Shown here: in pieces, positions 1 to 64,000 of the stretch
Position numbering within the stretch: the first letter of the stretch is position 1
Layout of the letters: each line of letters starts with the position of its first letter
Origin: Bradyrhizobium diversitatis
GTDB taxonomy: Bacteria; Pseudomonadota; Alphaproteobacteria; Rhizobiales; Xanthobacteraceae
Assembly (NCBI RefSeq): GCF_016031635.1
Contig: NZ_JACEGD010000019.1
Span: 186,001-250,000 of the forward strand
Direction of reading: 5' to 3'
DNA length: 64,000 nt
Made by a program: the position numbers and the translations under genes
Notes under the pieces: generated by a model
Databases searched by the model: none
Told to the model about the DNA's origin: nothing
Seen by the model: only the letters and a program-made list of their open reading frames with translations

Positions 1-1446
1 CTTGTGCGACAGGATCACGATCGCGGCCGAGCCGATGAAGCAGCCGTATTTCTCCAGCGTACCGAAATCGAGCGGAATATCGTCCATCGACGCCGGTAGA
101 ATGCCGCCCGACGCACCGCCCGGCAGGTAAGCGTAGAACTGGTGGCCGTCGGCCATGCCGCCGCAATATTCCTCGATCAGCTCACGCACGGTGATGCCCG
201 CGGGCGCGAGCTTCATGCCTGGATTCTTCACGCGCCCGGAGACCGAGAAGCTGCGCAGACCGTGACGCTCGTGGCGGCCATGGCCCTTCCACCAGTCGGC
301 GCCCTTCTCGACGATGTCGCGCACCCACCACAGCGTCTCGATGTTGTTGATCAGCGTCGGCAGGCCGAACAGGCCGACCTGGAACGGGTAAGGCGGCTTG
401 TGCCGGGGCAGGCCGCGCTTGCCTTCGATGCTTTCGAGCAGCGAGGATTCCTCGCCGCAGATGTAGGCGCCGGCGCCGCGCCGCATGTGCAGCGTCGGGC
501 CGCCCGGCGGCAGCTTTGCGATCTCGCGCTGGAGGATCTCGCGTGCGGCCGGATACTCGTCGCGCAGATAGATGTAGACGTCGGAGGCCTGCACCACATG
601 CGCGCCGATCAGCATGCCCTCGATGAAGCGGTGCGGATCGGTTTCGAGGTAATAGCGGTCCTTGAACGTGCCGGGCTCGCCCTCGTCGCCATTGATCGCC
701 ATCAGCCGCGGCCCAGGCTCTCCCAGCACCGCGCGCCATTTGCGCCCCGTGGGGAAGCCGGCGCCGCCGAGGCCGCGCAGCGAGGCATCGTCGAGCGCTT
801 TCAGGAGATCGTCCTTCGACAACTCGCCGGAGCGCAGGCGGCCCAGCAGCTTGTAACCGCCGCCGGCGACATAGGCGTCGTAGTCGACATATTCGGGCAG
901 ATGCGCGTGAATGTCGTCGGCCTTGGCCGCCGCCATCACATTGGCGACGGTGGCGTGATCGACGAAGTTGTGACCGACTTCCGCGGCGGGCGCACTATCA
1001 CAACGACCGACGCAGGGCGCGCGCACGACGCGGATGCCGGGACCTGACGCGCTCTGCAGATCTTCGAGCAGCTTCTCGCCACCAAGCATCGCGCAAGTCA
1101 GCGAATCGCAGACGCGGATCGTCAGCGGCGCGATATCGGGCTCGCCTTCCTTCACCACATCGAAATGCGCGTAGAAGGTCGCCGTCTCGAACACCTCGGC
1201 GAAGGCGAGCTTCATCTCGTCGGCGAGCGCGGCCAGATGCGCAGCCGAGATCTGGTGATATCTGTCCTGGACCAGGTGCAGATATTCGATCAGCAGATCG
1301 CGCCGCCGCGGCCTGTCGCCGAGCAATAGCTCGATCTCGTGCGCGGCCGTGGGGTCGACCTGCCGCCCCTTGGGCGTCGCCTTGGCGCGTCGGCGTCCCT
1401 CACCGGGATGCTCGAAGGAGCGGACCTCATGCACGTCGTGGCTCAT
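1..1446 (-). CDS. fdsB: NAD-dependent formate dehydrogenase beta subunit, NuoE-NuoF fusion (partial)
   Basis: This is the diaphorase subunit of a soluble NAD-linked formate dehydrogenase; it passes electrons from the alpha subunit through FeS centres and FMN to NAD. The first 482 residues are visible and the C-terminal [4Fe-4S] part lies beyond the left edge. Residues 35-175 form a NuoE-like thioredoxin-fold domain with Cys113, 118, 145 and 149 as [2Fe-2S] ligands. The NuoF-like part follows, with GLGGAGFPTGRKW (225-237) and NGDEGEPGTFKDR (252-264) for FMN/NADH binding. ATG at 1446 follows a purine-rich leader. Fused E+F architecture is also known in Methylobacterium Fdh1. The formate reading rests on context (OxlT-like carrier, fdhD, Mo-cofactor genes); the domains alone would also fit another NAD-linked FeS-flavoprotein such as a hydrogenase diaphorase. 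Confidence 0.85.
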   Translation of the reverse strand, partial: MSHDVHEVRSFEHPGEGRRRAKATPKGRQVDPTAAHEIELLLGDRPRRRDLLIEYLHLVQDRYHQISAAHLAALADEMKLAFAEVFETATFYAHFDVVKEGEPDIAPLTIRVCDSLTCAMLGGEKLLEDLQSASGPGIRVVRAPCVGRCDSAPAAEVGHNFVDHATVANVMAAAKADDIHAHLPEYVDYDAYVAGGGYKLLGRLRSGELSKDDLLKALDDASLRGLGGAGFPTGRKWRAVLGEPGPRLMAINGDEGEPGTFKDRYYLETDPHRFIEGMLIGAHVVQASDVYIYLRDEYPAAREILQREIAKLPPGGPTLHMRRGAGAYICGEESSLLESIEGKRGLPRHKPPYPFQVGLFGLPTLINNIETLWWVRDIVEKGADWWKGHGRHERHGLRSFSVSGRVKNPGMKLAPAGITVRELIEEYCGGMADGHQFYAYLPGGASGGILPASMDDIPLDFGTLEKYGCFIGSAAIVILSHK

Positions 1447-1492
1447 CGATTCGTCTCGACCTCGTCTTAGAACGGCTCCAGTTCTAGCTTCT

Positions 1493-1508
1493 GGCATGCC
1501 AAATGCCA
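1493..1508 (-). promoter_or_regulatory. possible sigma-54-type promoter before fdsB
   Basis: The minus strand reads TGGCATTTGGCATGCC. It keeps the GG and GC dinucleotides at the 10-nt spacing required for sigma-54 and matches TGGCA exactly, but departs from the consensus at CG and at the first T of TTGC. It would start RNA near 1481, about 35 nt before the fdsB ATG. The same bases contain the palindrome GGCAT-N5-ATGCC, so a repressor or activator site is an alternative reading. Confidence 0.3.
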
Positions 1509-1714
1509 ATCAAGTTATCATGTTCAAGGAAGCAGTTGAGTGCAGCCCACGAGCAGCCCCAAGGACAACCGTGGATCGCTGCCCGGACACAGCCTTGCGT
1601 TCGTCCAACGCGCCAACTGACAGAACGAAGCCTGAATTGGTCTGGAGAATCAATAAAGGCTTCCTATGCTGCGATAGCGAAATCGCATCGAAGTCCCGCT
1701 CCGACGCTACGGCG

Positions 1715-1735
1715 GGAGCGCGCATCGCGCGCTCC
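1715..1735 (-). terminator. hairpin after the MFS carrier gene
   Basis: A 9-bp perfect GC-rich stem (GGAGCGCGC / GCGCGCTCC) with a 3-nt loop lies 20 bp past the carrier stop codon. No T-run follows on the minus strand, so it may attenuate, stabilise mRNA ends or act with Rho rather than be a classical terminator. The rest of the 309-bp gap to fdsB holds no convincing gene. Confidence 0.45.
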
Positions 1736-1755
1736 TGCTCGCGATGAATGTGCGA

Positions 1756-3397
1756 TCAGAAGATCTTGACTGCGCTCTCCACCGTCTTCCACACGCCCCA
1801 AGCCAAGGGAACGCCGACGAAGGCCCAGAACAGCGCCGCCCTGGCGTCGAGCCCGCCAAAGCCGATGCCGTAGGAGCCATGCGGCCCCGCAGCTGCAGCG
1901 CTGGCGCTCGCCGCCTGCAACTTGGCGACATCGGCGTCCTTCATGTGCCACTTCGAATCGACCGGCTTGATCAGATAGTTGCAGATCAGGCCCGCGATCA
2001 ACATCGCGCACAGGATGTACATGGTGGTGTTGTAGAGCTGGTCGCGCGGCACGCCGGCCGCGAGCTGGAACTCGCGGATGTAGTTGACCACGACGGGGCC
2101 GATGATGCCCGCGGTCGACCATGCCGTCAGCAACCGGCCGTGGATGGCGCCGACGAACTGGGTGCCGAACATGTCCGCGAGATAGGCCGGCACGGTCGCG
2201 AAGCCGCCGCCATACATCGACAGGATGATGCCGAAGCCGAGCACGAACAGCAGCTTCGAGCCCATCGCCGCGAAGGTCGGCGCCAGCGCATAGAGCACGA
2301 TGCCGAGGACGAAGAACGTGTAGTAGGTGTTCTTGCGCCCCATGAGGTCCGACATCGAGGCCCAGAAGAAGCGACCGCCGATGTTGAACAATGACAAGAG
2401 ACCGGCGAAGCCCGCAGCGATCGCCGCGATCGCAGCTTTCTGCTCGACCGAAAGCTGGCTGAAGGTCAGCTCCGGATGCCCGATCAGCTTGCCTGCGAAG
2501 ATCTCCTGGAGCATGGGCGAGGCCATGCCGATCACGCCGATACCCGCCGACACGTTGAGGCAGAGCACCCACCATATCAGCCAGAATTGCGGCGTCTTGT
2601 GTGCGTTGTCGAGGTGCACATGGTGCTCGGTGATCATCGACTTCTTCTCACTCGGCGGCGTCCAGCCCTCGGGCTTCCAGCCGGCCGGCGTCACGCGATA
2701 GGCGAAGGCGCCGATCATCATGAAGACGAAATAGACCACCCCCATCGTGACGAAGGTCTCCCAGACACCGACGGAGGTGGGCGTCTTGAAGTAGTTAATC
2801 AAGAGATTGGCCAGGGGTGCTCCGATCATGGCACCGCCGCCAAATCCCATGATGGCCATGCCGGTCGCCATGCCGCGGCGATCCGGAAACCATTTGATCA
2901 AAGTCGACACCGGAGAGATGTAGCCGAGCCCGAGTCCGACGCCGCCGATCACGCCACATGATCCAGAGCTGGTGGACGTAGACGCCGAAGGCACCGATCA
3001 GAAGCCCGCCGCCCCAGCAGCAGGCGGCGACGACGCCCGCCTTGCGCGGACCGGCGCGCTCGAGCCAGCCGCCCCAGATCGCGGCGGAGACGCCGAGCAG
3101 GACAAAGAACAGCGTGTACATCCACCCGAGGCTCGCAACCTTCCAGTCGCAGCTCGTTGTGAACAGCTCCTGCCACAGCGACATGTCCGGGCATGACTTC
3201 GGCGCCGCGATGCCGATCGCACGCGACAGCGGCAGCCAGAACACCGAGAAGCCGTAGGCCATGCCTATGCACAGATGGATGCACAGCGCTGCCGGCGGCA
3301 CCAGCCAGCGATTGAAACCGGCCGTCGCGATCGTGCGTTCACGATCGAGGAAGCCGGAGGCACCAACCGGTGCAAGAACGGTATCGGCAGTCGTCAT
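1756..3397 (-). pseudogene. OxlT-like MFS carrier (oxalate/formate antiporter family), frameshifted
   Basis: A 12-helix major facilitator of the oxalate:formate antiporter family, probably moving formate, oxalate or a related small acid. The reading frame from ATG 3397 (GGGAGG 9 nt upstream) gives about 147 residues, up to VHQLWIMW. It then leaves frame at about 2953/2954. The continuation, GLGLGYISPVSTLIKWFPDR onward, is in another frame to the stop at 1756. Family members have about four residues (a GSG/GYG turn) between these segments, so about 11 nt appear to be missing. Both halves otherwise look well conserved, so the break is recent or a sequencing error. The gene sits downstream of a sigma-54 promoter and a two-component pair and upstream of the formate dehydrogenase. 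Confidence 0.8.
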
Positions 3398-3631
3398 AAG
3401 CATTCCCTCCCAGGCGCGGCCTTGCCGGCACATCGGTTTGAGACCGGTCGTGTGCGCGCTTGGCAGCCGCGCAGGACAGGTCGGACTTCATGTCGAAGGA
3501 GAATCGTCTGATGCGCATCGCCTCATATGCGCCGAGCAAGCAGCCGATCGCGGGTTGTCCTTCGCCTCGCAAGCAGCGTTGCCGTGACGGCTATCGCCCC
3601 CTCATCCCCCTCAACACCCTGTCATGAGATG

Positions 3632-3647
3632 AGCAACGCACGTGCCA
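3632..3647 (-). promoter_or_regulatory. sigma-54 (RpoN) promoter for the MFS carrier
   Basis: The minus strand reads TGGCACGTGCGTTGCT, a full match to the consensus TGGCACG-N4-TTGCW. The -24 GG is at 3646-3645 and the -12 GC at 3634-3633, predicting a start near 3621 and a leader of about 220 nt before the carrier ATG at 3397. The neighbouring response regulator has the GAFTGA motif required to activate sigma-54 polymerase, which supports the call. Confidence 0.85.
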
Positions 3648-3684
3648 GAAGCCGCATCGTGACGATTCAATGACTTCCCGCAAC

Positions 3685-3696
3685 GCAATATATTGC
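3685..3696. promoter_or_regulatory. 12-bp perfect palindrome between promoter and enhancer sites
   Basis: GCAATATATTGC is a perfect AT-centred palindrome about 50 bp upstream of the sigma-54 -24 element and just downstream of the paired GGACA palindromes. It could bind a second regulator or mark a bend. No protein can be assigned. Confidence 0.35.
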
Positions 3697-3699
3697 AGG

Positions 3700-3735
3700 G
3701 GACAGAATGTCCTGAATCCCTCGGACAAAATGTCC
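3700..3735. promoter_or_regulatory. paired enhancer palindromes GGACA-N3-TGTCC
   Basis: Two perfect 13-bp palindromes, GGACAGAATGTCC (3700-3712) and GGACAAAATGTCC (3723-3735), have centres 23 bp apart, about two helical turns. They lie about 85 and 108 bp upstream of the predicted start of the carrier transcript, the usual place for NtrC-family activator sites. The second ends two bases before the kinase stop codon. The probable binder is the adjacent NtrC-type regulator (5744-7177); this is inference from spacing and context. Confidence 0.7.
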
Positions 3736-3737
3736 AA

Positions 3738-5743
3738 TCAGGCCGCTTCCGGTAGCCACACCGTGAATGTACTTCCGGAGCCGACGCGGCTTTCGGCCGT
3801 GATCTGTCCGCCCTGGCGCTTGATCAGCGTCTGGCTGATGGAGAGGCCGAGCCCGGTGCCTTGCCGCTGTTTCGTGGTGAAGAAGGGATCGAATATCTTT
3901 TCGATCACCTCGGTGCTCATGCCGATGCCGGTATCAGTGACTTCGATGGCGACGCCTCGATGGCCGTCGCGCTCGGCATCGAAGGAGCGAAGCGTCAGGG
4001 TTCCGCCGTCCGGCATGGCGTGGATCGCGTTGACGATGAGATTGACCAGGACCTGCTGCAGCTCGTTGCGGTTCATCAGCACGAGCCGGTTGGCGCGGTC
4101 GTCCCTGACCACGCCGATCTCGGTCTTGTTCAGAAGATGCTGCACCAGCGGCAGACAGTCGGAGATGACGCTGGCCGGCGCATGGCGCTCGACATAGCCG
4201 GCATATTCCTCCGGCCTTGCGAACTGCAGCAGCTTGGTCACGATCTGGCTGATGCGGTGAATCTGCTCGTCGAGCAGGCGGAACTCGACCTTCGCCTTGT
4301 CGGCATCGGCGCCGAACACGCTGCGGATGACGTCGAGATTGCCCTGCATCACCGCGATCGGATTGTTGATCTCATGGGCCACGCCGGCGGTGATCTCGCC
4401 GATTGCAGCCAGCTTCTCGGACATGATGAGCTGCTTGGTGGTCGCCTCGAGCTTGAGATTGGCGTGCTCGAGGTCGCGCGTGCGCTCGCGCACGCGGATG
4501 TTCAGCTCCTCATTCCACTCCCGGAGCTGTCGGTCGCGTTCCTGGATCTGGTCGAGCAGGCTGTCGAGATGAACCGCGACGCGGCCGATCTCGTCACCCA
4601 GCACCGGCATCTTGGTGCGGGCGGAGAGATTCCCGCGCTCCACCTCGCTGATCGTCGCCGTGACGCGCTCCAGCGGCATGAAGATGGAGCTCGCCCAGCG
4701 CAGGAAGATCGGCACGGTCGCAGCGGTGATGGCGATGAACGCTGCAACGATGATCACCAATGTCTGGTATTTGGCTTCGCTGAACGGCTTCTCCAGGAAG
4801 CCGACATAGAGCATGCCGACGCGCTTGCCGTAACTGTCGACCAGCGGCTCGTAGGCGGAGATGTACCAATCATTGACCACGAAGGCGCTGTCGAGCCAGG
4901 TGCGCCCCTCGCCCAGCACGGCCGAGCGCACCGCCGCCGACACGCGCGTGCCGAGCGCGCGCCGCCCCTCGAACAGGCGGACGTTGGTCGATATCCGCAC
5001 GTCGTCCAGGAACAGCGTCGCGGTCCCCTGGCTGCCCTCCGGCAGGCTCGCCGCGCGATAAACGAGATCGTTGATCGTGTCGATGAATTCCAGGTTCTGG
5101 TTGAGCAGCGTGCCGCCGACCAGCGCAGCGGCGCCACCGTCAGGCAGCATCGCCCGGCTCGCCGCATGCACGACCATGCCGCGCGTCTCCGTGCTGCGGT
5201 CGGTCGGCACTGCGTTCGGGGTCGGCACGAGGTCCAATCGCGCGCGCTCGGCGAGGGCCGGCGAGCTCGTCATTGCCGAAGATGTCGACGCCTGTTGCAG
5301 GGACCTGGCCCGACAGCGCCGAGGTGATGATCGGCCAGTCGCTCCTCGGTCGACGCTGCAACGGCGGCGACGAGGCCAGGACATCCCCGCGATCGTTGGT
5401 CAGATACAGGAAATCGAGACCGATCTCCTTGCGGGTCTCCTCGAGCAGATCCTGCAGGGAGCTGCGCGCATCCGGCGCCAGCACCTCGTGGAAGCGGGCC
5501 GACAGGCTGAGCGCCCGCAGCTGGACGCCGGTCTTTTCCAGGATGCGGGCGAGATATTGGTGGGCGATGGTGAGATCGCCGTTCACCTTGGAGATCAGGG
5601 TCGCGTCGAATTTCGCGTTCCAGCGATAGATCGCAACGCCGAGCAGGAGCGGCAGGATGACCAGCATCGGCAGCAGCGCGATCGCGAGCAGCCGGAAGCG
5701 GACGGAGCGTCCCCGCACGGGCTCGCCGCTGCGGCCGACAGCA

Positions 5744-5751
<8 letters not shown>
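3738..5751 (-). pseudogene. sensor histidine kinase, frameshifted in the sensor domain
   Basis: Membrane-bound sensor kinase partner of the NtrC-type regulator. ATG 5751 overlaps the regulator's stop (ATGTCTGA), so the two are translationally coupled. Order: an N-terminal membrane helix, an extracytoplasmic double-Cache-like sensor, a second helix (IIVAAFIAITAATVPIFL), a HAMP linker, a coiled coil, an H-box (GVAHEINNPIAV) and an HATPase with N, G1 (DTGIGM) and G2 (GTGLGLSIS) boxes. The frame changes between about 5255 and 5268: VDIFGNDELA ends in one frame and LAERARLDLVPTPNAVP continues in another. The kinase half is intact but lacks an obvious start of its own. Likely signal: oxalate, formate or a related acid, by context only. 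Confidence 0.8.
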
Positions 5752-7177
<1,426 letters not shown>

Positions 7178-7319
7178 TCCCGATGTCTTAGGTTTGAGAA
7201 TCTTGGGTTCGAGATCATCCCACCGCAATAATCGGCGTCTTTCGCATTGCAGCGAAGCGACGGCCGTTTCCCCGCAGGCGCAGCATAGTCAAAGGTCGCC
7301 GCCGTGAACATTCGCCTTT

Positions 7320-7553
7320 CTACGGGGCGCCGCTCTTTTCGACCAGAAACACGATGCGCGCCTCGTTGCGCTCGGTGATCTCGACCTTGTCGCCGGTCTC
7401 GCGGATCAGGTTCGGAATGTCAATCACCGACAATGGATCGGTGCAGTGAACCTCGAGCTGATCACCCGGCTGCAAAGGCTTGAGCGCCTTGCGCGTCTTC
7501 AGGGCAGGCAGCGGGCATTTCAGTCCGGTGAGATCGAGCATGGTTCTGGTCAT
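7320..7553 (-). CDS. tusA: TusA-family sulfur-carrier protein
   Basis: A 77-residue protein of the TusA/SirA fold with the hallmark Cys13 in GLKCPLPALKT, which carries a persulfide. It lies 46 bp after moeA in a minus-strand group with mobB and close to fdhD, so it may pass sulfur toward the Mo-cofactor of formate dehydrogenase rather than to tRNA. That role is inferred from position; other TusA paralogues serve tRNA thiolation or sulfur oxidation. Confidence 0.85.
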   Translation of the reverse strand: MTRTMLDLTGLKCPLPALKTRKALKPLQPGDQLEVHCTDPLSVIDIPNLIRETGDKVEITERNEARIVFLVEKSGAP

Positions 7554-7599
7554 GGCTGCAACATGGCGGGACCGGTCGATCGCGTCAACGCAAGGGCGC

Positions 7600-8856
7600 C
7601 TAGAGCAGACCCGCGTAGGACAGGAAGCCGACGTCCTGCCCCGGCTCGACATTCGTGATGTCCTCGTCGAGTTCGACGAGGCCATCGGTCTCGACCAGCG
7701 ACGACAGCAGCCCGGCCCCCTCGCGCGGAAACTTGATCGCCTCGAGCGCACCGTCCTGCGCGCGCCGCAGGGAGGCGCGCACATATTCCCGCCGGCCGGC
7801 CTTCTTCCTGTAAGTGAACGCCGCGCGCAGCGGGATGGGCGTCAACGGTTCCGGCAAGCCACCCGCGAGCGCCAACACCGTCGGTCGCACCACATGGACG
7901 AACGTCACGAAGCTCGCGACGGGATTGCCGGGCAATCCGATCAGCGGCGTGCCGCCGATGATGCCCATCGCCACGGGACGGCCGGGCTTGATCGCCATCC
8001 GCCACAGCACCAGCGAGCCGATGCTCTCGACCGCCGCCTTGACGTGATCCTCCTCGCCGGTCGAGACGCCGCCGGTGGTGAGGATCAGGTCATGGTGACC
8101 CGCGACCTGCTTCAAGCCGTTCGCGAGCGACGTCCGCTCGTCGCGCAGAATGCCGAGGTCGCTGACCTCGCAGCCGAGCCGGCGCAGCATCGCCATCAGC
8201 ATGAAACGGTTGGAATCGAACAACTGCGAGGCGGCGCGCGGCTCGCCGGGCGACGCCAATTCGTCGCCGGTCGAGAACACGGCGACACGGATGCGCCTGA
8301 CGACCTCGAGCCCCGTCAGGCCGAACGCGGCGGCAAGGGCGACATGCTGCGGTCGCAAGCGTTGGCCGGCGCGGAGCGCGACGTGACCCTGCGGAATGTC
8401 CTCGCCTGCGGGACGGACATTGGCCCCACGCTTCAGCCCCGGCGGCAGCACGATCCTGCCTGAAGCATCGATGCGGACGTCCTCCTGCATGAAGACGGTT
8501 TCAGCCTCCGGCGGCATCGGCGCGCCCGTGAAGATGCGTGCGGTGTAGCCGGGCCTGATCGGCGCTTGCGCAAGACCGCCGGCCTGGATGCGGCCGTCGA
8601 GCGGGAACGCCCGTTCGGCGCCTGCCGGAAGGTCGGCGTTGCGCAGGGCGTACCCGTCGACGGCGGAGTTGGTGAACGGCGGCAGCGGCAAAGGTGCGGC
8701 CACATCGCGCGCGAGCACGCGCCCGTCGGCGTCGACCAGCGCCACGGTTTCGAGATCGACAATCGCGTTGACGCGCGCCGTGATGAGGCCAACGGCTTCG
8801 TCGACCGACATCATCGGGCCGCCGAAGGCAAAGCAATCGTCCGATAGTTGCGCCAT
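7600..8856 (-). CDS. moeA: molybdopterin molybdotransferase MoeA
   Basis: Inserts molybdate into adenylylated molybdopterin, the last step of Mo-cofactor synthesis. The 418 residues match the usual MoeA length and show all signature segments: NSAVDGYALR, STGDELASPG, TTGGVSTGEEDHV and GLPGNPVASF. It starts 9 bp after the mobB stop and is followed by tusA, so the three probably form an operon. This is the only one of three MoeA-like genes in the window that looks wholly canonical. Confidence 0.95.
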   Translation of the reverse strand: MAQLSDDCFAFGGPMMSVDEAVGLITARVNAIVDLETVALVDADGRVLARDVAAPLPLPPFTNSAVDGYALRNADLPAGAERAFPLDGRIQAGGLAQAPIRPGYTARIFTGAPMPPEAETVFMQEDVRIDASGRIVLPPGLKRGANVRPAGEDIPQGHVALRAGQRLRPQHVALAAAFGLTGLEVVRRIRVAVFSTGDELASPGEPRAASQLFDSNRFMLMAMLRRLGCEVSDLGILRDERTSLANGLKQVAGHHDLILTTGGVSTGEEDHVKAAVESIGSLVLWRMAIKPGRPVAMGIIGGTPLIGLPGNPVASFVTFVHVVRPTVLALAGGLPEPLTPIPLRAAFTYRKKAGRREYVRASLRRAQDGALEAIKFPREGAGLLSSLVETDGLVELDEDITNVEPGQDVGFLSYAGLL

Positions 8857-8865
8857 GGTGCCTCG

Positions 8866-9393
8866 TCAGCCTATCGCGGCGCTCTTTGCCACCGCTTCCT
8901 CGACCGGCATCGCCGCGCGCAGCAACAGTTCCGCGGCAGCCGCGATATCGTCGAGATGGACAGTCGGCAGCCTTGTGTCAATCGCGACGTCGCTCGCAAT
9001 CCCGGCAATGCCGGGATCATCGGGAAACAGCAACGGCTTGCCGTTGCCGGCGCGGTGCACCTCGATCTTGCGATGCGGCTCACGCTTGAAACCCTCGACC
9101 ACGACGAGATCGACGGCGGAGAGCTTGCCGAGCAGCTCCGGCAGCCGCGGCTCCGCCGCCCCGCGCAGCTCATGCATCAGCGCCCAGCGGTTGGACGAGG
9201 CGACCAGCACCTCCGCCGCGCCGGCCTCGCGATGGCGCCAGGAATCCTTGCCCGGCACGTCGACGTCGAACTGGTGATGCGCATGCTTGATCACGGAGAC
9301 GCGCAGGCCCTGCGCGTTGAAATGCGGGATCAGCCGCGTCAATAGCGTTGTCTTGCCCGCACCGCTCCAGCCTGCAAGGCCGATGACTTTCAT
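8866..9393 (-). CDS. mobB: molybdopterin-guanine dinucleotide biosynthesis protein MobB
   Basis: A small GTP-binding helper of MobA in making the guanine dinucleotide form of Mo-cofactor. The P-loop GWSGAGKTT is at residues 8-16 when translation starts at ATG 9393, the start that puts the P-loop strand at the N-terminus as in known MobB. About 175 residues, close to the family length. It begins the mobB-moeA-tusA group and is divergent from fdhD-mobA across a 200-bp region containing a large palindrome. Confidence 0.92.
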   Translation of the reverse strand: MKVIGLAGWSGAGKTTLLTRLIPHFNAQGLRVSVIKHAHHQFDVDVPGKDSWRHREAGAAEVLVASSNRWALMHELRGAAEPRLPELLGKLSAVDLVVVEGFKREPHRKIEVHRAGNGKPLLFPDDPGIAGIASDVAIDTRLPTVHLDDIAAAAELLLRAAMPVEEAVAKSAAIG

Positions 9394-9450
9394 TCCAGCT
9401 CCGTCGCTGCGCACGACTCAGTCCTTGGGTGGAACCGCCGGTCCAACCCC

Positions 9451-9528
9451 GTCATTGCGAGCGCAGCGAAGCAATCCAGACTGCCGCCGCGGAAAGATCC
9501 TGGATTGCTTCGCTCCGCTCGCAATGAC
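9451..9528. repeat. 78-bp inverted repeat, GTCATTGCGAGC family
   Basis: Arms of 29 bp (9451-9479 and 9500-9528) begin GTCATTGCGAGCG and end GCAATGAC, with a 20-bp loop; pairing is nearly complete. Such palindromes are scattered in intergenic DNA of Bradyrhizobium and relatives. This one lies between the divergent mobB and fdhD genes. Confidence 0.85.
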
Positions 9529-9602
9529 GCCGAGGCGGCATTTCGCTCTTTCCCGCCATGCTTATATCGGCTTGACCCGAATGTCATGCTAACCTCGCCG
9601 CC

Positions 9603-10493
9603 ATGATGAAGATCGACAAAGCCCCGGTGCCCCTGATCATCCCCAATCCCGACGACCCGCGCCTGACCCAGAGCGTGACCGGGACCGACCAGACCGGCGC
9701 CAAGGTCGAGATCAAGGTCCCGATGGAGCGGCCACTGACGCTCTACCTGAATGCCCAGGAGATCGTCACCATGATGACGATCGGCGACTATCCCGAATAT
9801 CTGGCGCTCGGCTATCTGCTGAACCAGAACATGCTGAAATTCAACGACGTGGTCACCGAGGTCGAATACGACGACGACCTCCAGGTGGTCGTGGTGCGCA
9901 CCGCACATCACACCAATTTCGAGGCCAAGCTGAAGAAGCGCACTCAGACCTCAGGCTGCGCGCAGGGAACCGCCTTCGGTGATCTGCTGGAGGCCGTCGA
10001 GAGCGTCGCGCTGCCGAAGGCCGAGCTGCGCACCTCCTGGCTCTACCAGATGACGCAGACCATCAACACCATGCCTTCGCTCTATCTCGAAGCCGGCGCG
10101 ATCCACGGCTGTGTGCTGTGCAAGGCGGGAGAACCACTCTGCTACACCGAGGACGTCGGCCGCCACAACGCCGTCGACAAGATCGCGGGCTGGATGTACC
10201 GCCACGGCGTCGAGCCTGGCGACAAGATCCTCTACACCACCGGGCGTCTCACCTCGGAGATGGTGATCAAGACTGTCCGCATGGGCATTCCGATTCTGGT
10301 GTCGCGCTCCGGCTTCACCGCCTGGGGCGTCGATCTCGCAAGGCAGGTCGGGCTGACGCTGGTGGGACGCACCCGCGGAAAGCGCTTCATTGCGCTCGCA
10401 GGCGAGGAGCGCATCGTCTACGACCAGAACCTTGCTTACGTCGAGGAGGAGTCGGCCAGACACAAGCGCAAGGGTGAAGGTGGTGACGACTAG
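9603..10493 (+). CDS. fdhD: formate dehydrogenase accessory sulfurtransferase FdhD
   Basis: Transfers sulfur from a cysteine desulfurase to the molybdenum (or tungsten) centre of formate dehydrogenase. 296 residues, with the conserved [11 protein letters not shown] block at 183-193 and [12 protein letters not shown] downstream. The E. coli protein has two loop cysteines (C121-x-x-C124). Here the aligned loop reads SGCAQG with only Cys119, while extra cysteines occur at 170, 173 and 180 ([14 protein letters not shown]). The gene overlaps mobA by about 11 bp. ATG 9603 is used; the second codon is also ATG. Confidence 0.93.
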
Positions 10494-11130
10494 GATTCCG
10501 ACAACGGGCGTTCCATCGACTCTCGGCGTGCTGCTCGCCGGCGGCCTCGCACGGCGCATGGGCGGCGGCGACAAGCCGATGCGCACCATTGGCGGGCGTA
10601 CCATCCTGGAGCGCGTGATCGCGCGCCTTTCGCCCCAGTGCAGCGGGCTGATCCTCAACGCGAACGGCGATCCCGCCCGCTTTGCTGAGTTCGGCCTGCA
10701 AGTCGTCGCCGACGACGTGCCCGGCTTTCCCGGCCCCCTCGCCGGCATCCTCGCTGCGCTCGACTGGGCCGCGGCGAACCGGCCGGAGATCGAATGGGTG
10801 CTCAGCGCCGCCGGCGACTGCCCGTTCCTGCCGCGCGATCTCGTCGCACGGCTGCATGACGCACGCGCGCGCGAGAACGCGCAGCTTGCAGTCGCCGCGT
10901 CGGGTCAGCAGTCGCATCCGGTGATCGGCCTGTGGCGCGTCGCCTTGCGCAACGAGCTGCGTCACGCGCTGGTCGTCGAGGACCTCCGCAAGATCGACCG
11001 CTGGACCGCGCGCTATCCGCTCGCAACGGTGACGTGGCCGGCGGAGCCGCTCGATCCGTTCTTCAATGCCAACACGGTCGAGGACATCTCCGAGGCCGAG
11101 CGCCTGGCGGCGCTGGATGAGGCATCCTAG
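10483..11130 (+). CDS. mobA: molybdenum cofactor guanylyltransferase MobA
   Basis: Joins GMP to Mo-molybdopterin to give the bis-MGD precursor used by formate dehydrogenase. The nucleotide-binding motif [18 protein letters not shown] lies near the N-terminus. The start is one of three close GTG codons (10474, 10480, 10483), all overlapping the fdhD stop at 10493; 10483 gives 215 residues and leaves an AGG about 9 nt upstream. The upstream ATG at 10390 lies deep inside fdhD and would add residues unlike the family. Overlap implies coupled translation with fdhD. Confidence 0.92.
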
Positions 11131-11140
11131 TCTAGCGACC

Positions 11141-11440
11141 TCAGGATTTCGGAAACTCGTTGAGCAGTTGCGACCAGATGATCGCGAACGCGACCAGGCC
11201 GCAGAGGCCGACGACAATGGTGAACCGCGGCAAGCGGCCGATGGCGATCAATAGCCAGGCCGGCACGAAGAACAGCATGAAGATCATGCCCAGCGGAAAC
11301 ACCGCGAGCCATTGAAAGCCGGTGCCGTCCCCGGGCGGGACATGAGCGATGAAGTAGAAGGTGTAGAGCCAGAACAGCGTGCCGGCCGCTGCGACGAGTG
11401 CAGCAATCTTGCGGAAATTTGCGGATGTTGACGCGGTCAT
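11141..11440 (-). CDS. small membrane protein, unknown function
   Basis: A 99-residue protein with three predicted membrane helices (ALVAAAGTLFWLYTFYFI, WLAVFPLGMIFMLFFVPAWL and FTIVVGLCGLVAFAII) and short polar ends. ATG 11440 (MTASTSANF) is preferred; the longer frame from 11509 adds an arginine/proline-rich stretch. It converges on mobA with only 10 bp between stops. No family recognised. The 184 bp upstream to the next gene hold nothing clear. Confidence 0.6.
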   Translation of the reverse strand: MTASTSANFRKIAALVAAAGTLFWLYTFYFIAHVPPGDGTGFQWLAVFPLGMIFMLFFVPAWLLIAIGRLPRFTIVVGLCGLVAFAIIWSQLLNEFPKS

Positions 11441-11624
11441 GATCTGGCTCACGTCCCTTGGTCGCAGCGGCGGCCGTCTAAGTTCATCGCCCTCGACCGG
11501 ACCGAGCACGGGAGCGCTCCGCTAAGGCCGCCAGCGGCACCACCAGCCCCGTCACCATAGACCCTGCTCGCGTCGGTCCTTTCCTCCAGCCAGACGTTGG
11601 CGCGCGAGGTCTCCTGCAAGGTTG

Positions 11625-13574
11625 CTACGCAGGCCGAAATCCGGCTCGCTCGAGTGCCGCGCGCGCCTCGTCCGAGCCGAGTGCGTCGAGAAAGGCCCGC
11701 ACGGCCGGCCGGTCTTTGCGCGCCGTCACCAGTGCGAAGTCATAGTGTTCTTCCGCCAGCGGAATGAAGCCGAGGCCGACCGCATGGGCGACCGGCGCGA
11801 TGGTCATGCCCCAGTCGGCGCGGTGCTGGGCGACGGCCGCCGCAACCGCGTTGTGCGACCGCGGCTGGTTCCAATAGCCCTCCGGCCGCACGCCGCCGAG
11901 CAGCCGGTCGATCAGGATGCGTGTGCCGGCGCCCTGGTTGCGGTTGACCATGATGCAGGTGGAGTCAGCGAGCGCGGCAGCGACCGCATCCTTCGCGTTC
12001 AGGCCCTCGAAGCGCGCGTCGCCCTTGCGGAACACAATGCCCTGCATCCGCCGCCAGCCGGGGACGAGCTCGAGCCCCTCGACGAGATAGGGTGTGTTGT
12101 AGGTCTCGCTTCTGTCGTCGAAGAGGTGGATCGGCGCGAGGTCGCATTCGCCGCGCCTGGCCGCCGCAAGCCCGCCGAGGCTGCCGACCGCGATTGAGCG
12201 CACCGTCAGGCCGGCATGCGCGAGCGGTGCGGTGACGAGATCGAGGCCGGTGCAATGGCTGCCGACGATGACGAGATCGGGCACGCGCACATGCGGCGTG
12301 AACAGCGTCACTTCGGCTTCAGTCCCGGCCGGCATCTGGTCCACCAGCGCATCGATGCGCAAGAAACCGTCCGCTTGCGCAAATGACGTGATCGCGCCGG
12401 ACCCCTTGCCGGAGGGATAGGCGATCAGGCCGTCCCTGCCCTGGACCAGCGAGACCATGATGAATTCGGTGCGGCCGAGCTCGGAGGCGATGCGCACCGG
12501 CACGGTCGCGTTCACCTTGGCATCGGAGCGCGGCGGCAGGCCGGCCATCTTGCGCAGCACCGGCACGATCATGTCGTGGAAGGTGAACATCGCCGAGGTC
12601 GGAAAGCCCGGCAGGATCACGATAGGCTTGCCGTCGCAAACCGCAAGGCACAGCGGCTTGCCGGGCTTGAGCGCAACGCCATGCGCGATGATGCCGGGTG
12701 CGCCGAGCCGGCCGATGATGCGATGGGAGAGATCGCCCGCGCCCTTCGACGTACCGCCCGACAGCACCAGCATGTCGGAGTCTGCAAGCGCGCGGCGCAT
12801 GGCCGCTTCGAGCCTGGCTTCATCGTCGGGAATGGCACCGAGGAAGACGGCCTCGCCACCATTCTCGTCGACCGCGGCCGCGACGATGGCGCCGTTGGTA
12901 TCGTAGATTTCGGCAGGCGCGAGCGGCAGGCCGGGCTGCACCAGTTCGTCGCCAGTGGAGATCACGGCAACCCGCGGCTTGCGCACGACGCTCACCTCGG
13001 CAATGCCGCAGGCCGCCAGCATGCCGATCTCGCGCGAGCCGATGAGAGTGCCGGCGCGCAGCAGCGCCTCGCCGCGCGCGATGTCGGATCCCGCGTATGA
13101 GACGAACTGCCCCGGCGAGACGGCGCGACGGACGTCGATCGCATCGAAGCCCGCCGGCTGGGTGTGCTCGACCATAACTACGGCATCGGCGCCGCGCGGC
13201 AGCGGACCGCCGGTGGCAATCGGCGTCGCGGTACCCGCCGCCACCTGCAGCGTCGGCGCGGTGCCGCAATGAATGGTCTCGCCATTCAGCGCGAGGCGCA
13301 CGGGCGCGCCCTCGCCGGCCGGCGCAAGATCCGCGGCGCGCACGGCAAAGCCGTCGACATTGGACCGGTCGAACGGCGGCACGTCGATCGGTGCGGTGAC
13401 GTCTTCGGCGAGTGCCGCACCGAGTGCGGCAGCGAGCTTGCGCGACTCGCTCGGAAGCGCGCGCGGGAACAAGGACGCCTCGAAGCGCGCCAGGGCCTCC
13501 TCGCGCGAGAGGATATCGAGGAACTGCTCCTGATCGAGCGCGCTGCGGTCCGGTGATTTCGGGATCATCGTCAT
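11625..13574 (-). CDS. MoeA domain fused to a periplasmic-binding-protein-like (substrate-sensing) domain
   Basis: 649 residues in two parts. Residues 1 to about 410 are a MoeA fold with RSNVDGFAVR, STGDELVQPG, LSGGTSKGAGDL and LPGFPTSAMF. Residues about 430-649 are a type 2 periplasmic-binding-protein domain (VIVGSHCTGLDLV, NRNQGAGTRILIDRLLGG) with no signal peptide, so it is cytosolic. The same kind of domain occurs in the HTH regulator at 15861 and in ModE/LysR-like sensors. The fusion may couple molybdate or tungstate insertion to binding of a ligand; this is inference. It follows the next MoeA-like gene by 12 bp. Confidence 0.88.
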   Translation of the reverse strand: MTMIPKSPDRSALDQEQFLDILSREEALARFEASLFPRALPSESRKLAAALGAALAEDVTAPIDVPPFDRSNVDGFAVRAADLAPAGEGAPVRLALNGETIHCGTAPTLQVAAGTATPIATGGPLPRGADAVVMVEHTQPAGFDAIDVRRAVSPGQFVSYAGSDIARGEALLRAGTLIGSREIGMLAACGIAEVSVVRKPRVAVISTGDELVQPGLPLAPAEIYDTNGAIVAAAVDENGGEAVFLGAIPDDEARLEAAMRRALADSDMLVLSGGTSKGAGDLSHRIIGRLGAPGIIAHGVALKPGKPLCLAVCDGKPIVILPGFPTSAMFTFHDMIVPVLRKMAGLPPRSDAKVNATVPVRIASELGRTEFIMVSLVQGRDGLIAYPSGKGSGAITSFAQADGFLRIDALVDQMPAGTEAEVTLFTPHVRVPDLVIVGSHCTGLDLVTAPLAHAGLTVRSIAVGSLGGLAAARRGECDLAPIHLFDDRSETYNTPYLVEGLELVPGWRRMQGIVFRKGDARFEGLNAKDAVAAALADSTCIMVNRNQGAGTRILIDRLLGGVRPEGYWNQPRSHNAVAAAVAQHRADWGMTIAPVAHAVGLGFIPLAEEHYDFALVTARKDRPAVRAFLDALGSDEARAALERAGFRPA

Positions 13575-13586
13575 GCCAGGGCCATA

Positions 13587-14693
13587 TCACTCCCGCAACA
13601 GATGGGCATCGACGGGCATACCTGCCGCAGATCCCTCGTGACTGGCGGGAATGAGCAGCCACGCGTCCGCACGGGCGATGGCCTGAAGCGGCCATTCGCC
13701 CACGGCAAGCGGCATCCAGGCGCGATGTTCCCCGGCCAGCAAAGCGATCTCGGCGATGCCGACATCGGATGCGACTTTTCGCGCGAGCGGCAAGGTCACT
13801 CGTCGGCGCGGCCGACGCGCCGACAGACGATCGGCCAGCGGCAGCACGAGCGCGAGCCAGGCCGCAAGCGCATGATCGGGCGAGCCGGGCAAGGCGACGA
13901 CGGGAACCTGTCCGAGCCGACCAACCGCGGCAGTGCGTCCGGGCTGGAGCGCAAGGCCGTGCGCCAGCACCGCGCCACGCCGGGCCAGGGCCGTGATGGC
14001 GGCGTCCTGGCGGCCCACCCCGCTGCCGCCAATCATCAGTAGAAGATCGCAGGAGGACGCATCGAGCACATCGGCAATCGATGCTTCGTCGCGTGCCCGA
14101 GCTTGACGCGTCTCGACGTCGAGTCCCGCCGCCCGCGTGAGCCCGGCGACCATATGCATCGTTGCCGTCGCGCCCGGAACATTGACAATGTGCAGCCGGG
14201 GCCGCCGCACGCCGAGCTTTTCCAGACCCGTAACGCGCGCCATCAAGAGATCGGCCGCACCGACCGGATGGCCTTCGGCGCCGGCAGGCGTGCCGTTCGC
14301 AATGTCGCTGCCGGCGCGCCGGACCCCCTGTCCGGGCACGCCCTCCGCCAGCACCTGCGCCAGCGGCCCCGACACCTCCACGGCATCGGCATCGAGCACA
14401 CAGTCGGATCCTGCCGGCATCGTGTCGCCGGCCTCGACCCACACCGGCACGCCTGTCAAAGGCAGCGGCGAATAGGAGGACGCGCCGACGAGATCGTTGG
14501 CGCTTAGCGCCCAGCCGTCCGCGGCGGCAATGTCGCGCGAAGGATAGGCGGCAAGCAGCGGAGGACCCGCCGCGATGCAGCCGATCGCTTCTGCGCACGG
14601 CACCTCCACCGGCGCGACGGGATCAACGCCTCGCAGCAACGCGGCGAGGGCGGTCTCGAGCGGCGTCAGCGAGGGCGGCAGGTGCTGGGTCAT
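13587..14693 (-). CDS. degenerate MoeA-like molybdopterin-binding protein
   Basis: A 368-residue MoeA-family protein that keeps the fold but has lost several signatures. VDG(Y/F)A becomes AADGWALS, the TGDE loop becomes NVPGATATMHMV, GGTSxG becomes IGGSGVGRQD, and LPGNP is LPGSPDHAL. The missing TGDE acidic pair argues against ordinary metal-insertion activity; a cofactor-binding, scaffolding or regulatory role is possible. ATG 14693 (MTQHLPPS) is chosen. It lies between the TupA-like gene (55 bp upstream) and the MoeA-PBP gene (12 bp downstream), likely one transcript. Confidence 0.8.
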   Translation of the reverse strand: MTQHLPPSLTPLETALAALLRGVDPVAPVEVPCAEAIGCIAAGPPLLAAYPSRDIAAADGWALSANDLVGASSYSPLPLTGVPVWVEAGDTMPAGSDCVLDADAVEVSGPLAQVLAEGVPGQGVRRAGSDIANGTPAGAEGHPVGAADLLMARVTGLEKLGVRRPRLHIVNVPGATATMHMVAGLTRAAGLDVETRQARARDEASIADVLDASSCDLLLMIGGSGVGRQDAAITALARRGAVLAHGLALQPGRTAAVGRLGQVPVVALPGSPDHALAAWLALVLPLADRLSARRPRRRVTLPLARKVASDVGIAEIALLAGEHRAWMPLAVGEWPLQAIARADAWLLIPASHEGSAAGMPVDAHLLRE

Positions 14694-14747
14694 GCGCCAT
14701 GATGGACCATGCATCGCCCGCTTTGGCAACCGCCCGCGATGCGAGTC

Positions 14748-15575
14748 TCAACCGCCCGACCTGTCGGAGTTGGGGAAGAACAGCTGCTGCCCGTCGACCT
14801 TGTAGCCGGCGATCGCCGTCTGCCCCTCCGGCGATGTCAGCCAGTCGATGAAGGTCTGGCCGAGGTCTTTCTTCACGTTCGGAAACTTCTCAGGGTTGAC
14901 CAGCATCACGCCGTACTGGTTGAGCAGACGCCTGTCGCCTTCGACGACGATGTCGAGATCGCCGCGATCCTTGAAGGCGATCCAGCTGCCGCGATCCGAC
15001 AGCACATAGGCATTCGCGGCGCGCGCTGCGTGGAGCGCCGAGGCCATGCCCTGCCCGGCCTCGCGATACCAGGCGCCCTTGGCGGCGGCGATGTCGATGC
15101 CGGCGACGATCCAGAGCGCAAGTTCCGCGGCGTGGGTGCCTGACCGATCGCCCCGCGTCACGAACGGCGCGCCCTTGGCTTCGATCGCCTTCAGCGCCGT
15201 TGCAATGTCCTTGCCCTTCACGCCCGCGGGATCGCTCTTCGGCCCTATCAGCACATAATCGTTGTACATCACGTCGTAGCGCTTCACGCCAAAACCGTCG
15301 GCGACGAATTTCTCCTCCTGAGGCCGCGCGTGCATCAGCACGACGTCGACCTCGCCCCGTCGCGCCCCGTCGAGCACTTCGTCGGCGCGCCGCGCGATCA
15401 CGGTGACCTCGATGCCGGTCTTGTCGCGGAAGATCGGCAGCAGATGATCGAGCAGGCCGGACTCCTGCGTCGCCGTGGTCGTGGCGAGGACGAGGCCGCG
15501 GTCCTCCGCGGATGACGCCGCAATGCCCGCGGCAAGCCCGCAGAGAAGCGCAAATACAACGGACAGGCGGCCCAT
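14748..15575 (-). CDS. TupA-like periplasmic oxyanion (tungstate/molybdate)-binding protein
   Basis: A 275-residue exported solute-binding protein. Residues 1-23 are a signal peptide (MGRLSVVFALLCGLAAGIAA) and the mature part begins RGLVLATTTATQESGLLDHL, the TupA/WtpA anion-binding opening, with THAAELALW further on. These bind WO4 or MoO4. No tupB permease or tupC ATPase is adjacent, so partners must be elsewhere or the protein may signal. It heads the minus-strand group TupA-like, MoeA-like, MoeA-PBP, and is divergent from the HTH-PBP regulator. Substrate (W or Mo) cannot be told from sequence here. Confidence 0.82.
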   Translation of the reverse strand: MGRLSVVFALLCGLAAGIAASSAEDRGLVLATTTATQESGLLDHLLPIFRDKTGIEVTVIARRADEVLDGARRGEVDVVLMHARPQEEKFVADGFGVKRYDVMYNDYVLIGPKSDPAGVKGKDIATALKAIEAKGAPFVTRGDRSGTHAAELALWIVAGIDIAAAKGAWYREAGQGMASALHAARAANAYVLSDRGSWIAFKDRGDLDIVVEGDRRLLNQYGVMLVNPEKFPNVKKDLGQTFIDWLTSPEGQTAIAGYKVDGQQLFFPNSDRSGG

Positions 15576-15844
15576 GATCGGGGTTCCCTTGGCTATGACG
15601 CGATCATGATGATGAGCGATTGCGCCGCACTCGTGACGCATTTTCGCGCGGTCCGGCCGGGAAGTTTCGGCAACGCCGCCGAGCGCACCGCGCGAGCAAT
15701 TGATTCAGGATCGTTCACCAAAGCAGAAAACGCGCGTGCGGGATGTATTGCAAAGCGGCGAGATGATCGGGCATGGTTCCTGCCGACAAAAAATCTGAAA
15801 TGCAGAATTCCACCTGCGTCGGGCGTCAAAAAGAAGCAATAATT

Positions 15845-15858
15845 TGCATAGGAATGCA
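15845..15858. promoter_or_regulatory. palindrome TGCAT-AGGA-ATGCA at the regulator start
   Basis: TGCATAGGAATGCA ends two bases before the HTH-PBP regulator ATG and overlaps its ribosome-binding region. A related half, AATGCAGAATTCC, lies about 50 bp upstream. In the 285-bp divergent region this is the best operator candidate for autoregulation, without direct evidence. Confidence 0.35.
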
Positions 15859-15860
15859 GG

Positions 15861-16754
15861 ATGGAATTCCTGACGACCAGCGAAGCCGCCGAATATCTTC
15901 GGCTCGGCGAACGCAAGCTTTACGAACTTGTCACGACCGGTGCGATCCCCTGCACCAAAGTGACGGGGAAATGGCTCTTCCCGCGGCACGAGCTCGACCT
16001 CTGGGTCCTGTCGGGACTGGCACGTCCGGCCGGCATGTTGATCGCGGAGCCGCCGCCGGTCGTCGGCGGCAGCCAGGACGAACTATTGGATTGGAGCCTG
16101 CGCGAATCCGGCTCTGGTCTGGGATCGATGAGCGAGGGCAGCGCGCGCGGGCTGGAGCGCCTGCAGCGCAACGAGGTGATGGCTGCGGCGGTGCACTTCC
16201 ACTCCCTGACCCCCTCGGACGATCTCGCCAGCGATGCCAATATCGAAGCCCTGCGGGCGACGCCGGACCTGCATGATGTGGTGCTGGTCGCGTTCGTGCG
16301 CCGCGAAGAGGGTCTGGTGCTGCCGCACGGCAATCCCAAGCACCTGCACGGCCTGACCGACGTGCTCGCACTCGGCGCCCGGATGGCGATGCGGCAACAG
16401 GGCACGGGCGCGCAGATGCTGCTCGACGTGCTCCTGAAGCGCGCGGGCGCCTCGACGCGCGATCTGCGCCGCATCGAAACGTCGGCCCTGACCGGGCCGG
16501 ATCTCGCCGAACTGGTCCGCGCCGGCCAGGCCGATTGCGGCATCGCGACGCGCGCCGCGGCGCGCTCGGCCGGTCTCGATTTCGTGCCGCTGGTCTGGGA
16601 GAATCTCGACCTCGCGATGCGGCAGCGCAGCTATTTCCGCCCGGCGATGCAGGCCGTGATCCGCTTCCTGAACGAGCGGCGGCTGCGCCAGCGCGCCGAG
16701 GAACTGACCGGCTACGATCCCTCGCCCGCAGGACAGATCCGCTTCGCGGCCTGA
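15861..16754 (+). CDS. HTH (excisionase/MerR-like)-PBP transcriptional regulator
   Basis: 297 residues. The first 60 form an excisionase-type winged helix (LTTSEAAEYLRLGERKLYEL, then WLFPRHELDLWV). Residues about 90-297 are a periplasmic-binding-protein-like ligand domain (PHGNPKHLHGLTDVLALGAR, RQQGTGAQMLLDVLL), with no export signal. This architecture is found in one-component sensors of oxyanions or cofactors. Divergent orientation with the TupA-like/MoeA-like/MoeA-PBP group suggests it controls them in response to tungstate, molybdate or Mo-cofactor. The target group is inferred. Confidence 0.82.
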   Translation: MEFLTTSEAAEYLRLGERKLYELVTTGAIPCTKVTGKWLFPRHELDLWVLSGLARPAGMLIAEPPPVVGGSQDELLDWSLRESGSGLGSMSEGSARGLERLQRNEVMAAAVHFHSLTPSDDLASDANIEALRATPDLHDVVLVAFVRREEGLVLPHGNPKHLHGLTDVLALGARMAMRQQGTGAQMLLDVLLKRAGASTRDLRRIETSALTGPDLAELVRAGQADCGIATRAAARSAGLDFVPLVWENLDLAMRQRSYFRPAMQAVIRFLNERRLRQRAEELTGYDPSPAGQIRFAA

Positions 16755-16854
16755 CGTTGACGCCCACCCCCGAATAGTTGCAAAAGAAACCAATTCAGCC
16801 GGGCCATACCCGGATGCAACAGCGGCCAACGAGCCGGCTCAGGGGAGGACAAGC

Positions 16855-18069
16855 GTGAATCCAACCAGATTTGGACTGCCGGTCGCGGCTGCCTTGGTGA
16901 CGGCATTGCTGCCGGGTGCCGCAATGGCGCAGGTCTCCGACGACGTCGTCAAGATCGGCGTGCTCACCGACATGAACGGTCCCGCCTCCGCGCCGACCGG
17001 CCAGGGCTCGGTGACCGCGGCGCAGATGGCGATCGACGATTTCGGCGGCACCGTACTCGGCAAGCCGATCAGCGTCGTGATCGGCGACCACCAGCTCAAG
17101 GCCGATATCGGCGGCACGATCGCGCGGCGCTGGTACGACGTCGATCAGGTCGATCTGATCGTCGACGTGCCAGTCTCCGCCGTCGGCCTCGCGGTACAGA
17201 ACGTCGCCAATGAGAAGAAACGGCTGTTCATCACCCATTCCACCGGCACCGCGGATTTCCACGGCAAGTTCTGCTCGCCTTACGCGATCCAATGGGTGTT
17301 CGACACCCGCGCGCTCGCGGTCGGCACCGCGGATGCGGTGGTCAAGCGCGGCGGCGACAGCTGGTTCTTCATCACCGACGACTACGCCTTCGGCCACTCG
17401 CTGGAGCGCGATGCATCCGCCGTCGTCACCGCCAATGGCGGCAAGGTGCTGGGCTCGGTGCGGCCGCCGCTGGCAACGCCCGACCTCTCCTCCTTCGTGC
17501 TGCAGGCCCAGGCCTCCAAGGCCAAGATCATCGGCATTGCCGCAGGTCCCCCCAACAACATGAACGAGATCAAGACCGGTTCGGAATTCGGCGTGTTCAA
17601 GGGCGGCCAGCAGATGGCGGCGCTGCTCGCGCTGATCACCGACATCCACGGCCTCGGGCTGCAGGCCGCGCAAGGCCTGCTGCTGACCACCTCGTTCTAC
17701 TGGGACATGGACGACAAGACCCGCGAATGGTCGAAGCGCTATTTCGCCAAGATGAACAAGATGCCGTCGATGTGGCAGGCCGGCGTCTATTCCAGCGTGA
17801 TGCACTATCTCAACGCCATCAAGGCGGACGGCACCGACGATCCGCTCAAGGTCGCCGCCAAGATGCGCGAGAAGCCGATCGAGGATTTCTTCGCCCGCAA
17901 CGGCAAACTGCGCGAGGACAATCTGATGGTGCACGACCTCTGGCTGGTGCAGGTGAAGACGCCGGAGGAAAGCAAATATCCGTGGGACTATTACAAGATC
18001 CTCACCACGATCTCCGGCGACAAGGCGTTCGGCCCGCCGGACCCGGCCTGCGCGCTGGTGAAGAAGTGA
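16855..18069 (+). CDS. branched-chain-amino-acid-type ABC substrate-binding protein
   Basis: A 404-residue exported type 1 periplasmic-binding protein of the LivJ/HAAT family. It starts at GTG 16855 with GGGGAGG 6 nt upstream. Signal peptide 1-25 ends ALLPGAAMAQ; the mature protein begins VSDDVVKIGVLTDMNGPAS, the family's opening strand and ligand loop, and has AIQWVFDTRALA and QAGVYSSVMHYLNAI further on. In Bradyrhizobium-type genomes such proteins bind aromatic acids, amides or amino acids; the ligand cannot be assigned. No permease or ATPase genes lie beside it. Confidence 0.9.
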   Translation: MNPTRFGLPVAAALVTALLPGAAMAQVSDDVVKIGVLTDMNGPASAPTGQGSVTAAQMAIDDFGGTVLGKPISVVIGDHQLKADIGGTIARRWYDVDQVDLIVDVPVSAVGLAVQNVANEKKRLFITHSTGTADFHGKFCSPYAIQWVFDTRALAVGTADAVVKRGGDSWFFITDDYAFGHSLERDASAVVTANGGKVLGSVRPPLATPDLSSFVLQAQASKAKIIGIAAGPPNNMNEIKTGSEFGVFKGGQQMAALLALITDIHGLGLQAAQGLLLTTSFYWDMDDKTREWSKRYFAKMNKMPSMWQAGVYSSVMHYLNAIKADGTDDPLKVAAKMREKPIEDFFARNGKLREDNLMVHDLWLVQVKTPEESKYPWDYYKILTTISGDKAFGPPDPACALVKK

Positions 18070-18078
18070 CCGCGTAGC

Positions 18079-18160
18079 GGTCATCCCGGGATGGTCCGAA
18101 GGACCAGACCCGGGATCTCGAGATTCCGGGTTCGGTGCTCTGCACCGCCCCGGAATGACG
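18079..18160. repeat. palindromic element, GTCATCCCGGG...CCGGAATGAC family
   Basis: About 80 bp with terminal GGTCATCCCGGG and CCCCGGAATGACGG and an internal stem GGTCC-GAA-GGACC. It lies between the convergent ends of the binding-protein gene (stop 18069) and the TAXI gene (stop 18177), and could serve as a bidirectional terminator. Its arms differ from the repeats at 9451, 28756 and 59280, so this is a separate family. Confidence 0.7.
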
Positions 18161-18176
18161 GTCGCTTACGCGACCG

Positions 18177-19151
18177 TCACTTCACCACCCCGATCTCTCG
18201 ATAATACTTCATCACGCCGGGATGGATCAGCTCCGCCTTCGGCGCGGCGGCGATCGTGTTTGACGCGGTGGTTTCGCAGGCTTGCGCGAGCTTCTTGCAG
18301 AATGCGGCCTCGATGCCGTGCAGTGTCCTGGCGAGCCGATAGGCGACGTCATCGGGGAGATCCTCGCGCGTGAGGATGAAGCTCCACGACCCCAGCGAGG
18401 CGATCGGCGCGGTCTGGTTCGGATAGCTGTTCGCCGGCACCAGCAGCGGCTTGAGGAAGGCGTGCCTGGCGCGGATGCGCGTCATCTCCTCAGTGCTCGG
18501 CGCGATGAAGCGCGCGCCTGAGGCGCTCGATGCCACCGCGGCAAAGCCGGGCCAGCCGATGCCGGCGCCCCACAGCGCGGCGACGCGGCCGTCCTCCACC
18601 ATCGCCGGACCGTCGCCGGCGCGGTCGAGATAGACCGCCCTGAAGTCCTCGTCCTGCTTCAGGCCGAGCCCATCCAGCACGTAGCGCGCCAGGATCGGCA
18701 GACCTGAGCCTTTCGCGCCGAACGCGACGGGCTGGCCGACGAGATCGCGGATCGTCCTGTAGGGACTATCCGCGCGCACCACGAACATGCCCGGGTTGGA
18801 ATAGATCGCGGTGAGGATCTTCAAGCGAACCGGCGCGCGGCCGATGCCCGCGAAGGCCTCATAAGCCGGCTCGCCCGCGACCAGCGCGAGATCGAGCTCG
18901 CCCTTCTCCAAAAGCGGGATGTTCTCGTTGCTGCCCTTGGTGTTGCGGGGAGCGATGGACATTTGCGGATCGGCCGCGTTCATCACCTCCGCAAAGGCGT
19001 TGCCGTAGAGCGGGAAGCCGCCGCCGGGCGTCGCGGTGCCGAGGCTGACTGTCTGGCTGATCGTCGTGGTCGGAATGGCCGCGCCTCCGGTTTGGCCGGC
19101 AGCGGGACTTGCGAGCAGCGCCGCACCGAGAAGGGTCATCGCGAATCTCAT
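18177..19151 (-). CDS. TAXI-family TRAP transporter solute-binding protein
   Basis: A 324-residue exported protein. ATG 19151 starts a signal peptide (MRFAMTLLGAALLASPAAG), then SLGTATPGGGFPLYGNAFAEVMN, the TAXI ligand-binding opening (G-T-x-x-x-G). GEPAYEAFAG and LGSWSFILTREDLPDDVAY follow the family order. TAXI proteins feed TRAP carriers with dicarboxylates, glutamate or other acids. No DctQM-type membrane genes are nearby. The frame extends upstream to 19259 but those residues do not fit a signal peptide. Confidence 0.88.
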   Translation of the reverse strand: MRFAMTLLGAALLASPAAGQTGGAAIPTTTISQTVSLGTATPGGGFPLYGNAFAEVMNAADPQMSIAPRNTKGSNENIPLLEKGELDLALVAGEPAYEAFAGIGRAPVRLKILTAIYSNPGMFVVRADSPYRTIRDLVGQPVAFGAKGSGLPILARYVLDGLGLKQDEDFRAVYLDRAGDGPAMVEDGRVAALWGAGIGWPGFAAVASSASGARFIAPSTEEMTRIRARHAFLKPLLVPANSYPNQTAPIASLGSWSFILTREDLPDDVAYRLARTLHGIEAAFCKKLAQACETTASNTIAAAPKAELIHPGVMKYYREIGVVK

Positions 19152-19257
19152 GGTCGCTCCTGGCGGACCTGCGTCAACACCGACTTGCGACGATATAGGC
19201 AGCGACCCGATTTTGTGAAAGCATGCAGCCAACGACAATAAAGCAATGGGAGGTGTC

Positions 19258-20232
19258 ATGTTGCGAATCTTGCGTCACGGTTTCTTCGGACTCGCAGTTC
19301 TCTTAGGTCTTTTCAGCACCACCCCTCCCGCCTCCGCCGCCTATCCCGACCGCCCCGTGCACTGGCTGATCGGCTTTTCCGCCGGCGGCCCGGTCGATAT
19401 CGTGGCGCGGATCATGGCGCAGTGGCTGTCGGAGCGGCTCGGCCAGCAGGTCATCGTCGAGAACCGCACCGGCTCCGGCGGCAACATCGCCGCCGCCGCC
19501 GCGATCAATTCGCCGCCGGACGGCTACACGCTGCTGTTCGTCGCGCCCAACAACGCGATCTCGACCTCGCTCTACAAGAAGCTGCCGTTCGACTTCCTGC
19601 GCGACACCGTGCCGGTGGCCAGCATCATGCAGCTCACCAACATGCTGGTCGTCTCGAACGCGTTCCCGCCGAAGACGGTGAAGGAGTTCATCGACTACTG
19701 CCTCGCCAACCCCGGCAAGATCTCCTATGCCTCCTCCGGGAACGGCACCTCGGTGCACATGTCGGCCGAGCTGTTCAAGGTGATGACGAAGTGCGACATG
19801 GTGCACGTGCCCTATCGCGGCTCGGCCATCGCCTTCCCCGACATCATCTCCAACAAGGTGCAGCTGATCTTCGACAATCTGCCCTCGGCCATGGAGCAGG
19901 TGAAGGGCGGCACCGTCCGCGCGCTGGGCGTGACCTCGCCGCAACGCTGGCCGAGCGTGCCCGACGTGCCCGCGATCGCCGAGACCGTGCCGGGATTCGA
20001 ATCGGTCGGCTTCTACGGCATCTCCGCGCCGAAGGGCACCCCGCCCGAAGTGATCGAGATCCTCAACAAGGCCGTCGGCGAAGCGCTGAAGGATCCGAAG
20101 CTGGTGGCAAAGCTCGCCGAGACCGGCGGCATCCCCAAGCCGATGACGCCGGCCGAGTTCGGCAAGCTGGTCGCGAGCGAGACCGAGAAGTGGCGCAAGG
20201 TGGTGGAATTCGCCGGGGTCTCGGTGGACTAG
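19258..20232 (+). CDS. Bug/TctC-family tripartite tricarboxylate transporter binding protein
   Basis: A 324-residue periplasmic binding protein of the Bug (Bordetella uptake gene) family. Signal peptide 1-28 (LRHGFFGLAVLLGLFS). The mature part starts AYPDRPVHWLIGFSAGGPVD, the first binding loop, and has VENRTGSGGNIAAAAAINSP and SYASSGNGTSVHMSAELF, the other two. ATG 19258 has GGGAGGT just upstream; the in-frame ATG at 19246 precedes that ribosome-binding site. Family members bind carboxylates or amides; the ligand is unknown. It is divergent from the TAXI gene, and no TctAB genes are present. Confidence 0.92.
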   Translation: MLRILRHGFFGLAVLLGLFSTTPPASAAYPDRPVHWLIGFSAGGPVDIVARIMAQWLSERLGQQVIVENRTGSGGNIAAAAAINSPPDGYTLLFVAPNNAISTSLYKKLPFDFLRDTVPVASIMQLTNMLVVSNAFPPKTVKEFIDYCLANPGKISYASSGNGTSVHMSAELFKVMTKCDMVHVPYRGSAIAFPDIISNKVQLIFDNLPSAMEQVKGGTVRALGVTSPQRWPSVPDVPAIAETVPGFESVGFYGISAPKGTPPEVIEILNKAVGEALKDPKLVAKLAETGGIPKPMTPAEFGKLVASETEKWRKVVEFAGVSVD

Positions 20233-20258
20233 GCAGCCGCCGTGCTCGGCCGCACCAC

Positions 20259-20288
20259 GTTCGAGGGGGCCGACAGGCCCTCTCGAAC
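20259..20288 (+). terminator. hairpin terminator after the Bug-family gene
   Basis: A 13-bp stem (GTTCGAGGGGGCC / GGCCCTCTCGAAC, one G-T pair) with loop GACA lies 27 bp after the stop at 20232. A short AAAG follows but no T-run. The remaining 270 bp to the tRNA gene show no gene. Confidence 0.6.
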
Positions 20289-20560
20289 AAAGTTGCGAAA
20301 ACAACCCCATGCACAGTAGACGAGGCCAGTTATTTCAATGGGTTACCGCCCACGTCGAAAAATCCTTCGAAAAGCGGTTTGCTTCGTCGGGCAAAACAGG
20401 GTTATACAGGCATCATCGAGAATTTCGGTTATTCGAAAATGACCTATGCTGCCCTAACGGCGTTCCCATCCGCCACAGCCAGCATTGCACCCCCGCCTCA
20501 GGCCCTGTAAACGAACCGCGCACCGTTGCCGGCCGCCCCTGACGCGACCGCCTCGCGGCG

Positions 20561-20636
20561 GGGCCTGTAGCTCAATGGTTAGAGCCGGCCGCTCATAACG
20601 GTCTGGTTGCAGGTTCGAGTCCTGCCGGGCCCACCA
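20561..20636 (+). tRNA. tRNA with anticodon CAU, probably tRNA-Ile2 (lysidine type)
   Basis: A 76-nt cloverleaf with an encoded CCA end. The acceptor stem is GGGCCTG/CGGGCCC (one T-G), D-stem GCTC/GAGC, anticodon stem GGCCG/CGGTC with loop CTCATAA (anticodon CAT), and T-arm GCAGG-TTCGAGT-CCTGC. It is not an initiator tRNA, as the first acceptor pair is G-C. Resemblance to E. coli ileX in the D and anticodon arms favours tRNA-Ile2, whose C34 is changed to lysidine by TilS; elongator tRNA-Met remains possible. Confidence 0.93.
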
Positions 20637-20849
20637 AGAATATCAGTATCTTGCTTTGTCTTCGTTGCCCTCAGCGCGACCACCGCACCAGATACGTCCA
20701 CTTTTCGTTCGTGCGCAAGTTCGCGCACCGCAAATCCGCTCGATGGCGCTAGACCGACTTGGGTGGTGGTGAATGTAATCGTCGCCCACCCATCGGTTGG
20801 AGATGCTCCGATAGAGCCGCCGATTAAGAGCCTGACAAATTGCCGAGGG

Positions 20850-21524
20850 TTATTCAACAGACTGGCCCGCGCGCCAGCCCATCTCCCAGAAGTCTGCCTC
20901 GAGCCGGGTGGCTTCCTTGAAGATCGCAATCAGCTCTGCCTCGCGGGCCGGCGTGGCGTAGAGATCGGCGAGATGCTCCAGGTGCGCCCGTGCTTTCGTC
21001 GCGACCTCCTGGTATGGCACGTCGGCGTACTCGGCGATCCAAACGCGATAGGGGTTCGTCGCAGCGTTCGCGTCGGGGTGCGAGGCGAGCCGCGTTGCGA
21101 TCTCGGCGTAGCCGATCACGCAGGGGGCAAGTGCCACCTTGAGTGCCAGCAGATCACCGCGCATTCCCGCGTCGAGCACGTAGCGTGTGTAGGCCAGCAT
21201 CTCGACTGCGGGAGAGGTTTGTTCAAGGTCGCTCGCGGAAAGACCCCAACCGGCACAGAGCTTCACATGCAGGTTCATCTCGACGTCAAGAATAGCCGAG
21301 AGGCCGGCCGCCGCTTCACGCATGTCGGCAAGTTTGGGCGACTTGTAGACCAAGAGCGCGTAAGCGCGAGCAAACTCGACAAGGAATAGGTAGTCCTGAG
21401 CGAGGTAGTGACGAAACGCCGCTTCGGGAAGCGAGCCGTCCGCCAGCCCCTTCGTGAAGGGATGCTCTGTATAGGCCCGCCACTCGCCGGACGCTTCTAT
21501 CTTTAGACGCTCGAAGAAACTCAC
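20850..21524 (-). CDS. tenA: TenA-family aminopyrimidine aminohydrolase (thiaminase II)
   Basis: A 224-residue TenA protein that hydrolyses aminopyrimidine breakdown products of thiamine so the pyrimidine can be salvaged. Features: YLAQDYLFLVEFARAYALLV near residues 41-60, the catalytic cysteine in ALAPCVIGYAEIATRL and the C-terminal glutamate in EADFWEMGW. ATG 21524 opens directly with the first helix (MSFFERLKIEASGEW). No other thiamine genes are adjacent and no TPP riboswitch was seen upstream. It lies next to a tRNA in a loosely packed accessory stretch. Confidence 0.93.
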   Translation of the reverse strand: MSFFERLKIEASGEWRAYTEHPFTKGLADGSLPEAAFRHYLAQDYLFLVEFARAYALLVYKSPKLADMREAAAGLSAILDVEMNLHVKLCAGWGLSASDLEQTSPAVEMLAYTRYVLDAGMRGDLLALKVALAPCVIGYAEIATRLASHPDANAATNPYRVWIAEYADVPYQEVATKARAHLEHLADLYATPAREAELIAIFKEATRLEADFWEMGWRAGQSVE

Positions 21525-22062
21525 GATTTTTTTGCCTGGCTTGTTTTCCCATGAACGTCTTTGGCTCGCTGCCGATAGTGCTGCGAACCGGGTGGAGGTT
21601 GATCACGACACATCGCCGCGATCAGCCGGCCCCGAAATCGCTTGCCGTTGCTCGCTAGGATTGTCGAGGCCGACTTGCGTTCTCACGTTATCACCAACAG
21701 AAAGTACCTGCCCTATCCCGATCCCCCAGCGTGGGGTCCGCCCTGACAACGTACTGCGTTGTGGGCTTATGGTGCGCTCGGAGGTTCTCAAATCCGCGAG
21801 CAATATCATAATCTTACGTGCACTCACCGCGATTTCGTGGTCATTGATTTGTAAGCGTTATTTTGGGGCATGCACCCACCCTCGCCGCCCATGTTCAGCG
21901 GTCCGCAAGGGCTACTGCATTGGCTACCCGTTCGACATTGGCAAGCCGGCGACCGAGATGGGCTTCAATCTGGGATGCCGTCCGGGCAACGAGGAGATCG
22001 CCGCAATGTGCGACGGCTCCACACCGCTTAGGGCAGTCAGGACGAACCCGATAGGCTAGGCG
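21525..22062. other. 538-bp interval without a firm gene
   Basis: The plus strand has an open frame ending at 22059, four bases from the stop of the convergent secreted-protein gene. Its last 50 codons (GYCIGYPFDIGKPATEMGFN, then a CRPGNEE segment) look protein-like with several cysteines, but its beginning overlaps the tenA promoter region and no good start or ribosome-binding site stands out. It may be the tail of a decayed gene. Base composition is lower in GC than in neighbouring operons. Confidence 0.3.
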
Positions 22063-22917
22063 TCAAAACCTGAGCGAGGTGAAGTCGGGGCCATTGTACA
22101 CCCACCCACTTCCATCTGGCACGGCTGTACCGTGGACGCGGCACCAGTTGTCCGGGCATGTTCTTGTGCGGAGAAGTACAGTTTGGCCGGCCTGCAGGCG
22201 GCCAAAGGGCGTGCCAACGCCGCCGGGAGCCTTGTATACGTCGACATCTTGAAGCACGGTTGCTGAATAGACCCTGCCAAGCCCCTTGAGCGGCGGCCCC
22301 TTAGGCCCAGATGGAGGTGAAGGCGGAGTCGCACTGGCCAGCTTCTCACAGCTCAACCCAAGCTGGTCGATAAGGTTTCCGGATCGTCCGTAAATTCCAG
22401 TTCCCCACTCATCCTGACCACAGGAGAAGCGCACGTCGCCTATTGCCTCACCGCCGATGTGCTGCGGCACACTATCGTGCGAACCACCTGTAGCCAGGTG
22501 CTGGCATGTCATACGGACATGATTCACTATCTTATGCTCGTCCATAAAGACATGGAGGTGTCTTATCGCGTGATCCTGCTTGCATACCAATTGCTGAGCC
22601 CAGCGTCCGCCGGAGCCGCCGGGCATCGTCGAGTAGTAGCGATCGGCGGGGCCTCCTCCCCACCCTTTTTTTTGCCCGTCGAGACCGATGCAGATGAGCT
22701 GGATAGCATCGAGCGCACTGCCGCTGTTCGTCTTGAGACCGATGGCGACGTCATTAGGACGACATGCCGCTCGGAAGGGCGCTCCACCGCCGCCCCCGAG
22801 TGCGCCGATATCGCGAGCATGACTTTCCTCTACCATTCCGAAGAACGTAAGACACATCGCGACCGATAGACGTGCGGTGATGCGATCCCACCCTCTAGGT
22901 ATTGCGTTGCGAACCAT
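22063..22917 (-). CDS. secreted protein with C-terminal SH3-like domain, unknown function
   Basis: 284 residues. A signal sequence ends near SHA at 33-35. A glycine run (GALGGGGGAPF) is followed by a cysteine-containing region with two similar halves (ACRPNDVAIGLKTNSGSALD and CGQDEWGTGIYGRSGNLIDQ), which may form a jacalin-like or beta-prism fold. After a proline-rich linker (PPSPPSGPKGPP), residues about 225-284 resemble a bacterial SH3 domain (DVYKAPGGVGTPFGRLQAGQ, then CRVHG and GWVYNG). Likely an envelope or extracellular protein binding glycan or cell wall. No neighbour supports a specific role. Confidence 0.65.
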   Translation of the reverse strand: MVRNAIPRGWDRITARLSVAMCLTFFGMVEESHARDIGALGGGGGAPFRAACRPNDVAIGLKTNSGSALDAIQLICIGLDGQKKGWGGGPADRYYSTMPGGSGGRWAQQLVCKQDHAIRHLHVFMDEHKIVNHVRMTCQHLATGGSHDSVPQHIGGEAIGDVRFSCGQDEWGTGIYGRSGNLIDQLGLSCEKLASATPPSPPSGPKGPPLKGLGRVYSATVLQDVDVYKAPGGVGTPFGRLQAGQTVLLRTRTCPDNWCRVHGTAVPDGSGWVYNGPDFTSLRF

Positions 22918-23371
22918 GCCTGCCCCCTTAGACTACCTACATCGCTGAGTGTGCCTTCTCCCGGCGTTGCTTAGATCGTAATGCACAACTTATGGATGTC
23001 GAGACGCACTCTCTTTCTGCCAGCCGCGATGAATAGCCGCAGCAGTGGCACGGTTAACGATCGACCGTAGCAGGAGCCACCCGCGGAGGCGTTCAAGGTC
23101 GTCACTCCGGGCTCATCGAAAGCCTTGAAGTGCAATCTCCACCTATGCCGCGCTTATGAATCGCGACGGCAATTCGTCTCGTTTTCCGCGCGGCGATGGA
23201 CGATCCCGTCGGCGCACCACCGACGGCAACCCACCAAACAGCATCAGAAAGGATAGTTCGATGCGAGCTAACAGCAAACTTTACGATCTCAAAACCCGCG
23301 GAATTACGGTGACAGTGCACTAAATTGCCGCTTCGCACCGACTGAGTGTACTGTCACCGCCGAGCCCAAAT
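22918..23371. other. 454-bp non-coding interval
   Basis: No supported gene is seen. A 78-codon minus-strand frame (23102-23338) lacks a ribosome-binding site and family resemblance. The right end holds the inverted repeat described at 23307-23359. Confidence 0.5.
23307..23359. repeat. REP-like inverted repeat CGGTGACAGTGCAC
   Basis: Arms CGGTGACAGTGCAC (23307-23320) and GTGTACTGTCACCG (23346-23359) pair at 13 of 14 positions around a 25-bp loop, preceded by GAATTA. The GAATTACGGTGACAGT core resembles the REP sequences mobilised by REP-associated tyrosine transposases, recalled from other genomes. No transposase lies nearby, so this would be a solitary copy. It ends 12 bp from the DUF3833 stop and could act as its terminator. 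Confidence 0.6.
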
Positions 23372-23848
23372 CTATAGCTTCCGATAAGTCACATGCGCCG
23401 TCGCGAAAGGGATGCCTGCACGCCCGGCGCTTCCGCGAACGATGCACGCGCGATCATCGATCCCATAGAACCAGTCATCGAAGTTCAGCTTGAACGACTT
23501 GCCATCGCTCTGGGGCGTGTCGCGCGTGTACTTCCAATGGAATGCACAACCGGCCTGCTCGCCGGTGGCTTCGCCTTCCAGGCGATTTTCATGGCCGGTG
23601 TACTGACCGTCGCCCAGCTTGTGGATCGTCCAGCGCAGCGTGTCGCTGTGGCCGTCATCGAAGGTGTAGGTTTCGGTCAGGACGACAGTATCGGTGTCCG
23701 CGTCGAGCTCGCCATGAGCCGTGATCGTCGCCCGCTTCAAAAGCCCGCCGACGAGGCTTTCGACCACCGCCCATCCTTCCAAGCGGCCAACGAAGAACTG
23801 CTCAGGGAGAAACACCGGCGTGGTGCCAGCGAACGCATCAATGGCCAT
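23372..23848 (-). CDS. DUF3833-like protein
   Basis: A 158-residue protein resembling the DUF3833 family: FVGRLEGWAVVESLVGGLLK near the start, then HGELDADTDTVVLTETYTFD and a terminal half with WKYTRDTPQSDGKSFKLNFD, DWFYGID and AHVTYRKL. Other family members are often lipoproteins, but here no signal or lipobox is present with ATG 23848. Function unknown; a small lipocalin-like fold is likely. It is separated from neighbours on both sides by non-coding DNA. Confidence 0.75.
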   Translation of the reverse strand: MAIDAFAGTTPVFLPEQFFVGRLEGWAVVESLVGGLLKRATITAHGELDADTDTVVLTETYTFDDGHSDTLRWTIHKLGDGQYTGHENRLEGEATGEQAGCAFHWKYTRDTPQSDGKSFKLNFDDWFYGIDDRACIVRGSAGRAGIPFATAHVTYRKL

Positions 23849-24096
23849 GGCTTTTCCTCCGAAACCGATGCCGACATAAGTCGCCTCTCAGCACCAGGTT
23901 CCTCAGGAGGAAACCTGCTTGGCTCTGCTGAGTACTTGCAACGCATGCAGAGTCAGCCGCAACACCTCGCATTCTCCACAGGCCCTCCGGAACACGTGGA
24001 CAAACCTAGCCCTGCCGTTTGGGAATCCCTGACCCGTGTTAACCGCCGGGAACGAGCGAGCGGGCGCATGGATTCGCCCCGCAGGAGAAATCTCGC

Positions 24097-24366
24097 ATGC
24101 TGATGACGAGGGAAAGACGGCCGGCGATCCGCACCCTGCGCGGATGGGCCATCCACGTGCTGCACGAGGCTGGCGCCATCAACGAATGTGAAGAGCACGG
24201 CTGGACCAGGGATCGAGCCGACCCGCACGCTCGGAAACGCGCGGTCGCGCTTGCGCGGCAGGATCCGCCGGACGGCGTCTCTGCCGATCAGGCCGTCGCG
24301 GAGATCAACGATGTCCTCGATTCGATCGGCGATACCTGTCCGGAGTGCCCCGACGAGGGCCTTTGA
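24097..24366 (+). CDS. small conserved-looking protein, unknown function
   Basis: An 89-residue acidic protein (RTLRGWAIHVLHEAGAINEC, then EEHGW) with cysteines at the end (CPECPDEGL) that could bind metal. It starts at ATG 24097 behind AGGAGA about 10 nt upstream; ATG 24103 is also possible. Its last 62 bp overlap the 3' end of the convergent gene at 24305-24688. Function not recognised. Confidence 0.65.
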   Translation: MLMTRERRPAIRTLRGWAIHVLHEAGAINECEEHGWTRDRADPHARKRAVALARQDPPDGVSADQAVAEINDVLDSIGDTCPECPDEGL

Positions 24367-24688
24367 GGCCTGCGGCAAGGACCTTCGCGTACCAGGCGGC
24401 ATAGGGCGTGTTCTTTGCCATGTGGCGATTGAAGTCCGGCGCGCCGTCTGTCCACCAGACCGGGCCGCGCTCCCCCAGCGCGCGCTTGACCTCGTCTACC
24501 GCACGATGCGCGGCCACTGCCGCGTCCGGGTCTTCGTCCGCCTTGGCGTCGCGCACGGCGCGCCTGGCCGCCATCAGTCGCTTCACCAGGCTTCCGCGCT
24601 CATCCTCCGCGAGATCGGGGTTGGCCATTCGCCACAGGCGACCGCGGACGACGAAGTAGCGTCCATCCGGTGTCACCGGATGCTTCAC
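24305..24688 (-). CDS. Ku-linked small protein, unknown function
   Basis: A 127-residue basic protein opening with VTPDGRYFVVRGRLWRMANP, then a helical Arg/Ala-rich centre (LVKRLMAARRAVRDAKADE) and WWTDGAPDFNRHMAKNTPYA. Its ATG overlaps the Ku stop (ATGA at 24688-24685), so translation is coupled to Ku. Similar small proteins accompany ku/ligD in rhizobia as far as I recall. A role in end-joining is plausible from linkage only. Confidence 0.7.
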   Translation of the reverse strand: MKHPVTPDGRYFVVRGRLWRMANPDLAEDERGSLVKRLMAARRAVRDAKADEDPDAAVAAHRAVDEVKRALGERGPVWWTDGAPDFNRHMAKNTPYAAWYAKVLAAGLKGPRRGTPDRYRRSNRGHR

Positions 24689-25626
24689 GCCGATTTTCGC
24701 CGTGCCCCTGCGGCCGGCTTCTTCGCGGACGTCTCCTTGGCGGCCGCCTTCTTGCCTGCGATCGGCATCAGCATCTCCTTCTGGCCGGCCGCCGCCTTCC
24801 TCGGCTTCTTCGCCGGCTTGCCTGCCTTCGCAGCCGCGGCCTCCTTCCCGGCTTCCTTGCCGACGCTGCGCCGCAGCGCCTCCATGAGGTCGACGACGTT
24901 CTCGCCCTTCGGCCGCTCCTTCGGCCGGATGACCTTGCCGGCGCGCTTTTCGTTGATCAGCTCGATCAGCGCAGTCTCGTACTGATCCTCGAACTTTTCG
25001 GGCTCGAATCGCCCGGCCTTCTGGTTGACGATGTGCATGGCGAGATCGAGCATGTCCTTGGTGACCTTCACGTCCTGGATGTCGTCGAAATAGTCCTGCT
25101 CGCTGCGCACCTCGTACGGGTAGCGCAGGAGGGTGCCGACGAGGCCCTTGTCCATCGGCTCCAGCGCGATGATGTGCTCGCGGTTGGTCAGCACGACGCG
25201 CCCGATCGCGACCTTGTCCATCTCGCGGATGGTCTCGCGGATCACCGCGAAGGCGTCGTGGCCGACCTTCCCGTCAGGCCGGATGTAATAGGGGCGGATC
25301 AGATAGCGTGCGTCGATGTCCGACCTGGCGACGAACTCGTCGATCTCGATGGTGCGCGTGGACTCCAGCGCTATCTCCTCGAGCTCTTCTTTCGATACCT
25401 CGATGTACTGGCCCTTCTCGAACTCGTAGCCCTTGACGATGTCCTCGTTCGGCACCTCGTCGCCGGTGTCCGCATCGACTTTCACGTATTTGATGCGGTG
25501 GCCGGTCTGCCGGTTGAGCTGGTTGAACGAGATCTTCTCGCTCTCGGACGTGGCCGGATAGAGCGCCACAGGACAGGTGACGAGGGACAGTCTCAGGAAG
25601 CCTTTCCAATTGGCGCGCGGGGCCAT
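24685..25626 (-). CDS. ku: Ku protein, non-homologous end joining
   Basis: Homodimeric DNA-end-binding protein that recruits LigD in bacterial end joining. 313 residues: the Ku core spans 1-260, starting with WKGFLRLSLVTCPVALYPAT and including YIRPYYIRPDGKVGHDAFAV-type segments. A Lys/Ala-rich tail from about 265 (AAAAKAGKPAKKPRKAAAGQ) is typical of extended bacterial Ku and contacts DNA. ATG 25626 (MAPRANWKG) is the standard start. No ligD in this window. Confidence 0.95.
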   Translation of the reverse strand: MAPRANWKGFLRLSLVTCPVALYPATSESEKISFNQLNRQTGHRIKYVKVDADTGDEVPNEDIVKGYEFEKGQYIEVSKEELEEIALESTRTIEIDEFVARSDIDARYLIRPYYIRPDGKVGHDAFAVIRETIREMDKVAIGRVVLTNREHIIALEPMDKGLVGTLLRYPYEVRSEQDYFDDIQDVKVTKDMLDLAMHIVNQKAGRFEPEKFEDQYETALIELINEKRAGKVIRPKERPKGENVVDLMEALRRSVGKEAGKEAAAAKAGKPAKKPRKAAAGQKEMLMPIAGKKAAAKETSAKKPAAGARRKSA

Positions 25627-25746
25627 GTACGCAGAACTCCGGTTCGAGGCGGCTCGGATTCAAGACGAACGGCCGGCCTGGGTTCCGACATCAGGAGCAA
25701 CATTCATGACGAGCACGCCTTGCGGCGTCTTGCTCCATTTTTGGGG

Positions 25747-26685
25747 TCAGGCCCGCGCTCCCCCCGATTTGACGCCATCAATCACGAGCCGGCGCAGCCA
25801 GATCGCGCCAGGATCGTCGTGGCTTCGCTCGTGCCAGAGCAGGCGATAGCCGTAGGGCGTCACCTGCGCCGGCGGTTTCAGCATCGCGAGGCCGAGCCGC
25901 GGCGCGAGCTGCCGGGCCGCCCGCGAGGGCATGGTCACCAGGTAGTCCGACGCGGCCGTGATCACCGCGGCCGTTGCGAAATAGGGAACACGCAGCGCGA
26001 CGTGCCGCTTGTAGCCGCGCTCGGCCAATGCGGTATCGATCGGCCCGCCCTGCCCGCCGAAAATGCTGACCACGATGTGCGGCCAGGACGTGAACAGCTT
26101 GATCGGCAGCACGTCCTTCGCCCCGCGCATCTCCTTGAGCAAAGGGTGGTCTTGCCGGACCAGCGTCACGAAGCTTTCGCGAAACAGCTCGCGCGCCCGA
26201 AACGACCCGGCCACCGGATTATCGGCATACAGCACGAAATCGACCTGACCGTCGGCGAGCATCCGAAACACATCACGCGAGAAGCTGACGATTTCGATCG
26301 CCGCATTGGGCGCCTCGCGCGCAAAGCGGGCGGCGACATTGGGCAGGATGGCGAGCGCGCCATAATCGGTCGTCGCGATGCGAAAGACGCGGTCGGTGGC
26401 GGACGGATCGAACTTCGGCTTGTGGAGAAATGTCTCGACGCCGCCGAGCAGGGTCGCCAGCGGCTCGCGCATCGCCTCGGCACGGAGCGTCGGCATCATG
26501 CCGCTTGCCGCCTTCACCATCAGCCGGTCCCCGAACAGGCGCCGCAGCTTGGCCAGCGCACGGCTGATCGCCGGTTGGCTGCTGCCGAGACGCTCGGCGG
26601 CGCGCGTGACACTGCCGGTCTCGAGCAGCGCATGCAACACCACGAGCAGATTGAGATCGACCTTCGCCAAATCCATTGAACGCAT
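25747..26685 (-). CDS. LysR-family transcriptional regulator
   Basis: A 312-residue regulator with an N-terminal winged HTH (LNLLVVLHALLETGSVTRAA, then RLGSSQPAISRALAKLR) and a NodD/LeuO-like effector domain (TDRVFRIATTDYGALAILPN). ATG 26685 (MRSMDLAK) or 26676 could be used. The open frame continues far upstream but only because of the high GC content. It is divergent from the MBL-fold hydrolase gene with about 85 bp between starts, the usual layout for a LysR regulator and its target. Confidence 0.93.
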   Translation of the reverse strand: MRSMDLAKVDLNLLVVLHALLETGSVTRAAERLGSSQPAISRALAKLRRLFGDRLMVKAASGMMPTLRAEAMREPLATLLGGVETFLHKPKFDPSATDRVFRIATTDYGALAILPNVAARFAREAPNAAIEIVSFSRDVFRMLADGQVDFVLYADNPVAGSFRARELFRESFVTLVRQDHPLLKEMRGAKDVLPIKLFTSWPHIVVSIFGGQGGPIDTALAERGYKRHVALRVPYFATAAVITAASDYLVTMPSRAARQLAPRLGLAMLKPPAQVTPYGYRLLWHERSHDDPGAIWLRRLVIDGVKSGGARA

Positions 26686-26769
26686 AATGCAATTTCTATC
26701 ATGATATTTGTGGATGACGCCAGGTGGGCGTACACAGCCTGCCATCGCCGCCAGGCCGGAGGAGTCGTC

Positions 26770-27756
26770 ATGCCATTCCATCTGAACATCAGTCGCCGCC
26801 TCCTGCTCGCCGGCAGCACGGCCGGAGCGATGACGCCGCTGCTGGGCATGCCGGCCGCGATCGCGCAAACGCCGGCGCCTAAGACCAATTCCGACCACTA
26901 CAGCTTCCGGGTCGGCGAGATCAAGGCAACCGTCGTCAGCGACGGCACGCTGAGCGGCAATCCGCGCATCTACGCCTCTACCGCGCAGGCGGAGGAACTC
27001 GGCAGGACGTTGAGCGATGCGTTCCTGCCGACCGACACTTTCAGGCTCAACCTCAACACGCTTCTGCTGGAAACCGGCGGCAGGAAAATCCTGATCGAGG
27101 CCGGTGCAGCGCAAACCCTCGGCCCCGACGGCGGACATCTGTTCCGCAATCTTGCGGGGATCGGCGTAGAGCCCGAACACATCGACGCCATCGTGATCAC
27201 GCATACCCATCCCGATCACGTCGGCAATCTCAGCCGCCCCGATGGATCGAGTGCCTTTCCGAAGGCGGCCGTTTATATTCCCGAGGACGATTTCGCCTTC
27301 TTCATCCGGGGCGAGCCGGATCTGTCGCGGCTGCCGATGCCGGAAGACTTCCGGCGCACCTTCATCGCCAACATCAAGCGCAGCGTGGCGCCGGTGGCCA
27401 AGTCTGCCGTGCTGTACCGGCCGGGCAGCGAAGTGTTGCCGGGCCTCACGACGATCGCCGCCGGCGGCCACACGCCGGGCATGTCGGCGATCCTGGTGCA
27501 TTCCGGTGCGCAGCAATTGCTGATCACGTCCGATGCCGCGTATAGCCCCCTGCTCAACATCGACAATGCCTGGCGGCCCGGCCCCGATCTCGATCCTGAT
27601 ACCGCCTTGCAATCGCGCAGGCGCCTGTTCGACCGCGCCGCGGCGGACCGCATCCCGGTGCTCGGGTTCCATTTTCCGTTTCCGGGCATCGGCAACATCA
27701 GGAAAACGGACGGCGGCTATCGCTGGGTGACGGCGAACTGGCGGTTCGAAGGCTGA
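26770..27756 (+). CDS. Tat-exported metallo-beta-lactamase-fold hydrolase
   Basis: 328 residues. A twin-arginine-type leader (ISRRLLLAGSTAGAMTPLLG) is followed by a metallo-beta-lactamase fold. Metal ligands are HTHPDHVG (about residue 144), a histidine in AAGGHTPGMS, an aspartate in ITSDAAYSPL and a late histidine in GFHFPFPG. ATG 26770 has GGAGG 8-9 nt upstream. Quorum-quenching lactonases and many other hydrolases share this fold, so the substrate is open. The divergent LysR regulator probably controls it. Confidence 0.87.
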   Translation: MPFHLNISRRLLLAGSTAGAMTPLLGMPAAIAQTPAPKTNSDHYSFRVGEIKATVVSDGTLSGNPRIYASTAQAEELGRTLSDAFLPTDTFRLNLNTLLLETGGRKILIEAGAAQTLGPDGGHLFRNLAGIGVEPEHIDAIVITHTHPDHVGNLSRPDGSSAFPKAAVYIPEDDFAFFIRGEPDLSRLPMPEDFRRTFIANIKRSVAPVAKSAVLYRPGSEVLPGLTTIAAGGHTPGMSAILVHSGAQQLLITSDAAYSPLLNIDNAWRPGPDLDPDTALQSRRRLFDRAAADRIPVLGFHFPFPGIGNIRKTDGGYRWVTANWRFEG

Positions 27757-27825
27757 GCAAGCGCAAAGATGCCAAGGCCGTCATCCGGGGTGACACGCGC
27801 ATCACGCGCCGTGCTCCTTTGCACC

Positions 27826-28623
27826 TCACCCCTCCACCCGCCACAACCTCCACCTCTCCGGCACGCCCTTGAGCCGGTGCACGCCGTGATCCCTCAGGCT
27901 GATCGCCGCCTGCGTCGTCATCAGTTCCTTCACCGCGCTCGACACCAGCACCTCGCCGGCGCGCGCCTTTGCGGCGACGCGGGTGCCGATGTGGAAGGCG
28001 AGGCCGACCATTTCGCCGCCGCTGATGGTGTATTCGCCGGCGTGCAGGCCGACCCGGATCTCGAGGCCGAGCGTGCGCATGGCCTGCTGGATCGCGGTCG
28101 CGCAGGCGATGCCGGCGGCGGGCTTTTTGAACGTCGCGAGCACGCCGTCGCCGGTGGTCACGACCTCCTTGCCGCCGCACGTCTTCAGCTCCTTGCGGAC
28201 GGCGGCGTAATAGTGACCCATCACCTTGGTCCAGCGCACATCGCCGAGCTTGGCGGCTTTCGCGGTGGAGCCGACGATGTCGACGATCAGGATGGTGGCG
28301 AGCGCCTGCTTGAGCCCGGCGCTGCGTGCGGCCGAGGGGCGCCGGTTCGCGATGGGTCCGGTCAGCGGCTCATAGCGATGATTGCGGCGCCGCGCGATCG
28401 CTGCCTTCGTGTAGTCCTGCGCGCGCTGCGCGGTGCCGCAACGGACCGTCTTCTCCTGCGGCAGACGCGACCAATAGACCTTGCGGCCGGCACCGGCGCC
28501 ATGCACCTCCACCGCGCCCCATTTCAGGAAGACCGCCGAGCCAACGCGCCGGACGCACCACGCCTTCGACGTGTACCCGGAGACGTTGGACTGATGGACA
28601 CCGATGCGAAGGAATTTCGGCAT
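27826..28623 (-). CDS. class III adenylate/guanylate cyclase with WGR-like N-terminus
   Basis: A 265-residue cytosolic protein. Residues 1-90 resemble a WGR domain (KAWCVRRVGSAVFLKWGAVE, then GRKVYWSR), more familiar in PARPs and MolR-like proteins. Residues about 105-260 are a class III cyclase domain with metal-binding aspartates in ILIVDIVGST and VVTTGDGVLATF and the GLHAGEY loop. ATG 28623 (MPKFLRIG) is chosen over 28662. There is no membrane or sensor domain other than the WGR-like part. One of four class III cyclases in the window. Confidence 0.82.
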   Translation of the reverse strand: MPKFLRIGVHQSNVSGYTSKAWCVRRVGSAVFLKWGAVEVHGAGAGRKVYWSRLPQEKTVRCGTAQRAQDYTKAAIARRRNHRYEPLTGPIANRRPSAARSAGLKQALATILIVDIVGSTAKAAKLGDVRWTKVMGHYYAAVRKELKTCGGKEVVTTGDGVLATFKKPAAGIACATAIQQAMRTLGLEIRVGLHAGEYTISGGEMVGLAFHIGTRVAAKARAGEVLVSSAVKELMTTQAAISLRDHGVHRLKGVPERWRLWRVEG

Positions 28624-28755
28624 GAATGTGCGGCCAAAGACCGTTTGCGTAGCTTGTCGCAAAAGCTAGCCGCACGACCCGGCGTTGGCAACCGGACTCC
28701 CCGTCCCGCCCCCGCCCTGCAGAGCAATCGCATGTGGAAGGGACGTCGCTTTGGC

Positions 28756-28795
28756 CATCCTTCGAGACGCCCGCCGTTGGCGGGCCCTCAGGATG
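28756..28795. repeat. palindromic repeat CATCCTTCGAGACGCCCGCC
   Basis: Imperfect hairpin: CATCCTTCGAGACGCCCGCC, loop GTTG, GCGGGCCCTCAGGATG. The same element recurs at 59280-59319, inverted at 59352-59391, and in diverged form at 38022-38141. It lies upstream of the cyclase gene, in the 272-bp gap to the next small gene. Confidence 0.85.
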
Positions 28796-28895
28796 AGGAT
28801 GGAGTGCGCGGCAGCAGTTTCAGCGGGCACCGATGCCGCTCGGCCTCCCCCTGAGGAGATGCCATTGCGATTGCCCTGCGCCCCCAGGCTGGCAG

Positions 28896-29108
28896 CTAAA
28901 TTCCCCTGCCGCCGCCCTGTTTGCCGATCGTGCAGCGCCACCCGGCCAGACGTTCGGCCGGATGCTGCGCCATCCATTCGGCGAGCTGCGGCGCGCCGAT
29001 CAGGCAGGACTGCATCGTGACGTCGGCGAAGTCCGAGGTCGTGACGATCTGTTCATGACAGTCGGTCGGAGACGAGAGGCTGCAGAGCACGGCGATGATC
29101 CTGATCAT
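28896..29108 (-). CDS. small cysteine-containing exported protein
   Basis: A 70-residue protein opening MIRIIAVLCSLSSPTDC, which may be a short signal sequence, and containing cysteines at C34 (MQSCLIGAPQLAEWM) and C59 (AGWRCTIG). I recall similar proteins as common hypotheticals in rhizobia. It begins one base after the stop codon of the next gene upstream (29110-29334), the last of three tightly packed small genes. Function unknown. Confidence 0.65.
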   Translation of the reverse strand: MIRIIAVLCSLSSPTDCHEQIVTTSDFADVTMQSCLIGAPQLAEWMAQHPAERLAGWRCTIGKQGGGRGI

Positions 29109-29109
29109 C

Positions 29110-29334
29110 TCACGCGAGCTCCTTCGACCAATCGTATTCGGGCCTGGCCGCCGAGCGCGTCACCGATTTGGCGGCATCGACGCTCGAGGCCTTTTCGGCG
29201 CGGCGCTGATAGTCATCGGCGAGCAGCTTCAGCCGCGTCGCGACCACCTCGTCGGTCATGCTCATCGCAGCGCGCAGCAGGCTCTGCGCCGTTTCCATGT
29301 ATTGCTTGCCTCGTCGTGACATCTGCAGGGTCAT
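29110..29334 (-). CDS. small helical protein, unknown function
   Basis: 74 residues, predicted largely helical (YMETAQSLLRAAMSMTDEVV, then RLKLLADDYQRRAE). ATG 29334 overlaps the stop of the upstream gene (ATGA), giving coupled translation. It ends DWSKELA, one base before the next ATG. No domain recognised. Confidence 0.65.
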   Translation of the reverse strand: MTLQMSRRGKQYMETAQSLLRAAMSMTDEVVATRLKLLADDYQRRAEKASSVDAAKSVTRSAARPEYDWSKELA

Positions 29335-29549
29335 AGCATCCTCGCGCGGTTCTCTGGAGACAGGTCGACGGCGATCGGGACACGGCCGAACCAGTCGCGG
29401 TCGTCGCGGCGGCGGGTCGCGAGACGTTCGACGCACTTCTTCGAGCAGAGCGGCTTGCGCCACACGTAATACCTGACAAGACCGAACCGGCCGTCGCAGA
29501 CGGCACAGCTTCCGGTTCGACCATGAAGACTTGCGGAGCAGGTTGGCAT
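29331..29549 (-). CDS. small protein with two Cys-x2-3-Cys pairs (zinc-ribbon-like)
   Basis: 72 residues with CAVCDGRFGLVRYYVWRKPL followed by CSKKC: two cysteine pairs spaced to bind one zinc. The rest is basic (ERLATRRRDDRDWFGR). ATG 29549 (MPTCSASLHGRT) follows a GGAGACG stretch. First gene of the three-gene overlapping group. Could bind nucleic acid or protein; not assigned. Confidence 0.6.
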   Translation of the reverse strand: MPTCSASLHGRTGSCAVCDGRFGLVRYYVWRKPLCSKKCVERLATRRRDDRDWFGRVPIAVDLSPENRARML

Positions 29550-29852
29550 TGACGTCTCCTCTCGTCGTCGCGCCTGATGTCGCCGATCACCTCTTCTGTT
29601 GCACCGGGGCTTGCCTCGCCTCCCGATGACGCGGGCGGCATTCGTCGTCTGAGCCGCCAACGAAGCCAGTCTACGAGTCCTGCGCGGCGATCTCTTTCAC
29701 CAAGGCGCCCTCAATTGCGCATCTGCACGACGCGCGGCCCGGCACTTGACGGGCCGGCTAACGCCGGTCTGCCCGGCGCGGCGTCGATCGACTGGAGGCG
29801 CAGCGAAAAGCGTTGTGCTATCCTCCCGCGGGGGCGGCAGGAGAGAGAAGCC
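29550..29852. other. 303-bp divergent intergenic region
   Basis: Separates the small-gene group (minus) from the rhodanese gene (plus). No gene, large repeat or clear promoter consensus was recognised. Confidence 0.4.
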
Positions 29853-30221
29853 ATGGCAACGAGTGTCAAGCAAATGCTGGAAGCTGCGAACGCGGCGGTC
29901 CCGAAGATCACCTCCGATCAGGCGGCCGAGATGATCAGAAGCGGCGACACGCTGGTCGTCGACGTTCGCGATGCGCCGGAAGTCGCCGCCAGCGGCAAGA
30001 TCGCGGGCGCCGTGAACGTCTCGCGCGGCATGCTGGAGTTTCGCGCCGATCCGGAGTCGCCCTATCACGACAAGGCGTTCGACAAGACCAAGACCGTCAT
30101 CCTCTATTGCGCATCCGGCGGCAGATCGGCACTGGCCGGGAAGGTGCTGAAGGATATGGGCTATGAGAAGGTCTACAACGTCGGCGGCTTCAAGGATTGG
30201 TCGGGGGCGGTCGAGAAATAG
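29853..30221 (+). CDS. rhodanese-domain sulfurtransferase
   Basis: A 122-residue single-domain rhodanese. The active-site loop is ILYCASGGRSALAG, with the catalytic cysteine at about residue 88. LVVDVRDAPEVAASGKIAGA is the first conserved block and GFKDWSGAVEK the end. ATG 29853 has AGGAGAGA upstream. No signal peptide, so cytosolic. Moves sulfane sulfur; the acceptor is unknown. Confidence 0.92.
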   Translation: MATSVKQMLEAANAAVPKITSDQAAEMIRSGDTLVVDVRDAPEVAASGKIAGAVNVSRGMLEFRADPESPYHDKAFDKTKTVILYCASGGRSALAGKVLKDMGYEKVYNVGGFKDWSGAVEK

Positions 30222-30422
30222 GCGGAACAGGCAGCGCGGTTCCCGTTTCCTGGCGCTTGCACATCACGGCCATGAACGATCGATCTGGGGCGCGGACCTT
30301 GGTGCTGCGCCCCGGGCGATCGGCGGCGCCTGACTTGCTCGGTCGATCGAAGCTTCATCTTTGACGCAACGATCCGCCTTCACGCGCGTTTTCCCTCTGC
30401 CGAGAACCGCGTGAGGCGCGCC

Positions 30423-30602
30423 ATGAGCAGGGATAACGAACTGAAGCCCGACGATTTCCCGATCGAAGCCGACAAGGACAAGCTGAAGACGCACAAGGGC
30501 GAGCCCGTCGCCGAGGCCGAATCGGAGCAGATTGCGAATGAGATCGCCGACCGGCTGAACGAGCACGCGCACCGGGAAGAGCAGGATCGCTGGTCGGCCT
30601 AG
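30423..30602 (+). CDS. small acidic protein, unknown function
   Basis: 59 residues, highly charged (KPDDFPIEADKDKLKTHKGE, then PVAEAESEQIANEIADRLNE) and ending EQDRWSA, probably disordered then helical. ATG 30423 is preferred to 30411. No domain recognised; a single gene between the rhodanese and the next small exported protein. Confidence 0.6.
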   Translation: MSRDNELKPDDFPIEADKDKLKTHKGEPVAEAESEQIANEIADRLNEHAHREEQDRWSA

Positions 30603-30751
30603 CGCCAGCCGCCGCCCCGCAGGATTTGGAACGACCAGGCGTTCCCGCGCATTGGCCCGCGCCGGATCCCACTTGTTCCGGCAATGGCGGCCCCGGCATG
30701 AACCGCTCCCGGACGGCCGGGGCCGCCTGACCGCGAGCGAAAGGAGCGAAC

Positions 30752-31048
30752 ATGAAAGCGCTTGTTCTTGCGGGGCTCGTTGCAGCTCTCGCGTCTCAAC
30801 CTTCCGCGTTCGCCCAAGGCGGCGCGGGTGCTTCCAGAACCGGATCGAGCATCGATGCAACCGGAACAGGCGGCGCGACGGGCGCGGGCGCATCGAGCCT
30901 CAACACGTCATCGGACGCCAACAGCGGCGGCTCGAGCGCACCGGCGAAATCAAAGACAGAGCGTCCCGGCGACAACGACACAAGGCAAAGCCAGGGCGGC
31001 CAGATGAACGCACCGGGCGCCGGCACGATGGGAACGAACCGCAAATAG
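30752..31048 (+). CDS. small exported Gly/Ser/Thr-rich protein
   Basis: 98 residues. Signal peptide MKALVLAGLVAALASQPSAFA, predicted cut after FAQ; the remainder is low-complexity Gly/Ala/Ser/Thr with no cysteine. AAAGGAGC lies about 10 nt before ATG 30752. Looks like a periplasmic or secreted small protein of unknown role. Ends 21 bp before the convergent cyclase stop. Confidence 0.6.
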   Translation: MKALVLAGLVAALASQPSAFAQGGAGASRTGSSIDATGTGGATGAGASSLNTSSDANSGGSSAPAKSKTERPGDNDTRQSQGGQMNAPGAGTMGTNRK

Positions 31049-31069
31049 GCGCGGGCGCACGTCGCGCCC

Positions 31070-32260
31070 TCACTCCGGATACGCGAACAGATCGATCGGC
31101 TCGTTGAAGCCGCGCACCTCGTGCCGGCCGACATGCTCCAGCGCGAACTCTTTCTCCACCAGCTCGGCGAAGGCACGCGACAGCAGCACCTTCTTGCCGA
31201 TCGTCTTGGTCAGCGCCTCGAGGCGGGAGGCCATGTTGACAGCCGGGCCGATCACGGTGAAGTCGAGCCGGCTGGTCGATCCGATATTGCCGTACATGAC
31301 GTCGCCGACATGGACCCCGATGCCGTAGTTCAGCGGCGCACGGCCGGTGCCGCTGTTCCGTTCGTTCAGCGCGGCCATGGCCTGCCGGGCCTCGGTCACG
31401 GCATGCAGCAGGTTCGCGCAGGCGTCGGGCGAGCTGAGCGGAAAAATCGCGAGCAGTCCATCGCCGATGAACTTCAGGATCTCGCCGCCGTGCCGCGCGA
31501 TCGGCTCCGACATCGCGTCGAAATAGTCGTTGAGCAGGTCGATGACGTCGTCGCGCGGCCAGTTGTCGGAGATCTTGGTGAAATCGCGCAAATCGCAGAT
31601 CATGATAGCGGCGCGCACCGTGGTGCCGGTGCCGCGCCTGGTGGCGCCGGCCAGGATCAGCTCGCCGGCATGGGAGCCGACATAGGTCTCCAGCAGCGTG
31701 CGGGCCAGGCGGTTCTTGATGCGGATCTCGCTGACCAGCGCCAGCACCGGCAGCAACTTCTTCAGACCGGCGATATGCGCATCGTCGAACCCGCCGGGCC
31801 GGTCGGTCGCGAAGGTGACGATGTGCCGCTTGCCGAGCGTATGGTAGAGCGGCCAGGCGACGTAATCGGTGAGGCCCTTGGCGCGCATCTCGTCATAGAG
31901 GGCGTGCTTGCGGCCGAGCGAGGAATCCTGCTCGAGCCTCTCGCGCAGCTCGGTGGCGCCGTCATGGATCTCGTGGGCGGCGCTGCCGATATATTCGGGC
32001 CGCTCGCGCACTTCATAGTCGACCAGCGCAATCTCGGCCTCGCGGCTCCCGTCGGACCACATCATGCGGGCCCCCAGCCATTGCGGGTGATTGATCAACA
32101 CGTGGAGCGTCGCCCGCTTCACGGGAATGCCGGCCTGCTGCAGGCGGATGCACATCTGCGCGAAGATGTCGTCGATGAAGCGCTCGTCGCGCGTACCGTT
32201 GGTCAGCCAGTCGATGACGCCGTCGGCAGGCGTGGGGGCAAGATTGTCTGGCGCGGTCAT
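31070..32260 (-). CDS. class III adenylate/guanylate cyclase (soluble)
   Basis: 396 residues. An N-terminal GAF-like sensory region (to about 200) is followed by a cyclase homology domain with aspartates in IMICDLRDFTKISDNW and KFIGDGLLAIFPL, then GIGVHVGDVMYGNIG and FTVIGPAVNMASRLE. All core catalytic positions seem present. No membrane segment. ATG 32260. Makes cAMP (or cGMP) from the corresponding NTP; the signal is unknown. Confidence 0.93.
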   Translation of the reverse strand: MTAPDNLAPTPADGVIDWLTNGTRDERFIDDIFAQMCIRLQQAGIPVKRATLHVLINHPQWLGARMMWSDGSREAEIALVDYEVRERPEYIGSAAHEIHDGATELRERLEQDSSLGRKHALYDEMRAKGLTDYVAWPLYHTLGKRHIVTFATDRPGGFDDAHIAGLKKLLPVLALVSEIRIKNRLARTLLETYVGSHAGELILAGATRRGTGTTVRAAIMICDLRDFTKISDNWPRDDVIDLLNDYFDAMSEPIARHGGEILKFIGDGLLAIFPLSSPDACANLLHAVTEARQAMAALNERNSGTGRAPLNYGIGVHVGDVMYGNIGSTSRLDFTVIGPAVNMASRLEALTKTIGKKVLLSRAFAELVEKEFALEHVGRHEVRGFNEPIDLFAYPE

Positions 32261-32377
32261 ATTCTGCCCCTACGAGCTGCGGTCTGCTACCGAAGCAGAT
32301 ATCATGCTCCGGCCCGGCGGCGTCAACCTGGCCAGTTGCATGGATTGTGCGCAGCAGGCGACAGGCACAGCGGCCGC

Positions 32378-32962
32378 CTAAGCGAGCAGCCGGATCGATC
32401 CCAGCACCATCAGGCCCGACACGAGCGCAAGCATCGCCGGCTCCGTCAGCTCGACCTTCAGCGTGCCTTGGCTGGGAACCGTAAAATTCTCGCCGTCGAG
32501 ACGGATGCGGCATTCACCGCGCGCGGCGTAGACGAGATGGGTGCCCACCGCGAGCGGCCGCTCGCCGGGCTCCCTGAGCGCGACGAGATCAATCTCGGCC
32601 GCACCGCGCCGCGCCATCAGGTTCACGACCTCGACAGGACCGGCCTCCAGCTCGGTGACGATCTCGATCTCGCCGGTGAAGCGCACGGTCGTAAAAGGTT
32701 CACGTTCGTCGAATGCCTGCGTGGGCGACTTCAGCACCAGCCCGCGCCCATCGACGACCATCTGCAAGCGGTCGATACCGGGCATGTAGGAGAAGGGACC
32801 GGGCGCCACGATCGGCGTCGAAGCAAAGCGCCACAGGAGGCTGTCCCAGCCCTTCTGCGTCGCATCGTCCCGATGAGCGTCCGCAATGTCGGTGAAGATG
32901 CCGCCGCCGTTCTTCCAGGGCGAGCGGGTGTAGTCGTCAGGCTTGAGCAGTGTGGTTTTCAT
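32378..32962 (-). CDS. HutD/Ves-family protein
   Basis: A 194-residue bicupin-like protein with the HutD/Ves opening RSPWKNGGGIFTDIA and FSYMPGIDRLQMVVDGRGLV. HutD limits histidine use in pseudomonads and Ves is linked to cold growth in E. coli, but no hut genes are nearby, so the role is open. ATG 32962 (MKTTLLKPDDY) is chosen over the in-frame 32998. Confidence 0.85.
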   Translation of the reverse strand: MKTTLLKPDDYTRSPWKNGGGIFTDIADAHRDDATQKGWDSLLWRFASTPIVAPGPFSYMPGIDRLQMVVDGRGLVLKSPTQAFDEREPFTTVRFTGEIEIVTELEAGPVEVVNLMARRGAAEIDLVALREPGERPLAVGTHLVYAARGECRIRLDGENFTVPSQGTLKVELTEPAMLALVSGLMVLGSIRLLA

Positions 32963-33042
32963 GTCCACATCATGCGCGGGATGGAGCGGCTTTGCCACCG
33001 GTTTTCACGTCAGCCGCTGAAGCTCGAATTGGGTTCACGTTG

Positions 33043-35139
33043 TTATTTCGACGTCAATGCCGCCACGGGTCGCCAGGCGTCATCAGGCGACCTCGCGGCG
33101 AACTGCCGGCAGCGGTCGCGCATCAAGGCGGCCGGACGATCGTGGCTGCGCCGTTTCAGCACCGCTTCGAAATCGGCGAGCGCATCAGCAAACCGGCGCG
33201 CACGATAGGCGGCGAGGCCGCGCTCGTAGTCCGCGATCCAGCCGATCGCGGCACTATCATCGGCCGTCTCGCCCGCAATCCCGATCAGTTCGTGGACGGA
33301 GATCCCCTCCTCGCGTCCGTAGACCGCGATGCTGTCGACCTCGCGCGTGATGACGACGCCGCGCGCCAGACGTTCGGTCGCCGCACCGATCAGGATCTGC
33401 GTCCCGTAGGATTTGTTGGCGCCTTCGAGCCGGCTGGCGACGTTCACGGCATCGCCGATCACGGTGTAGTTCAGCCGCAGCTCCGAGCCGATATTGCCGA
33501 CCAGCATCCGGCCGGAATTGATGCCGATGCGGATCTGGAGCGGCTGGCCGAGGTCGTCGACGAGGCCCGACTGTTCGATCGCGCTCCGGCAGGCGAGCGC
33601 GGCACGGCAACATCGCGCGGCGTGATCGTCTTGCGGCTGCGGCGCGCCCCAGAACGCCATCACGGCATCGCCGATGAACTTGTCGATGGTCCCGCCATTG
33701 GCGACGATGATCTCCGAAGTGATGTCGAGATAACGCGACAGCAGCGGCACCACGCGGTCGCCCAGCCGCTCGGACAGCCCGGTGAAGCCGGCAATGTCGA
33801 TGAACATCACGCTGAGCTCCTGGACGCTGCCGCCGGGCCTCGCCTCGACGCCCTGGCGCAGCAGGCCGCGGACGAGATCCGCCGGGATGAACTTGCGGAA
33901 GGCGGACAATCCGGCCGCCATCTCGGCGATCGCGCCCGACAGGCTCGCGATCTCCCTGAGCCGCGACGGATGGCGGCGGACCTGCTCCAGCGCAAAGGCC
34001 TCGACATGGCGCAGCTCGCCGACGACGCGTGACAGCGGCGCGGCGATGACGGAGCGCGCCAGCATCGCCGAGGCCAGCGCCGCGAGCACGGCGCCGATGG
34101 CAAGGCCAAGGATCAGGCGCCGCAGCGTCGTCTCGACCGGCCCGAGAAACTCGGCCTCGGGGATCACGGTCGCGAGCGACCAGCCGGGAAACGGCAGCGG
34201 CGTCAGCGCGACTTCATAGGCGGCGCCGCCCGACGTGAGCCGGCTCCGCCAGGCCTCCCTGCCGCCTGCCTCACCCGCCTTGCCGAGCGCCAGGCGCGCG
34301 AGCGGCAGCAGCGCAGTGTCGCCACGCGCCGGATGGAGCTCGTCGGCCTCCTTGTCCGGCGCCGCGACGAGTTCGCCGCTGCCATCGACGATGAAGGCGG
34401 TTCCCGTGCGTCCGACCTCGAGCTGCGACAGGAAGCGCGCGAGCCTGGTGTATTCGATGACGACGGCCAGTACGCCTTGCCGCTCCTGATAGACATCGAT
34501 CGGCCCCGCAAAGGCGATCGACGGCCGCACGCCGGTCGCATGGTCCAGCACCCTGAACCATTGCGGATCATCCGCGGTCAGCCCGGCCTTGAACCAGGCC
34601 TGGTCGGCGACGTGAAACGAGGTCGGCTCGAAGCGGCGGTTGGCGAACTCGATGTCGCCGGGCACCACGTCATACTCATCGACGCGGCGCTGGCCGGCAT
34701 GGTCGGTCAGCGAAATCTCCATCATCTCTAACCGGCGATCGCCGAGCTTGTGCGCGGCGAAGAAGGAGCCGTCGGGCCAGCCGAACGCGACCCAGGAAAT
34801 CGTCGCCTGCGACTGCAATTGCGAGAGAAAGACGAACTCGCGCTTGTCGGCCTCGCGGGTGTCGAGCACGTTCTGGAGGAAGAGCGTGCGGATCGCAGTA
34901 TGGGCGGCGCGCGCCTCGTCGACGATGGCCGACACCTCCTTGCGCACGGCCGCCACGATCTGCTCGTTGATGGTCGAGGCGAGCTGCCGGCTGGTCGCTT
35001 CCGCCGTGCGCCACCACAACAGGCTCGACAGCGCGGCCGTCAACAGGATTGCCGCCAGGACCAGCGCGGAGACCGCAAGGCGGATGCTGACCGTCAGCCC
35101 TGCGATCGCACGAAGCCGTCGTTCGGGATCGACATTCAT
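33043..35139 (-). CDS. membrane sensor adenylate cyclase (Cache-HAMP-like-cyclase)
   Basis: 698 residues. A first membrane helix (about 18-42) is followed by a large extracytoplasmic double-Cache sensor (to about 330), a second helix (ILGLAIGAVLAALASAMLA), a HAMP-like linker and a cyclase domain with VMFIDIAGFTGLSERLGD, KFIGDAVMAFWGAPQ, GINSGRMLVGNIGSELRLNY and VIGDAVNVASRLE. A C-terminal tail contains a TPR-like YERGLAAYRARRFADALADF. Senses an extracellular small molecule. Divergent from the bufferin operon across about 305 bp. Confidence 0.93.
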   Translation of the reverse strand: MNVDPERRLRAIAGLTVSIRLAVSALVLAAILLTAALSSLLWWRTAEATSRQLASTINEQIVAAVRKEVSAIVDEARAAHTAIRTLFLQNVLDTREADKREFVFLSQLQSQATISWVAFGWPDGSFFAAHKLGDRRLEMMEISLTDHAGQRRVDEYDVVPGDIEFANRRFEPTSFHVADQAWFKAGLTADDPQWFRVLDHATGVRPSIAFAGPIDVYQERQGVLAVVIEYTRLARFLSQLEVGRTGTAFIVDGSGELVAAPDKEADELHPARGDTALLPLARLALGKAGEAGGREAWRSRLTSGGAAYEVALTPLPFPGWSLATVIPEAEFLGPVETTLRRLILGLAIGAVLAALASAMLARSVIAAPLSRVVGELRHVEAFALEQVRRHPSRLREIASLSGAIAEMAAGLSAFRKFIPADLVRGLLRQGVEARPGGSVQELSVMFIDIAGFTGLSERLGDRVVPLLSRYLDITSEIIVANGGTIDKFIGDAVMAFWGAPQPQDDHAARCCRAALACRSAIEQSGLVDDLGQPLQIRIGINSGRMLVGNIGSELRLNYTVIGDAVNVASRLEGANKSYGTQILIGAATERLARGVVITREVDSIAVYGREEGISVHELIGIAGETADDSAAIGWIADYERGLAAYRARRFADALADFEAVLKRRSHDRPAALMRDRCRQFAARSPDDAWRPVAALTSK

Positions 35140-35226
35140 CGCTGCTTTCGCGCCTCGTTGCGAGTCACTGACATGTCTTACGCCGCCGGCGCTCGTTCGT
35201 TACGTCTGGCAGGAGCGAGCGCGCGC

Positions 35227-35273
35227 AGCCAATGCCCGCTGGCTACCATCTCGATAGAAGCTGGGCATTGGCT
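35227..35273. promoter_or_regulatory. 11-bp inverted repeat AGCCAATGCCC upstream of bufA
   Basis: AGCCAATGCCC (35227-35237) and GGGCATTGGCT (35263-35273) are perfect inverted repeats 25 bp apart, midway between the divergent cyclase gene and bufA. Could be a two-site operator, a transcript hairpin or a terminator for upstream antisense transcription. Confidence 0.45.
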
Positions 35274-35364
35274 TCGAGCCGACGCTTGCCCGCTAATCCC
35301 CGCTCGAGCGCACTGCCCGTGCGCCCGATCCAATCGGTCTCACGCATTCGTGAGCGGCCTGCGG

Positions 35365-35390
35365 GTAACGCAGGTGGCGAGCGGAGCGAA
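35365..35390 (+). promoter_or_regulatory. ECF-sigma-type promoter candidate for the bufferin operon
   Basis: GTAACG (35365-35370), 16 nt, then CGAA (35387-35390), about 55 nt before bufA. This is close to GTAACC-N16-CGAA, the promoter I recall for the ECF factor SigF of Caulobacter, which controls a related metal-responsive bufferin operon there. No ECF sigma gene is visible in the window. Confidence 0.6.
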
Positions 35391-35444
35391 AGAGATCATG
35401 CGCAGCCGCCTATCAGGCGATGCCATCTCGAACAGGAGAACTCG

Positions 35445-35750
35445 ATGTCTGCCAAACATGCTGTCACCTCTCTCGTCCTCGCCGGCGCGATGTCGACCGC
35501 GCTTGCGACCCTTGCCGCCGCCGGGCCACTGACGAAGGCCGAGGGCGATGCGGCTGTCGCCGCCAAGAAGGAAAAGTGCTTCGGCGTCGCACTGAAGGGC
35601 CAGAACGATTGCGCGGCGGGCCCGGGCACGACCTGCCAGGGCACCTCGACTGTCGACTTCCAGGGCAACGCCTGGAAATTCGTGCAGGGCGGCACCTGCA
35701 CCAGTATCGAGCTGCCGAACGGCAAGAAAGGTTCGCTCAAGCCGGTGTAA
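35445..35750 (+). CDS. bufA: bufferin precursor peptide BufA1 (DUF2282)
   Basis: A 101-residue exported RiPP precursor. Signal peptide about 1-26 ([20 protein letters not shown]) is followed by a core with exactly four cysteines, C45, C56, C64 and C85, in the DUF2282 pattern [20 protein letters not shown] and [15 protein letters not shown]. In characterised bufferins the middle cysteines are modified to thiooxazoles by an MNIO enzyme and the mature peptide chelates copper in the periplasm. ATG 35445 has AGGAGA 6 nt upstream. First gene of bufA-bufB-bufC-doxX. Confidence 0.93.
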
Positions 35751-35793
35751 CGGCCGGCGCGACGTCGCCGGCAAGCACGAACGGAGCAGCACG

Positions 35794-36711
35794 ATGAGCA
35801 CGGTGACCAAGTCGACCGGACCTGCGGCCGTGCCGCTCCGCTTCGCAACGCCCATCGGCGGCGTTGCCGGGACGAGCTTCAAGCCCGAGCATCTCCCCGC
35901 AATCCTCGAGGGCGGACCTCGGCGTGGCTTCTTCGAGGTCCACGCCGAGAACTACATGGGTGCCGGCGGCCCACCGCATCGTGCGCTGGAGGCGATCCGG
36001 CGCGACCATCCGCTCTCGCTGCACGGCGTCTGCATGTCGATCGGCGGGCCCCGGCCGCTCGACAAGACGCATCTGGCGCGCTTCCGCGGCCTGGTCGCAC
36101 GCTACCAGCCGGCGCTGGTCTCCGAACATCTCGCCTGGTCGACGCATGAGACCAGCTTCTTCAACGATCTGTTGCCCCTGCCCTATACCGAGGCGACGCT
36201 GGCTTGCGTTTGCGATCACATCGACCAGGTGCAGGAGGCGATCCGCCGCCCACTGCTGCTGGAAAACCCCTCGACCTATGTCGCGTTTCGCGAGTCCTCG
36301 ATGAGCGAGACCGATTTCATCCGCGCCGTTGCCGAGCGCACCGGCTGCGGCCTGCTGCTCGACGTCAACAACGTGTTCGTCTCCGCGACAAATCATGGCT
36401 TCTCGGCGCTTGAATATCTCGCGAACTTCCCGCTATCGCAGGTCCGGGAAATTCATCTCGCCGGCCATGCCGAGCAGGCCGACGACGAAGGCGACCTGCT
36501 GTTGATCGACAGCCAAGACGGTCCGGTCGCGGACGCCGTCTGGAAGCTCTACGAGATCGTGATCCGGCTCCGCGGCGCGGTGCCGACGCTGATCGAGTGG
36601 GACAGCAAGATACCGGACTGGCCGGTGCTGCAGGCGGAAGCCATCGCGGCCCAGGCGATCCTCGACCGTCATCAGTCCGCCGTGCCGGCAGGAGAGCGTC
36701 ATGCCGCATGA
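35794..36711 (+). CDS. bufB: MNIO peptide-modifying enzyme BufB (DUF692)
   Basis: A 305-residue TIM-barrel multinuclear non-heme iron oxidative enzyme that modifies cysteines of the bufferin precursor. Metal-ligand-bearing blocks are visible in order: [66 protein letters not shown] and [11 protein letters not shown]. Length and motifs are those of the family. It lies 43 bp after bufA and overlaps bufC by 11 bp. Confidence 0.95.
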
Positions 36712-37480
36712 AGCCGGCCTGTCATTCGCCGCTTCGTTCGCGCCGGCGCTGCTGGATCCGGCGCGCAGCACGCCCGACGGCGTGACCGGCCCGAACGGCA
36801 AGGCCGCCGGCCGGCGCTACGACGTCTACCGCAACAACGTCACGGTCAGCCTGATCGACGCACTGGCCGCGATCTATCCGGCAGTGCAGCGCATCACCGG
36901 CGCCGACTTCTTCCGCGCCATGGCGCGTTCCCACGTCCGGAGCAATCCGCCGGCCTCGCCGCTGCTGTTCGAATACGGCCGCGACTTCCCGGACTTCATG
37001 GCGCGGTATGAGCATGCGCAGGCCATGCCCTGGCTCCCCGACGTCGCCCGCATCGAACGCGCCTGGCTCGATGCCTATCACGCTGCCGACGCGCTTCCGC
37101 TGTCGCCGGCCCGGCTGTCGGCGGTGACGCCCAACCGTTTGGCCGATCTGGTGTTCGTTCCACACCCGGCCGCACGATGCCTTCGCTCGCAATACGCGGC
37201 CGTGACGATCTTTGCCGCCAACCGCGACGATGCGCCGGTCGCGCGCATCGATGCCTCCACGCCGGAGGATGCCCTGATCACGCGCCCCGAATTCGACGTT
37301 ACCGTGCGCCGCCTTCCGCCGGGCGGTGCAGTGTTCGCAGACCGCCTGATCTCGGGGCGGCCGCTCGGCGAGGCCGCGTCGTCGGCGCTGGAAGCCTCAA
37401 GCGAATTCGACATCGCCGCGAACATCGCCGGACTGATCGAGGCCGGCGCCTTCACCTCGCTCGCTTGCGGAGACCAATGA
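36701..37480 (+). CDS. bufC: BufC/HvfC-type partner protein (DUF2063 N-terminus)
   Basis: A 259-residue partner that brings the precursor to the MNIO enzyme. The N-terminal part has the DUF2063 signature ([39 protein letters not shown]) and a C-terminal winged-helix-like recognition region ([20 protein letters not shown]). ATG 36701 overlaps the bufB stop by 11 bp and its own stop overlaps the doxX-like ATG (ATGA), so all three are translationally coupled. Confidence 0.92.
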
Positions 37481-37989
37481 TGATCACGGACCAGCACATG
37501 AGCACCGACAGCGGCTCGCTCTCGCCAGGACTGCTCGTCGACAGGGCCAATCATCTGGTGCAAATGATTGCCGTTCCTTCGCTGGTCCAGCTTGTGCTGC
37601 GGGTCGCGCTGGCCGTGCCGTTCTGGCGCTCGGGCATGCTCAAATGGGACGGCTTCCTCAGGCTCAACGACACCGCCGTGACGCTGTTCAGTGACGAGTT
37701 CATGCTGCATCTGCCGGGCGGGCCCTATCACTTTCCGGCACCGACGGTGATGGCCTTCATGTCGGGCTCCGGCGAGATCATGCTCCCGATCCTGCTGGTG
37801 CTGGGACTGGGCACGCGGTTCGCGGCGCTCGGGCTATTGTTCATGACGCTGATCGTGGAGCTCACGGTGCCGGATGGCTGGCCCATCCATCTCACCTGGG
37901 CCGCCATGGCGCTGGGCATCATGGCTCACGGGCCGGGGCACATCTCGCTCGACCATCTCGTTTGTCGCGCGCGGTCGCGCGGGCGATGA
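37477..37989 (+). CDS. DoxX-family membrane protein, bufferin operon
   Basis: A 170-residue inner-membrane protein with four helices and the DoxX feature VALAVPFWRSGMLKWDGF in the first. AFMSGSGEIMLPILLVLGLG and TWAAMALGIMAHGPGHISLD follow. ATG 37477 overlaps the bufC stop; ATG 37480 is an alternative. DoxX-like proteins commonly end bufferin operons and may aid redox handling or export, a role not established. Confidence 0.9.
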   Translation: MMITDQHMSTDSGSLSPGLLVDRANHLVQMIAVPSLVQLVLRVALAVPFWRSGMLKWDGFLRLNDTAVTLFSDEFMLHLPGGPYHFPAPTVMAFMSGSGEIMLPILLVLGLGTRFAALGLLFMTLIVELTVPDGWPIHLTWAAMALGIMAHGPGHISLDHLVCRARSRGR

Positions 37990-38021
37990 GCGCGCGCGAT
38001 GTCGTGCATCCACACGCACGA

Positions 38022-38141
38022 CCGTCATCCTGAGGTGCGCGCCCTTGCGCGCCTCGAACGATGGGCCGCGGGCGCTTGTGGCCCATCCTTCGAGGCTCAC
38101 CTTGCGATGCGATGCATCGCAAGGTGAGCACCTCAGGATCA
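38022..38141. repeat. two adjacent palindromic elements of the CATCC...GGATG family
   Basis: Element A (38022-38064) reads CATCCTGAGGTGCGCGC through to CTCGAACGATGGG. Element B (38079-38141) starts CCCATCCTTCGAG and ends CACCTCAGGATCACG, and includes a 15-bp perfect stem GCTCACCTTGCGATG (38095-38109) / 38115-38129 with loop CGATG. They occupy the gap after the bufferin operon and may end transcription from both sides. Confidence 0.85.
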
Positions 38142-38173
38142 CGTCAGCGCGTGCGGTTGGCCGTTTAGGCCTC

Positions 38174-38535
38174 TCACATCCCGATCAGACCGCTATCGAC
38201 CGCGAGGGTCTGTGCAGTGACGTAGACACTTTCGTCCGAGAGGAAGAACAGCACGGCATAGGCGATCTCCCAAGCGGTCGCCTGGCGGCCGAAGGGAACA
38301 TGGCCCTTGCCGCGGTTGGGGCGGCCGGCGCCGGCCTCACGGCCGTTGCGAGTGTCGACGAGGCCGGGATAGACGAGGTTGGCGCGGATTCCGCGCCGCG
38401 ATCCGAGATGGGCGATGTTGCGCATGAGGCCGCCGAGCGCGGCCTTGGAGGAATCGTACACCGCCATCTGCGAGCCGGCTTTCAGCGCGGCAATCGAGGA
38501 GATGAAGACGACGGCGCCGTCATCGTCGAATCGAG
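38174..38535 (-). pseudogene. 3' remnant of a short-chain dehydrogenase (SDR)
   Basis: About 120 codons encode the second half of a classical SDR: GAVVFISSIAALKAGSQM, then YDSSKAALGGLMRNIAHLG with the catalytic Tyr-x3-Lys, RANLVYPGLVDTR, and the usual SDR C-terminal block FFLSDESVYVTAQTLAVDSG. The Rossmann GxxxGxG half is absent; upstream sequence to 38685 does not continue the fold in any single frame. No start is credible. A decayed gene between the repeats and the methyltransferase. Confidence 0.75.
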
Positions 38536-38685
38536 GTCGGCGGCGGAAGATCGTAAGGCGCGATGTCCGGCTTTGCCGATGTTCGCTGAGAGCGCGCCGC
38601 CGTGCTGGGCCGGTCTATTTCACATCCTTGCCGGCATATCCGTGGTAAGGTTTGGCCTCACGTCCGAACCTTCAGCGAGGCAGGC

Positions 38686-39498
38686 ATGTCCGACACTGAC
38701 AAGGTTTTCGCCGGCTCGATCCCAAAACTCTACGATGAGCATCTCGTCCCGATGATCTTCGCCGGTTACGCCGACGACATCGCAAGACGCGTCGCCGCGC
38801 TCTCGCCCTCCGTGCTGCTCGAGATCGCGTCCGGCACCGGCGCCGTGACGCGCGCCGTGGCGGCGGCTTTGCCGGGCCGCGTCCGCTACGTTGCGACCGA
38901 CCTCAACGAGCCGATGCTCGCGGTCGCGGCGCAGCGTCAGGCTGGCGATGACCGCATCTCCTGGCGCCAGGCGGACGCGTTGGCGCTTCCGTTCGGCGAC
39001 GCCGAGTTCGACGTGGTCTGCTGCCAGTTCGGCGTCATGTTCTTTCCGGACCGCGTCAAGGGCTATTCGGAAGCAAAGCGCGTCCTGAAGCCCGGCGGCA
39101 CGTTTCTCTTCAATGTCTGGGACCGCATCGAGGAGAACGTGTTCGCCGATGACGCAACGACCGCGCTGGGCAAGCTGTTTCCCGACGATCCGCCCCGCTT
39201 CATGGCGCGGACGCCGCACGGCTATTTCGACCAGGCGATCATACGGGCCGATCTCGCACGCGCAGGTTTCGGCAATGTCTCGATCGAAACACTGGCAGCC
39301 ACCAGCCGCGCACCGACGCCCGACCTCGTGGCGTTCGCCTATTGCCAGGGTACGCCGCTGCGCGGCGAAATCGAGGCGAGAAGCGGCGGCGATCTTCAGG
39401 CCGCGACGGACGCTGTCGCCGCTGCGATCCGCGCGCGCCATGGGTCCGGACCGGTCGAAGCCAAGATCCAGGCCCTGGTGATCACGGCACGGCCATAA
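38686..39498 (+). CDS. class I SAM-dependent methyltransferase
   Basis: A 270-residue UbiE/Methyltransf_11-type enzyme: motif I LLEIASGTGAVTRAVA, an acidic residue in VATDLNEPML, then RQADALALPFGDAEFDVVCC and RVLKPGGTFLFNVWD. ATG 38686 (MSDTDKVF); the upstream in-frame extension is unlike the family. Substrate unknown and neighbours do not help. Confidence 0.92.
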   Translation: MSDTDKVFAGSIPKLYDEHLVPMIFAGYADDIARRVAALSPSVLLEIASGTGAVTRAVAAALPGRVRYVATDLNEPMLAVAAQRQAGDDRISWRQADALALPFGDAEFDVVCCQFGVMFFPDRVKGYSEAKRVLKPGGTFLFNVWDRIEENVFADDATTALGKLFPDDPPRFMARTPHGYFDQAIIRADLARAGFGNVSIETLAATSRAPTPDLVAFAYCQGTPLRGEIEARSGGDLQAATDAVAAAIRARHGSGPVEAKIQALVITARP

Positions 39499-39526
39499 GC
39501 CTGCGCCGCAGGCAAGTTCGGCTTCC

Positions 39527-41077
39527 CTACCAAAAGCCGCGCTGCATCGGCTGCGCCGGCTGATAGTACTGATATTGGCTGCGCCGGCGCGGATTGGCCG
39601 GCTGGACGTAGGGATCTCGCTGCTGGAAGAAGAAGAAGCCGTTACCGCCGTTGTCCCAGCCGTCATCGCTCGCGATCATGGCAGGCGCGGTCGGCTTGCG
39701 CGTGATGAAACCGCCCTGCGGTTCGTTGCTCAGCACTGCGACGAACTCGGTGCGGTAATTGGTCTCGCTGCTGAGGGGCTCATCCGAGACGACGATCGAC
39801 GAGCGCGGCAACGCGGTCGGTCCGATGCGATCCCACACGTCCTGCGGGATGGTGATGCGGTCGAGCGCGTTCCTCGCCTCGTCGCCGTTCTCGATCGTGA
39901 CCACGTTCCAGCGCAGGCCGGTATCGGTCTTCGCCATCGCCGTGAAGATATGCGTGCCGAGCGGCTGGTCGGGATTACGGATCGTGACGGGAACCTCGAT
40001 GCTGGTGTCGAACACCTCGCCGCCGCCGTCGGGCGCCGGCTTGTGCGTATTCCGCCGCACGTAGAGCTTCTGCGTCGCGCGGCTGATGTAGACCGAGACC
40101 GGCTCGCCTGCGAGCTTCGCGTCGGTCGCCGCCTTGACGGCGTCGGCTTTCCGGGTCGCGGCCGCCTTCGCGGCGTCCTTGGTGGCGGCCACCGCATCGC
40201 GCTTCGGCTGCGCGGCGGCCCTGGCGGCGTCGAGCTGCGTTGCCGCGTCGGCAGCCTTGGCCGCCGCCTTTTGCTGCAGCTCCTCGGCCTTGGCGCGGGC
40301 CTGATCGGTTTTGGCGTTCGCTAGCGTCCTGTCGGCAAAGGCGAGCTCGGCATCCGCGCGGGCCTTCTGCTGTTCCAGCTTGCGCAGCGCGGCGGGAAGC
40401 GAGGCAGCTTCCTTCGCGGCGGCGGAAGCAGCCTTCTTGGCCGCATCGGCGGCCCTCGTGGCTTCCTCGGCCTCGGCGGAGAGCTTGTCGGCCAGGCCGG
40501 GCGCTGCCGCGATGGCGTCCGGCTTCGGCACGAACAGCGAGGGGTGGGAGAAATCGGCCGGGACCGCGTCGTGCGGCGAGATGATCACGCGCATCCCGAT
40601 ATTCGTCTTGTCGAACAGATTCTCGGCAAAGCCGAACGGCATGCGCACGCAGCCGTGCGAGGCGGCATAGCCGGGCAGCGGTCCGCCATGCAGCGCGATA
40701 CCGTTCCAGGTGATGCGCAGCATGTTCGGCATCCAGGCATCGTCATACATGGTCGAGCGGTGGTCCTTGTCCTTCTCGACGATGGCGAACACGCCGGCCG
40801 GCGTTTCGCGGCCCGTGGTGCCGGTCGACACCGGCGCGCGCATGATCCAGCCGTCGGCGTCGTAGAAAGTGACCTGCTGGCTCTTGATCGACACGATCGC
40901 CATGATCGGCTCGCCGGCCACTCGCGGCGCCACGGCCTCCGCCGCCTGGCGCGGCTGCTTGGCAGCGGTTGCCGGGGTCGCGGTCAATGCGACCATTGCC
41001 GCCAAGGCCACAATTCCGGACGGCCCCCAACCCCGCATCGCCACGGTGGATTTCGCCGTCGTCAGTCGGTTTTTCAT
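39527..41077 (-). CDS. L,D-transpeptidase (YkuD) with Ala/Lys-rich coiled coil
   Basis: 516 residues. An exported leader (about 1-39, ending ATPATAA) is followed by a YkuD domain (55-165) with catalytic HGGPLPGYAASHGCVRMPFG (His and Cys). A long Ala/Lys/Glu coiled coil (210-330) leads to a second region (VSVYISRATQKLYVRRNTHK) that resembles another YkuD-like fold without the SHGCVRMP box, and a Tyr/Gln-rich tail (RRSQYQYYQPAQPMQRGFW). Cross-links peptidoglycan or attaches proteins to it. Confidence 0.93.
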   Translation of the reverse strand: MKNRLTTAKSTVAMRGWGPSGIVALAAMVALTATPATAAKQPRQAAEAVAPRVAGEPIMAIVSIKSQQVTFYDADGWIMRAPVSTGTTGRETPAGVFAIVEKDKDHRSTMYDDAWMPNMLRITWNGIALHGGPLPGYAASHGCVRMPFGFAENLFDKTNIGMRVIISPHDAVPADFSHPSLFVPKPDAIAAAPGLADKLSAEAEEATRAADAAKKAASAAAKEAASLPAALRKLEQQKARADAELAFADRTLANAKTDQARAKAEELQQKAAAKAADAATQLDAARAAAQPKRDAVAATKDAAKAAATRKADAVKAATDAKLAGEPVSVYISRATQKLYVRRNTHKPAPDGGGEVFDTSIEVPVTIRNPDQPLGTHIFTAMAKTDTGLRWNVVTIENGDEARNALDRITIPQDVWDRIGPTALPRSSIVVSDEPLSSETNYRTEFVAVLSNEPQGGFITRKPTAPAMIASDDGWDNGGNGFFFFQQRDPYVQPANPRRRSQYQYYQPAQPMQRGFW

Positions 41078-41347
41078 GCCATCCTCGGTCGAAATGCCAG
41101 TCCGCCCGTGTCGATCACGCGTCAGATTGGAATCATTGGATTAAGAAATCGCAGCCGCCTTACGTTCCGTCTGTGGCGAGATTCGGCACGTTCCGTCGAT
41201 AAATCTCTCATATACGACGGTCTGCGCTGGCGAAAGGCAGCCTACGGCCGAGGCTGGTCCGAAGCTGGCCCCGAACGCTGCGGCAGAATGTCCGGGCAAG
41301 CGTTTGGTGCAGCCTTACGGGCCGACGCCGGGCGGCACGCTTCTTCG

Positions 41348-42784
41348 CTAAGCGCCGAGCGCCTTGCGGTTCAACGTTCGCAGGAAACGCAGCGACAACG
41401 TTCGCACGTTCGCAACATTCAGCAACCAGGCCGCAGCCGCATAAGCGAGGCCGCCGGCGAGACTGACGATCGCGAGCGACACGAGGCCGGTGCCACCCAC
41501 TTGCGATCGCGCGATCAGGATCGCGGCCGCCATCACGGATGCGGAAACGGCAACGCCGGCGAGGCGGTTGAACTCGAACGGAACCGGGTGGGCCCGTTGC
41601 ATCAGGACGACGGCCGCGAGGAAGCCGATCGCCTCGGTCGCCAGCGTTGCCAGCGCCGCGCCGTGGAGGCCATAGCCGGGGATCAGCGCGAACATCAGGA
41701 TCACGCTGACCACGAGCGTGAGGAAGGACTGCGCCGACAGCATGAAGGGCCGCTCGGCGAGCTGAAAGCTGATCTGCACGTAGAACTGGTTGGCGATACC
41801 GAAGGAGCGGGCGAGCACAAGGGTCGGCAGCAGCGCCGAGACGCCGGCGCGGAAGTCGACGCCGACCAGCGTGCCGGCGACCTGGTCCGCGGCGAGCGCG
41901 AGCCAGACCGCAACGGGTGCAACGACGACGAGCAGGAGCTCGAGGCTTTCGGTCAGCCGCTCGCGTGTCGTCTCGCCGTTGTTCTCGGACAATGACCGGA
42001 ACACCAGCGGCACGGTCGCCGCGGCAACGCTGGATGCGATCATGACCATGAACTGGCGCGGCAGATCGGCGGCAACGCCGAAGATGCCGGCAGCGTCCTT
42101 GCCGAGCAAATAGGCGACAATGAGCCGGTCGGAGGCCGAATAGACGGCGACGGACAATCCTGCCAGCGTCAGCGGCAGGCCGTAGCGCGCCAGCTGCATG
42201 AACTGGCTCCGCTGGAAGCGCGCGATCCTGGTGCGGTCGCCGACGAGGTTCAGGATGATGCCCGTGAGCGACCCCAGACCAAACGCGGCGAGCAGTCCCA
42301 ATCCACCCCAGCCGAGCCAGATGCCGAGCAGACCGAAGCCGACGCTGGAGACGCTGCGCACGATCGAGATCGCCGCGAACCGATAGGGGCGCAATTTGGC
42401 GCGCTCGAACTCCTGGCCGACATCGACCGCGTTGGCCATGATCGCGACGAACATGCTGGCGAGCAGCAGTTCGACACTGACGTCGCTGCGGAGCAGGACA
42501 ACCAGCGGAGTGGTGGCGCAGAGCACCGCGGCCGTGAGAGCGAAGGCGACCATCGCCGTGCCGCGGAAATCGACCTCCGCCGACATCGCCTGATAGCGGG
42601 ACACCGACAGCTTGATCCAGGCGAAGAAGATCGCGCCCAGAATGCCCGCAAGGCTGATGCCGACGACATAGACGCCGTATTCCGCCGGGCTCAGGAGCCG
42701 CGTATAGGCGGTGACCGCGAAAAAGCCCACCGCCGCGGGCAGGATGTAGGCGACCAGATAGATCGAGAAATGGCGGTTCAGCAT
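41348..42784 (-). CDS. Wzx-like oligosaccharide flippase / polysaccharide export membrane protein
   Basis: A 478-residue, multi-helix MATE/MVF-type flippase (LVAYILPAAVGFFAVTAYTR, LSPAEYGVYVVGISLAGILG, and many further segments). It moves lipid-linked glycans across the inner membrane. ATG 42784. Divergent from a glycosyltransferase-GH10 pair, forming a likely surface-polysaccharide group. About 270 bp separate it from the transpeptidase start, without visible genes. Confidence 0.88.
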   Translation of the reverse strand: MLNRHFSIYLVAYILPAAVGFFAVTAYTRLLSPAEYGVYVVGISLAGILGAIFFAWIKLSVSRYQAMSAEVDFRGTAMVAFALTAAVLCATTPLVVLLRSDVSVELLLASMFVAIMANAVDVGQEFERAKLRPYRFAAISIVRSVSSVGFGLLGIWLGWGGLGLLAAFGLGSLTGIILNLVGDRTRIARFQRSQFMQLARYGLPLTLAGLSVAVYSASDRLIVAYLLGKDAAGIFGVAADLPRQFMVMIASSVAAATVPLVFRSLSENNGETTRERLTESLELLLVVVAPVAVWLALAADQVAGTLVGVDFRAGVSALLPTLVLARSFGIANQFYVQISFQLAERPFMLSAQSFLTLVVSVILMFALIPGYGLHGAALATLATEAIGFLAAVVLMQRAHPVPFEFNRLAGVAVSASVMAAAILIARSQVGGTGLVSLAIVSLAGGLAYAAAAWLLNVANVRTLSLRFLRTLNRKALGA

Positions 42785-43038
42785 GCGGGCACGGGACCGT
42801 CGGCGGCCATCAGGATTAACGAGACGTTAAGGCAGTTGGAATTTGGTGCGACAATCGGATTGCGCCGCTGGCATCGGCGAAGATAGCTGCATAAGCCTGC
42901 AAATCGGACCGCGAATGGAGCGAGCGCGCGGTTATCGCGCGTTAGCGTTAAATTTGCCCTGTCCTTGAAGCGGCCGGTGCGATCACGGAAAAGAAGCAAT
43001 GATGGCGAAACGTCGCTCGACTCCTCCGATGCGCTGAT

Positions 43039-44136
43039 GTGACCGACATGGACGTTGCCGAACCAACCCGGCTGAAACCGGCCTCGCTGCCGCGTCGCGG
43101 CACCAACGTGCCTGCGGTTCCTTCGGATTTCGGCGCAGGAGGCCGCGACAGGATGGTCCTCAACCTCTTTTTCGAAGAACGGGACGACCGCTGGTTTCCC
43201 GGCGACCGCCATCTCCGGCCGCTGCTGCGACGTTTGCTGCTGGGCAAGTCCTTCATCAGCGGCCAGCGGCGCGTCCTGCTCAATCTGTGCGCAGGCCTCG
43301 ATCGGCTCGGCATCCGCTACCGCGTCAACGACTATCGCCACATCCGGAAGCACCCCGAGGAACTGGCCTGCATCATCGGCCGGCCGTTCGTGCTCGACTG
43401 GTTCAAGTGGAAGAACCCGCTCCTGCTCGGCGTCGCCATGTACGACCACCCGATCGATGCGCCGGAGAGCCTGAAGGACCTCGATGTGAGACGCGTGCTG
43501 GTGCCGTGCGCCTGGTATGCCGACATGTTCCGCCCGCACTGGCCCCACGTCGGCGCCTGGCCGGTCGGCATCGAGACCGATCTTTGGACACCCGCGCCGG
43601 CGGATCGGAAGAGCGTCGACGTGTTGCTCTACGACAAGGTCCGCTGGGATCAGGGACGGTACGAGCGAGAGCTGATCGAGCCGATCCGCAGGCATCTCGA
43701 GGCAAGCGGACGTACCGTCGAAGTGATCCGCTACGGGCACTACAAGGAAGACGATTACAAGGCCGCACTGGCGCGTTGCCGCAGCATGGTCTTCCTCTGC
43801 GAGCACGAAAGCCAGGGCATCGCCTGTCAGCAGGCGCTGTCGAGCGGCGTTCCCGTCTTTGCCTGGGATCGCGGCGGGCCGTGGCAGGATCCGAAATATT
43901 TCCCGGACAAGGTGAGGTTCGAGGGCGACGTGTCCTCGGTGCCCTATTTCGACGGGCGCTGTGGCATGACCTTCACCGATGCGAGCGGATTCACCGCCGG
44001 CTGGGACGACTTCTGGTCACGCGTCGGCGCGGGGGACTTCGCGCCGCGCGACTATGTGCTGGACCACCTGACGCTCGAGAAAGGCGCGCTTCACTATTAC
44101 GAGATCGCGGAAGCGGCGATGCAGCGTCACGCGTGA
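43039..44136 (+). CDS. glycosyltransferase (GT-B-like)
   Basis: A 365-residue soluble glycosyltransferase-like protein. The C-terminal half shows a GT1/GT4-type donor region (VDVLLYDKVRWDQGRYEREL, then MVFLCEHESQGIACQQALSS and GVPVFAWDRGG). GTG 43039 or ATG 43048 may start it. Its stop overlaps the next start (GTGA). Probably builds the glycan exported by the Wzx-like protein; sugar specificity unknown. Confidence 0.85.
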   Translation: MTDMDVAEPTRLKPASLPRRGTNVPAVPSDFGAGGRDRMVLNLFFEERDDRWFPGDRHLRPLLRRLLLGKSFISGQRRVLLNLCAGLDRLGIRYRVNDYRHIRKHPEELACIIGRPFVLDWFKWKNPLLLGVAMYDHPIDAPESLKDLDVRRVLVPCAWYADMFRPHWPHVGAWPVGIETDLWTPAPADRKSVDVLLYDKVRWDQGRYERELIEPIRRHLEASGRTVEVIRYGHYKEDDYKAALARCRSMVFLCEHESQGIACQQALSSGVPVFAWDRGGPWQDPKYFPDKVRFEGDVSSVPYFDGRCGMTFTDASGFTAGWDDFWSRVGAGDFAPRDYVLDHLTLEKGALHYYEIAEAAMQRHA

Positions 44137-45200
44137 CCGGGCTCGACAGACGCGAATTTCTCCTCGGCAGCGCCGCGGCCCTCGCGGCGGGCTCATCCGC
44201 GTCCGCCGTGCCGGGATCGAAACGCGCCCAGCGCCGGCCGGGCTATGGCGCTGCGGCGACGCTCTGGGACCTGCAAGCCGATCCCAGGCTTGGCGAGGCC
44301 ATCAGCACCTATTGCACCCAGGTGGTGCCGGTGCTCGAGCTGAAATGGCCGATGCTGCGGCCGGACGCCCATACGTTCGCCTTCGAACGCGCCGACGCGA
44401 TCCTTGATTTCGCGCGAGACAACGACCTGACGATGCGCGGCCACGCGCTCGCCTGGTATCACGACATTCCGGACTGGACCAAACAGATCAGGGATTCCAA
44501 GGGCGTCGAGCGCGCGTATCGCGATCACATCGGCACCGTCGTCTCCTACTACAAGGACAAGCTGACGTCGTGGGATGTCGTGAACGAGCCGATTCCGGAC
44601 AATCCCCGCAGTCCGAAGGACCGGCGTGACACGTTCTGGACGCAGCATCTGGGTCAAGGCTGGATTCCGTTGGCGTTCCGCACGGCGGCTGCGGCCGATC
44701 CCTTGGTCAAGCTCGCGATCAACGAATATGACATCGAGTCGGCGAAGGACTCGTTCATCGCCAAGCGGGCAGCCTACCGCAACCTTATCATGGACCTGCT
44801 CGACCAGGGCGTTCCGCTCCACGCCGTGGGCCTGCAATCGCATCTGCACGCCGAGCTCGAGATAGACACGCACGGGCTCGCCGCCTTCGTGGCCGAGCTG
44901 CGTTCCTGGGGACTCGAGGTGCTGGTCACCGAGCTCGACGTCGACGACCAGAAGCTGGCGGGCAATCCGGCAGAGCGCGACGCCATCGTCGCCAAGCGCG
45001 TCGACGATCTGCTGACGGCGATCTCGACCAGCGGCCCGGCGCGCTCGATCCTGACCTGGGGCATCTCGGACCGCTACAGCTGGATCAACGGCACCTTCGC
45101 CCGCAAGGACAAGCAGCCGAACCGCCCGCTGCCGCTCGACGGCGAGTTCAAGCCGAAGCCGTTCATGGACGTCATCAGCAAGTTCACAAAGGACGCCTGA
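44133..45200 (+). CDS. GH10-family endo-beta-1,4-xylanase-like glycosidase, Tat-exported
   Basis: 355 residues. The leader LDRREFLLGSAAALAAGSSA has a twin-arginine motif. The GH10 barrel has RGHALAWYHDIPDW, acid/base Glu in SWDVVNEPIPDNP and nucleophile Glu in EVLVTELDVDD, with WGISDRYSWI and FKPKPFMDVI at the end. GTG 44133 overlaps the glycosyltransferase stop. Placement in a polysaccharide-synthesis group suggests it trims or releases the group's own glycan rather than plant xylan, although plant-wall action is equally possible. Confidence 0.92.
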   Translation: MTGLDRREFLLGSAAALAAGSSASAVPGSKRAQRRPGYGAAATLWDLQADPRLGEAISTYCTQVVPVLELKWPMLRPDAHTFAFERADAILDFARDNDLTMRGHALAWYHDIPDWTKQIRDSKGVERAYRDHIGTVVSYYKDKLTSWDVVNEPIPDNPRSPKDRRDTFWTQHLGQGWIPLAFRTAAAADPLVKLAINEYDIESAKDSFIAKRAAYRNLIMDLLDQGVPLHAVGLQSHLHAELEIDTHGLAAFVAELRSWGLEVLVTELDVDDQKLAGNPAERDAIVAKRVDDLLTAISTSGPARSILTWGISDRYSWINGTFARKDKQPNRPLPLDGEFKPKPFMDVISKFTKDA

Positions 45201-45211
45201 GCCGCTGGTCC

Positions 45212-46162
45212 TCAGCGCGTCTTCGGCGTTTCGAACGCGGGCGCATCTCCGATGTGATCGGGAGCAAGGCTCGGACTGCGACGGTCGCGCGAGGAGAGGC
45301 GGAACACGTCGCGGATGTCGTCGATCGAGGTCGACGAATAGGACTGGATGCAGAGCGCGACCTGCTCGGGCGAGGCCGTGCGCATCATGGCCTCGATCGC
45401 CGGGCGGTCGAGCGGCGTGTCGTCCCAGTGCGAGACCGCGATACTGTCTTCGGTGACCCGATGGGTCGCCAGATGCTCGGGCGAATTGGCGACGAAATTG
45501 CCATACAGCAGGTATTCGGAGAATTTCTTCTTTCGGCACAGTGCCAGCGCCCAGCTGAGGCCCGTCGCCGACTTGATGGCGTCGGTCATCGCACGCGCGG
45601 TGCCCTTGTCCCAGACCAGCGCGTTGCCGACATAATCGTCCGCCGGGAACGAGCGCTCCTTGATACCCAGAAGCTGATCGATGGTGCGGAGCCACACGCC
45701 ATGCACCGGGTGGTCCGCGCCGATCGCCCTGCGGGTGACGAAGAGCGGCGTCTTCTCACCGCCGGCGTATTGGCCGACGTCGAATTCGCGAAAGAACAGA
45801 TTGTCCGAATCCAGGATGCAGACGCGCTGCTCGGGCGCGTTGAGGACGCCGGCGATCTTCAGGATCTGCTGGATGTGCCAGCCGTGCACGGGTGACGACA
45901 GCAGCGAGAGCCAGACACGCCGGCTGCTGAGGAACTGGAGGGCCGGCGGCACCGCGAACAGCCATTTCGGCAGGTAGCGCGAGGCCGGAACGATGACCCG
46001 CTTGTCGGAGGCGAACCGCGCGAACAGCGGAACGTCCTCATCGTTAACGAGAACATAATGCCGCGTATATCCCGAAAGCCAGGTGTCGATGCTCTCGCTG
46101 AGCAGCGAAAAGCGCTCGATATCCTTGGCGTAGCTGGCAGTCAGCAGGGCAACGGAATGCAT
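45212..46162 (-). CDS. DUF6492-like putative glycosyltransferase
   Basis: A 316-residue GT-A-like protein: SVALLTASYAKDIERFSLLS at the N-terminus and a probable metal-binding DxD-type motif in RVCILDSDNLFF, then FPADDYVGNALVWDKGTARA. ATG 46162 (MHSVALLTASY) is chosen over 46234. It converges with the GH10 gene (11 bp apart). Fits a surface-glycan role. Confidence 0.75.
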   Translation of the reverse strand: MHSVALLTASYAKDIERFSLLSESIDTWLSGYTRHYVLVNDEDVPLFARFASDKRVIVPASRYLPKWLFAVPPALQFLSSRRVWLSLLSSPVHGWHIQQILKIAGVLNAPEQRVCILDSDNLFFREFDVGQYAGGEKTPLFVTRRAIGADHPVHGVWLRTIDQLLGIKERSFPADDYVGNALVWDKGTARAMTDAIKSATGLSWALALCRKKKFSEYLLYGNFVANSPEHLATHRVTEDSIAVSHWDDTPLDRPAIEAMMRTASPEQVALCIQSYSSTSIDDIRDVFRLSSRDRRSPSLAPDHIGDAPAFETPKTR

Positions 46163-46257
46163 GGCGCGCGCTCGAATGGCAGTCAGGCCGCACTCATAGC
46201 GGCAGTGTGGGGCGTTGGAAACTTGCGATCGCAATCAAGGTAAAGCGACACGAAGTA

Positions 46258-47073
46258 TTAGCCATCCGCCGGCAGCCCCTGCGCGAGGCTGCGAAAGCGC
46301 AGCGGTGCCAGCGCGGATGCTCGCTGCCACCAGTCGGCGACGCGGTCATCGAGGGCGGTCGTGCCGCGGCCCTGGCCGGGGAAGATCCGGATCTGCTGGA
46401 TCGCCTCGGCCTCAAACCCCCTGCCCTTGCGCGTGATCCTGAGGGCCGCGCCTTCGCGATCCCGCTGCGTCAGCGGCACCAGGAGGCGGCCGCGCGGACG
46501 GAGCGACTGGAGCCAGAGCGGGTGCGGCTGCGGGAAGCCGGCATGCACGATGATCACGTCGGCGGGTTCGCCGACGTCCTTGCATCCGTCGCCGTTGACG
46601 ACCGTGACGTTGCGATATCCGTGCAAGTGGCTCGCCGCTCGGGCCGCGAGCCGCTCGTCGCATTCGATCGCACGTACACTGCCCCTTGGACCGACCATCT
46701 TCGACAGCACCGCGGAGAAATAGCCAAGTCCGCAGCCGATCTGCACGACGCGGTCCTTCTCCCTGACGTCGAGAATGTCGATGAGATGCGCCCACAGGCT
46801 CGGCAAGCCGGTGTCGAGCTTGCGGCGGGCGTCGATCGCGACCAGCACATTGTCGTAGAGATGAACGGGATCCGCGTCGGGCGTCAGCCGGTAGCTGCGC
46901 GCCGCCTCGCTCTTGATGCGCCAGGGCCCCCTCGACAGAAAATCCTCGCGCGGAACAGTGGCGAGCGCCTCGAGCAGGCGGGGCGAGGAAATCCGCTCGC
47001 GCCTGGCAATCCGCTCCACGTAGCGCGCACGCGCGGCGGCAAGATCGCGCATGTCACAGATCGGCCTGTTCAC
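46258..47073 (-). CDS. protein-L-isoaspartate O-methyltransferase-like protein
   Basis: 271 residues. The PCMT fold has the SAM-binding motif VVQIGCGLGYFSAVLSKMVG, followed by RAIECDERLAARAASHLHG and ALATVPREDFLSRGPWRIKS near the N-terminus. The loop differs from classical Pcm (EIGTGSGYQ), so it may repair isoaspartate or methylate another acid. Its ATG 47073 overlaps the stop of the preceding cyclase-ATPase gene by 20 bp, implying coupling; M8 (47052) is an alternative. Confidence 0.8.
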   Translation of the reverse strand: MNRPICDMRDLAAARARYVERIARRERISSPRLLEALATVPREDFLSRGPWRIKSEAARSYRLTPDADPVHLYDNVLVAIDARRKLDTGLPSLWAHLIDILDVREKDRVVQIGCGLGYFSAVLSKMVGPRGSVRAIECDERLAARAASHLHGYRNVTVVNGDGCKDVGEPADVIIVHAGFPQPHPLWLQSLRPRGRLLVPLTQRDREGAALRITRKGRGFEAEAIQQIRIFPGQGRGTTALDDRVADWWQRASALAPLRFRSLAQGLPADG

Positions 47074-50000
47074 GCGCGGGCGTGTCGGTCCCGAGTTCGG
47101 CCACGAGCTGCATCGCCTGCTTCAGGTCCGGCGTGTAAAAACCCTCGGTGAACTTGCCCACGACCGGCGCGAGCAGGAGACTTGCGTGCTCGCGCCTGCC
47201 GGCTTCGAGCGACAGGCGCGCGAGGCTGACGGCCGTGCGAAGCTCCCAGGACAGCGCACCCTGCTTGCGCGCTGTCGCCAGCGACTGGGCGAACAGCTCC
47301 TCGGCCTCCTGCACCGAGGCGGGATCGCCATCCGACAGGATGATTTCGCCTTGAAGGCGATAGACCTCGGCGAGGTAGGAATGATCACCGGTCCGCCGCG
47401 CGGTTGCGAGCGCGCCGTCCAGCGCACGCAAGGCGGCATCCCGCATCCCGACCTTGGCGTAGGCTTCCGCGAGCAGGCAGCGGAACCAGCAGCCGGCAAG
47501 CCAGGAATCCATCGCCTCGTACTCGTCGAGGCCGAAGCGCATCTGGCTGAGGCCTTCGTCGGTCTCGCCGAGCTGCGTCAGCGCCCAGCCGCGCAGGATC
47601 GTCGCCTGCTGCTTCCAGTGCAGGAAATTGTGCTCGCTGGCGATGATCATGGCGCGGTTGGCGTGGTCGCGCGTACCCTCGACGTCGCGCAGATGCTGGC
47701 AGAGATAGGCGCCGAACACGAGCGCGAAGGCGAGCGTGAAGGGATGGCGGATCTCCTCGGCATTGGCGATCGCCTGCTCGCTGTGCTGGCGCGCCGCGTC
47801 AGGCCGGCCGAGGAACCAGAGGAGATAGCCGAGATAGGACCGCGAGACGACGCCGGGATCGGTGCCGTGCCGCTCCATCAGGTCGGAGTGCAAATCGGGG
47901 CTGTAGAGATTGATGCAGCGGTGCAAATGATGCTGTGAGGCGGCAAAGCGGCCGCGATAGAGCATGGTCATCGCGATCGCACGGTGCGCCTCGATCAGAT
48001 AGCCGGTCTGCTGCGCCGGCTGCGGACGCTCGCTCAGCCGCTGCCGCTTGGCGAATCTCAACAGCTCGACGCTGAGATCGTGCGCGCGGGTGAGATCGGC
48101 GCGGATGAAATGGCACACCCAGAGTCCGCGAGTGGCTGCGAAGACCTTCTCGTCGTCATCGAGCTGATGGCCGAGCTCCAGCGCGCGGATGTAGTTTTCC
48201 TCGACTTCCTGCACCGCATAGCCCTTGGCGGCAATCAGCGAAATGCCCAGTGCGATGCGCAGCTCGAGCTCCATCTCGTCGGCCCCCGGTATGCCCGCGC
48301 TGGCGTGCACGACGCTGAGGCCGCGGCGCAGATGGCCGATCGCCTCCAGATTGGCGCCGCTCCTCGCCGCCTGCTTGCCGGCCTTGAGCCAAAAATTGGC
48401 GGCGCCCTCGCTCTGGCCAGATTCGGTCAGGTGATGGGCGAGCAGTTCCGGCTCGCGCTCGGACTTCTCCGGATACATTTCGGAAAGCACCTGGACGATC
48501 CGGGAATGCAGCTTGCGCCGCTCGCTGTGCAACAGGCTCGCATGCGCGGCATTCTGGATCATCACGTGCTTGAAGGAGTAGAGCGCGTCCGGTGGATGGC
48601 CGCGGCGCATGATCAGCCCGGCCTCCTCCAGATGATTGAGTGCCGCCACGATCTGCTCGGCCGGCGTGTTGGCGACGGCGCGCAGCGTCTCGTAGGAGAA
48701 CTCGCGACCTATCGTGGCGCCGATCTGCGCGATCCGCTTGAACGGTCCCATCCGGTCGAGCCGCGCCATCAGCGAGTCGGTCAGGGTTGCCGGGATTGCG
48801 AGCTGCCGCCACGGCCCGGACAGCACATAGCGCCCGTGCCGCTCGGTCAGCAGGTCGGATTCGAGAACCGTCTTGGTCAGCTCTTCCAAAAACAGCGGCA
48901 CGCCGTCGGTCTTGACGATGATCTCCTCGACGACCTCCTTGGGCAGCTCGCGTCCCGCCACGCGCTCGACCAGCGTCGTGCGCAATTGCCGGCTAAGGCG
49001 GTTCAGGACCACGGTGGTGATGTGTGAATGCGCGTTCCAGCTCGGCTGGAATTCGGATCGCGCGGTGATGATGACCAGGATCGGCCGGTTCTGCACCCGG
49101 TCGACCAGAAGGTCGATCACCTCGCGGGACGTCGGGTCGATCCAGTGCAGGTCCTCGAATGCGATCACCAGCGGCATCTCGCGCGCAAGGCAGGGAGAAT
49201 TTGAGCTGGTCGACGAACGGATGGAACGCCGTGGAGGTGTAGTAAGGCGAGCATTGGAGCGAGACTTGTCCATGGCGGTCGCCCGATATCCGCTCGAAGA
49301 TTTCCTGGATGATGCGCGACTTGCCGATGCCGGGCTCGCCGAACTTGACCACGACCTGACCGTCGCCGTCCTTGGCCTGCTGCCAGCGCCCCATCAACAG
49401 CGCGATCTCCTCCTCGCGGTTGACGAGCGGCGTCAACCGCGAGCCCCTGGCGGCGGCGAAGCGGGTCTCCACCCGCGAGGCGCGCACCACGTGCCAGGCC
49501 TGTGCCTTCTCGGGGATTCCCTTCAGGACATGGACGCCGAGATTGCGGTAGTCGAACTTCCCCTTCAGCAGCGACTGCGTCGAGGCCGAGATCACCACGC
49601 CATTGGGCGGCGCCAGGGCCTGCAGGCGCGCAGCGAGATTGACGGTTTCGCCGACCGCGGAGTCGCGTTCTTCGGTGCCCTGCCCGACGAGGTCGCCGAC
49701 CACGACGAGGCCGGTCGCGATCCCGATACGGACGGCGGGTGAATGGCTGAGCGCACCGCGCTGCTCGACCGCGTGCGCCGTCGACAGCACCCGCACGATC
49801 TCGAGCCCGGCGCGCACCGCGCGCTCGGCATCGTCCTCATGTGCGGTCGGATAGCCGAAATAGACCAGGATACCGTCGCCGACGAAACGGGCGGCAAAGC
49901 CCTCGTAATGCTTGACCACGCGAACGCAGGTTTCGCGGAAGCCTGCAATCATGTCGCGGACGTCTTCGGGATCGAACTGCGCGGACAGCGAGGTGGAATC

Positions 50001-50312
50001 CACCATGTCGCAGAACATCGTGGTGAGCTGGCGCCGCTCGGCTCCGACCTCCGCCCGTGCTTGCGGACGCACCGCCTCGACTGGCGCCTCCGCCGTTTCC
50101 GCTTGAAACAGCGCCGCCATCGCCCGCTGGATCCGCTTGCGATCGCCGAGCGGCAATCCGAGTTCGACCAGGTCGGATTCGGTCAGGTCCCCGATCACGT
50201 CGAGATCGAGACGGTGCTGCGCGAACAGATCGGTGTAGTGACCGAGGCCGATACCGTCGAGCCAGCGCTTCAGCTCGCCTTCCGTCCCGGTGCCCGGCTC
50301 ATTCTCCAGCAT
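47054..50312 (-). pseudogene. SAM-cyclase-AAA ATPase-TPR regulator, broken by deletion/frameshift
   Basis: A large signalling ATPase in two frames. Part 1 (ATG 50312 to about 49200) has a SAM domain (LKRWLDGIGLGHYTDLFAQH), a class III cyclase domain (TMFCDMVDSTSLSAQFD, RFVGDGILVYFGYPT, GIATGLVVVGDLVG) and an ATPase start with Walker A GEPGIGKSRIIQE, ending HPFVDQLKF. Part 2 resumes at CLAREMPLVIAFEDLHWIDP (Walker B) and continues into TPR repeats to 47054. In related proteins roughly 75-100 residues separate these segments, so an internal deletion plus frame change lies at about 49189-49203. The cyclase half may still be made. Confidence 0.8.
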
Positions 50313-50351
50313 GGTGATTCTGCCCGACCAGCACTCCGTCGAAGGGCTCTG

Positions 50352-50380
50352 GAGCCCCTCAACCACAGATTTTGGGGCTC
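50352..50380. promoter_or_regulatory. inverted repeat GAGCCCC-N15-GGGGCTC in the NRPS promoter region
   Basis: Perfect 7-bp arms (50352-50358, 50374-50380) lie in the 136-bp gap between the divergent cyclase-ATPase and NRPS genes. Candidate operator or mRNA hairpin; no assigned factor. Confidence 0.35.
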
Positions 50381-50448
50381 AAACTTCACCTCAGACTGGA
50401 CGCGTTCCCCAACTTCTTGGAAGAATAGCCCAATCGGATCAAAAGGGA

Positions 50449-53400
50449 ATGGCGTTGTCGGACATTGCATCCGGAGCAGACGAAGGATCAGCCGGTGCCA
50501 CGGCCGAAACGAAGATATTCGCGCATATCAGCGACCTTCTCGAGTTCTACGCGCGCAGGACACCGGCGGCGCCCGCACTCCTCGCCCCTGGCCGGCCGGT
50601 TCTCACCTACCGCGCCTTGGGCGACCGGACGCAGGATCTGATCGGCACGCTGCGCGGGCTCGGCATCGCGCCTGCGGACCGCATTGCAGTTGCACTGCCG
50701 CGTGGCGCCGACAGCGCGTTGGCATTGATCGCGGTCGCGTCGGCCGCCGTATGCATCCCCGTCAGTCCGGATCTGACGGCGGACGAGCTGCAACGCTATT
50801 TCAGCGAATTGAAGCTGGCGGCGCTCGTGACCCGGGCCGACATGAACTCGGCGAGCCGCGACGTCGCCAGGGCGCTCGATATCGCGGTGATCGATTTCGT
50901 GCCGGGGCTGGAAGACGATCTCGGCGGTTGCGCGTTCATCGGCCCCTCGGTCGGACCGGCGAGCACCAGTGGTCCCTCGCGCGGCGACGACGATGCGTTC
51001 ATCCTGTTGACGTCAGGCACGGCGGCGCGGCCGAAGATGGTGCCGCTGACGCATCGCAATGTCTGCCTGTCCGCTCACAATGCCGGCCATGTGCTGTCGC
51101 TCACGTCGCGCGATCGCCTGCTCAACGTCCTGCCGCTGTTTCATGCCCATGGCTTGATCTCCGGCCTTCTCACGGCGCTGGCCGCGGGCTCCAGCGTGAT
51201 CTGCACCGACGGCTTCGATTCTTCGTCCTTCTTCGGCTGGATGCGGGAGCTGCAACCGACCTGGTACACGGCGGTGCCGACCATTCATCGCGCATTGCTG
51301 ACGGCGGCGGAGGCGAACCCGGACCGTGCCCGGTCGTCGTCGCTGCGCGTGATCCGCTCGGCCTCGGCCTCGCTCGCGCCTGCGATTCTTCGAGGGCTGG
51401 AGGCGACGTTCGGCGTTCCCGTGCTGGAGACCTACGGGATGACGGAAGCGGCCTCGCAGATCGCGGCCAATCCGTTCGAGCTGCGCAAGGTCGGATCGGT
51501 CGGCCGCGCCGCCGGCCCCGAGATCGCGATCATGGACGAGACCGGCCGCACGCTTGCAAGCGGGGCGCGCGGCGAGATCATGCTGCGCGGGCCCAACATG
51601 AGCCGCGGCTATTATAATGACGAGGCGGCGACGCGGGCTGCGTTCCGCAATGGCTGGTTCCGGACCGGCGACCTCGGCTATCTCGATGCCGACGGCTATC
51701 TCTTCATCGTCGGCCGCATCAAGGACGTCATCAACCGCGGTGGGCAGAAGATCTCGCCGCTGGAGGTGGAAGAAGTCCTGCTCGGCCACCCGGCGGTGCT
51801 AGAGGCCGGCGTGTTTGCCGTGCCACACTCGAAGCTCGGCGAGAACGTCGCCGCCGTCGTGGTGCTCCGGCCGAATTCCGAGGCCACGTCCGACCAGCTG
51901 CGCAAGTTCGCACGAAAGCGGCTCGCAGCCTACAAGGTACCGAGCCTGATCCGCAGCGTCGCGGCACTGCCGAAGGGCGCCAGCGGCAAGGTCAAACGCG
52001 GTGCGCTGGCCGGACTGATTGCAGCAGTGGACGGCCGTGACGAGACCCGGCTGCCGCGCAATGCGATGGAGACCCAGCTCGCCGAAATCTGGGCTGGTCT
52101 GTTGGAGCTGCCGCAGCTCGGCGCCGACCAGGACGTCTTCGCGCTCGGCGCCGACTCGCTCGCGGTGACGCAGATGCGCTCGCGCCTGCGCGAACGCTTC
52201 AATGTCGAGTTCTCGTTCGAGGACATCTTCGATTGCACCACGGTCGTAGCACTTGCGGCGCGGATCGAAACCGCCGCAAGCCGGCGCGAGGCGGCGCTGC
52301 CGGCCTGGCGCCCCGCTGCGGGCGCAGACGCACCGCTGTCGTTCCAGCAGCAGCGGATGTACGTCCTCTCGCGGCTCGACCCGACCCGCTACAATTACAA
52401 TGTCGTCGAAGTTGCGCTCCTCGACGGCCCGGTCGACGGCGCCGCGCTTTCTGCGAGCCTCACTGCGATCTGCACACGCCATGAGGCGCTGCGCACAATC
52501 TTTATCGAACGTCGGGGCGAGCCGGTGCAGCTTGTGCTGTCATCGCCGCCGCAATTCGCGCGCGTCAAGCTCAAGCCCTGCCCTGCCGGCAAGCGGCTCG
52601 CGGTTGTCCGGCGCGAGGCGCTCAAGCTCGCGCAACATCCGTTCGACCTGGCTCACGAGCCGCCGCTGAAGGTCACGTTGCTGTCGTTCGACGGGAACAG
52701 CCATGCGCTGTTGGTCAACGTCCATCATCTCGTCACCGACGGCTGGTCGCAGCGGCTGTTCTGGGAGGAGCTCGCCGTCCACTACGCCGCGGCACGCAAG
52801 AAGCACCCGGCCGCGCTGCCTCCGCCCGCGTTCCAGTATCGCGACTTCGCGCTCTGGCAGCAGAGCTGGGCGCAGACGCCGGCGGCGAAGGAGCAGCTTG
52901 ATTATTGGAGGGCCCAGCTCAACGGCGTCACCACGCTGCCGCTGCGAACGGACCGGCCCAGGCCGGAGGTCTGGAGCGGTCACGGCGCGCGCCACTATCT
53001 CGAATTTTCCAAGTCGCTGTCGGGCGACCTGCGCGCACTGAGCCAGAGCCAGGGCGTCACACCGTTCATGACGCTGCTGGCGGCCTTCCAGTGCCTGTTG
53101 TTCCGCCACACCTCGCATGAGGATGTCGCGACCGGCTCGCTGATCGCCAACCGCAACCAGATCGAGAGCGAGCGCCTGATCGGGTTGTTTGCCAACACCC
53201 TCATCCTGCGCAACGATTTCAGCGGCGATCCGAGTTTCGGCGAAATGTTGCGGCGGGTGCGACAGGTCACGTTGGATGCCTACCGCAACCAGGACCTCCC
53301 GATCGAGGAGGTGTTGCGCACGCTCCAGATCGCGCGCCGCAGCGACGGCAACCCGCTGTTCCGGATCATGTTCATCCTGCAGAACGCCTCGATCGAGGCG

Positions 53401-56400
53401 GCACGTTTTCCCGGCCTGTCGGCACGACGGCTGGAAATCGATCCGAAGGTGGCGCGCTTCGACATCACGCTCGAACTGGTCGAGGCCGATGGCCGCTTCA
53501 GCGGGTTCTTCGAATACGCCACCGATCTGTTCGACGCCGCGACGATCGCAGGCATGGCCGCCCAGTTCAGGACGCTGCTCAAGGCCGTCATCGCCAATCC
53601 GGAACAGCGCATCTCGCGCCTGCCGCTGCTGACCGAAGCCGAACGCCGGCTGTTGCTGGCGAAGGGCCGGGGCGCGCCAGCCAATTTCACCACGCGCGGC
53701 AATTTGAGCGAACGCTTCGCACGCCAGGCGAGGAAGACGCCGAACGCTATCGCGGTGTCGGACGGCCGCACGTCCCTGAGCTATCGCGAGCTGGCGCACC
53801 GCAGCCTGGCGGCCGCGCGCTGGCTGGCCCGTGAGGGCATCGGCGCCGAGAGCGTCGTCGCCTTGCTCGCGGAGCGCGGGCCCGACCTGCTGACCGCGAT
53901 GATCGCGGTGCAGCGCGTCGGCGCGGCCTTCCTCAATCTCGATCCCGACCAGCCGACCGCCCAGCTCACGACCATCCTCGGATCGAGCTGTGCCCGCGTG
54001 TTGCTGATCGGACGGGCTCAGTCCGCCATGGTCGAGGCACTGCTCGAGCCGCTGGTCGAACGCATGCAGGTGGCCGCGCTCGAAGACGCGATCGCGTCAG
54101 GGGTGACCAAGCCCGCTCGCGCCGCACCGCGGGCCGCCTCCAGCCTCGCCTATCTCGTCTATACGTCGGGCTCCTCCGGCGCGCCAAAGGGCGTCATGAT
54201 CGAGCAGCGCGGCCTGTCGAACCATCTCGCTTCGCTCATCTCCGAGCTCGACCTCTCCGCCGGGGACGTGATCGCGCAGACCGCGCCGCAGAGCTTCGTC
54301 ATCTCGGTCTGGCAATTCCTCGCCGGACCGATGGTCGGCGCGCGCGTGCATGTCGTGGGCAACGCGATCGCGCGGGACCCGACCCTGCTGGCGCGGGAGA
54401 TCGAGCGTGAGGGCATCACGGTGCTCGAGATCGTGCCTTCGCTGCTGCGCGTCATTCTCGATCGCCTGGAGGAAGTGCCGGTGCTGCGCGCCTTCTCCAG
54501 GTTGCGGCTCCTGATCTCGACCGGAGAGCCATTGCCCGTCGAGCTCTGCCACGCCTGGTTCGCCCGCTGTCCGAAAGTGCCGCTGATCAATGCCTATGGC
54601 GCGTCGGAATGCTCCGATGACGTCTCCCTGCATCGCCTGACCAAGGCCCCGGCGGTCGCGACGGGCAACGTTCCGGTCGGCGCGCCGCTGCCGAACACCC
54701 AGCTCTACGTGCTCGACGCAAACCTCCAGCCGCAGCCGATCGGCGTGACCGGCGAGCTCTGCATCGGCGGTGCCGGCGTCGGCCGCTTCTATGTCAACGA
54801 TCCCGCGCAAAGCCGGCAGCGCTTCCTCCCCGATCCGTTCTCGCGCCAGCAAGGCAGCCGGCTCTACCGGACGGGCGATCTTGCCCGGCGCCGCGCCGAC
54901 GGGACGATCGAATGCCTCGGCCGTGCCGACCACCAGGTCAAGATCCGTGGCCATCGCATCGAGCTCAAGGAGATCGAGAACGCGCTTGCCGAGCATCGAA
55001 GCGTGCGCGCCGGCATCGTCGAGCCGCGCCGCGAGGCGAGCGGCGATATCAGGCTGATCGCCCATATCGTCGCAAAGCCCGGCAGCCGGAGCAGCGCCAG
55101 CGAGCTGCGCGAATTCCTGAAAGCCAGGCTGTCGGTCCACGCCATTCCGTCCGCCTTCCTGTTCCTGGATCAGGTGCCGCTCAACGCCCATGGCAAGATC
55201 GACCGCTCCGCGCTGCTGGCCTCCGCCCCGCCGGAAACGTCCGGGCCGGACGCGGCCGTGCCGGCGCGGCGCTTCACCGAAAAGGTACTTTCCGACATCT
55301 GGGTCGACCTGCTGAAGCTCGAGAGCATCGGTGTGACCGACAATTTCTTCGATCTCGGCGGGCATTCGCTGCTGGCTGGCCAGGCGATGGCGCGCGTCGC
55401 CCGCGCGCTTGGCGTGTCGCTGCCGATCAAGACCATCTTCGAGGCACCGACGATCGAGGAACTCGCTCGGCGGGTCGACGAGGCCGTGGCGGCGAAGCCG
55501 CACAAGCCTGCCGCAAGCATGCCGCGATTGGCTGCGAGCGGGCCTCCTGCGCTTTCCATCGCGCAGGACCAGATGCTGCGGATCGAGCGGAATCTGCCGG
55601 AGCTGCCGTTGTTCAACCTGCCCTTCGCCTTCCGTCTAGAGGGCCCGCTCGATCCGGCCGCCCTGGCAAAGGCGATAGATGATGTCGTGCGCCGGCACGA
55701 ATCGCTGCGGACCGCGTTCACCTGGAACGGCGAGGAGCCCGAAAGCCGCATCGTCGCGCCTCGCGCCCTTGGCCCCGTCATGACCGTTGAGACGATCGGC
55801 GACGGTCAACCCCACAACAACAAGCGGCGCAGGGCGCTCGAACTCAGGAAGATCGATCTCCTGATCGAGCAGGAGACCTATACGCCGATCGACACCACGC
55901 GCGCCCCGCTGCTGCGCGCCCGGTTGTTGCGGCTCCACGACGACGACCACGTGCTCTTGCTGACGCTGCATCACGCCATTGTCGACGGCTGGTCGATCGG
56001 CGTGCTGTTCGAGGAATTGTCGAGCCGGTATGCGGCGCTGGCCGGATATCCGTCGGTGCCGCTGCCGAAGCCGCCGGCGCCTTATTCGGCGGTCGCACGC
56101 TGGCAGCGCTGGTGGTGCGATACCGACGCCGCCCGCCGCCAGGCGTCCGACTGGACGGAGAATTTGCGCGGAGCGGGCCCCGTCTTCGACGGCGAAGCGC
56201 GCCCGGGCGCATCCACCGGGCACCATCCGGTCAGCCTCGAGCGTGACCTGGTCGGCCGGCTCACGGCGCTCGCCGGCCGGCACAATTGCACGCTGTTCAT
56301 GTGCCTGCTCACCGGCCTGAAGGGCATGCTGCTGGCGCGGACGGGCCGCACCGACATCGCGGTCGCGACCGCCATGGCCAATCGTGCCCAGCCTGACACC

Positions 56401-56892
56401 GACCGCATCATCGGCCCGTTCGAGAACACGGTGATCGTCCGTACGACAATCACGCCGGAGCTGTCGTTCGCGCGGGCCCTGGTGCGGGTGCGCCAGAGCG
56501 TGCTCGACGCGCATGGGCGGCAGGAGCTGCCGTTCAGCATCCTGGCCGACCATCTGGAGCAGGAGGGGATCGATCCGGCCTCGCTGCTCCAGGTCTATTT
56601 CACGCTGCAGAATCCACTGCGCCAGCCCCTCGATCTGCCGGATCTCGCGACAGAATCGATCGGCAACATCGCGCGCGAAGGCCAGCCGGTGCTGCCGATC
56701 GACCAGACCCGGCTGTCGCTGATGCTCAAGGAGCGGCCGACCGGCATCACCGGCTCATGCAACTACAAGCGCGAGTTGCTCGAGGGCCGAATGGTCGGCG
56801 AGTGGATGGAGGATCTCGTCGCGCTGCTGACGGCGGCCGTCGCGCAGCCCAACACGCCGCTCGGCCGGTTACTCGCTCGCAGGGCAGCATGA
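50449..56892 (+). CDS. two-module nonribosomal peptide synthetase A-PCP-C-A-PCP-C
   Basis: A 2147-residue synthetase. A1 (about 20-520) has LLTSGTAARPKMVPLTHRNV at 185 and PLFHAHGLISGLL, resembling AAE3/oxalyl-CoA-synthetase-like acid ligases more than amino-acid A domains. PCP1 has Ser570 (LGADSLAV). C1 has HHLVTDG at 759. A2 has YTSGSSGAPKG at 1238, NAYGASECSDD and the terminal Lys in NAHGKID. PCP2 has Ser1640 (LGGHSLLAG). C2 has HHAIVDG at 1841. There is no thioesterase, reductase or epimerase. Predicted product: a small acyl acid joined to one residue, then passed by C2 to an acceptor. ATG 50449 is chosen because upstream in-frame residues are non-homologous. Confidence 0.93.
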   Translation: MALSDIASGADEGSAGATAETKIFAHISDLLEFYARRTPAAPALLAPGRPVLTYRALGDRTQDLIGTLRGLGIAPADRIAVALPRGADSALALIAVASAAVCIPVSPDLTADELQRYFSELKLAALVTRADMNSASRDVARALDIAVIDFVPGLEDDLGGCAFIGPSVGPASTSGPSRGDDDAFILLTSGTAARPKMVPLTHRNVCLSAHNAGHVLSLTSRDRLLNVLPLFHAHGLISGLLTALAAGSSVICTDGFDSSSFFGWMRELQPTWYTAVPTIHRALLTAAEANPDRARSSSLRVIRSASASLAPAILRGLEATFGVPVLETYGMTEAASQIAANPFELRKVGSVGRAAGPEIAIMDETGRTLASGARGEIMLRGPNMSRGYYNDEAATRAAFRNGWFRTGDLGYLDADGYLFIVGRIKDVINRGGQKISPLEVEEVLLGHPAVLEAGVFAVPHSKLGENVAAVVVLRPNSEATSDQLRKFARKRLAAYKVPSLIRSVAALPKGASGKVKRGALAGLIAAVDGRDETRLPRNAMETQLAEIWAGLLELPQLGADQDVFALGADSLAVTQMRSRLRERFNVEFSFEDIFDCTTVVALAARIETAASRREAALPAWRPAAGADAPLSFQQQRMYVLSRLDPTRYNYNVVEVALLDGPVDGAALSASLTAICTRHEALRTIFIERRGEPVQLVLSSPPQFARVKLKPCPAGKRLAVVRREALKLAQHPFDLAHEPPLKVTLLSFDGNSHALLVNVHHLVTDGWSQRLFWEELAVHYAAARKKHPAALPPPAFQYRDFALWQQSWAQTPAAKEQLDYWRAQLNGVTTLPLRTDRPRPEVWSGHGARHYLEFSKSLSGDLRALSQSQGVTPFMTLLAAFQCLLFRHTSHEDVATGSLIANRNQIESERLIGLFANTLILRNDFSGDPSFGEMLRRVRQVTLDAYRNQDLPIEEVLRTLQIARRSDGNPLFRIMFILQNASIEAARFPGLSARRLEIDPKVARFDITLELVEADGRFSGFFEYATDLFDAATIAGMAAQFRTLLKAVIANPEQRISRLPLLTEAERRLLLAKGRGAPANFTTRGNLSERFARQARKTPNAIAVSDGRTSLSYRELAHRSLAAARWLAREGIGAESVVALLAERGPDLLTAMIAVQRVGAAFLNLDPDQPTAQLTTILGSSCARVLLIGRAQSAMVEALLEPLVERMQVAALEDAIASGVTKPARAAPRAASSLAYLVYTSGSSGAPKGVMIEQRGLSNHLASLISELDLSAGDVIAQTAPQSFVISVWQFLAGPMVGARVHVVGNAIARDPTLLAREIEREGITVLEIVPSLLRVILDRLEEVPVLRAFSRLRLLISTGEPLPVELCHAWFARCPKVPLINAYGASECSDDVSLHRLTKAPAVATGNVPVGAPLPNTQLYVLDANLQPQPIGVTGELCIGGAGVGRFYVNDPAQSRQRFLPDPFSRQQGSRLYRTGDLARRRADGTIECLGRADHQVKIRGHRIELKEIENALAEHRSVRAGIVEPRREASGDIRLIAHIVAKPGSRSSASELREFLKARLSVHAIPSAFLFLDQVPLNAHGKIDRSALLASAPPETSGPDAAVPARRFTEKVLSDIWVDLLKLESIGVTDNFFDLGGHSLLAGQAMARVARALGVSLPIKTIFEAPTIEELARRVDEAVAAKPHKPAASMPRLAASGPPALSIAQDQMLRIERNLPELPLFNLPFAFRLEGPLDPAALAKAIDDVVRRHESLRTAFTWNGEEPESRIVAPRALGPVMTVETIGDGQPHNNKRRRALELRKIDLLIEQETYTPIDTTRAPLLRARLLRLHDDDHVLLLTLHHAIVDGWSIGVLFEELSSRYAALAGYPSVPLPKPPAPYSAVARWQRWWCDTDAARRQASDWTENLRGAGPVFDGEARPGASTGHHPVSLERDLVGRLTALAGRHNCTLFMCLLTGLKGMLLARTGRTDIAVATAMANRAQPDTDRIIGPFENTVIVRTTITPELSFARALVRVRQSVLDAHGRQELPFSILADHLEQEGIDPASLLQVYFTLQNPLRQPLDLPDLATESIGNIAREGQPVLPIDQTRLSLMLKERPTGITGSCNYKRELLEGRMVGEWMEDLVALLTAAVAQPNTPLGRLLARRAA

Positions 56893-57031
56893 GCGGGTTA
56901 CGTCGCGGACGAGTACGGATTCACGTGCGAAGGCTGTGAATGATCAAGTTGCGTCTTGATTATTTGGCGTCGCCGCGCAAGATTATTCCCGCGCTTCGAT
57001 TTGGACGATTGTTTTCAACCGGGGGAATATT

Positions 57032-57202
57032 ATGGGTTTCGTCAAATTTACCAAGGGCACCTCGTTGAGCGACAAGGATCGCAAGGCCCTCCAGAAGCTG
57101 CTGACCAACGAGAAAAAGAAGCTGCAATCCGCGCTGAAGGACGTCGACGCCAGCCTTTCGATGCTGGGCGGATCGAAGAAGACCAAGAAGAAAAAGAAGT
57201 AG
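57032..57202 (+). CDS. small lysine-rich protein between NRPS and PPTase
   Basis: A 56-residue, strongly basic, probably helical protein (FTKGTSLSDKDRKALQKLLT, ending KKTKKKKK). ATG 57032 has GGGGGA 7-8 nt upstream. It is not MbtH-like in size or sequence. Possibly nucleic-acid or carrier binding; its place in the synthetase locus may be accidental. Confidence 0.6.
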   Translation: MGFVKFTKGTSLSDKDRKALQKLLTNEKKKLQSALKDVDASLSMLGGSKKTKKKKK

Positions 57203-57244
57203 AATTCGCCGGCCGGGAGGCCGCAGCAATCTCCAGACTTCAAC

Positions 57245-57320
57245 GTTCGAGCTTCAGTTCTCGGACTTTGGATTTCAGTCTTTGACTTTCGGCCTTTAAT
57301 TTTCGGCCTTTGGTTTTCGG
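57245..57320. repeat. degenerate 14-bp tandem repeat, consensus TTTCGGCCTTTGGT
   Basis: About 5.4 units in a row: the last two full units (57287-57300 TTTCGGCCTTTAAT, 57301-57314 TTTCGGCCTTTGGT) are nearly identical and are followed by TTTCGG; earlier units at 57273, 57259 and 57245 are increasingly diverged. T-rich on the plus strand, in the 301-bp gap before the PPTase gene, which otherwise shows nothing clear. Confidence 0.7.
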
Positions 57321-57503
57321 TCGTGGGCCGCTCGCTGATCGAGTTGGGGTCTCGCACAAGCTTGCGCCTGTAAACCGGCCTGCAAATCGACAAGAATTCG
57401 CCTGGGTGGACCGTTAGGAACGGTCCTCTTGGTGATTCTTGCGCAGTTGAATCTTCCGTCAGGACCGGGGATTTGGCCTCGCCTGACGTCATGGGCCCAA
57501 GTG

Positions 57504-58235
57504 ATGGCGGACGACAGAATTGAACTCTTTGTCGGGCTGATCGAGACCATTGACAGGCCGGGCGCGGTCGAGGCGTGCCGGCGTCTGCTCTCGGTCGACG
57601 AACGAGCCCGGGCCGATCGCTTCATGTTCGAGCGGCACCGGCGGCAATACATCTTCGCACACGCCATGTTGCGCCTCGCACTATCGCAGGTCGCGCGCAA
57701 CGTCGCGCCCTCCGACTGGTCCTTTGCCGCGGGCCGCTATGGGCGGCCGTTTGTCGCAGCGCCGGTCAGCTCGACCCCGCTGCATTTCAGCCTGTCGCAT
57801 GCCGACGGATGCGTCGCCTGCGTGGTGTCGCGGCATGAGGCCGTCGGGGTCGACGTCGAAACCGTGTCACGGCGCGTCGCCCCGCTGTCCACCGCGCTCC
57901 GCTTCTTTGCGCCGGAGGAAGTCGAAACGCTGCGCGGGCTACCCGAGCCCGCGGCCATCGAGCGCTTCTTCGACTATTGGACGCTCAAGGAGGCCTATCT
58001 GAAGGCCAGAGGCTTTGGACTCAATTTGCCGCTCGACGCCTTCGCGATGCAGGTGTCGAGCAAGGCCATCGAGATCAGCTTCAAGCCCGACATCGCCGAC
58101 GATCCGGACGGCTGGCGCTTCTCGCTGTGCTCGCCATCGCCCTCGCATCGCCTCGCGATCGCCGACGGCTCCCGTGCGGACGGCGGCCTTCCCATCAGCC
58201 ACCATGCCTGGCCGCTCCAGCAAGCGGCTGAATGA
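57504..58235 (+). CDS. Sfp-type 4'-phosphopantetheinyl transferase
   Basis: A 243-residue Sfp-like enzyme that converts apo-PCP domains to the holo form using CoA. Signature blocks are VGVDVETVSRR (the Mg-binding D-x-E), FSLSHADGCVACVV and FFDYWTLKEAYLKARGFGL (W-x-x-K-E-A). ATG 57504 is used; TTG 57429 or GTG 57432 upstream in frame are possible but add residues not needed for the fold. It overlaps the next gene by 4 bp. Dedicated activation of the upstream synthetase is the simplest reading. Confidence 0.93.
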   Translation: MADDRIELFVGLIETIDRPGAVEACRRLLSVDERARADRFMFERHRRQYIFAHAMLRLALSQVARNVAPSDWSFAAGRYGRPFVAAPVSSTPLHFSLSHADGCVACVVSRHEAVGVDVETVSRRVAPLSTALRFFAPEEVETLRGLPEPAAIERFFDYWTLKEAYLKARGFGLNLPLDAFAMQVSSKAIEISFKPDIADDPDGWRFSLCSPSPSHRLAIADGSRADGGLPISHHAWPLQQAAE

Positions 58236-59212
58236 TGCCGCCGCGGCTGCGCGTCTTTCCGGCGATTTCACGCAACCGCGATCCCAAGGCCTATGTCGGC
58301 GAGCAGATGCGGGTGGCCGGGTTCGCCGACCGCAACGGCTTCGAAGGCATCCTGCTGTTCGAAGGCAATGACGTGTTCGTCGAGCCCTGGGCGATGGCCC
58401 AGCACATCATGGCAGAGACGACGCGGAGTTCGCCGCTGATCGCCGTCAATCCGCTCTACATGCACCCGTTCACGGCCGCGAAATTCGTTTCGTCCTTCGC
58501 GCAGCTCTACGGCCGCAAGGTCTACCTCAACATGATCACGGGGACGGCGGTCAGCGACTTGCAGGGACTGGGCGACGACCAGTCGCATGCCGATCGTTAC
58601 GTTCGGCTCGGCGAATACGTCGCGCTGATGCGCCAGTTGCTGGCAAGCCCGCGACCTGTGAACTTCGCGGGCCGGTTCTACCGCGCCAGCAATCTGCAAC
58701 TTCGTCCGCGCCTGCCCGCGGAGCTGATGCCGGAGTTCCTGATCGCCGGCCAATCCGAGGCGGCCCAGCGCGTCGCGGAGGAGACCGGCTGCATCAAGAT
58801 GCAGATGCTGCCGCCCGACCTCGATCGCGGGCTCGACGCAGCAGGCATGAGCTTTGGAATTTTCGCGCGCGCGGACCGCGACGAGGCCCGGCTGGCCGCA
58901 ACGGCGCGCTTCCGCGACAATCAAGATGATCGCGAGCTGCTCGCGCTCACGGTGGAGAACAGCGACTCCGTGTGGAAGCGCCGGCTCCATGAGGGGCAAA
59001 GCGGCGAACTTCAGGACAACGGCTACTGGCTGCTGCCGTTCCTGACCTTCCAGGCCGACTGCCCCTATCTCGTCGGCAGCTACGAAGAGATCGGCGCGAA
59101 GCTGAAGCAGTTTTCGGCGAAAGGCCTGACCACGATCATGCTCGACATGGTCGCCGACGAGTCCGAGATGCAGCACGTCCGCAAGGCGCTCGCGGCGAGC
59201 GGGATGTTTTGA
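58232..59212 (+). CDS. LLM-class flavin-dependent monooxygenase
   Basis: A 326-residue luciferase-like TIM-barrel enzyme using reduced FMN (FPAISRNRDPKAYVGEQMRV, then FAQLYGRKVYLNMITGTAVS and AGQSEAAQRVAEETG). Related enzymes sit beside or inside some NRPS clusters and hydroxylate or oxidise substrates; others desulfonate alkanesulfonates. ATG 58232 overlaps the PPTase stop (ATGA), giving tight coupling. It probably tailors the synthetase product or prepares its substrate. Confidence 0.9.
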   Translation: MMPPRLRVFPAISRNRDPKAYVGEQMRVAGFADRNGFEGILLFEGNDVFVEPWAMAQHIMAETTRSSPLIAVNPLYMHPFTAAKFVSSFAQLYGRKVYLNMITGTAVSDLQGLGDDQSHADRYVRLGEYVALMRQLLASPRPVNFAGRFYRASNLQLRPRLPAELMPEFLIAGQSEAAQRVAEETGCIKMQMLPPDLDRGLDAAGMSFGIFARADRDEARLAATARFRDNQDDRELLALTVENSDSVWKRRLHEGQSGELQDNGYWLLPFLTFQADCPYLVGSYEEIGAKLKQFSAKGLTTIMLDMVADESEMQHVRKALAASGMF

Positions 59213-59279
59213 AGCCTTCTCCCTCTCACGCGAGCGGCAATCGCATATGAGGAAACGCGGCAGGAAACTCGCTTGCGGC

Positions 59280-59319
59280 CATCCTTCGAGACGCCCGCCT
59301 CCGGCGGGCCCTCAGGATG
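59280..59319. repeat. palindromic repeat, copy of the 28756 element
   Basis: CATCCTTCGAGACGCCCGCC, loop TCCG, GCGGGCCCTCAGGATG: almost identical to 28756-28795. First of an inverted pair in the 250-bp gap after the monooxygenase gene. Confidence 0.88.
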
Positions 59320-59351
59320 AGGGCGCATTTTGCGGCGAGATATCAGACCCT

Positions 59352-59391
59352 CATGGTGAGGAGCCCGCCAAAGCGGGCGTCTCGAACCATG
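59352..59391. repeat. inverted copy of the palindromic repeat
   Basis: CATGGTGAGGAGCCCGCC, AAAG, then CGGGCGTCTCGAACCATG: the same family as 59280-59319 in the opposite direction, 32 bp away. The pair could fold into one large cruciform and end transcription of both convergent neighbours. Confidence 0.85.
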
Positions 59392-59462
59392 CAGGCCCGG
59401 CCGGCACCCCCACTGTCATATGCGATAGCCCTGCTCGCTTGCGGGGAGAGGCGAAAGAGACC

Positions 59463-60488
59463 TCACCTTGCTTCTTCGAATCCTGCCAGCACCGAGGTCA
59501 GGTTCGCGCCGAGGATATCCGAGAGATAACCGCCCTCCTGCACGAACACGGTCGGCAGGCCCATTTTCGCGATGGCCTGGCCGATGCGGCGGAAGCCGGG
59601 CGTGGTGACGGCCAATCCCTTCAGTGGATCGTGCTCGGAGGCATCGAGACCGAGCGCGATGACGAGGGCGCCCGGCGCAAACGACTCGATCGCCTTGCGC
59701 GCGAGGTCCAGCGCCTGGATGTAGCCGTCATCGCCGGTGCCGATGGCCAGCGGAATGTTGAGATTGGTGCCGAGACCGGGGCCTTCGCCGCGCTCATGCG
59801 CATAACCCCACACGAAGGGGTAATAGGCGGTCGGATCGGCATGGATCGAGATCGTGTAGACGTCGGGCCGGGCATAAAAGATGCCTTGCGTGCCGTTGCC
59901 GTGATGAACGTCGACGTCGAGGATCACGACGCGCTCGTGCTTGAGCCGCAGATGCGCGGCGGCGATCGCGCTGTTGTTGAGAAAGCAGAAGCCGCCGGCC
60001 ATGTCGCGATAGGCGTGATGGCCGGGCGGACGGCACAGCGCGTAGGTCGCGTCCTCGCCGTCCATCACCATCTGCGCGGCGGTGACTGCGACATCGGTCG
60101 CGGCACAGGCGGCCGCCCATGTGCCCGGCCCGATCGGCGCCGCGGTGTCGGCAGTGTGCCAGCCGAGCTTGCCGACGATGTGGGTGGGATAGGTTGCGGC
60201 ATGGCGCACCGGATGGATGTTGCCGATCATCTCCGGACCGGAATCGCCGAGCGCCGTCCAGGCGTCCCAGGCTTCGCTCAGGAACGACAGATATTCCGGA
60301 CTGTGAATGCGCGCGCGCGGCCCCTGCCCGAACCTGGTCGGCTCGACCAGTTGATGCTTTCCGTCCTTCAATCCCTTGAGCAGGCGGTCGGCACGCTCGG
60401 GCTGCTCGGTGGTGCGCTTGACGACACCGCGAACCAGGAAGAATTGCGGATCGTGGCTGCGGTGCAGTTCGGTATGGACGGCTTTCAC
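59463..60488 (-). CDS. histone-deacetylase-fold amidohydrolase (acetylpolyamine-type)
   Basis: A 341-residue class II HDAC-like enzyme with a zinc site: CRPPGHHAYRDMAGGFCFLN (His-His pair), VVILDVDVHHGNGTQ (Asp and His ligands) and ALGLDASEHDPL (second Asp). The bacterial group includes acetylpolyamine amidohydrolases and HDAHs. ATG 60488 (MKAVHTELHRSHDPQFF). The EGGYLSDILGANL ending is typical. Acts in the cytosol; the acyl substrate is unproven. Confidence 0.93.
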   Translation of the reverse strand: MKAVHTELHRSHDPQFFLVRGVVKRTTEQPERADRLLKGLKDGKHQLVEPTRFGQGPRARIHSPEYLSFLSEAWDAWTALGDSGPEMIGNIHPVRHAATYPTHIVGKLGWHTADTAAPIGPGTWAAACAATDVAVTAAQMVMDGEDATYALCRPPGHHAYRDMAGGFCFLNNSAIAAAHLRLKHERVVILDVDVHHGNGTQGIFYARPDVYTISIHADPTAYYPFVWGYAHERGEGPGLGTNLNIPLAIGTGDDGYIQALDLARKAIESFAPGALVIALGLDASEHDPLKGLAVTTPGFRRIGQAIAKMGLPTVFVQEGGYLSDILGANLTSVLAGFEEAR

Positions 60489-60620
60489 TCAAACACTCCG
60501 TGGTCGCATGCTCTTGAGGGGTGCCACAGATGTCTTGATGCCTGCGACCGCCCGATGCAAGCAAGAAGAATGCCGCACCCATCACGCGGCTCTGCGCCGG
60601 AAGCAGATCGCCCGTGACGC

Positions 60621-61562
60621 TCAGCAACGCCCGCGCTGGAGGCAGTGCTCGCGCCCCTGCTGGTCGGTGCGGAAGGACTCGATGTAACCACCCTGGCGCT
60701 GGGTGACAAAGACGGTCTTGCCGTCGCTGCCGCCGAAGGCGAGGTTGGTCGGCTCCTTGCCCTTCAGCGCGATCTCCCGCTCGACGGCGCCACTGGGCTT
60801 CATCAGCGCGATCGTGCCCTTGAGAATGCGCGCGACATAGAGACGGCCGGCAACGTCGGTGCGCAGACCGTCGACGGTGTCGGGCTGAAACGACTTGACG
60901 AGTTTTGCAGCCGTCAGCTCGTTGCCGCTGATCGCATAGGACCAGATCTGACCGCTGCTGGATTCGCCGACATAGAGCGTCTTGCCGTCCGGACTGAGAT
61001 CGATGCCGTTGGTGGTGCCCATCGCGCGCGGCGCAGCCATGACCTGGCCCTGCACCGTGCCGTCGGCTCCCTTCGCGATGCGCCAGACGTATCCTTCGCG
61101 GCCCTTCCAGTTCGGATCGCTCGCATAGATCGTGCCGTCGCGGGCGATGGTGATGTCGTTGGGCTGGTTCATCTCCTCGGAGTGAAACCAGACGGCCGGT
61201 TTGGTCGCGCCCTTCGGGATCGCGAAGATATTGTGCTTCTTGTAGTCGGCAACGAACATGGTGCCGTTCCGATCGAAGCGGATGGCGTTGCCGACACTGC
61301 CTTCGGGGAGCACCGTGAACGGCTCCGACGCCGCGCGGCCGGCCGGCAGCCTGCCGATGGTGCCGGGCTTGCCGAGATTGACCACGAAGAGGTTGCCGTC
61401 GATGTCGGCGGCGGGCCCTTCGATGCCGAACGTGTATTCTCCCGCAGGCGTCACCTGCACGCTTTCGAACAGCCTGGTCTCGGCCCGGGCGGACGCGGTC
61501 GCAATGACGAGAACAACGCTACCGCACAGGCACCAGAAATTCCTGCCGGATGTAATAGCCAT
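60621..61562 (-). CDS. SMP-30/gluconolactonase-like beta-propeller, exported
   Basis: 313 residues. Signal peptide LCGSVVLVIATASARAET (about 10-28), then a six-bladed SMP-30-type propeller: GIEGPAADIDGNLFVVNLGK, NDITIARDGTIYASDPNW, TTNGIDLSPDGKTLYVGESS. Hydrolyses sugar lactones or similar. Its start overlaps the end of the upstream dehydrogenase gene by 44 bp, so the two are likely one operon: oxidation to a lactone followed by lactone opening, an attractive but unproven pair. Confidence 0.88.
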   Translation of the reverse strand: MAITSGRNFWCLCGSVVLVIATASARAETRLFESVQVTPAGEYTFGIEGPAADIDGNLFVVNLGKPGTIGRLPAGRAASEPFTVLPEGSVGNAIRFDRNGTMFVADYKKHNIFAIPKGATKPAVWFHSEEMNQPNDITIARDGTIYASDPNWKGREGYVWRIAKGADGTVQGQVMAAPRAMGTTNGIDLSPDGKTLYVGESSSGQIWSYAISGNELTAAKLVKSFQPDTVDGLRTDVAGRLYVARILKGTIALMKPSGAVEREIALKGKEPTNLAFGGSDGKTVFVTQRQGGYIESFRTDQQGREHCLQRGRC

Positions 61563-63591
61563 CGTCGTCGGTGCACTCGCCGTTCAGATAGGGATCGGCC
61601 GGCCGGAAGAATCGGCTGAAGCCGGGTTTGTCTACAGCGCTCCTTTGTGTCACGACAACGACCTTGGCGGCCGGTATTTCGCCGCATTCCTTGTTCGTCC
61701 TGCCGTAGAACTTACGCTGCGGCGGACCCGACTTGATCCGCATCCGCGTGCCCGGAACCATGTTCGCGACGAGCAGATCCGCCGCATCCAGCAGACGTTT
61801 GTAGCCGGGCTCGGTCTTCGGCAGGCTCTCGCCGCCCGGCGGCATCAGCTTCTCCGCGCCAAGGCCGCGCAGGCGCGTGCGCAGCTTGCCGGCGTCGGGA
61901 TCGCCCGGATAGATCCAGCCGTCTTGCGACAGCATGAAGCGCAGCACGGCCCCGTCCTTCTCCGTCTCCGATTGACCCGGCGCCAGGCCGAAATCCGCGT
62001 GACAGCCGACACAATGCTTCTCGACGAGGCCCTTGCGCAGCGTGGTGAGCCGGGCGCTGTTCTGCGTGTCCCTGGCGACGAAGGCCGCGAGCTGGTCGAT
62101 CATGGGCTGGCTGCGCATGTCGCAGGGTAGCGGCTGAGGCGCATCGCCCGTGGCGCGATCGATCCGGATCACGGTCTTGTTCTTGTCTTCGACCAGCCAG
62201 ATCGCGCCGTCCTCGGCGACCGTCATGCCGACGGGCGCACCTTGCGGCCGGGCGCCATTGACGCGGTGCCAGCCTGCAATCAGCTCCTCGAACGGCGCGG
62301 CAGCGACTTCGCCGACATCGGTCTGGAAGCTGCGGGTCGGGTCGGCGGCGCAACTGACGTGATAGCGCACCGGCGCCGGGGCAGGTTTGGGGAAGCCGTG
62401 ATCGTCGACGTCATAGACGAGCAGGCGGCTGCCGGTCGGGCGATAGCCGTGCAGGCCGACCAGCAGCTTGCCTTCGAGTTCCGGGAATTTGCCGCCGTGA
62501 TAGTACAGCATCGCGAGCGGCGCGCCGTGCGGCGGCAGCAGCGAGAACGGCGCCTTGTAGAGCGCATTGGCCGTGCAGAGCGATTTGTAAATCCCCGATT
62601 GCAGCACTCGCCTGAATTCGGGACTCGGCGTCGACAGGTCGTAGCAATAGGGCCAGCCATAGTGCCGGCCCTGCTCGATCGCGTTGATCTCCTCGTTCGG
62701 CTTGAAGATGTCAGGCAGATCGCGACCGTTCTCGCCCTGCAGGAAGGCGTAGCCGGCGTCCGGAAACATCGGGTGCAGCGCCAGCGCCATCGAATTGCGC
62801 AGGCCGCGCGCATAGACGGTGTGCGGCGGGTCGGGATCGCCAGGCTTCAAGGCCGGAAACACACCGCCCGCCGGCGGCGCGAACAGCCAGATCGAGGCCA
62901 GCGCCGACGCGCCCTCGGCCGCCGCACAGGGTTTTGTGATCGGCGCCGGCGTGACGCAGTCGTCGCTGTGCGAGCCGACATTGACGAACAGCCGGCCGTC
63001 GCGATCGAACACGAACTGCTTGAGCGGATGCGCGCTCTCGTCGAGCCTGGTGCCATCCGGCAGCCTGATCCGCCGGCCGGGCAGGTGACGGATGATGGTC
63101 TCCACCGTGCTCCGCGGATTGTCCGCAAGCGGATCGAACCGGAAGATCGCCTCCGGAGTCGAGGCATAGAGCTTCTTCTCCGGGCCGATGACGAGGCCGA
63201 ACGGATACTCGATTCCGGTCAGCAGCTCCTTGAAACGCCGCCCCTGTGGCGCGTGCGGGTCGAGCAGCAGCAGTCGTCCATCGGCGTGACCCCAGCCGCC
63301 CATGTCGGCCACGACGAACAGGTCGCGGCCGGGCACCTGGACGATCGAACGCGGAAATTCGAGATGATCCTCCTCGCTGGCGACGAGCCCGGCGCAGAAT
63401 CCCGCCTTCATGTCGATCTGAATCCTGGGAAAAGCGAGATCGCCGCTGCCGCAAACGTCCGTGCCGATCGCATAGCCGCTCTTTCTGACCGGCTCGGAAG
63501 AAGCCGGGGCGAAGGCGAGCAGCGCGCCGGCGACGACCGCCGCAAACACGCGCAGGCTTCGGCGTTCGCTCAGGAATGTGAACTGCTTCAC
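61519..63591 (-). CDS. PQQ-type sugar (sorbosone-like) dehydrogenase with cytochrome c domain
   Basis: A 690-residue exported enzyme. GTG 63591 (GGAAGG 9-10 nt upstream) starts a signal peptide (VFAAVVAGALLAFAPASS). A beta-propeller of the soluble glucose/sorbosone dehydrogenase type (RSIVQVPGRDLFVVADMGGW, YARGLRNSMALALHPMFPD, EINAIEQGRHYGWPYCYD) leads to a c-type heme site CVGCH near residue 526, with a likely axial Met in EKLMPPGG. Periplasmic sugar oxidation with direct electron hand-off. The frame extends to 63768, but the GTG start fits the signal peptide. Confidence 0.9.
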   Translation of the reverse strand: MKQFTFLSERRSLRVFAAVVAGALLAFAPASSEPVRKSGYAIGTDVCGSGDLAFPRIQIDMKAGFCAGLVASEEDHLEFPRSIVQVPGRDLFVVADMGGWGHADGRLLLLDPHAPQGRRFKELLTGIEYPFGLVIGPEKKLYASTPEAIFRFDPLADNPRSTVETIIRHLPGRRIRLPDGTRLDESAHPLKQFVFDRDGRLFVNVGSHSDDCVTPAPITKPCAAAEGASALASIWLFAPPAGGVFPALKPGDPDPPHTVYARGLRNSMALALHPMFPDAGYAFLQGENGRDLPDIFKPNEEINAIEQGRHYGWPYCYDLSTPSPEFRRVLQSGIYKSLCTANALYKAPFSLLPPHGAPLAMLYYHGGKFPELEGKLLVGLHGYRPTGSRLLVYDVDDHGFPKPAPAPVRYHVSCAADPTRSFQTDVGEVAAAPFEELIAGWHRVNGARPQGAPVGMTVAEDGAIWLVEDKNKTVIRIDRATGDAPQPLPCDMRSQPMIDQLAAFVARDTQNSARLTTLRKGLVEKHCVGCHADFGLAPGQSETEKDGAVLRFMLSQDGWIYPGDPDAGKLRTRLRGLGAEKLMPPGGESLPKTEPGYKRLLDAADLLVANMVPGTRMRIKSGPPQRKFYGRTNKECGEIPAAKVVVVTQRSAVDKPGFSRFFRPADPYLNGECTDDDGYYIRQEFLVPVR

Positions 63592-63795
63592 GGTGCCCCG
63601 ACCTTCCCGGAAAACTTTGTTCCATGTCGCCGGAACACCGTCCAGTTGATCATCACCCGCCTGTGATAAAACCTGTAGCGGCTTCCGCAGCGACCAATCT
63701 CCGTAGATTCCCTTACCGGGCTCGACCCGAATGTTTCGCAAATGCCTGGGCTGGTATCGATATGCCATCCCGATCGCTTTCTACAGGAGGCGCAC

Positions 63796-64000
63796 ATGGT
63801 CCAGGTCTATTTCCACTGCTCCAATACCGAGGGCACGCTGATCGACCGCTCCGGCGCCGCCGTGTCCAATCTCACCGAGGCCCGCGACCATGCCGCCCAG
63901 ATCATGCGGTCGATGATCCTGACGCCGAGCAGCGAAGATTGGCGCGACTGGGTGATTCACGTCAGCGACGATGACGGCGAGGAGATTTTCGATCTCCCGT
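63796..64000 (+). CDS. DUF6894-like small protein (partial at right edge)
   Basis: 68 residues visible of a small acidic protein (VQVYFHCSNTEGTLIDRSGA, then TEARDHAAQIMRSMI and VIHVSDDDGEEIFDLP). The pattern y-F-h-x6-h-D-x-G and the terminal D-x-G-x-E/-h-h resemble DUF6894, common in Bradyrhizobium. ATG 63796 with CAGGAGG 6 nt upstream is a strong start. The stop lies beyond the window. Confidence 0.75.
   Translation, partial: MVQVYFHCSNTEGTLIDRSGAAVSNLTEARDHAAQIMRSMILTPSSEDWRDWVIHVSDDDGEEIFDLP

Follow-up and report, generated by a model that had tools for sequence, protein, structure and literature searches.

Several described nonribosomal peptide synthetases (NRPSs) begin their chains with an acid in place of an amino acid, among them lipopeptide synthetases that load through acyl-AMP ligase domains and the aryl-acid NRPSs; in others, such as VibH and the rhabdopeptide NRPSs, a terminal condensation (C) domain attaches a free amine. 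The synthetase considered here, from Bradyrhizobium diversitatis, would share the acid start of the former, and likewise ends in a C domain without a thioesterase (TE) as do the latter. It differs from the acid-primed systems in that its first adenylation domain (A1) comes from the AAE3 branch, and from VibH and the rhabdopeptide NRPSs in that the acceptor is a putative one and the terminal domain (C2) is nearest to general C domains such as Txo1. A1 itself resembles the oxalyl-CoA synthetases (AtAAE3, 5ie0/5ie2/5ie3; the Lathyrus enzyme, 6qjz; yeast Pcs60, 8aff) in sequence over nearly its whole length, but is fused to carrier (PCP) and C domains and has altered residues at the pocket His, at an Ile/Val and at a Cys/Ser position.

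The locus was analyzed within a stretch of 64,000 nucleotides (hereafter, the window). Sequence and Pfam comparisons confirm an NRPS gene, a gene for a 56-aa basic protein, a 4′-phosphopantetheinyl transferase (PPTase) gene and a gene for an LLM flavin monooxygenase-like enzyme, all on the plus strand. From the four-gene set proposed in the initial annotation, the NRPS, PPTase and LLM genes stand, together with the overlap of the last two (ATGA, 58232–58235), while the small gene is placed at 57032–57202 and a cyclase gene also belongs to the conserved neighborhood. The NRPS gene (50449–56892) encodes 2147 aa, in which Pfam finds two each of the AMP-binding, AMP-binding_C, PP-binding and Condensation families, in the A-PCP-C-A-PCP-C order originally read from it. 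In sequence, these are A1 (50494–52023), PCP1 (52075–52266, motif ALGADSL), C1 (52330–53658, HHLVTDG intact), A2 (53704–55248), PCP2 (55267–55506, motif DLGGHSL) and C2 (55543–56889, HHAIVDG intact); both carrier serines are present, and A, PCP and C domains thus occur with intact catalytic motifs. An antisense 169-aa frame (56983–57492) was considered as a gene and set aside, having no family match. A promoter scan of the locus found none, and terminator-like sites occur there at chance frequency.

From the domains, the kinship of A1, the altered pockets and the associations of the genes, we infer that this conserved Bradyrhizobium NRPS produces a small acyl–building block–amine conjugate, a reading to which we give about an even chance. 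The PPTase would arm both carriers, and A1, akin to stand-alone oxalyl-CoA-synthetase-type ligases with a reshaped pocket, would charge PCP1 with a small carboxylic acid that is not oxalate. C1 would couple this acid to the unit that A2 has loaded, probably no ordinary alpha-amino acid but one of the omega-amino, hydroxy or keto type, and C2, which no TE follows, would release the chain by passing it to a free amine or alcohol. In strains carrying its gene, the LLM enzyme would oxidize the product; the helical basic protein would serve the synthetase as a subunit or docking partner, and control of the locus would fall to the neighboring nucleotide cyclase. As the initial annotation had supposed, no described product was found in the open-access literature.

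The synthetase presents a loading domain that belongs to the oxalyl-CoA-synthetase branch and has a switched pocket. Such a synthetase, which probably starts from a small acid, occurs in 79 of 146 genomes of Bradyrhizobium (soil and root-nodule bacteria), roughly half of those surveyed, and is not confined to this strain; a possible counterpart in USDA110 is the peptide synthetase blr2108, which is named in nodule and microoxia data. The 79 genomes hold 81 such loci, 79 of the window type and two of a related type (L112), in a count that omits 15 A1 matches (37–41% identity, in frames of 828–984 aa) and the second piece of a broken gene in genome G040. A plasmid search with the whole synthetase returned 414 records, all below 60% identity, and the 20 listed are general NRPS matches.

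The kinship of A1 is apparent at several levels. In a sequence search against solved acyl ligases, its best matches are all oxalyl-CoA synthetases (374 bits, versus 210 for the next other family and at most 175 for the aryl-acid ligases DhbE, EntE and kin), and these enzymes are also nearest to the predicted fold by E-value. TM-scores against the A1 model are 0.92–0.94 for AtAAE3 and 0.69–0.82 for the Lathyrus and yeast enzymes, with MatB and chimeras no worse than the latter pair (0.78–0.87). The AAE3/oxalyl-CoA-synthetase-like character first noticed in A1 is thus borne out by sequence and, by E-value, by predicted fold. In a tree, 18 window-type domains form one clade (support 100/100), and these together with three L112-type domains separate from 10 ligases outside NRPSs (99/99). 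The earlier proposal of a chain that begins with a carboxylic acid is plausible.

A2, by comparison, matches ordinary NRPS A domains in a sequence search, and its aligned pocket code reads VIWEITADDK, with Val at 235 (residue numbering follows PMC11253843 and PMC11355689). Val replaces Asp235 in 87 of 88 aligned sequences and Lys517 is kept, a pattern that departs from that of alpha-amino-acid A domains; because of this replacement, an ordinary alpha-amino acid is an unlikely substrate. The accessible text of PMC11253843 describes loss of Asp235 for hydroxy- and aryl-acid A domains, McyG excepted, and since McyG accepts Phe despite having Val at 235, A2 could still use an alpha-amino acid. Text searches of the literature turned up no known specificity code for A2. 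Asp235 is present in A2 of a synthetase from another genus (L152), near which no small gene is recognizable.

The PPTase (57429–58235) scores above the PF01648 cut-off, and Sfp is nearest to it among solved structures. Its start is uncertain: TTG 57429 and ATG 57504 are both possible, the latter falling at residue 26 of the longer frame, in which 64 of 70 homologous matches start somewhere within residues 1–20. The locus had been called self-contained, a description that does not hold, because the genome, which has two further NRPS loci, encodes just one PF01648 protein besides this PPTase. The LLM enzyme (58232–59212, PF00296) belongs to the same family as the SsuD-type FMNH2-dependent monooxygenases, with SsuD nearest among solved structures (1m41, 1nqk), but at about 60–74 bits it lies well below the alkanesulfonate monooxygenase level (73.6 bits versus a curated TIGR03565 cut-off of 518.2). 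Within the genus genomes this LLM family occurs only at synthetase loci (61/61) and is missing at 20 of the 81.

The small basic protein is encoded by an ATG frame at 57032–57202 on the plus strand, with GGGGG upstream, and is modeled as a single helix (mean pLDDT 69.6) with a lysine tail. The initial annotation was right that a small basic gene exists. A 109-aa TTG frame was rejected as this gene, having no family match; the ATG frame is the conserved one, being open in homologues elsewhere and under purifying selection (dN/dS 0.07–0.45 at eight chosen loci). It is the most constant partner of the synthetase, found near 76 of the 81 loci in the 146 genomes, 75 times on the same strand. No known family was matched: for the protein of the window, Pfam and NCBIfam give a single match each, both below cut-off. 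An MbtH-like identity was considered and rejected, as neither of these is MbtH, which is also absent from the Pfam families listed for 27 members (25 of 58) and from the 21 NCBIfam families for 21 members.

On the other side of the synthetase, starting about 80–140 bp upstream and divergently read, lies a SAM-class III cyclase-AAA-TPR gene. On the minus strand of the window its N-terminal part occupies 48993–50366 and its C-terminal part, in another frame, 47054–49273; at another locus (L049) the two are a single 1160-aa frame. A class III nucleotide cyclase gene adjoins the synthetase in most lineages, in four arrangements. Among the 70 of 75 named loci that span at least 20 kb, a cyclase is present at 68 and an amidohydrolase at 63, in a sample that is not free of bias, since the named loci were chosen by likeness to the window's synthetase. 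The close company that the small gene and the cyclase gene keep with the synthetase was not visible to the initial annotation.

Several other readings of the synthetase can be weighed against the conjugate route. Were A1 a true oxalate-activating domain, the product would be an oxalyl amide (oxamate); besides its best solved matches, A1 has PLFHxHG in common with all three oxalyl-CoA synthetases and WYTAVPTIH with the two plant enzymes. However, the pocket His that follows TEA[ATS] in these plant and yeast enzymes of known structure (TEA[ATS]H), and whose role in oxalate binding is putative, is found in 21/21 ligases outside NRPSs and is replaced by Ser or Thr in 126/126 window-type A1 domains (Ser in the window), alongside changes of Ile/Val to Ala/Gly (PLFHAHG) and of Cys/Ser to Ala (RSASAS). 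Because of the exchanged His, a likeness to AAE3 in substrate is not supported and oxalate itself is an unlikely substrate, and we regard the oxamate reading as improbable. Release by a cellular hydrolase or by spontaneous cyclization, rather than by C2, seems to us rather unlikely, if less remote. It would fit the single-module relatives, in which HDIIIDG or HQ..CDG replaces HHxxxDG, with loss of the second His, and whose C2-type domains may perform no condensation, and it would fit lineage b, where a separate C-A-PCP-TE protein takes the place of C2; against it, both HHxxxDG motifs are kept in 80/80 synthetases of at least 2100 aa. In two relatives (L107, L110), A1-PCP is joined directly to a C2-type domain, an arrangement that fits a chain-closing role of C2. 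A siderophore cluster is the least probable of these readings, and we doubt it strongly. PMC12815270, which tallies NRPS-siderophore clusters across 234 Bradyrhizobium genomes, links these clusters to malleobactin; they share genus and enzyme class with the present locus. The MbaAB homologues are described there with epimerase and thioesterase activities, which are absent from this synthetase, and neither a receptor nor a SidA-type hydroxylase is encoded by the window genes between cyclase and amidohydrolase.

The role of the small protein admits two readings, each of which we would put forward only tentatively. The 56-aa helix could be the first of a novel class of NRPS accessory subunits, acting in trans in docking or activation. 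It would then be near-obligatory for acid-primed Bradyrhizobium synthetases, fused to the C terminus of the synthetase in a single lineage, and linked to class III cyclase signaling, with the synthetase perhaps using no alpha-amino acid at all. Alternatively, it could be a nucleotide-cyclase partner in a signaling module, with the synthetase merely its regulated target. The small protein may belong to the cyclase because four genomes have a second copy away from any synthetase, adjoining a flavin oxidoreductase gene, with a SAM-cyclase-AAA-TPR-type gene also adjacent in the three where flanking sequence is known (one of these cyclases was checked by Pfam). Against this, the small protein is homologous to the C-terminal tail of the synthetase in lineage b (1 of 20,000 shuffles was as good), whose locus has no cyclase, and of the 84 places where it is found with E ≤ 0.01, 76 lie close to a synthetase. 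As a candidate NRPS subunit it is directly testable. The other eight places comprise the four second copies, which match strongly (E 1e-13 to 2e-12), three weak matches (E 1e-4 to 0.005) and a two-piece remnant in genome G071, which has no A1 match and in which the PPTase gene is open and the small gene split over two frames.

The synthetase gene (50449-56892) encodes A1-PCP1-C1-A2-PCP2-C2 (adenylation, carrier and condensation domains), in which the two C domains keep their motifs and the two carriers their serines; a domain search of 50449-56892 returned no thioesterase match. Behind it lie a gene for a 56-residue basic protein (57032-57202) and then genes for an Sfp-like PPTase and a flavin monooxygenase-like (LLM) enzyme, the last two overlapping as ATGA. 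Upstream and divergent, on the minus strand, is a SAM-class III cyclase-AAA-TPR gene (47054-50366), which occupies two frames in the window and is intact as a single 1160-residue frame in a close relative (locus L049); the two-frame state reflects either a sequencing error or a recent break. The closest named synthetase in our scan, from Bradyrhizobium sp. CCBAU 51765, is 97% identical to that of the window. Text searches of the open-access literature found no paper describing the locus; passages in three among PMC6515984, PMC8632152, PMC3899966 and PMC4926349 name the USDA110 peptide synthetase blr2108. Judging from sequence, we consider this NRPS family real, conserved and uncharacterised; its starting domain is unusual, its small partner undescribed and its chemistry predicted.

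The locus is conserved across the genus and is no one-off. A1 has a match at E<=1e-80 in 88 of 146 Bradyrhizobium genomes and, with 15 distant A1 matches set aside, we count 81 A1-NRPS loci in 79 genomes, 79 of them of the window type and 2 of a related single-module type (L112 type); A1 identity across the 81 ranges from 46 to 100%, and one locus is a broken gene. Of the 75 named loci, 70 come with 20 kb of DNA or more; in these 70, tblastn placed the cyclase near 68, the PPTase near 66, the small protein near 64 (of the six misses, a profile search recovered L068, L070, L089 and L100) and the LLM enzyme near 59. A family-level sample of 248 genomes contained seven matching genomes outside the genus, among them one with a long synthetase (L152) and one with a single-module synthetase (L153). 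At class level, 94 of 385 genomes matched, 92 of them outside the genus in frames of 392-727 residues, which cannot accommodate the long synthetase.

Compared with all solved structures, A1 scored 374 bits to two oxalyl-CoA synthetases from plants and 286 to the one from yeast; the next family, FadD13, followed at 210. For an AlphaFold2 model of A1 (mean pLDDT 88.5), places 1-7 by E-value were all oxalyl-CoA synthetases; TM scores were 0.92-0.94 for the Arabidopsis enzyme. Chains from Lathyrus and yeast reached 0.69-0.82, no improvement on the 0.78-0.87 of MatB and its chimeras. We built a 31-row tree (18 window-type, 3 single-module L112-type and 10 ligases outside NRPSs), in which one clade holds all 18 window-type A1 domains (100/100), and the window-type and L112-type rows split together from the 10 other ligases (99/99), which fits, short of proof, a single origin. 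The motif TEA[ATS]H is common to plant and yeast oxalyl-CoA synthetases and to 21 of 21 rows of non-NRPS ligases, whereas its His is replaced by Ser or Thr in every one of 126 window-type rows (a set that includes some loci twice), by Ser in four L112-type rows and by a gap in one distant row. This site aligns with GrsA position 330, which is among the ten code positions in the list in PMC11253843. Two further residues are smaller in A1 than in oxalyl-CoA synthetases: Ala/Gly for Ile/Val in PLFHxHG, and Ala for Cys/Ser in RSxS. From these three changes we infer a substrate larger or less acidic than oxalate.

A2 matches ordinary NRPS A domains, with a ten-residue code, placed by eye on aligned motifs, of V-I-W-E-I-T-A-D-D-K. 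Of 88 rows, 87 have Val at position 235, and L152 alone has Asp there. Asp235 loss is described in the review PMC11253843 for alpha-hydroxy- and aryl-acid domains, with McyG, which still takes Phe, as an exception; the beta-amino-acid domains discussed there hold the amino group via Asp235. The acidic residues 278, 330 and 331 of A2 would suit a distal amine. The acetylpolyamine amidohydrolase encoded at 59463-60488 on the minus strand (best solved matches 9gkz and 6phr, 295-301 bits) could supply polyamine for C2; its gene adjoins 63 of the 70 named loci by tblastn, and may be a core neighbour by chance.

Two HHxxxDG motifs are present in 80 of 80 rows of at least 2100 residues. The single-module A-PCP-C synthetases of L106-L110 have HDIIIDG instead, including L107 and L110, which lack the middle module and consist of A1-PCP and a domain nearest to C2 (45%, vs 31% to C1); L112 and L113 have HQ..CDG, and L153 HQIIVDG. 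These altered motifs suggest that the C domain of single-module relatives may work differently. In a further lineage (L098, L094, L114-L116; hereafter lineage b), the synthetase has no C2, and its C-terminal tail resembles the small protein; in L098, the one read whole, a separate C-A-PCP-TE protein lies behind the LLM gene (TE by eye, from a GWSFGG motif).

The LLM enzyme occurs at E<=1e-80 in 61 of 146 genomes, each time near a synthetase, and is absent from 20 of the 81 loci, so we take it as a predicted optional tailoring step. The source genome (8.45 Mb) has two PF01648 members, the window PPTase and one in a 176-residue frame that we take to be AcpS, and its 15 condensation domains fall at three places: 2 at this locus, 11 on contig C79 and 2 on contig C90, where two further NRPS loci lie and PF01648 has no match. 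The window PPTase therefore probably serves all NRPS loci of the genome. At L117 a PPTase-LLM pair stands upstream of the synthetase rather than downstream, a displacement that supports their link with it.

For the window-type, elkanii-type, L117/L118 and single-module lineages, iterated profile searches place the small protein directly after the synthetase. The 146 genomes hold 84 places at E<=0.01 (one counted from two pieces), of which 76 lie close to a synthetase from the set of 81 loci, 75 on the same strand and 1 (in genome G101) on the opposite strand. Of the other eight, four are strong second copies, three score weakly and one is a two-frame remnant in genome G071. Five of the 81 loci lack it; three belong to lineage b and two to the L112 type, the latter two with another small basic frame there. 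The lineage b tail scores 15.7 bits against the small-protein profile (1 of 20,000 shuffles as good), a likeness confined to one lineage and hence to be read as one event. At E<=0.001, with at most 21 candidates scored per genome, the protein appears in 17 of 296 genomes of the family, all Bradyrhizobium. Pfam and NCBIfam matches are weak and scattered: at E<=1 any one Pfam family covers at most 7 of 27 members, and at E<=0.1 any one NCBIfam family covers at most 4 of 21. The model predicts one helix at residues 14-55 (mean pLDDT 69.6). The gene has dN/dS of 0.07-0.45 in eight pairs. In L033, L034 and L069, its dS to the window is about 1 and that of the adjoining synthetase 0.25-0.30, as if the small gene had been exchanged separately; these loci also lack the LLM gene.

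The main rival reading links the small protein with the cyclase, because second copies adjoin genes of the SAM-cyclase-AAA-TPR type (L145, Pfam-checked, L146 and L148; L147 sits at a contig end). All four also adjoin a flavin oxidoreductase gene. Lineage b has no cyclase at the locus, and PF00211, with 25 matches in the source genome, has none on C79 or C90; at 25 genes in 8.45 Mb, chance alone would put a cyclase within 6 kb on either side of about 4% of random places. The cyclase gene is divergent from the synthetase in the window type, L119 and L106, convergent in L117, L118 and L152, on the synthetase's own strand and immediately upstream in L112 and L153, and on that strand but downstream in L107, L109 and L110; in L108 and L111 the nearest lies farther away, with another gene in between. 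Pfam confirmed the cyclase domain in nine of nine tested (window, L049, L106, L107, L112, L117, L145, L152 and L153), in three make-ups (SAM, zinc-ribbon, TPR only), the others being named by likeness.

Decayed loci also occur. At L140 and L144 (genome G040), an internal stop breaks the synthetase gene, and the nearby small gene and LLM gene are still open. L149 (G071) has lost its synthetase and has the small gene split over two frames, with the PPTase gene open; the amidohydrolase is kept, as is the neighbour on the other side, a DUF6492 gene.
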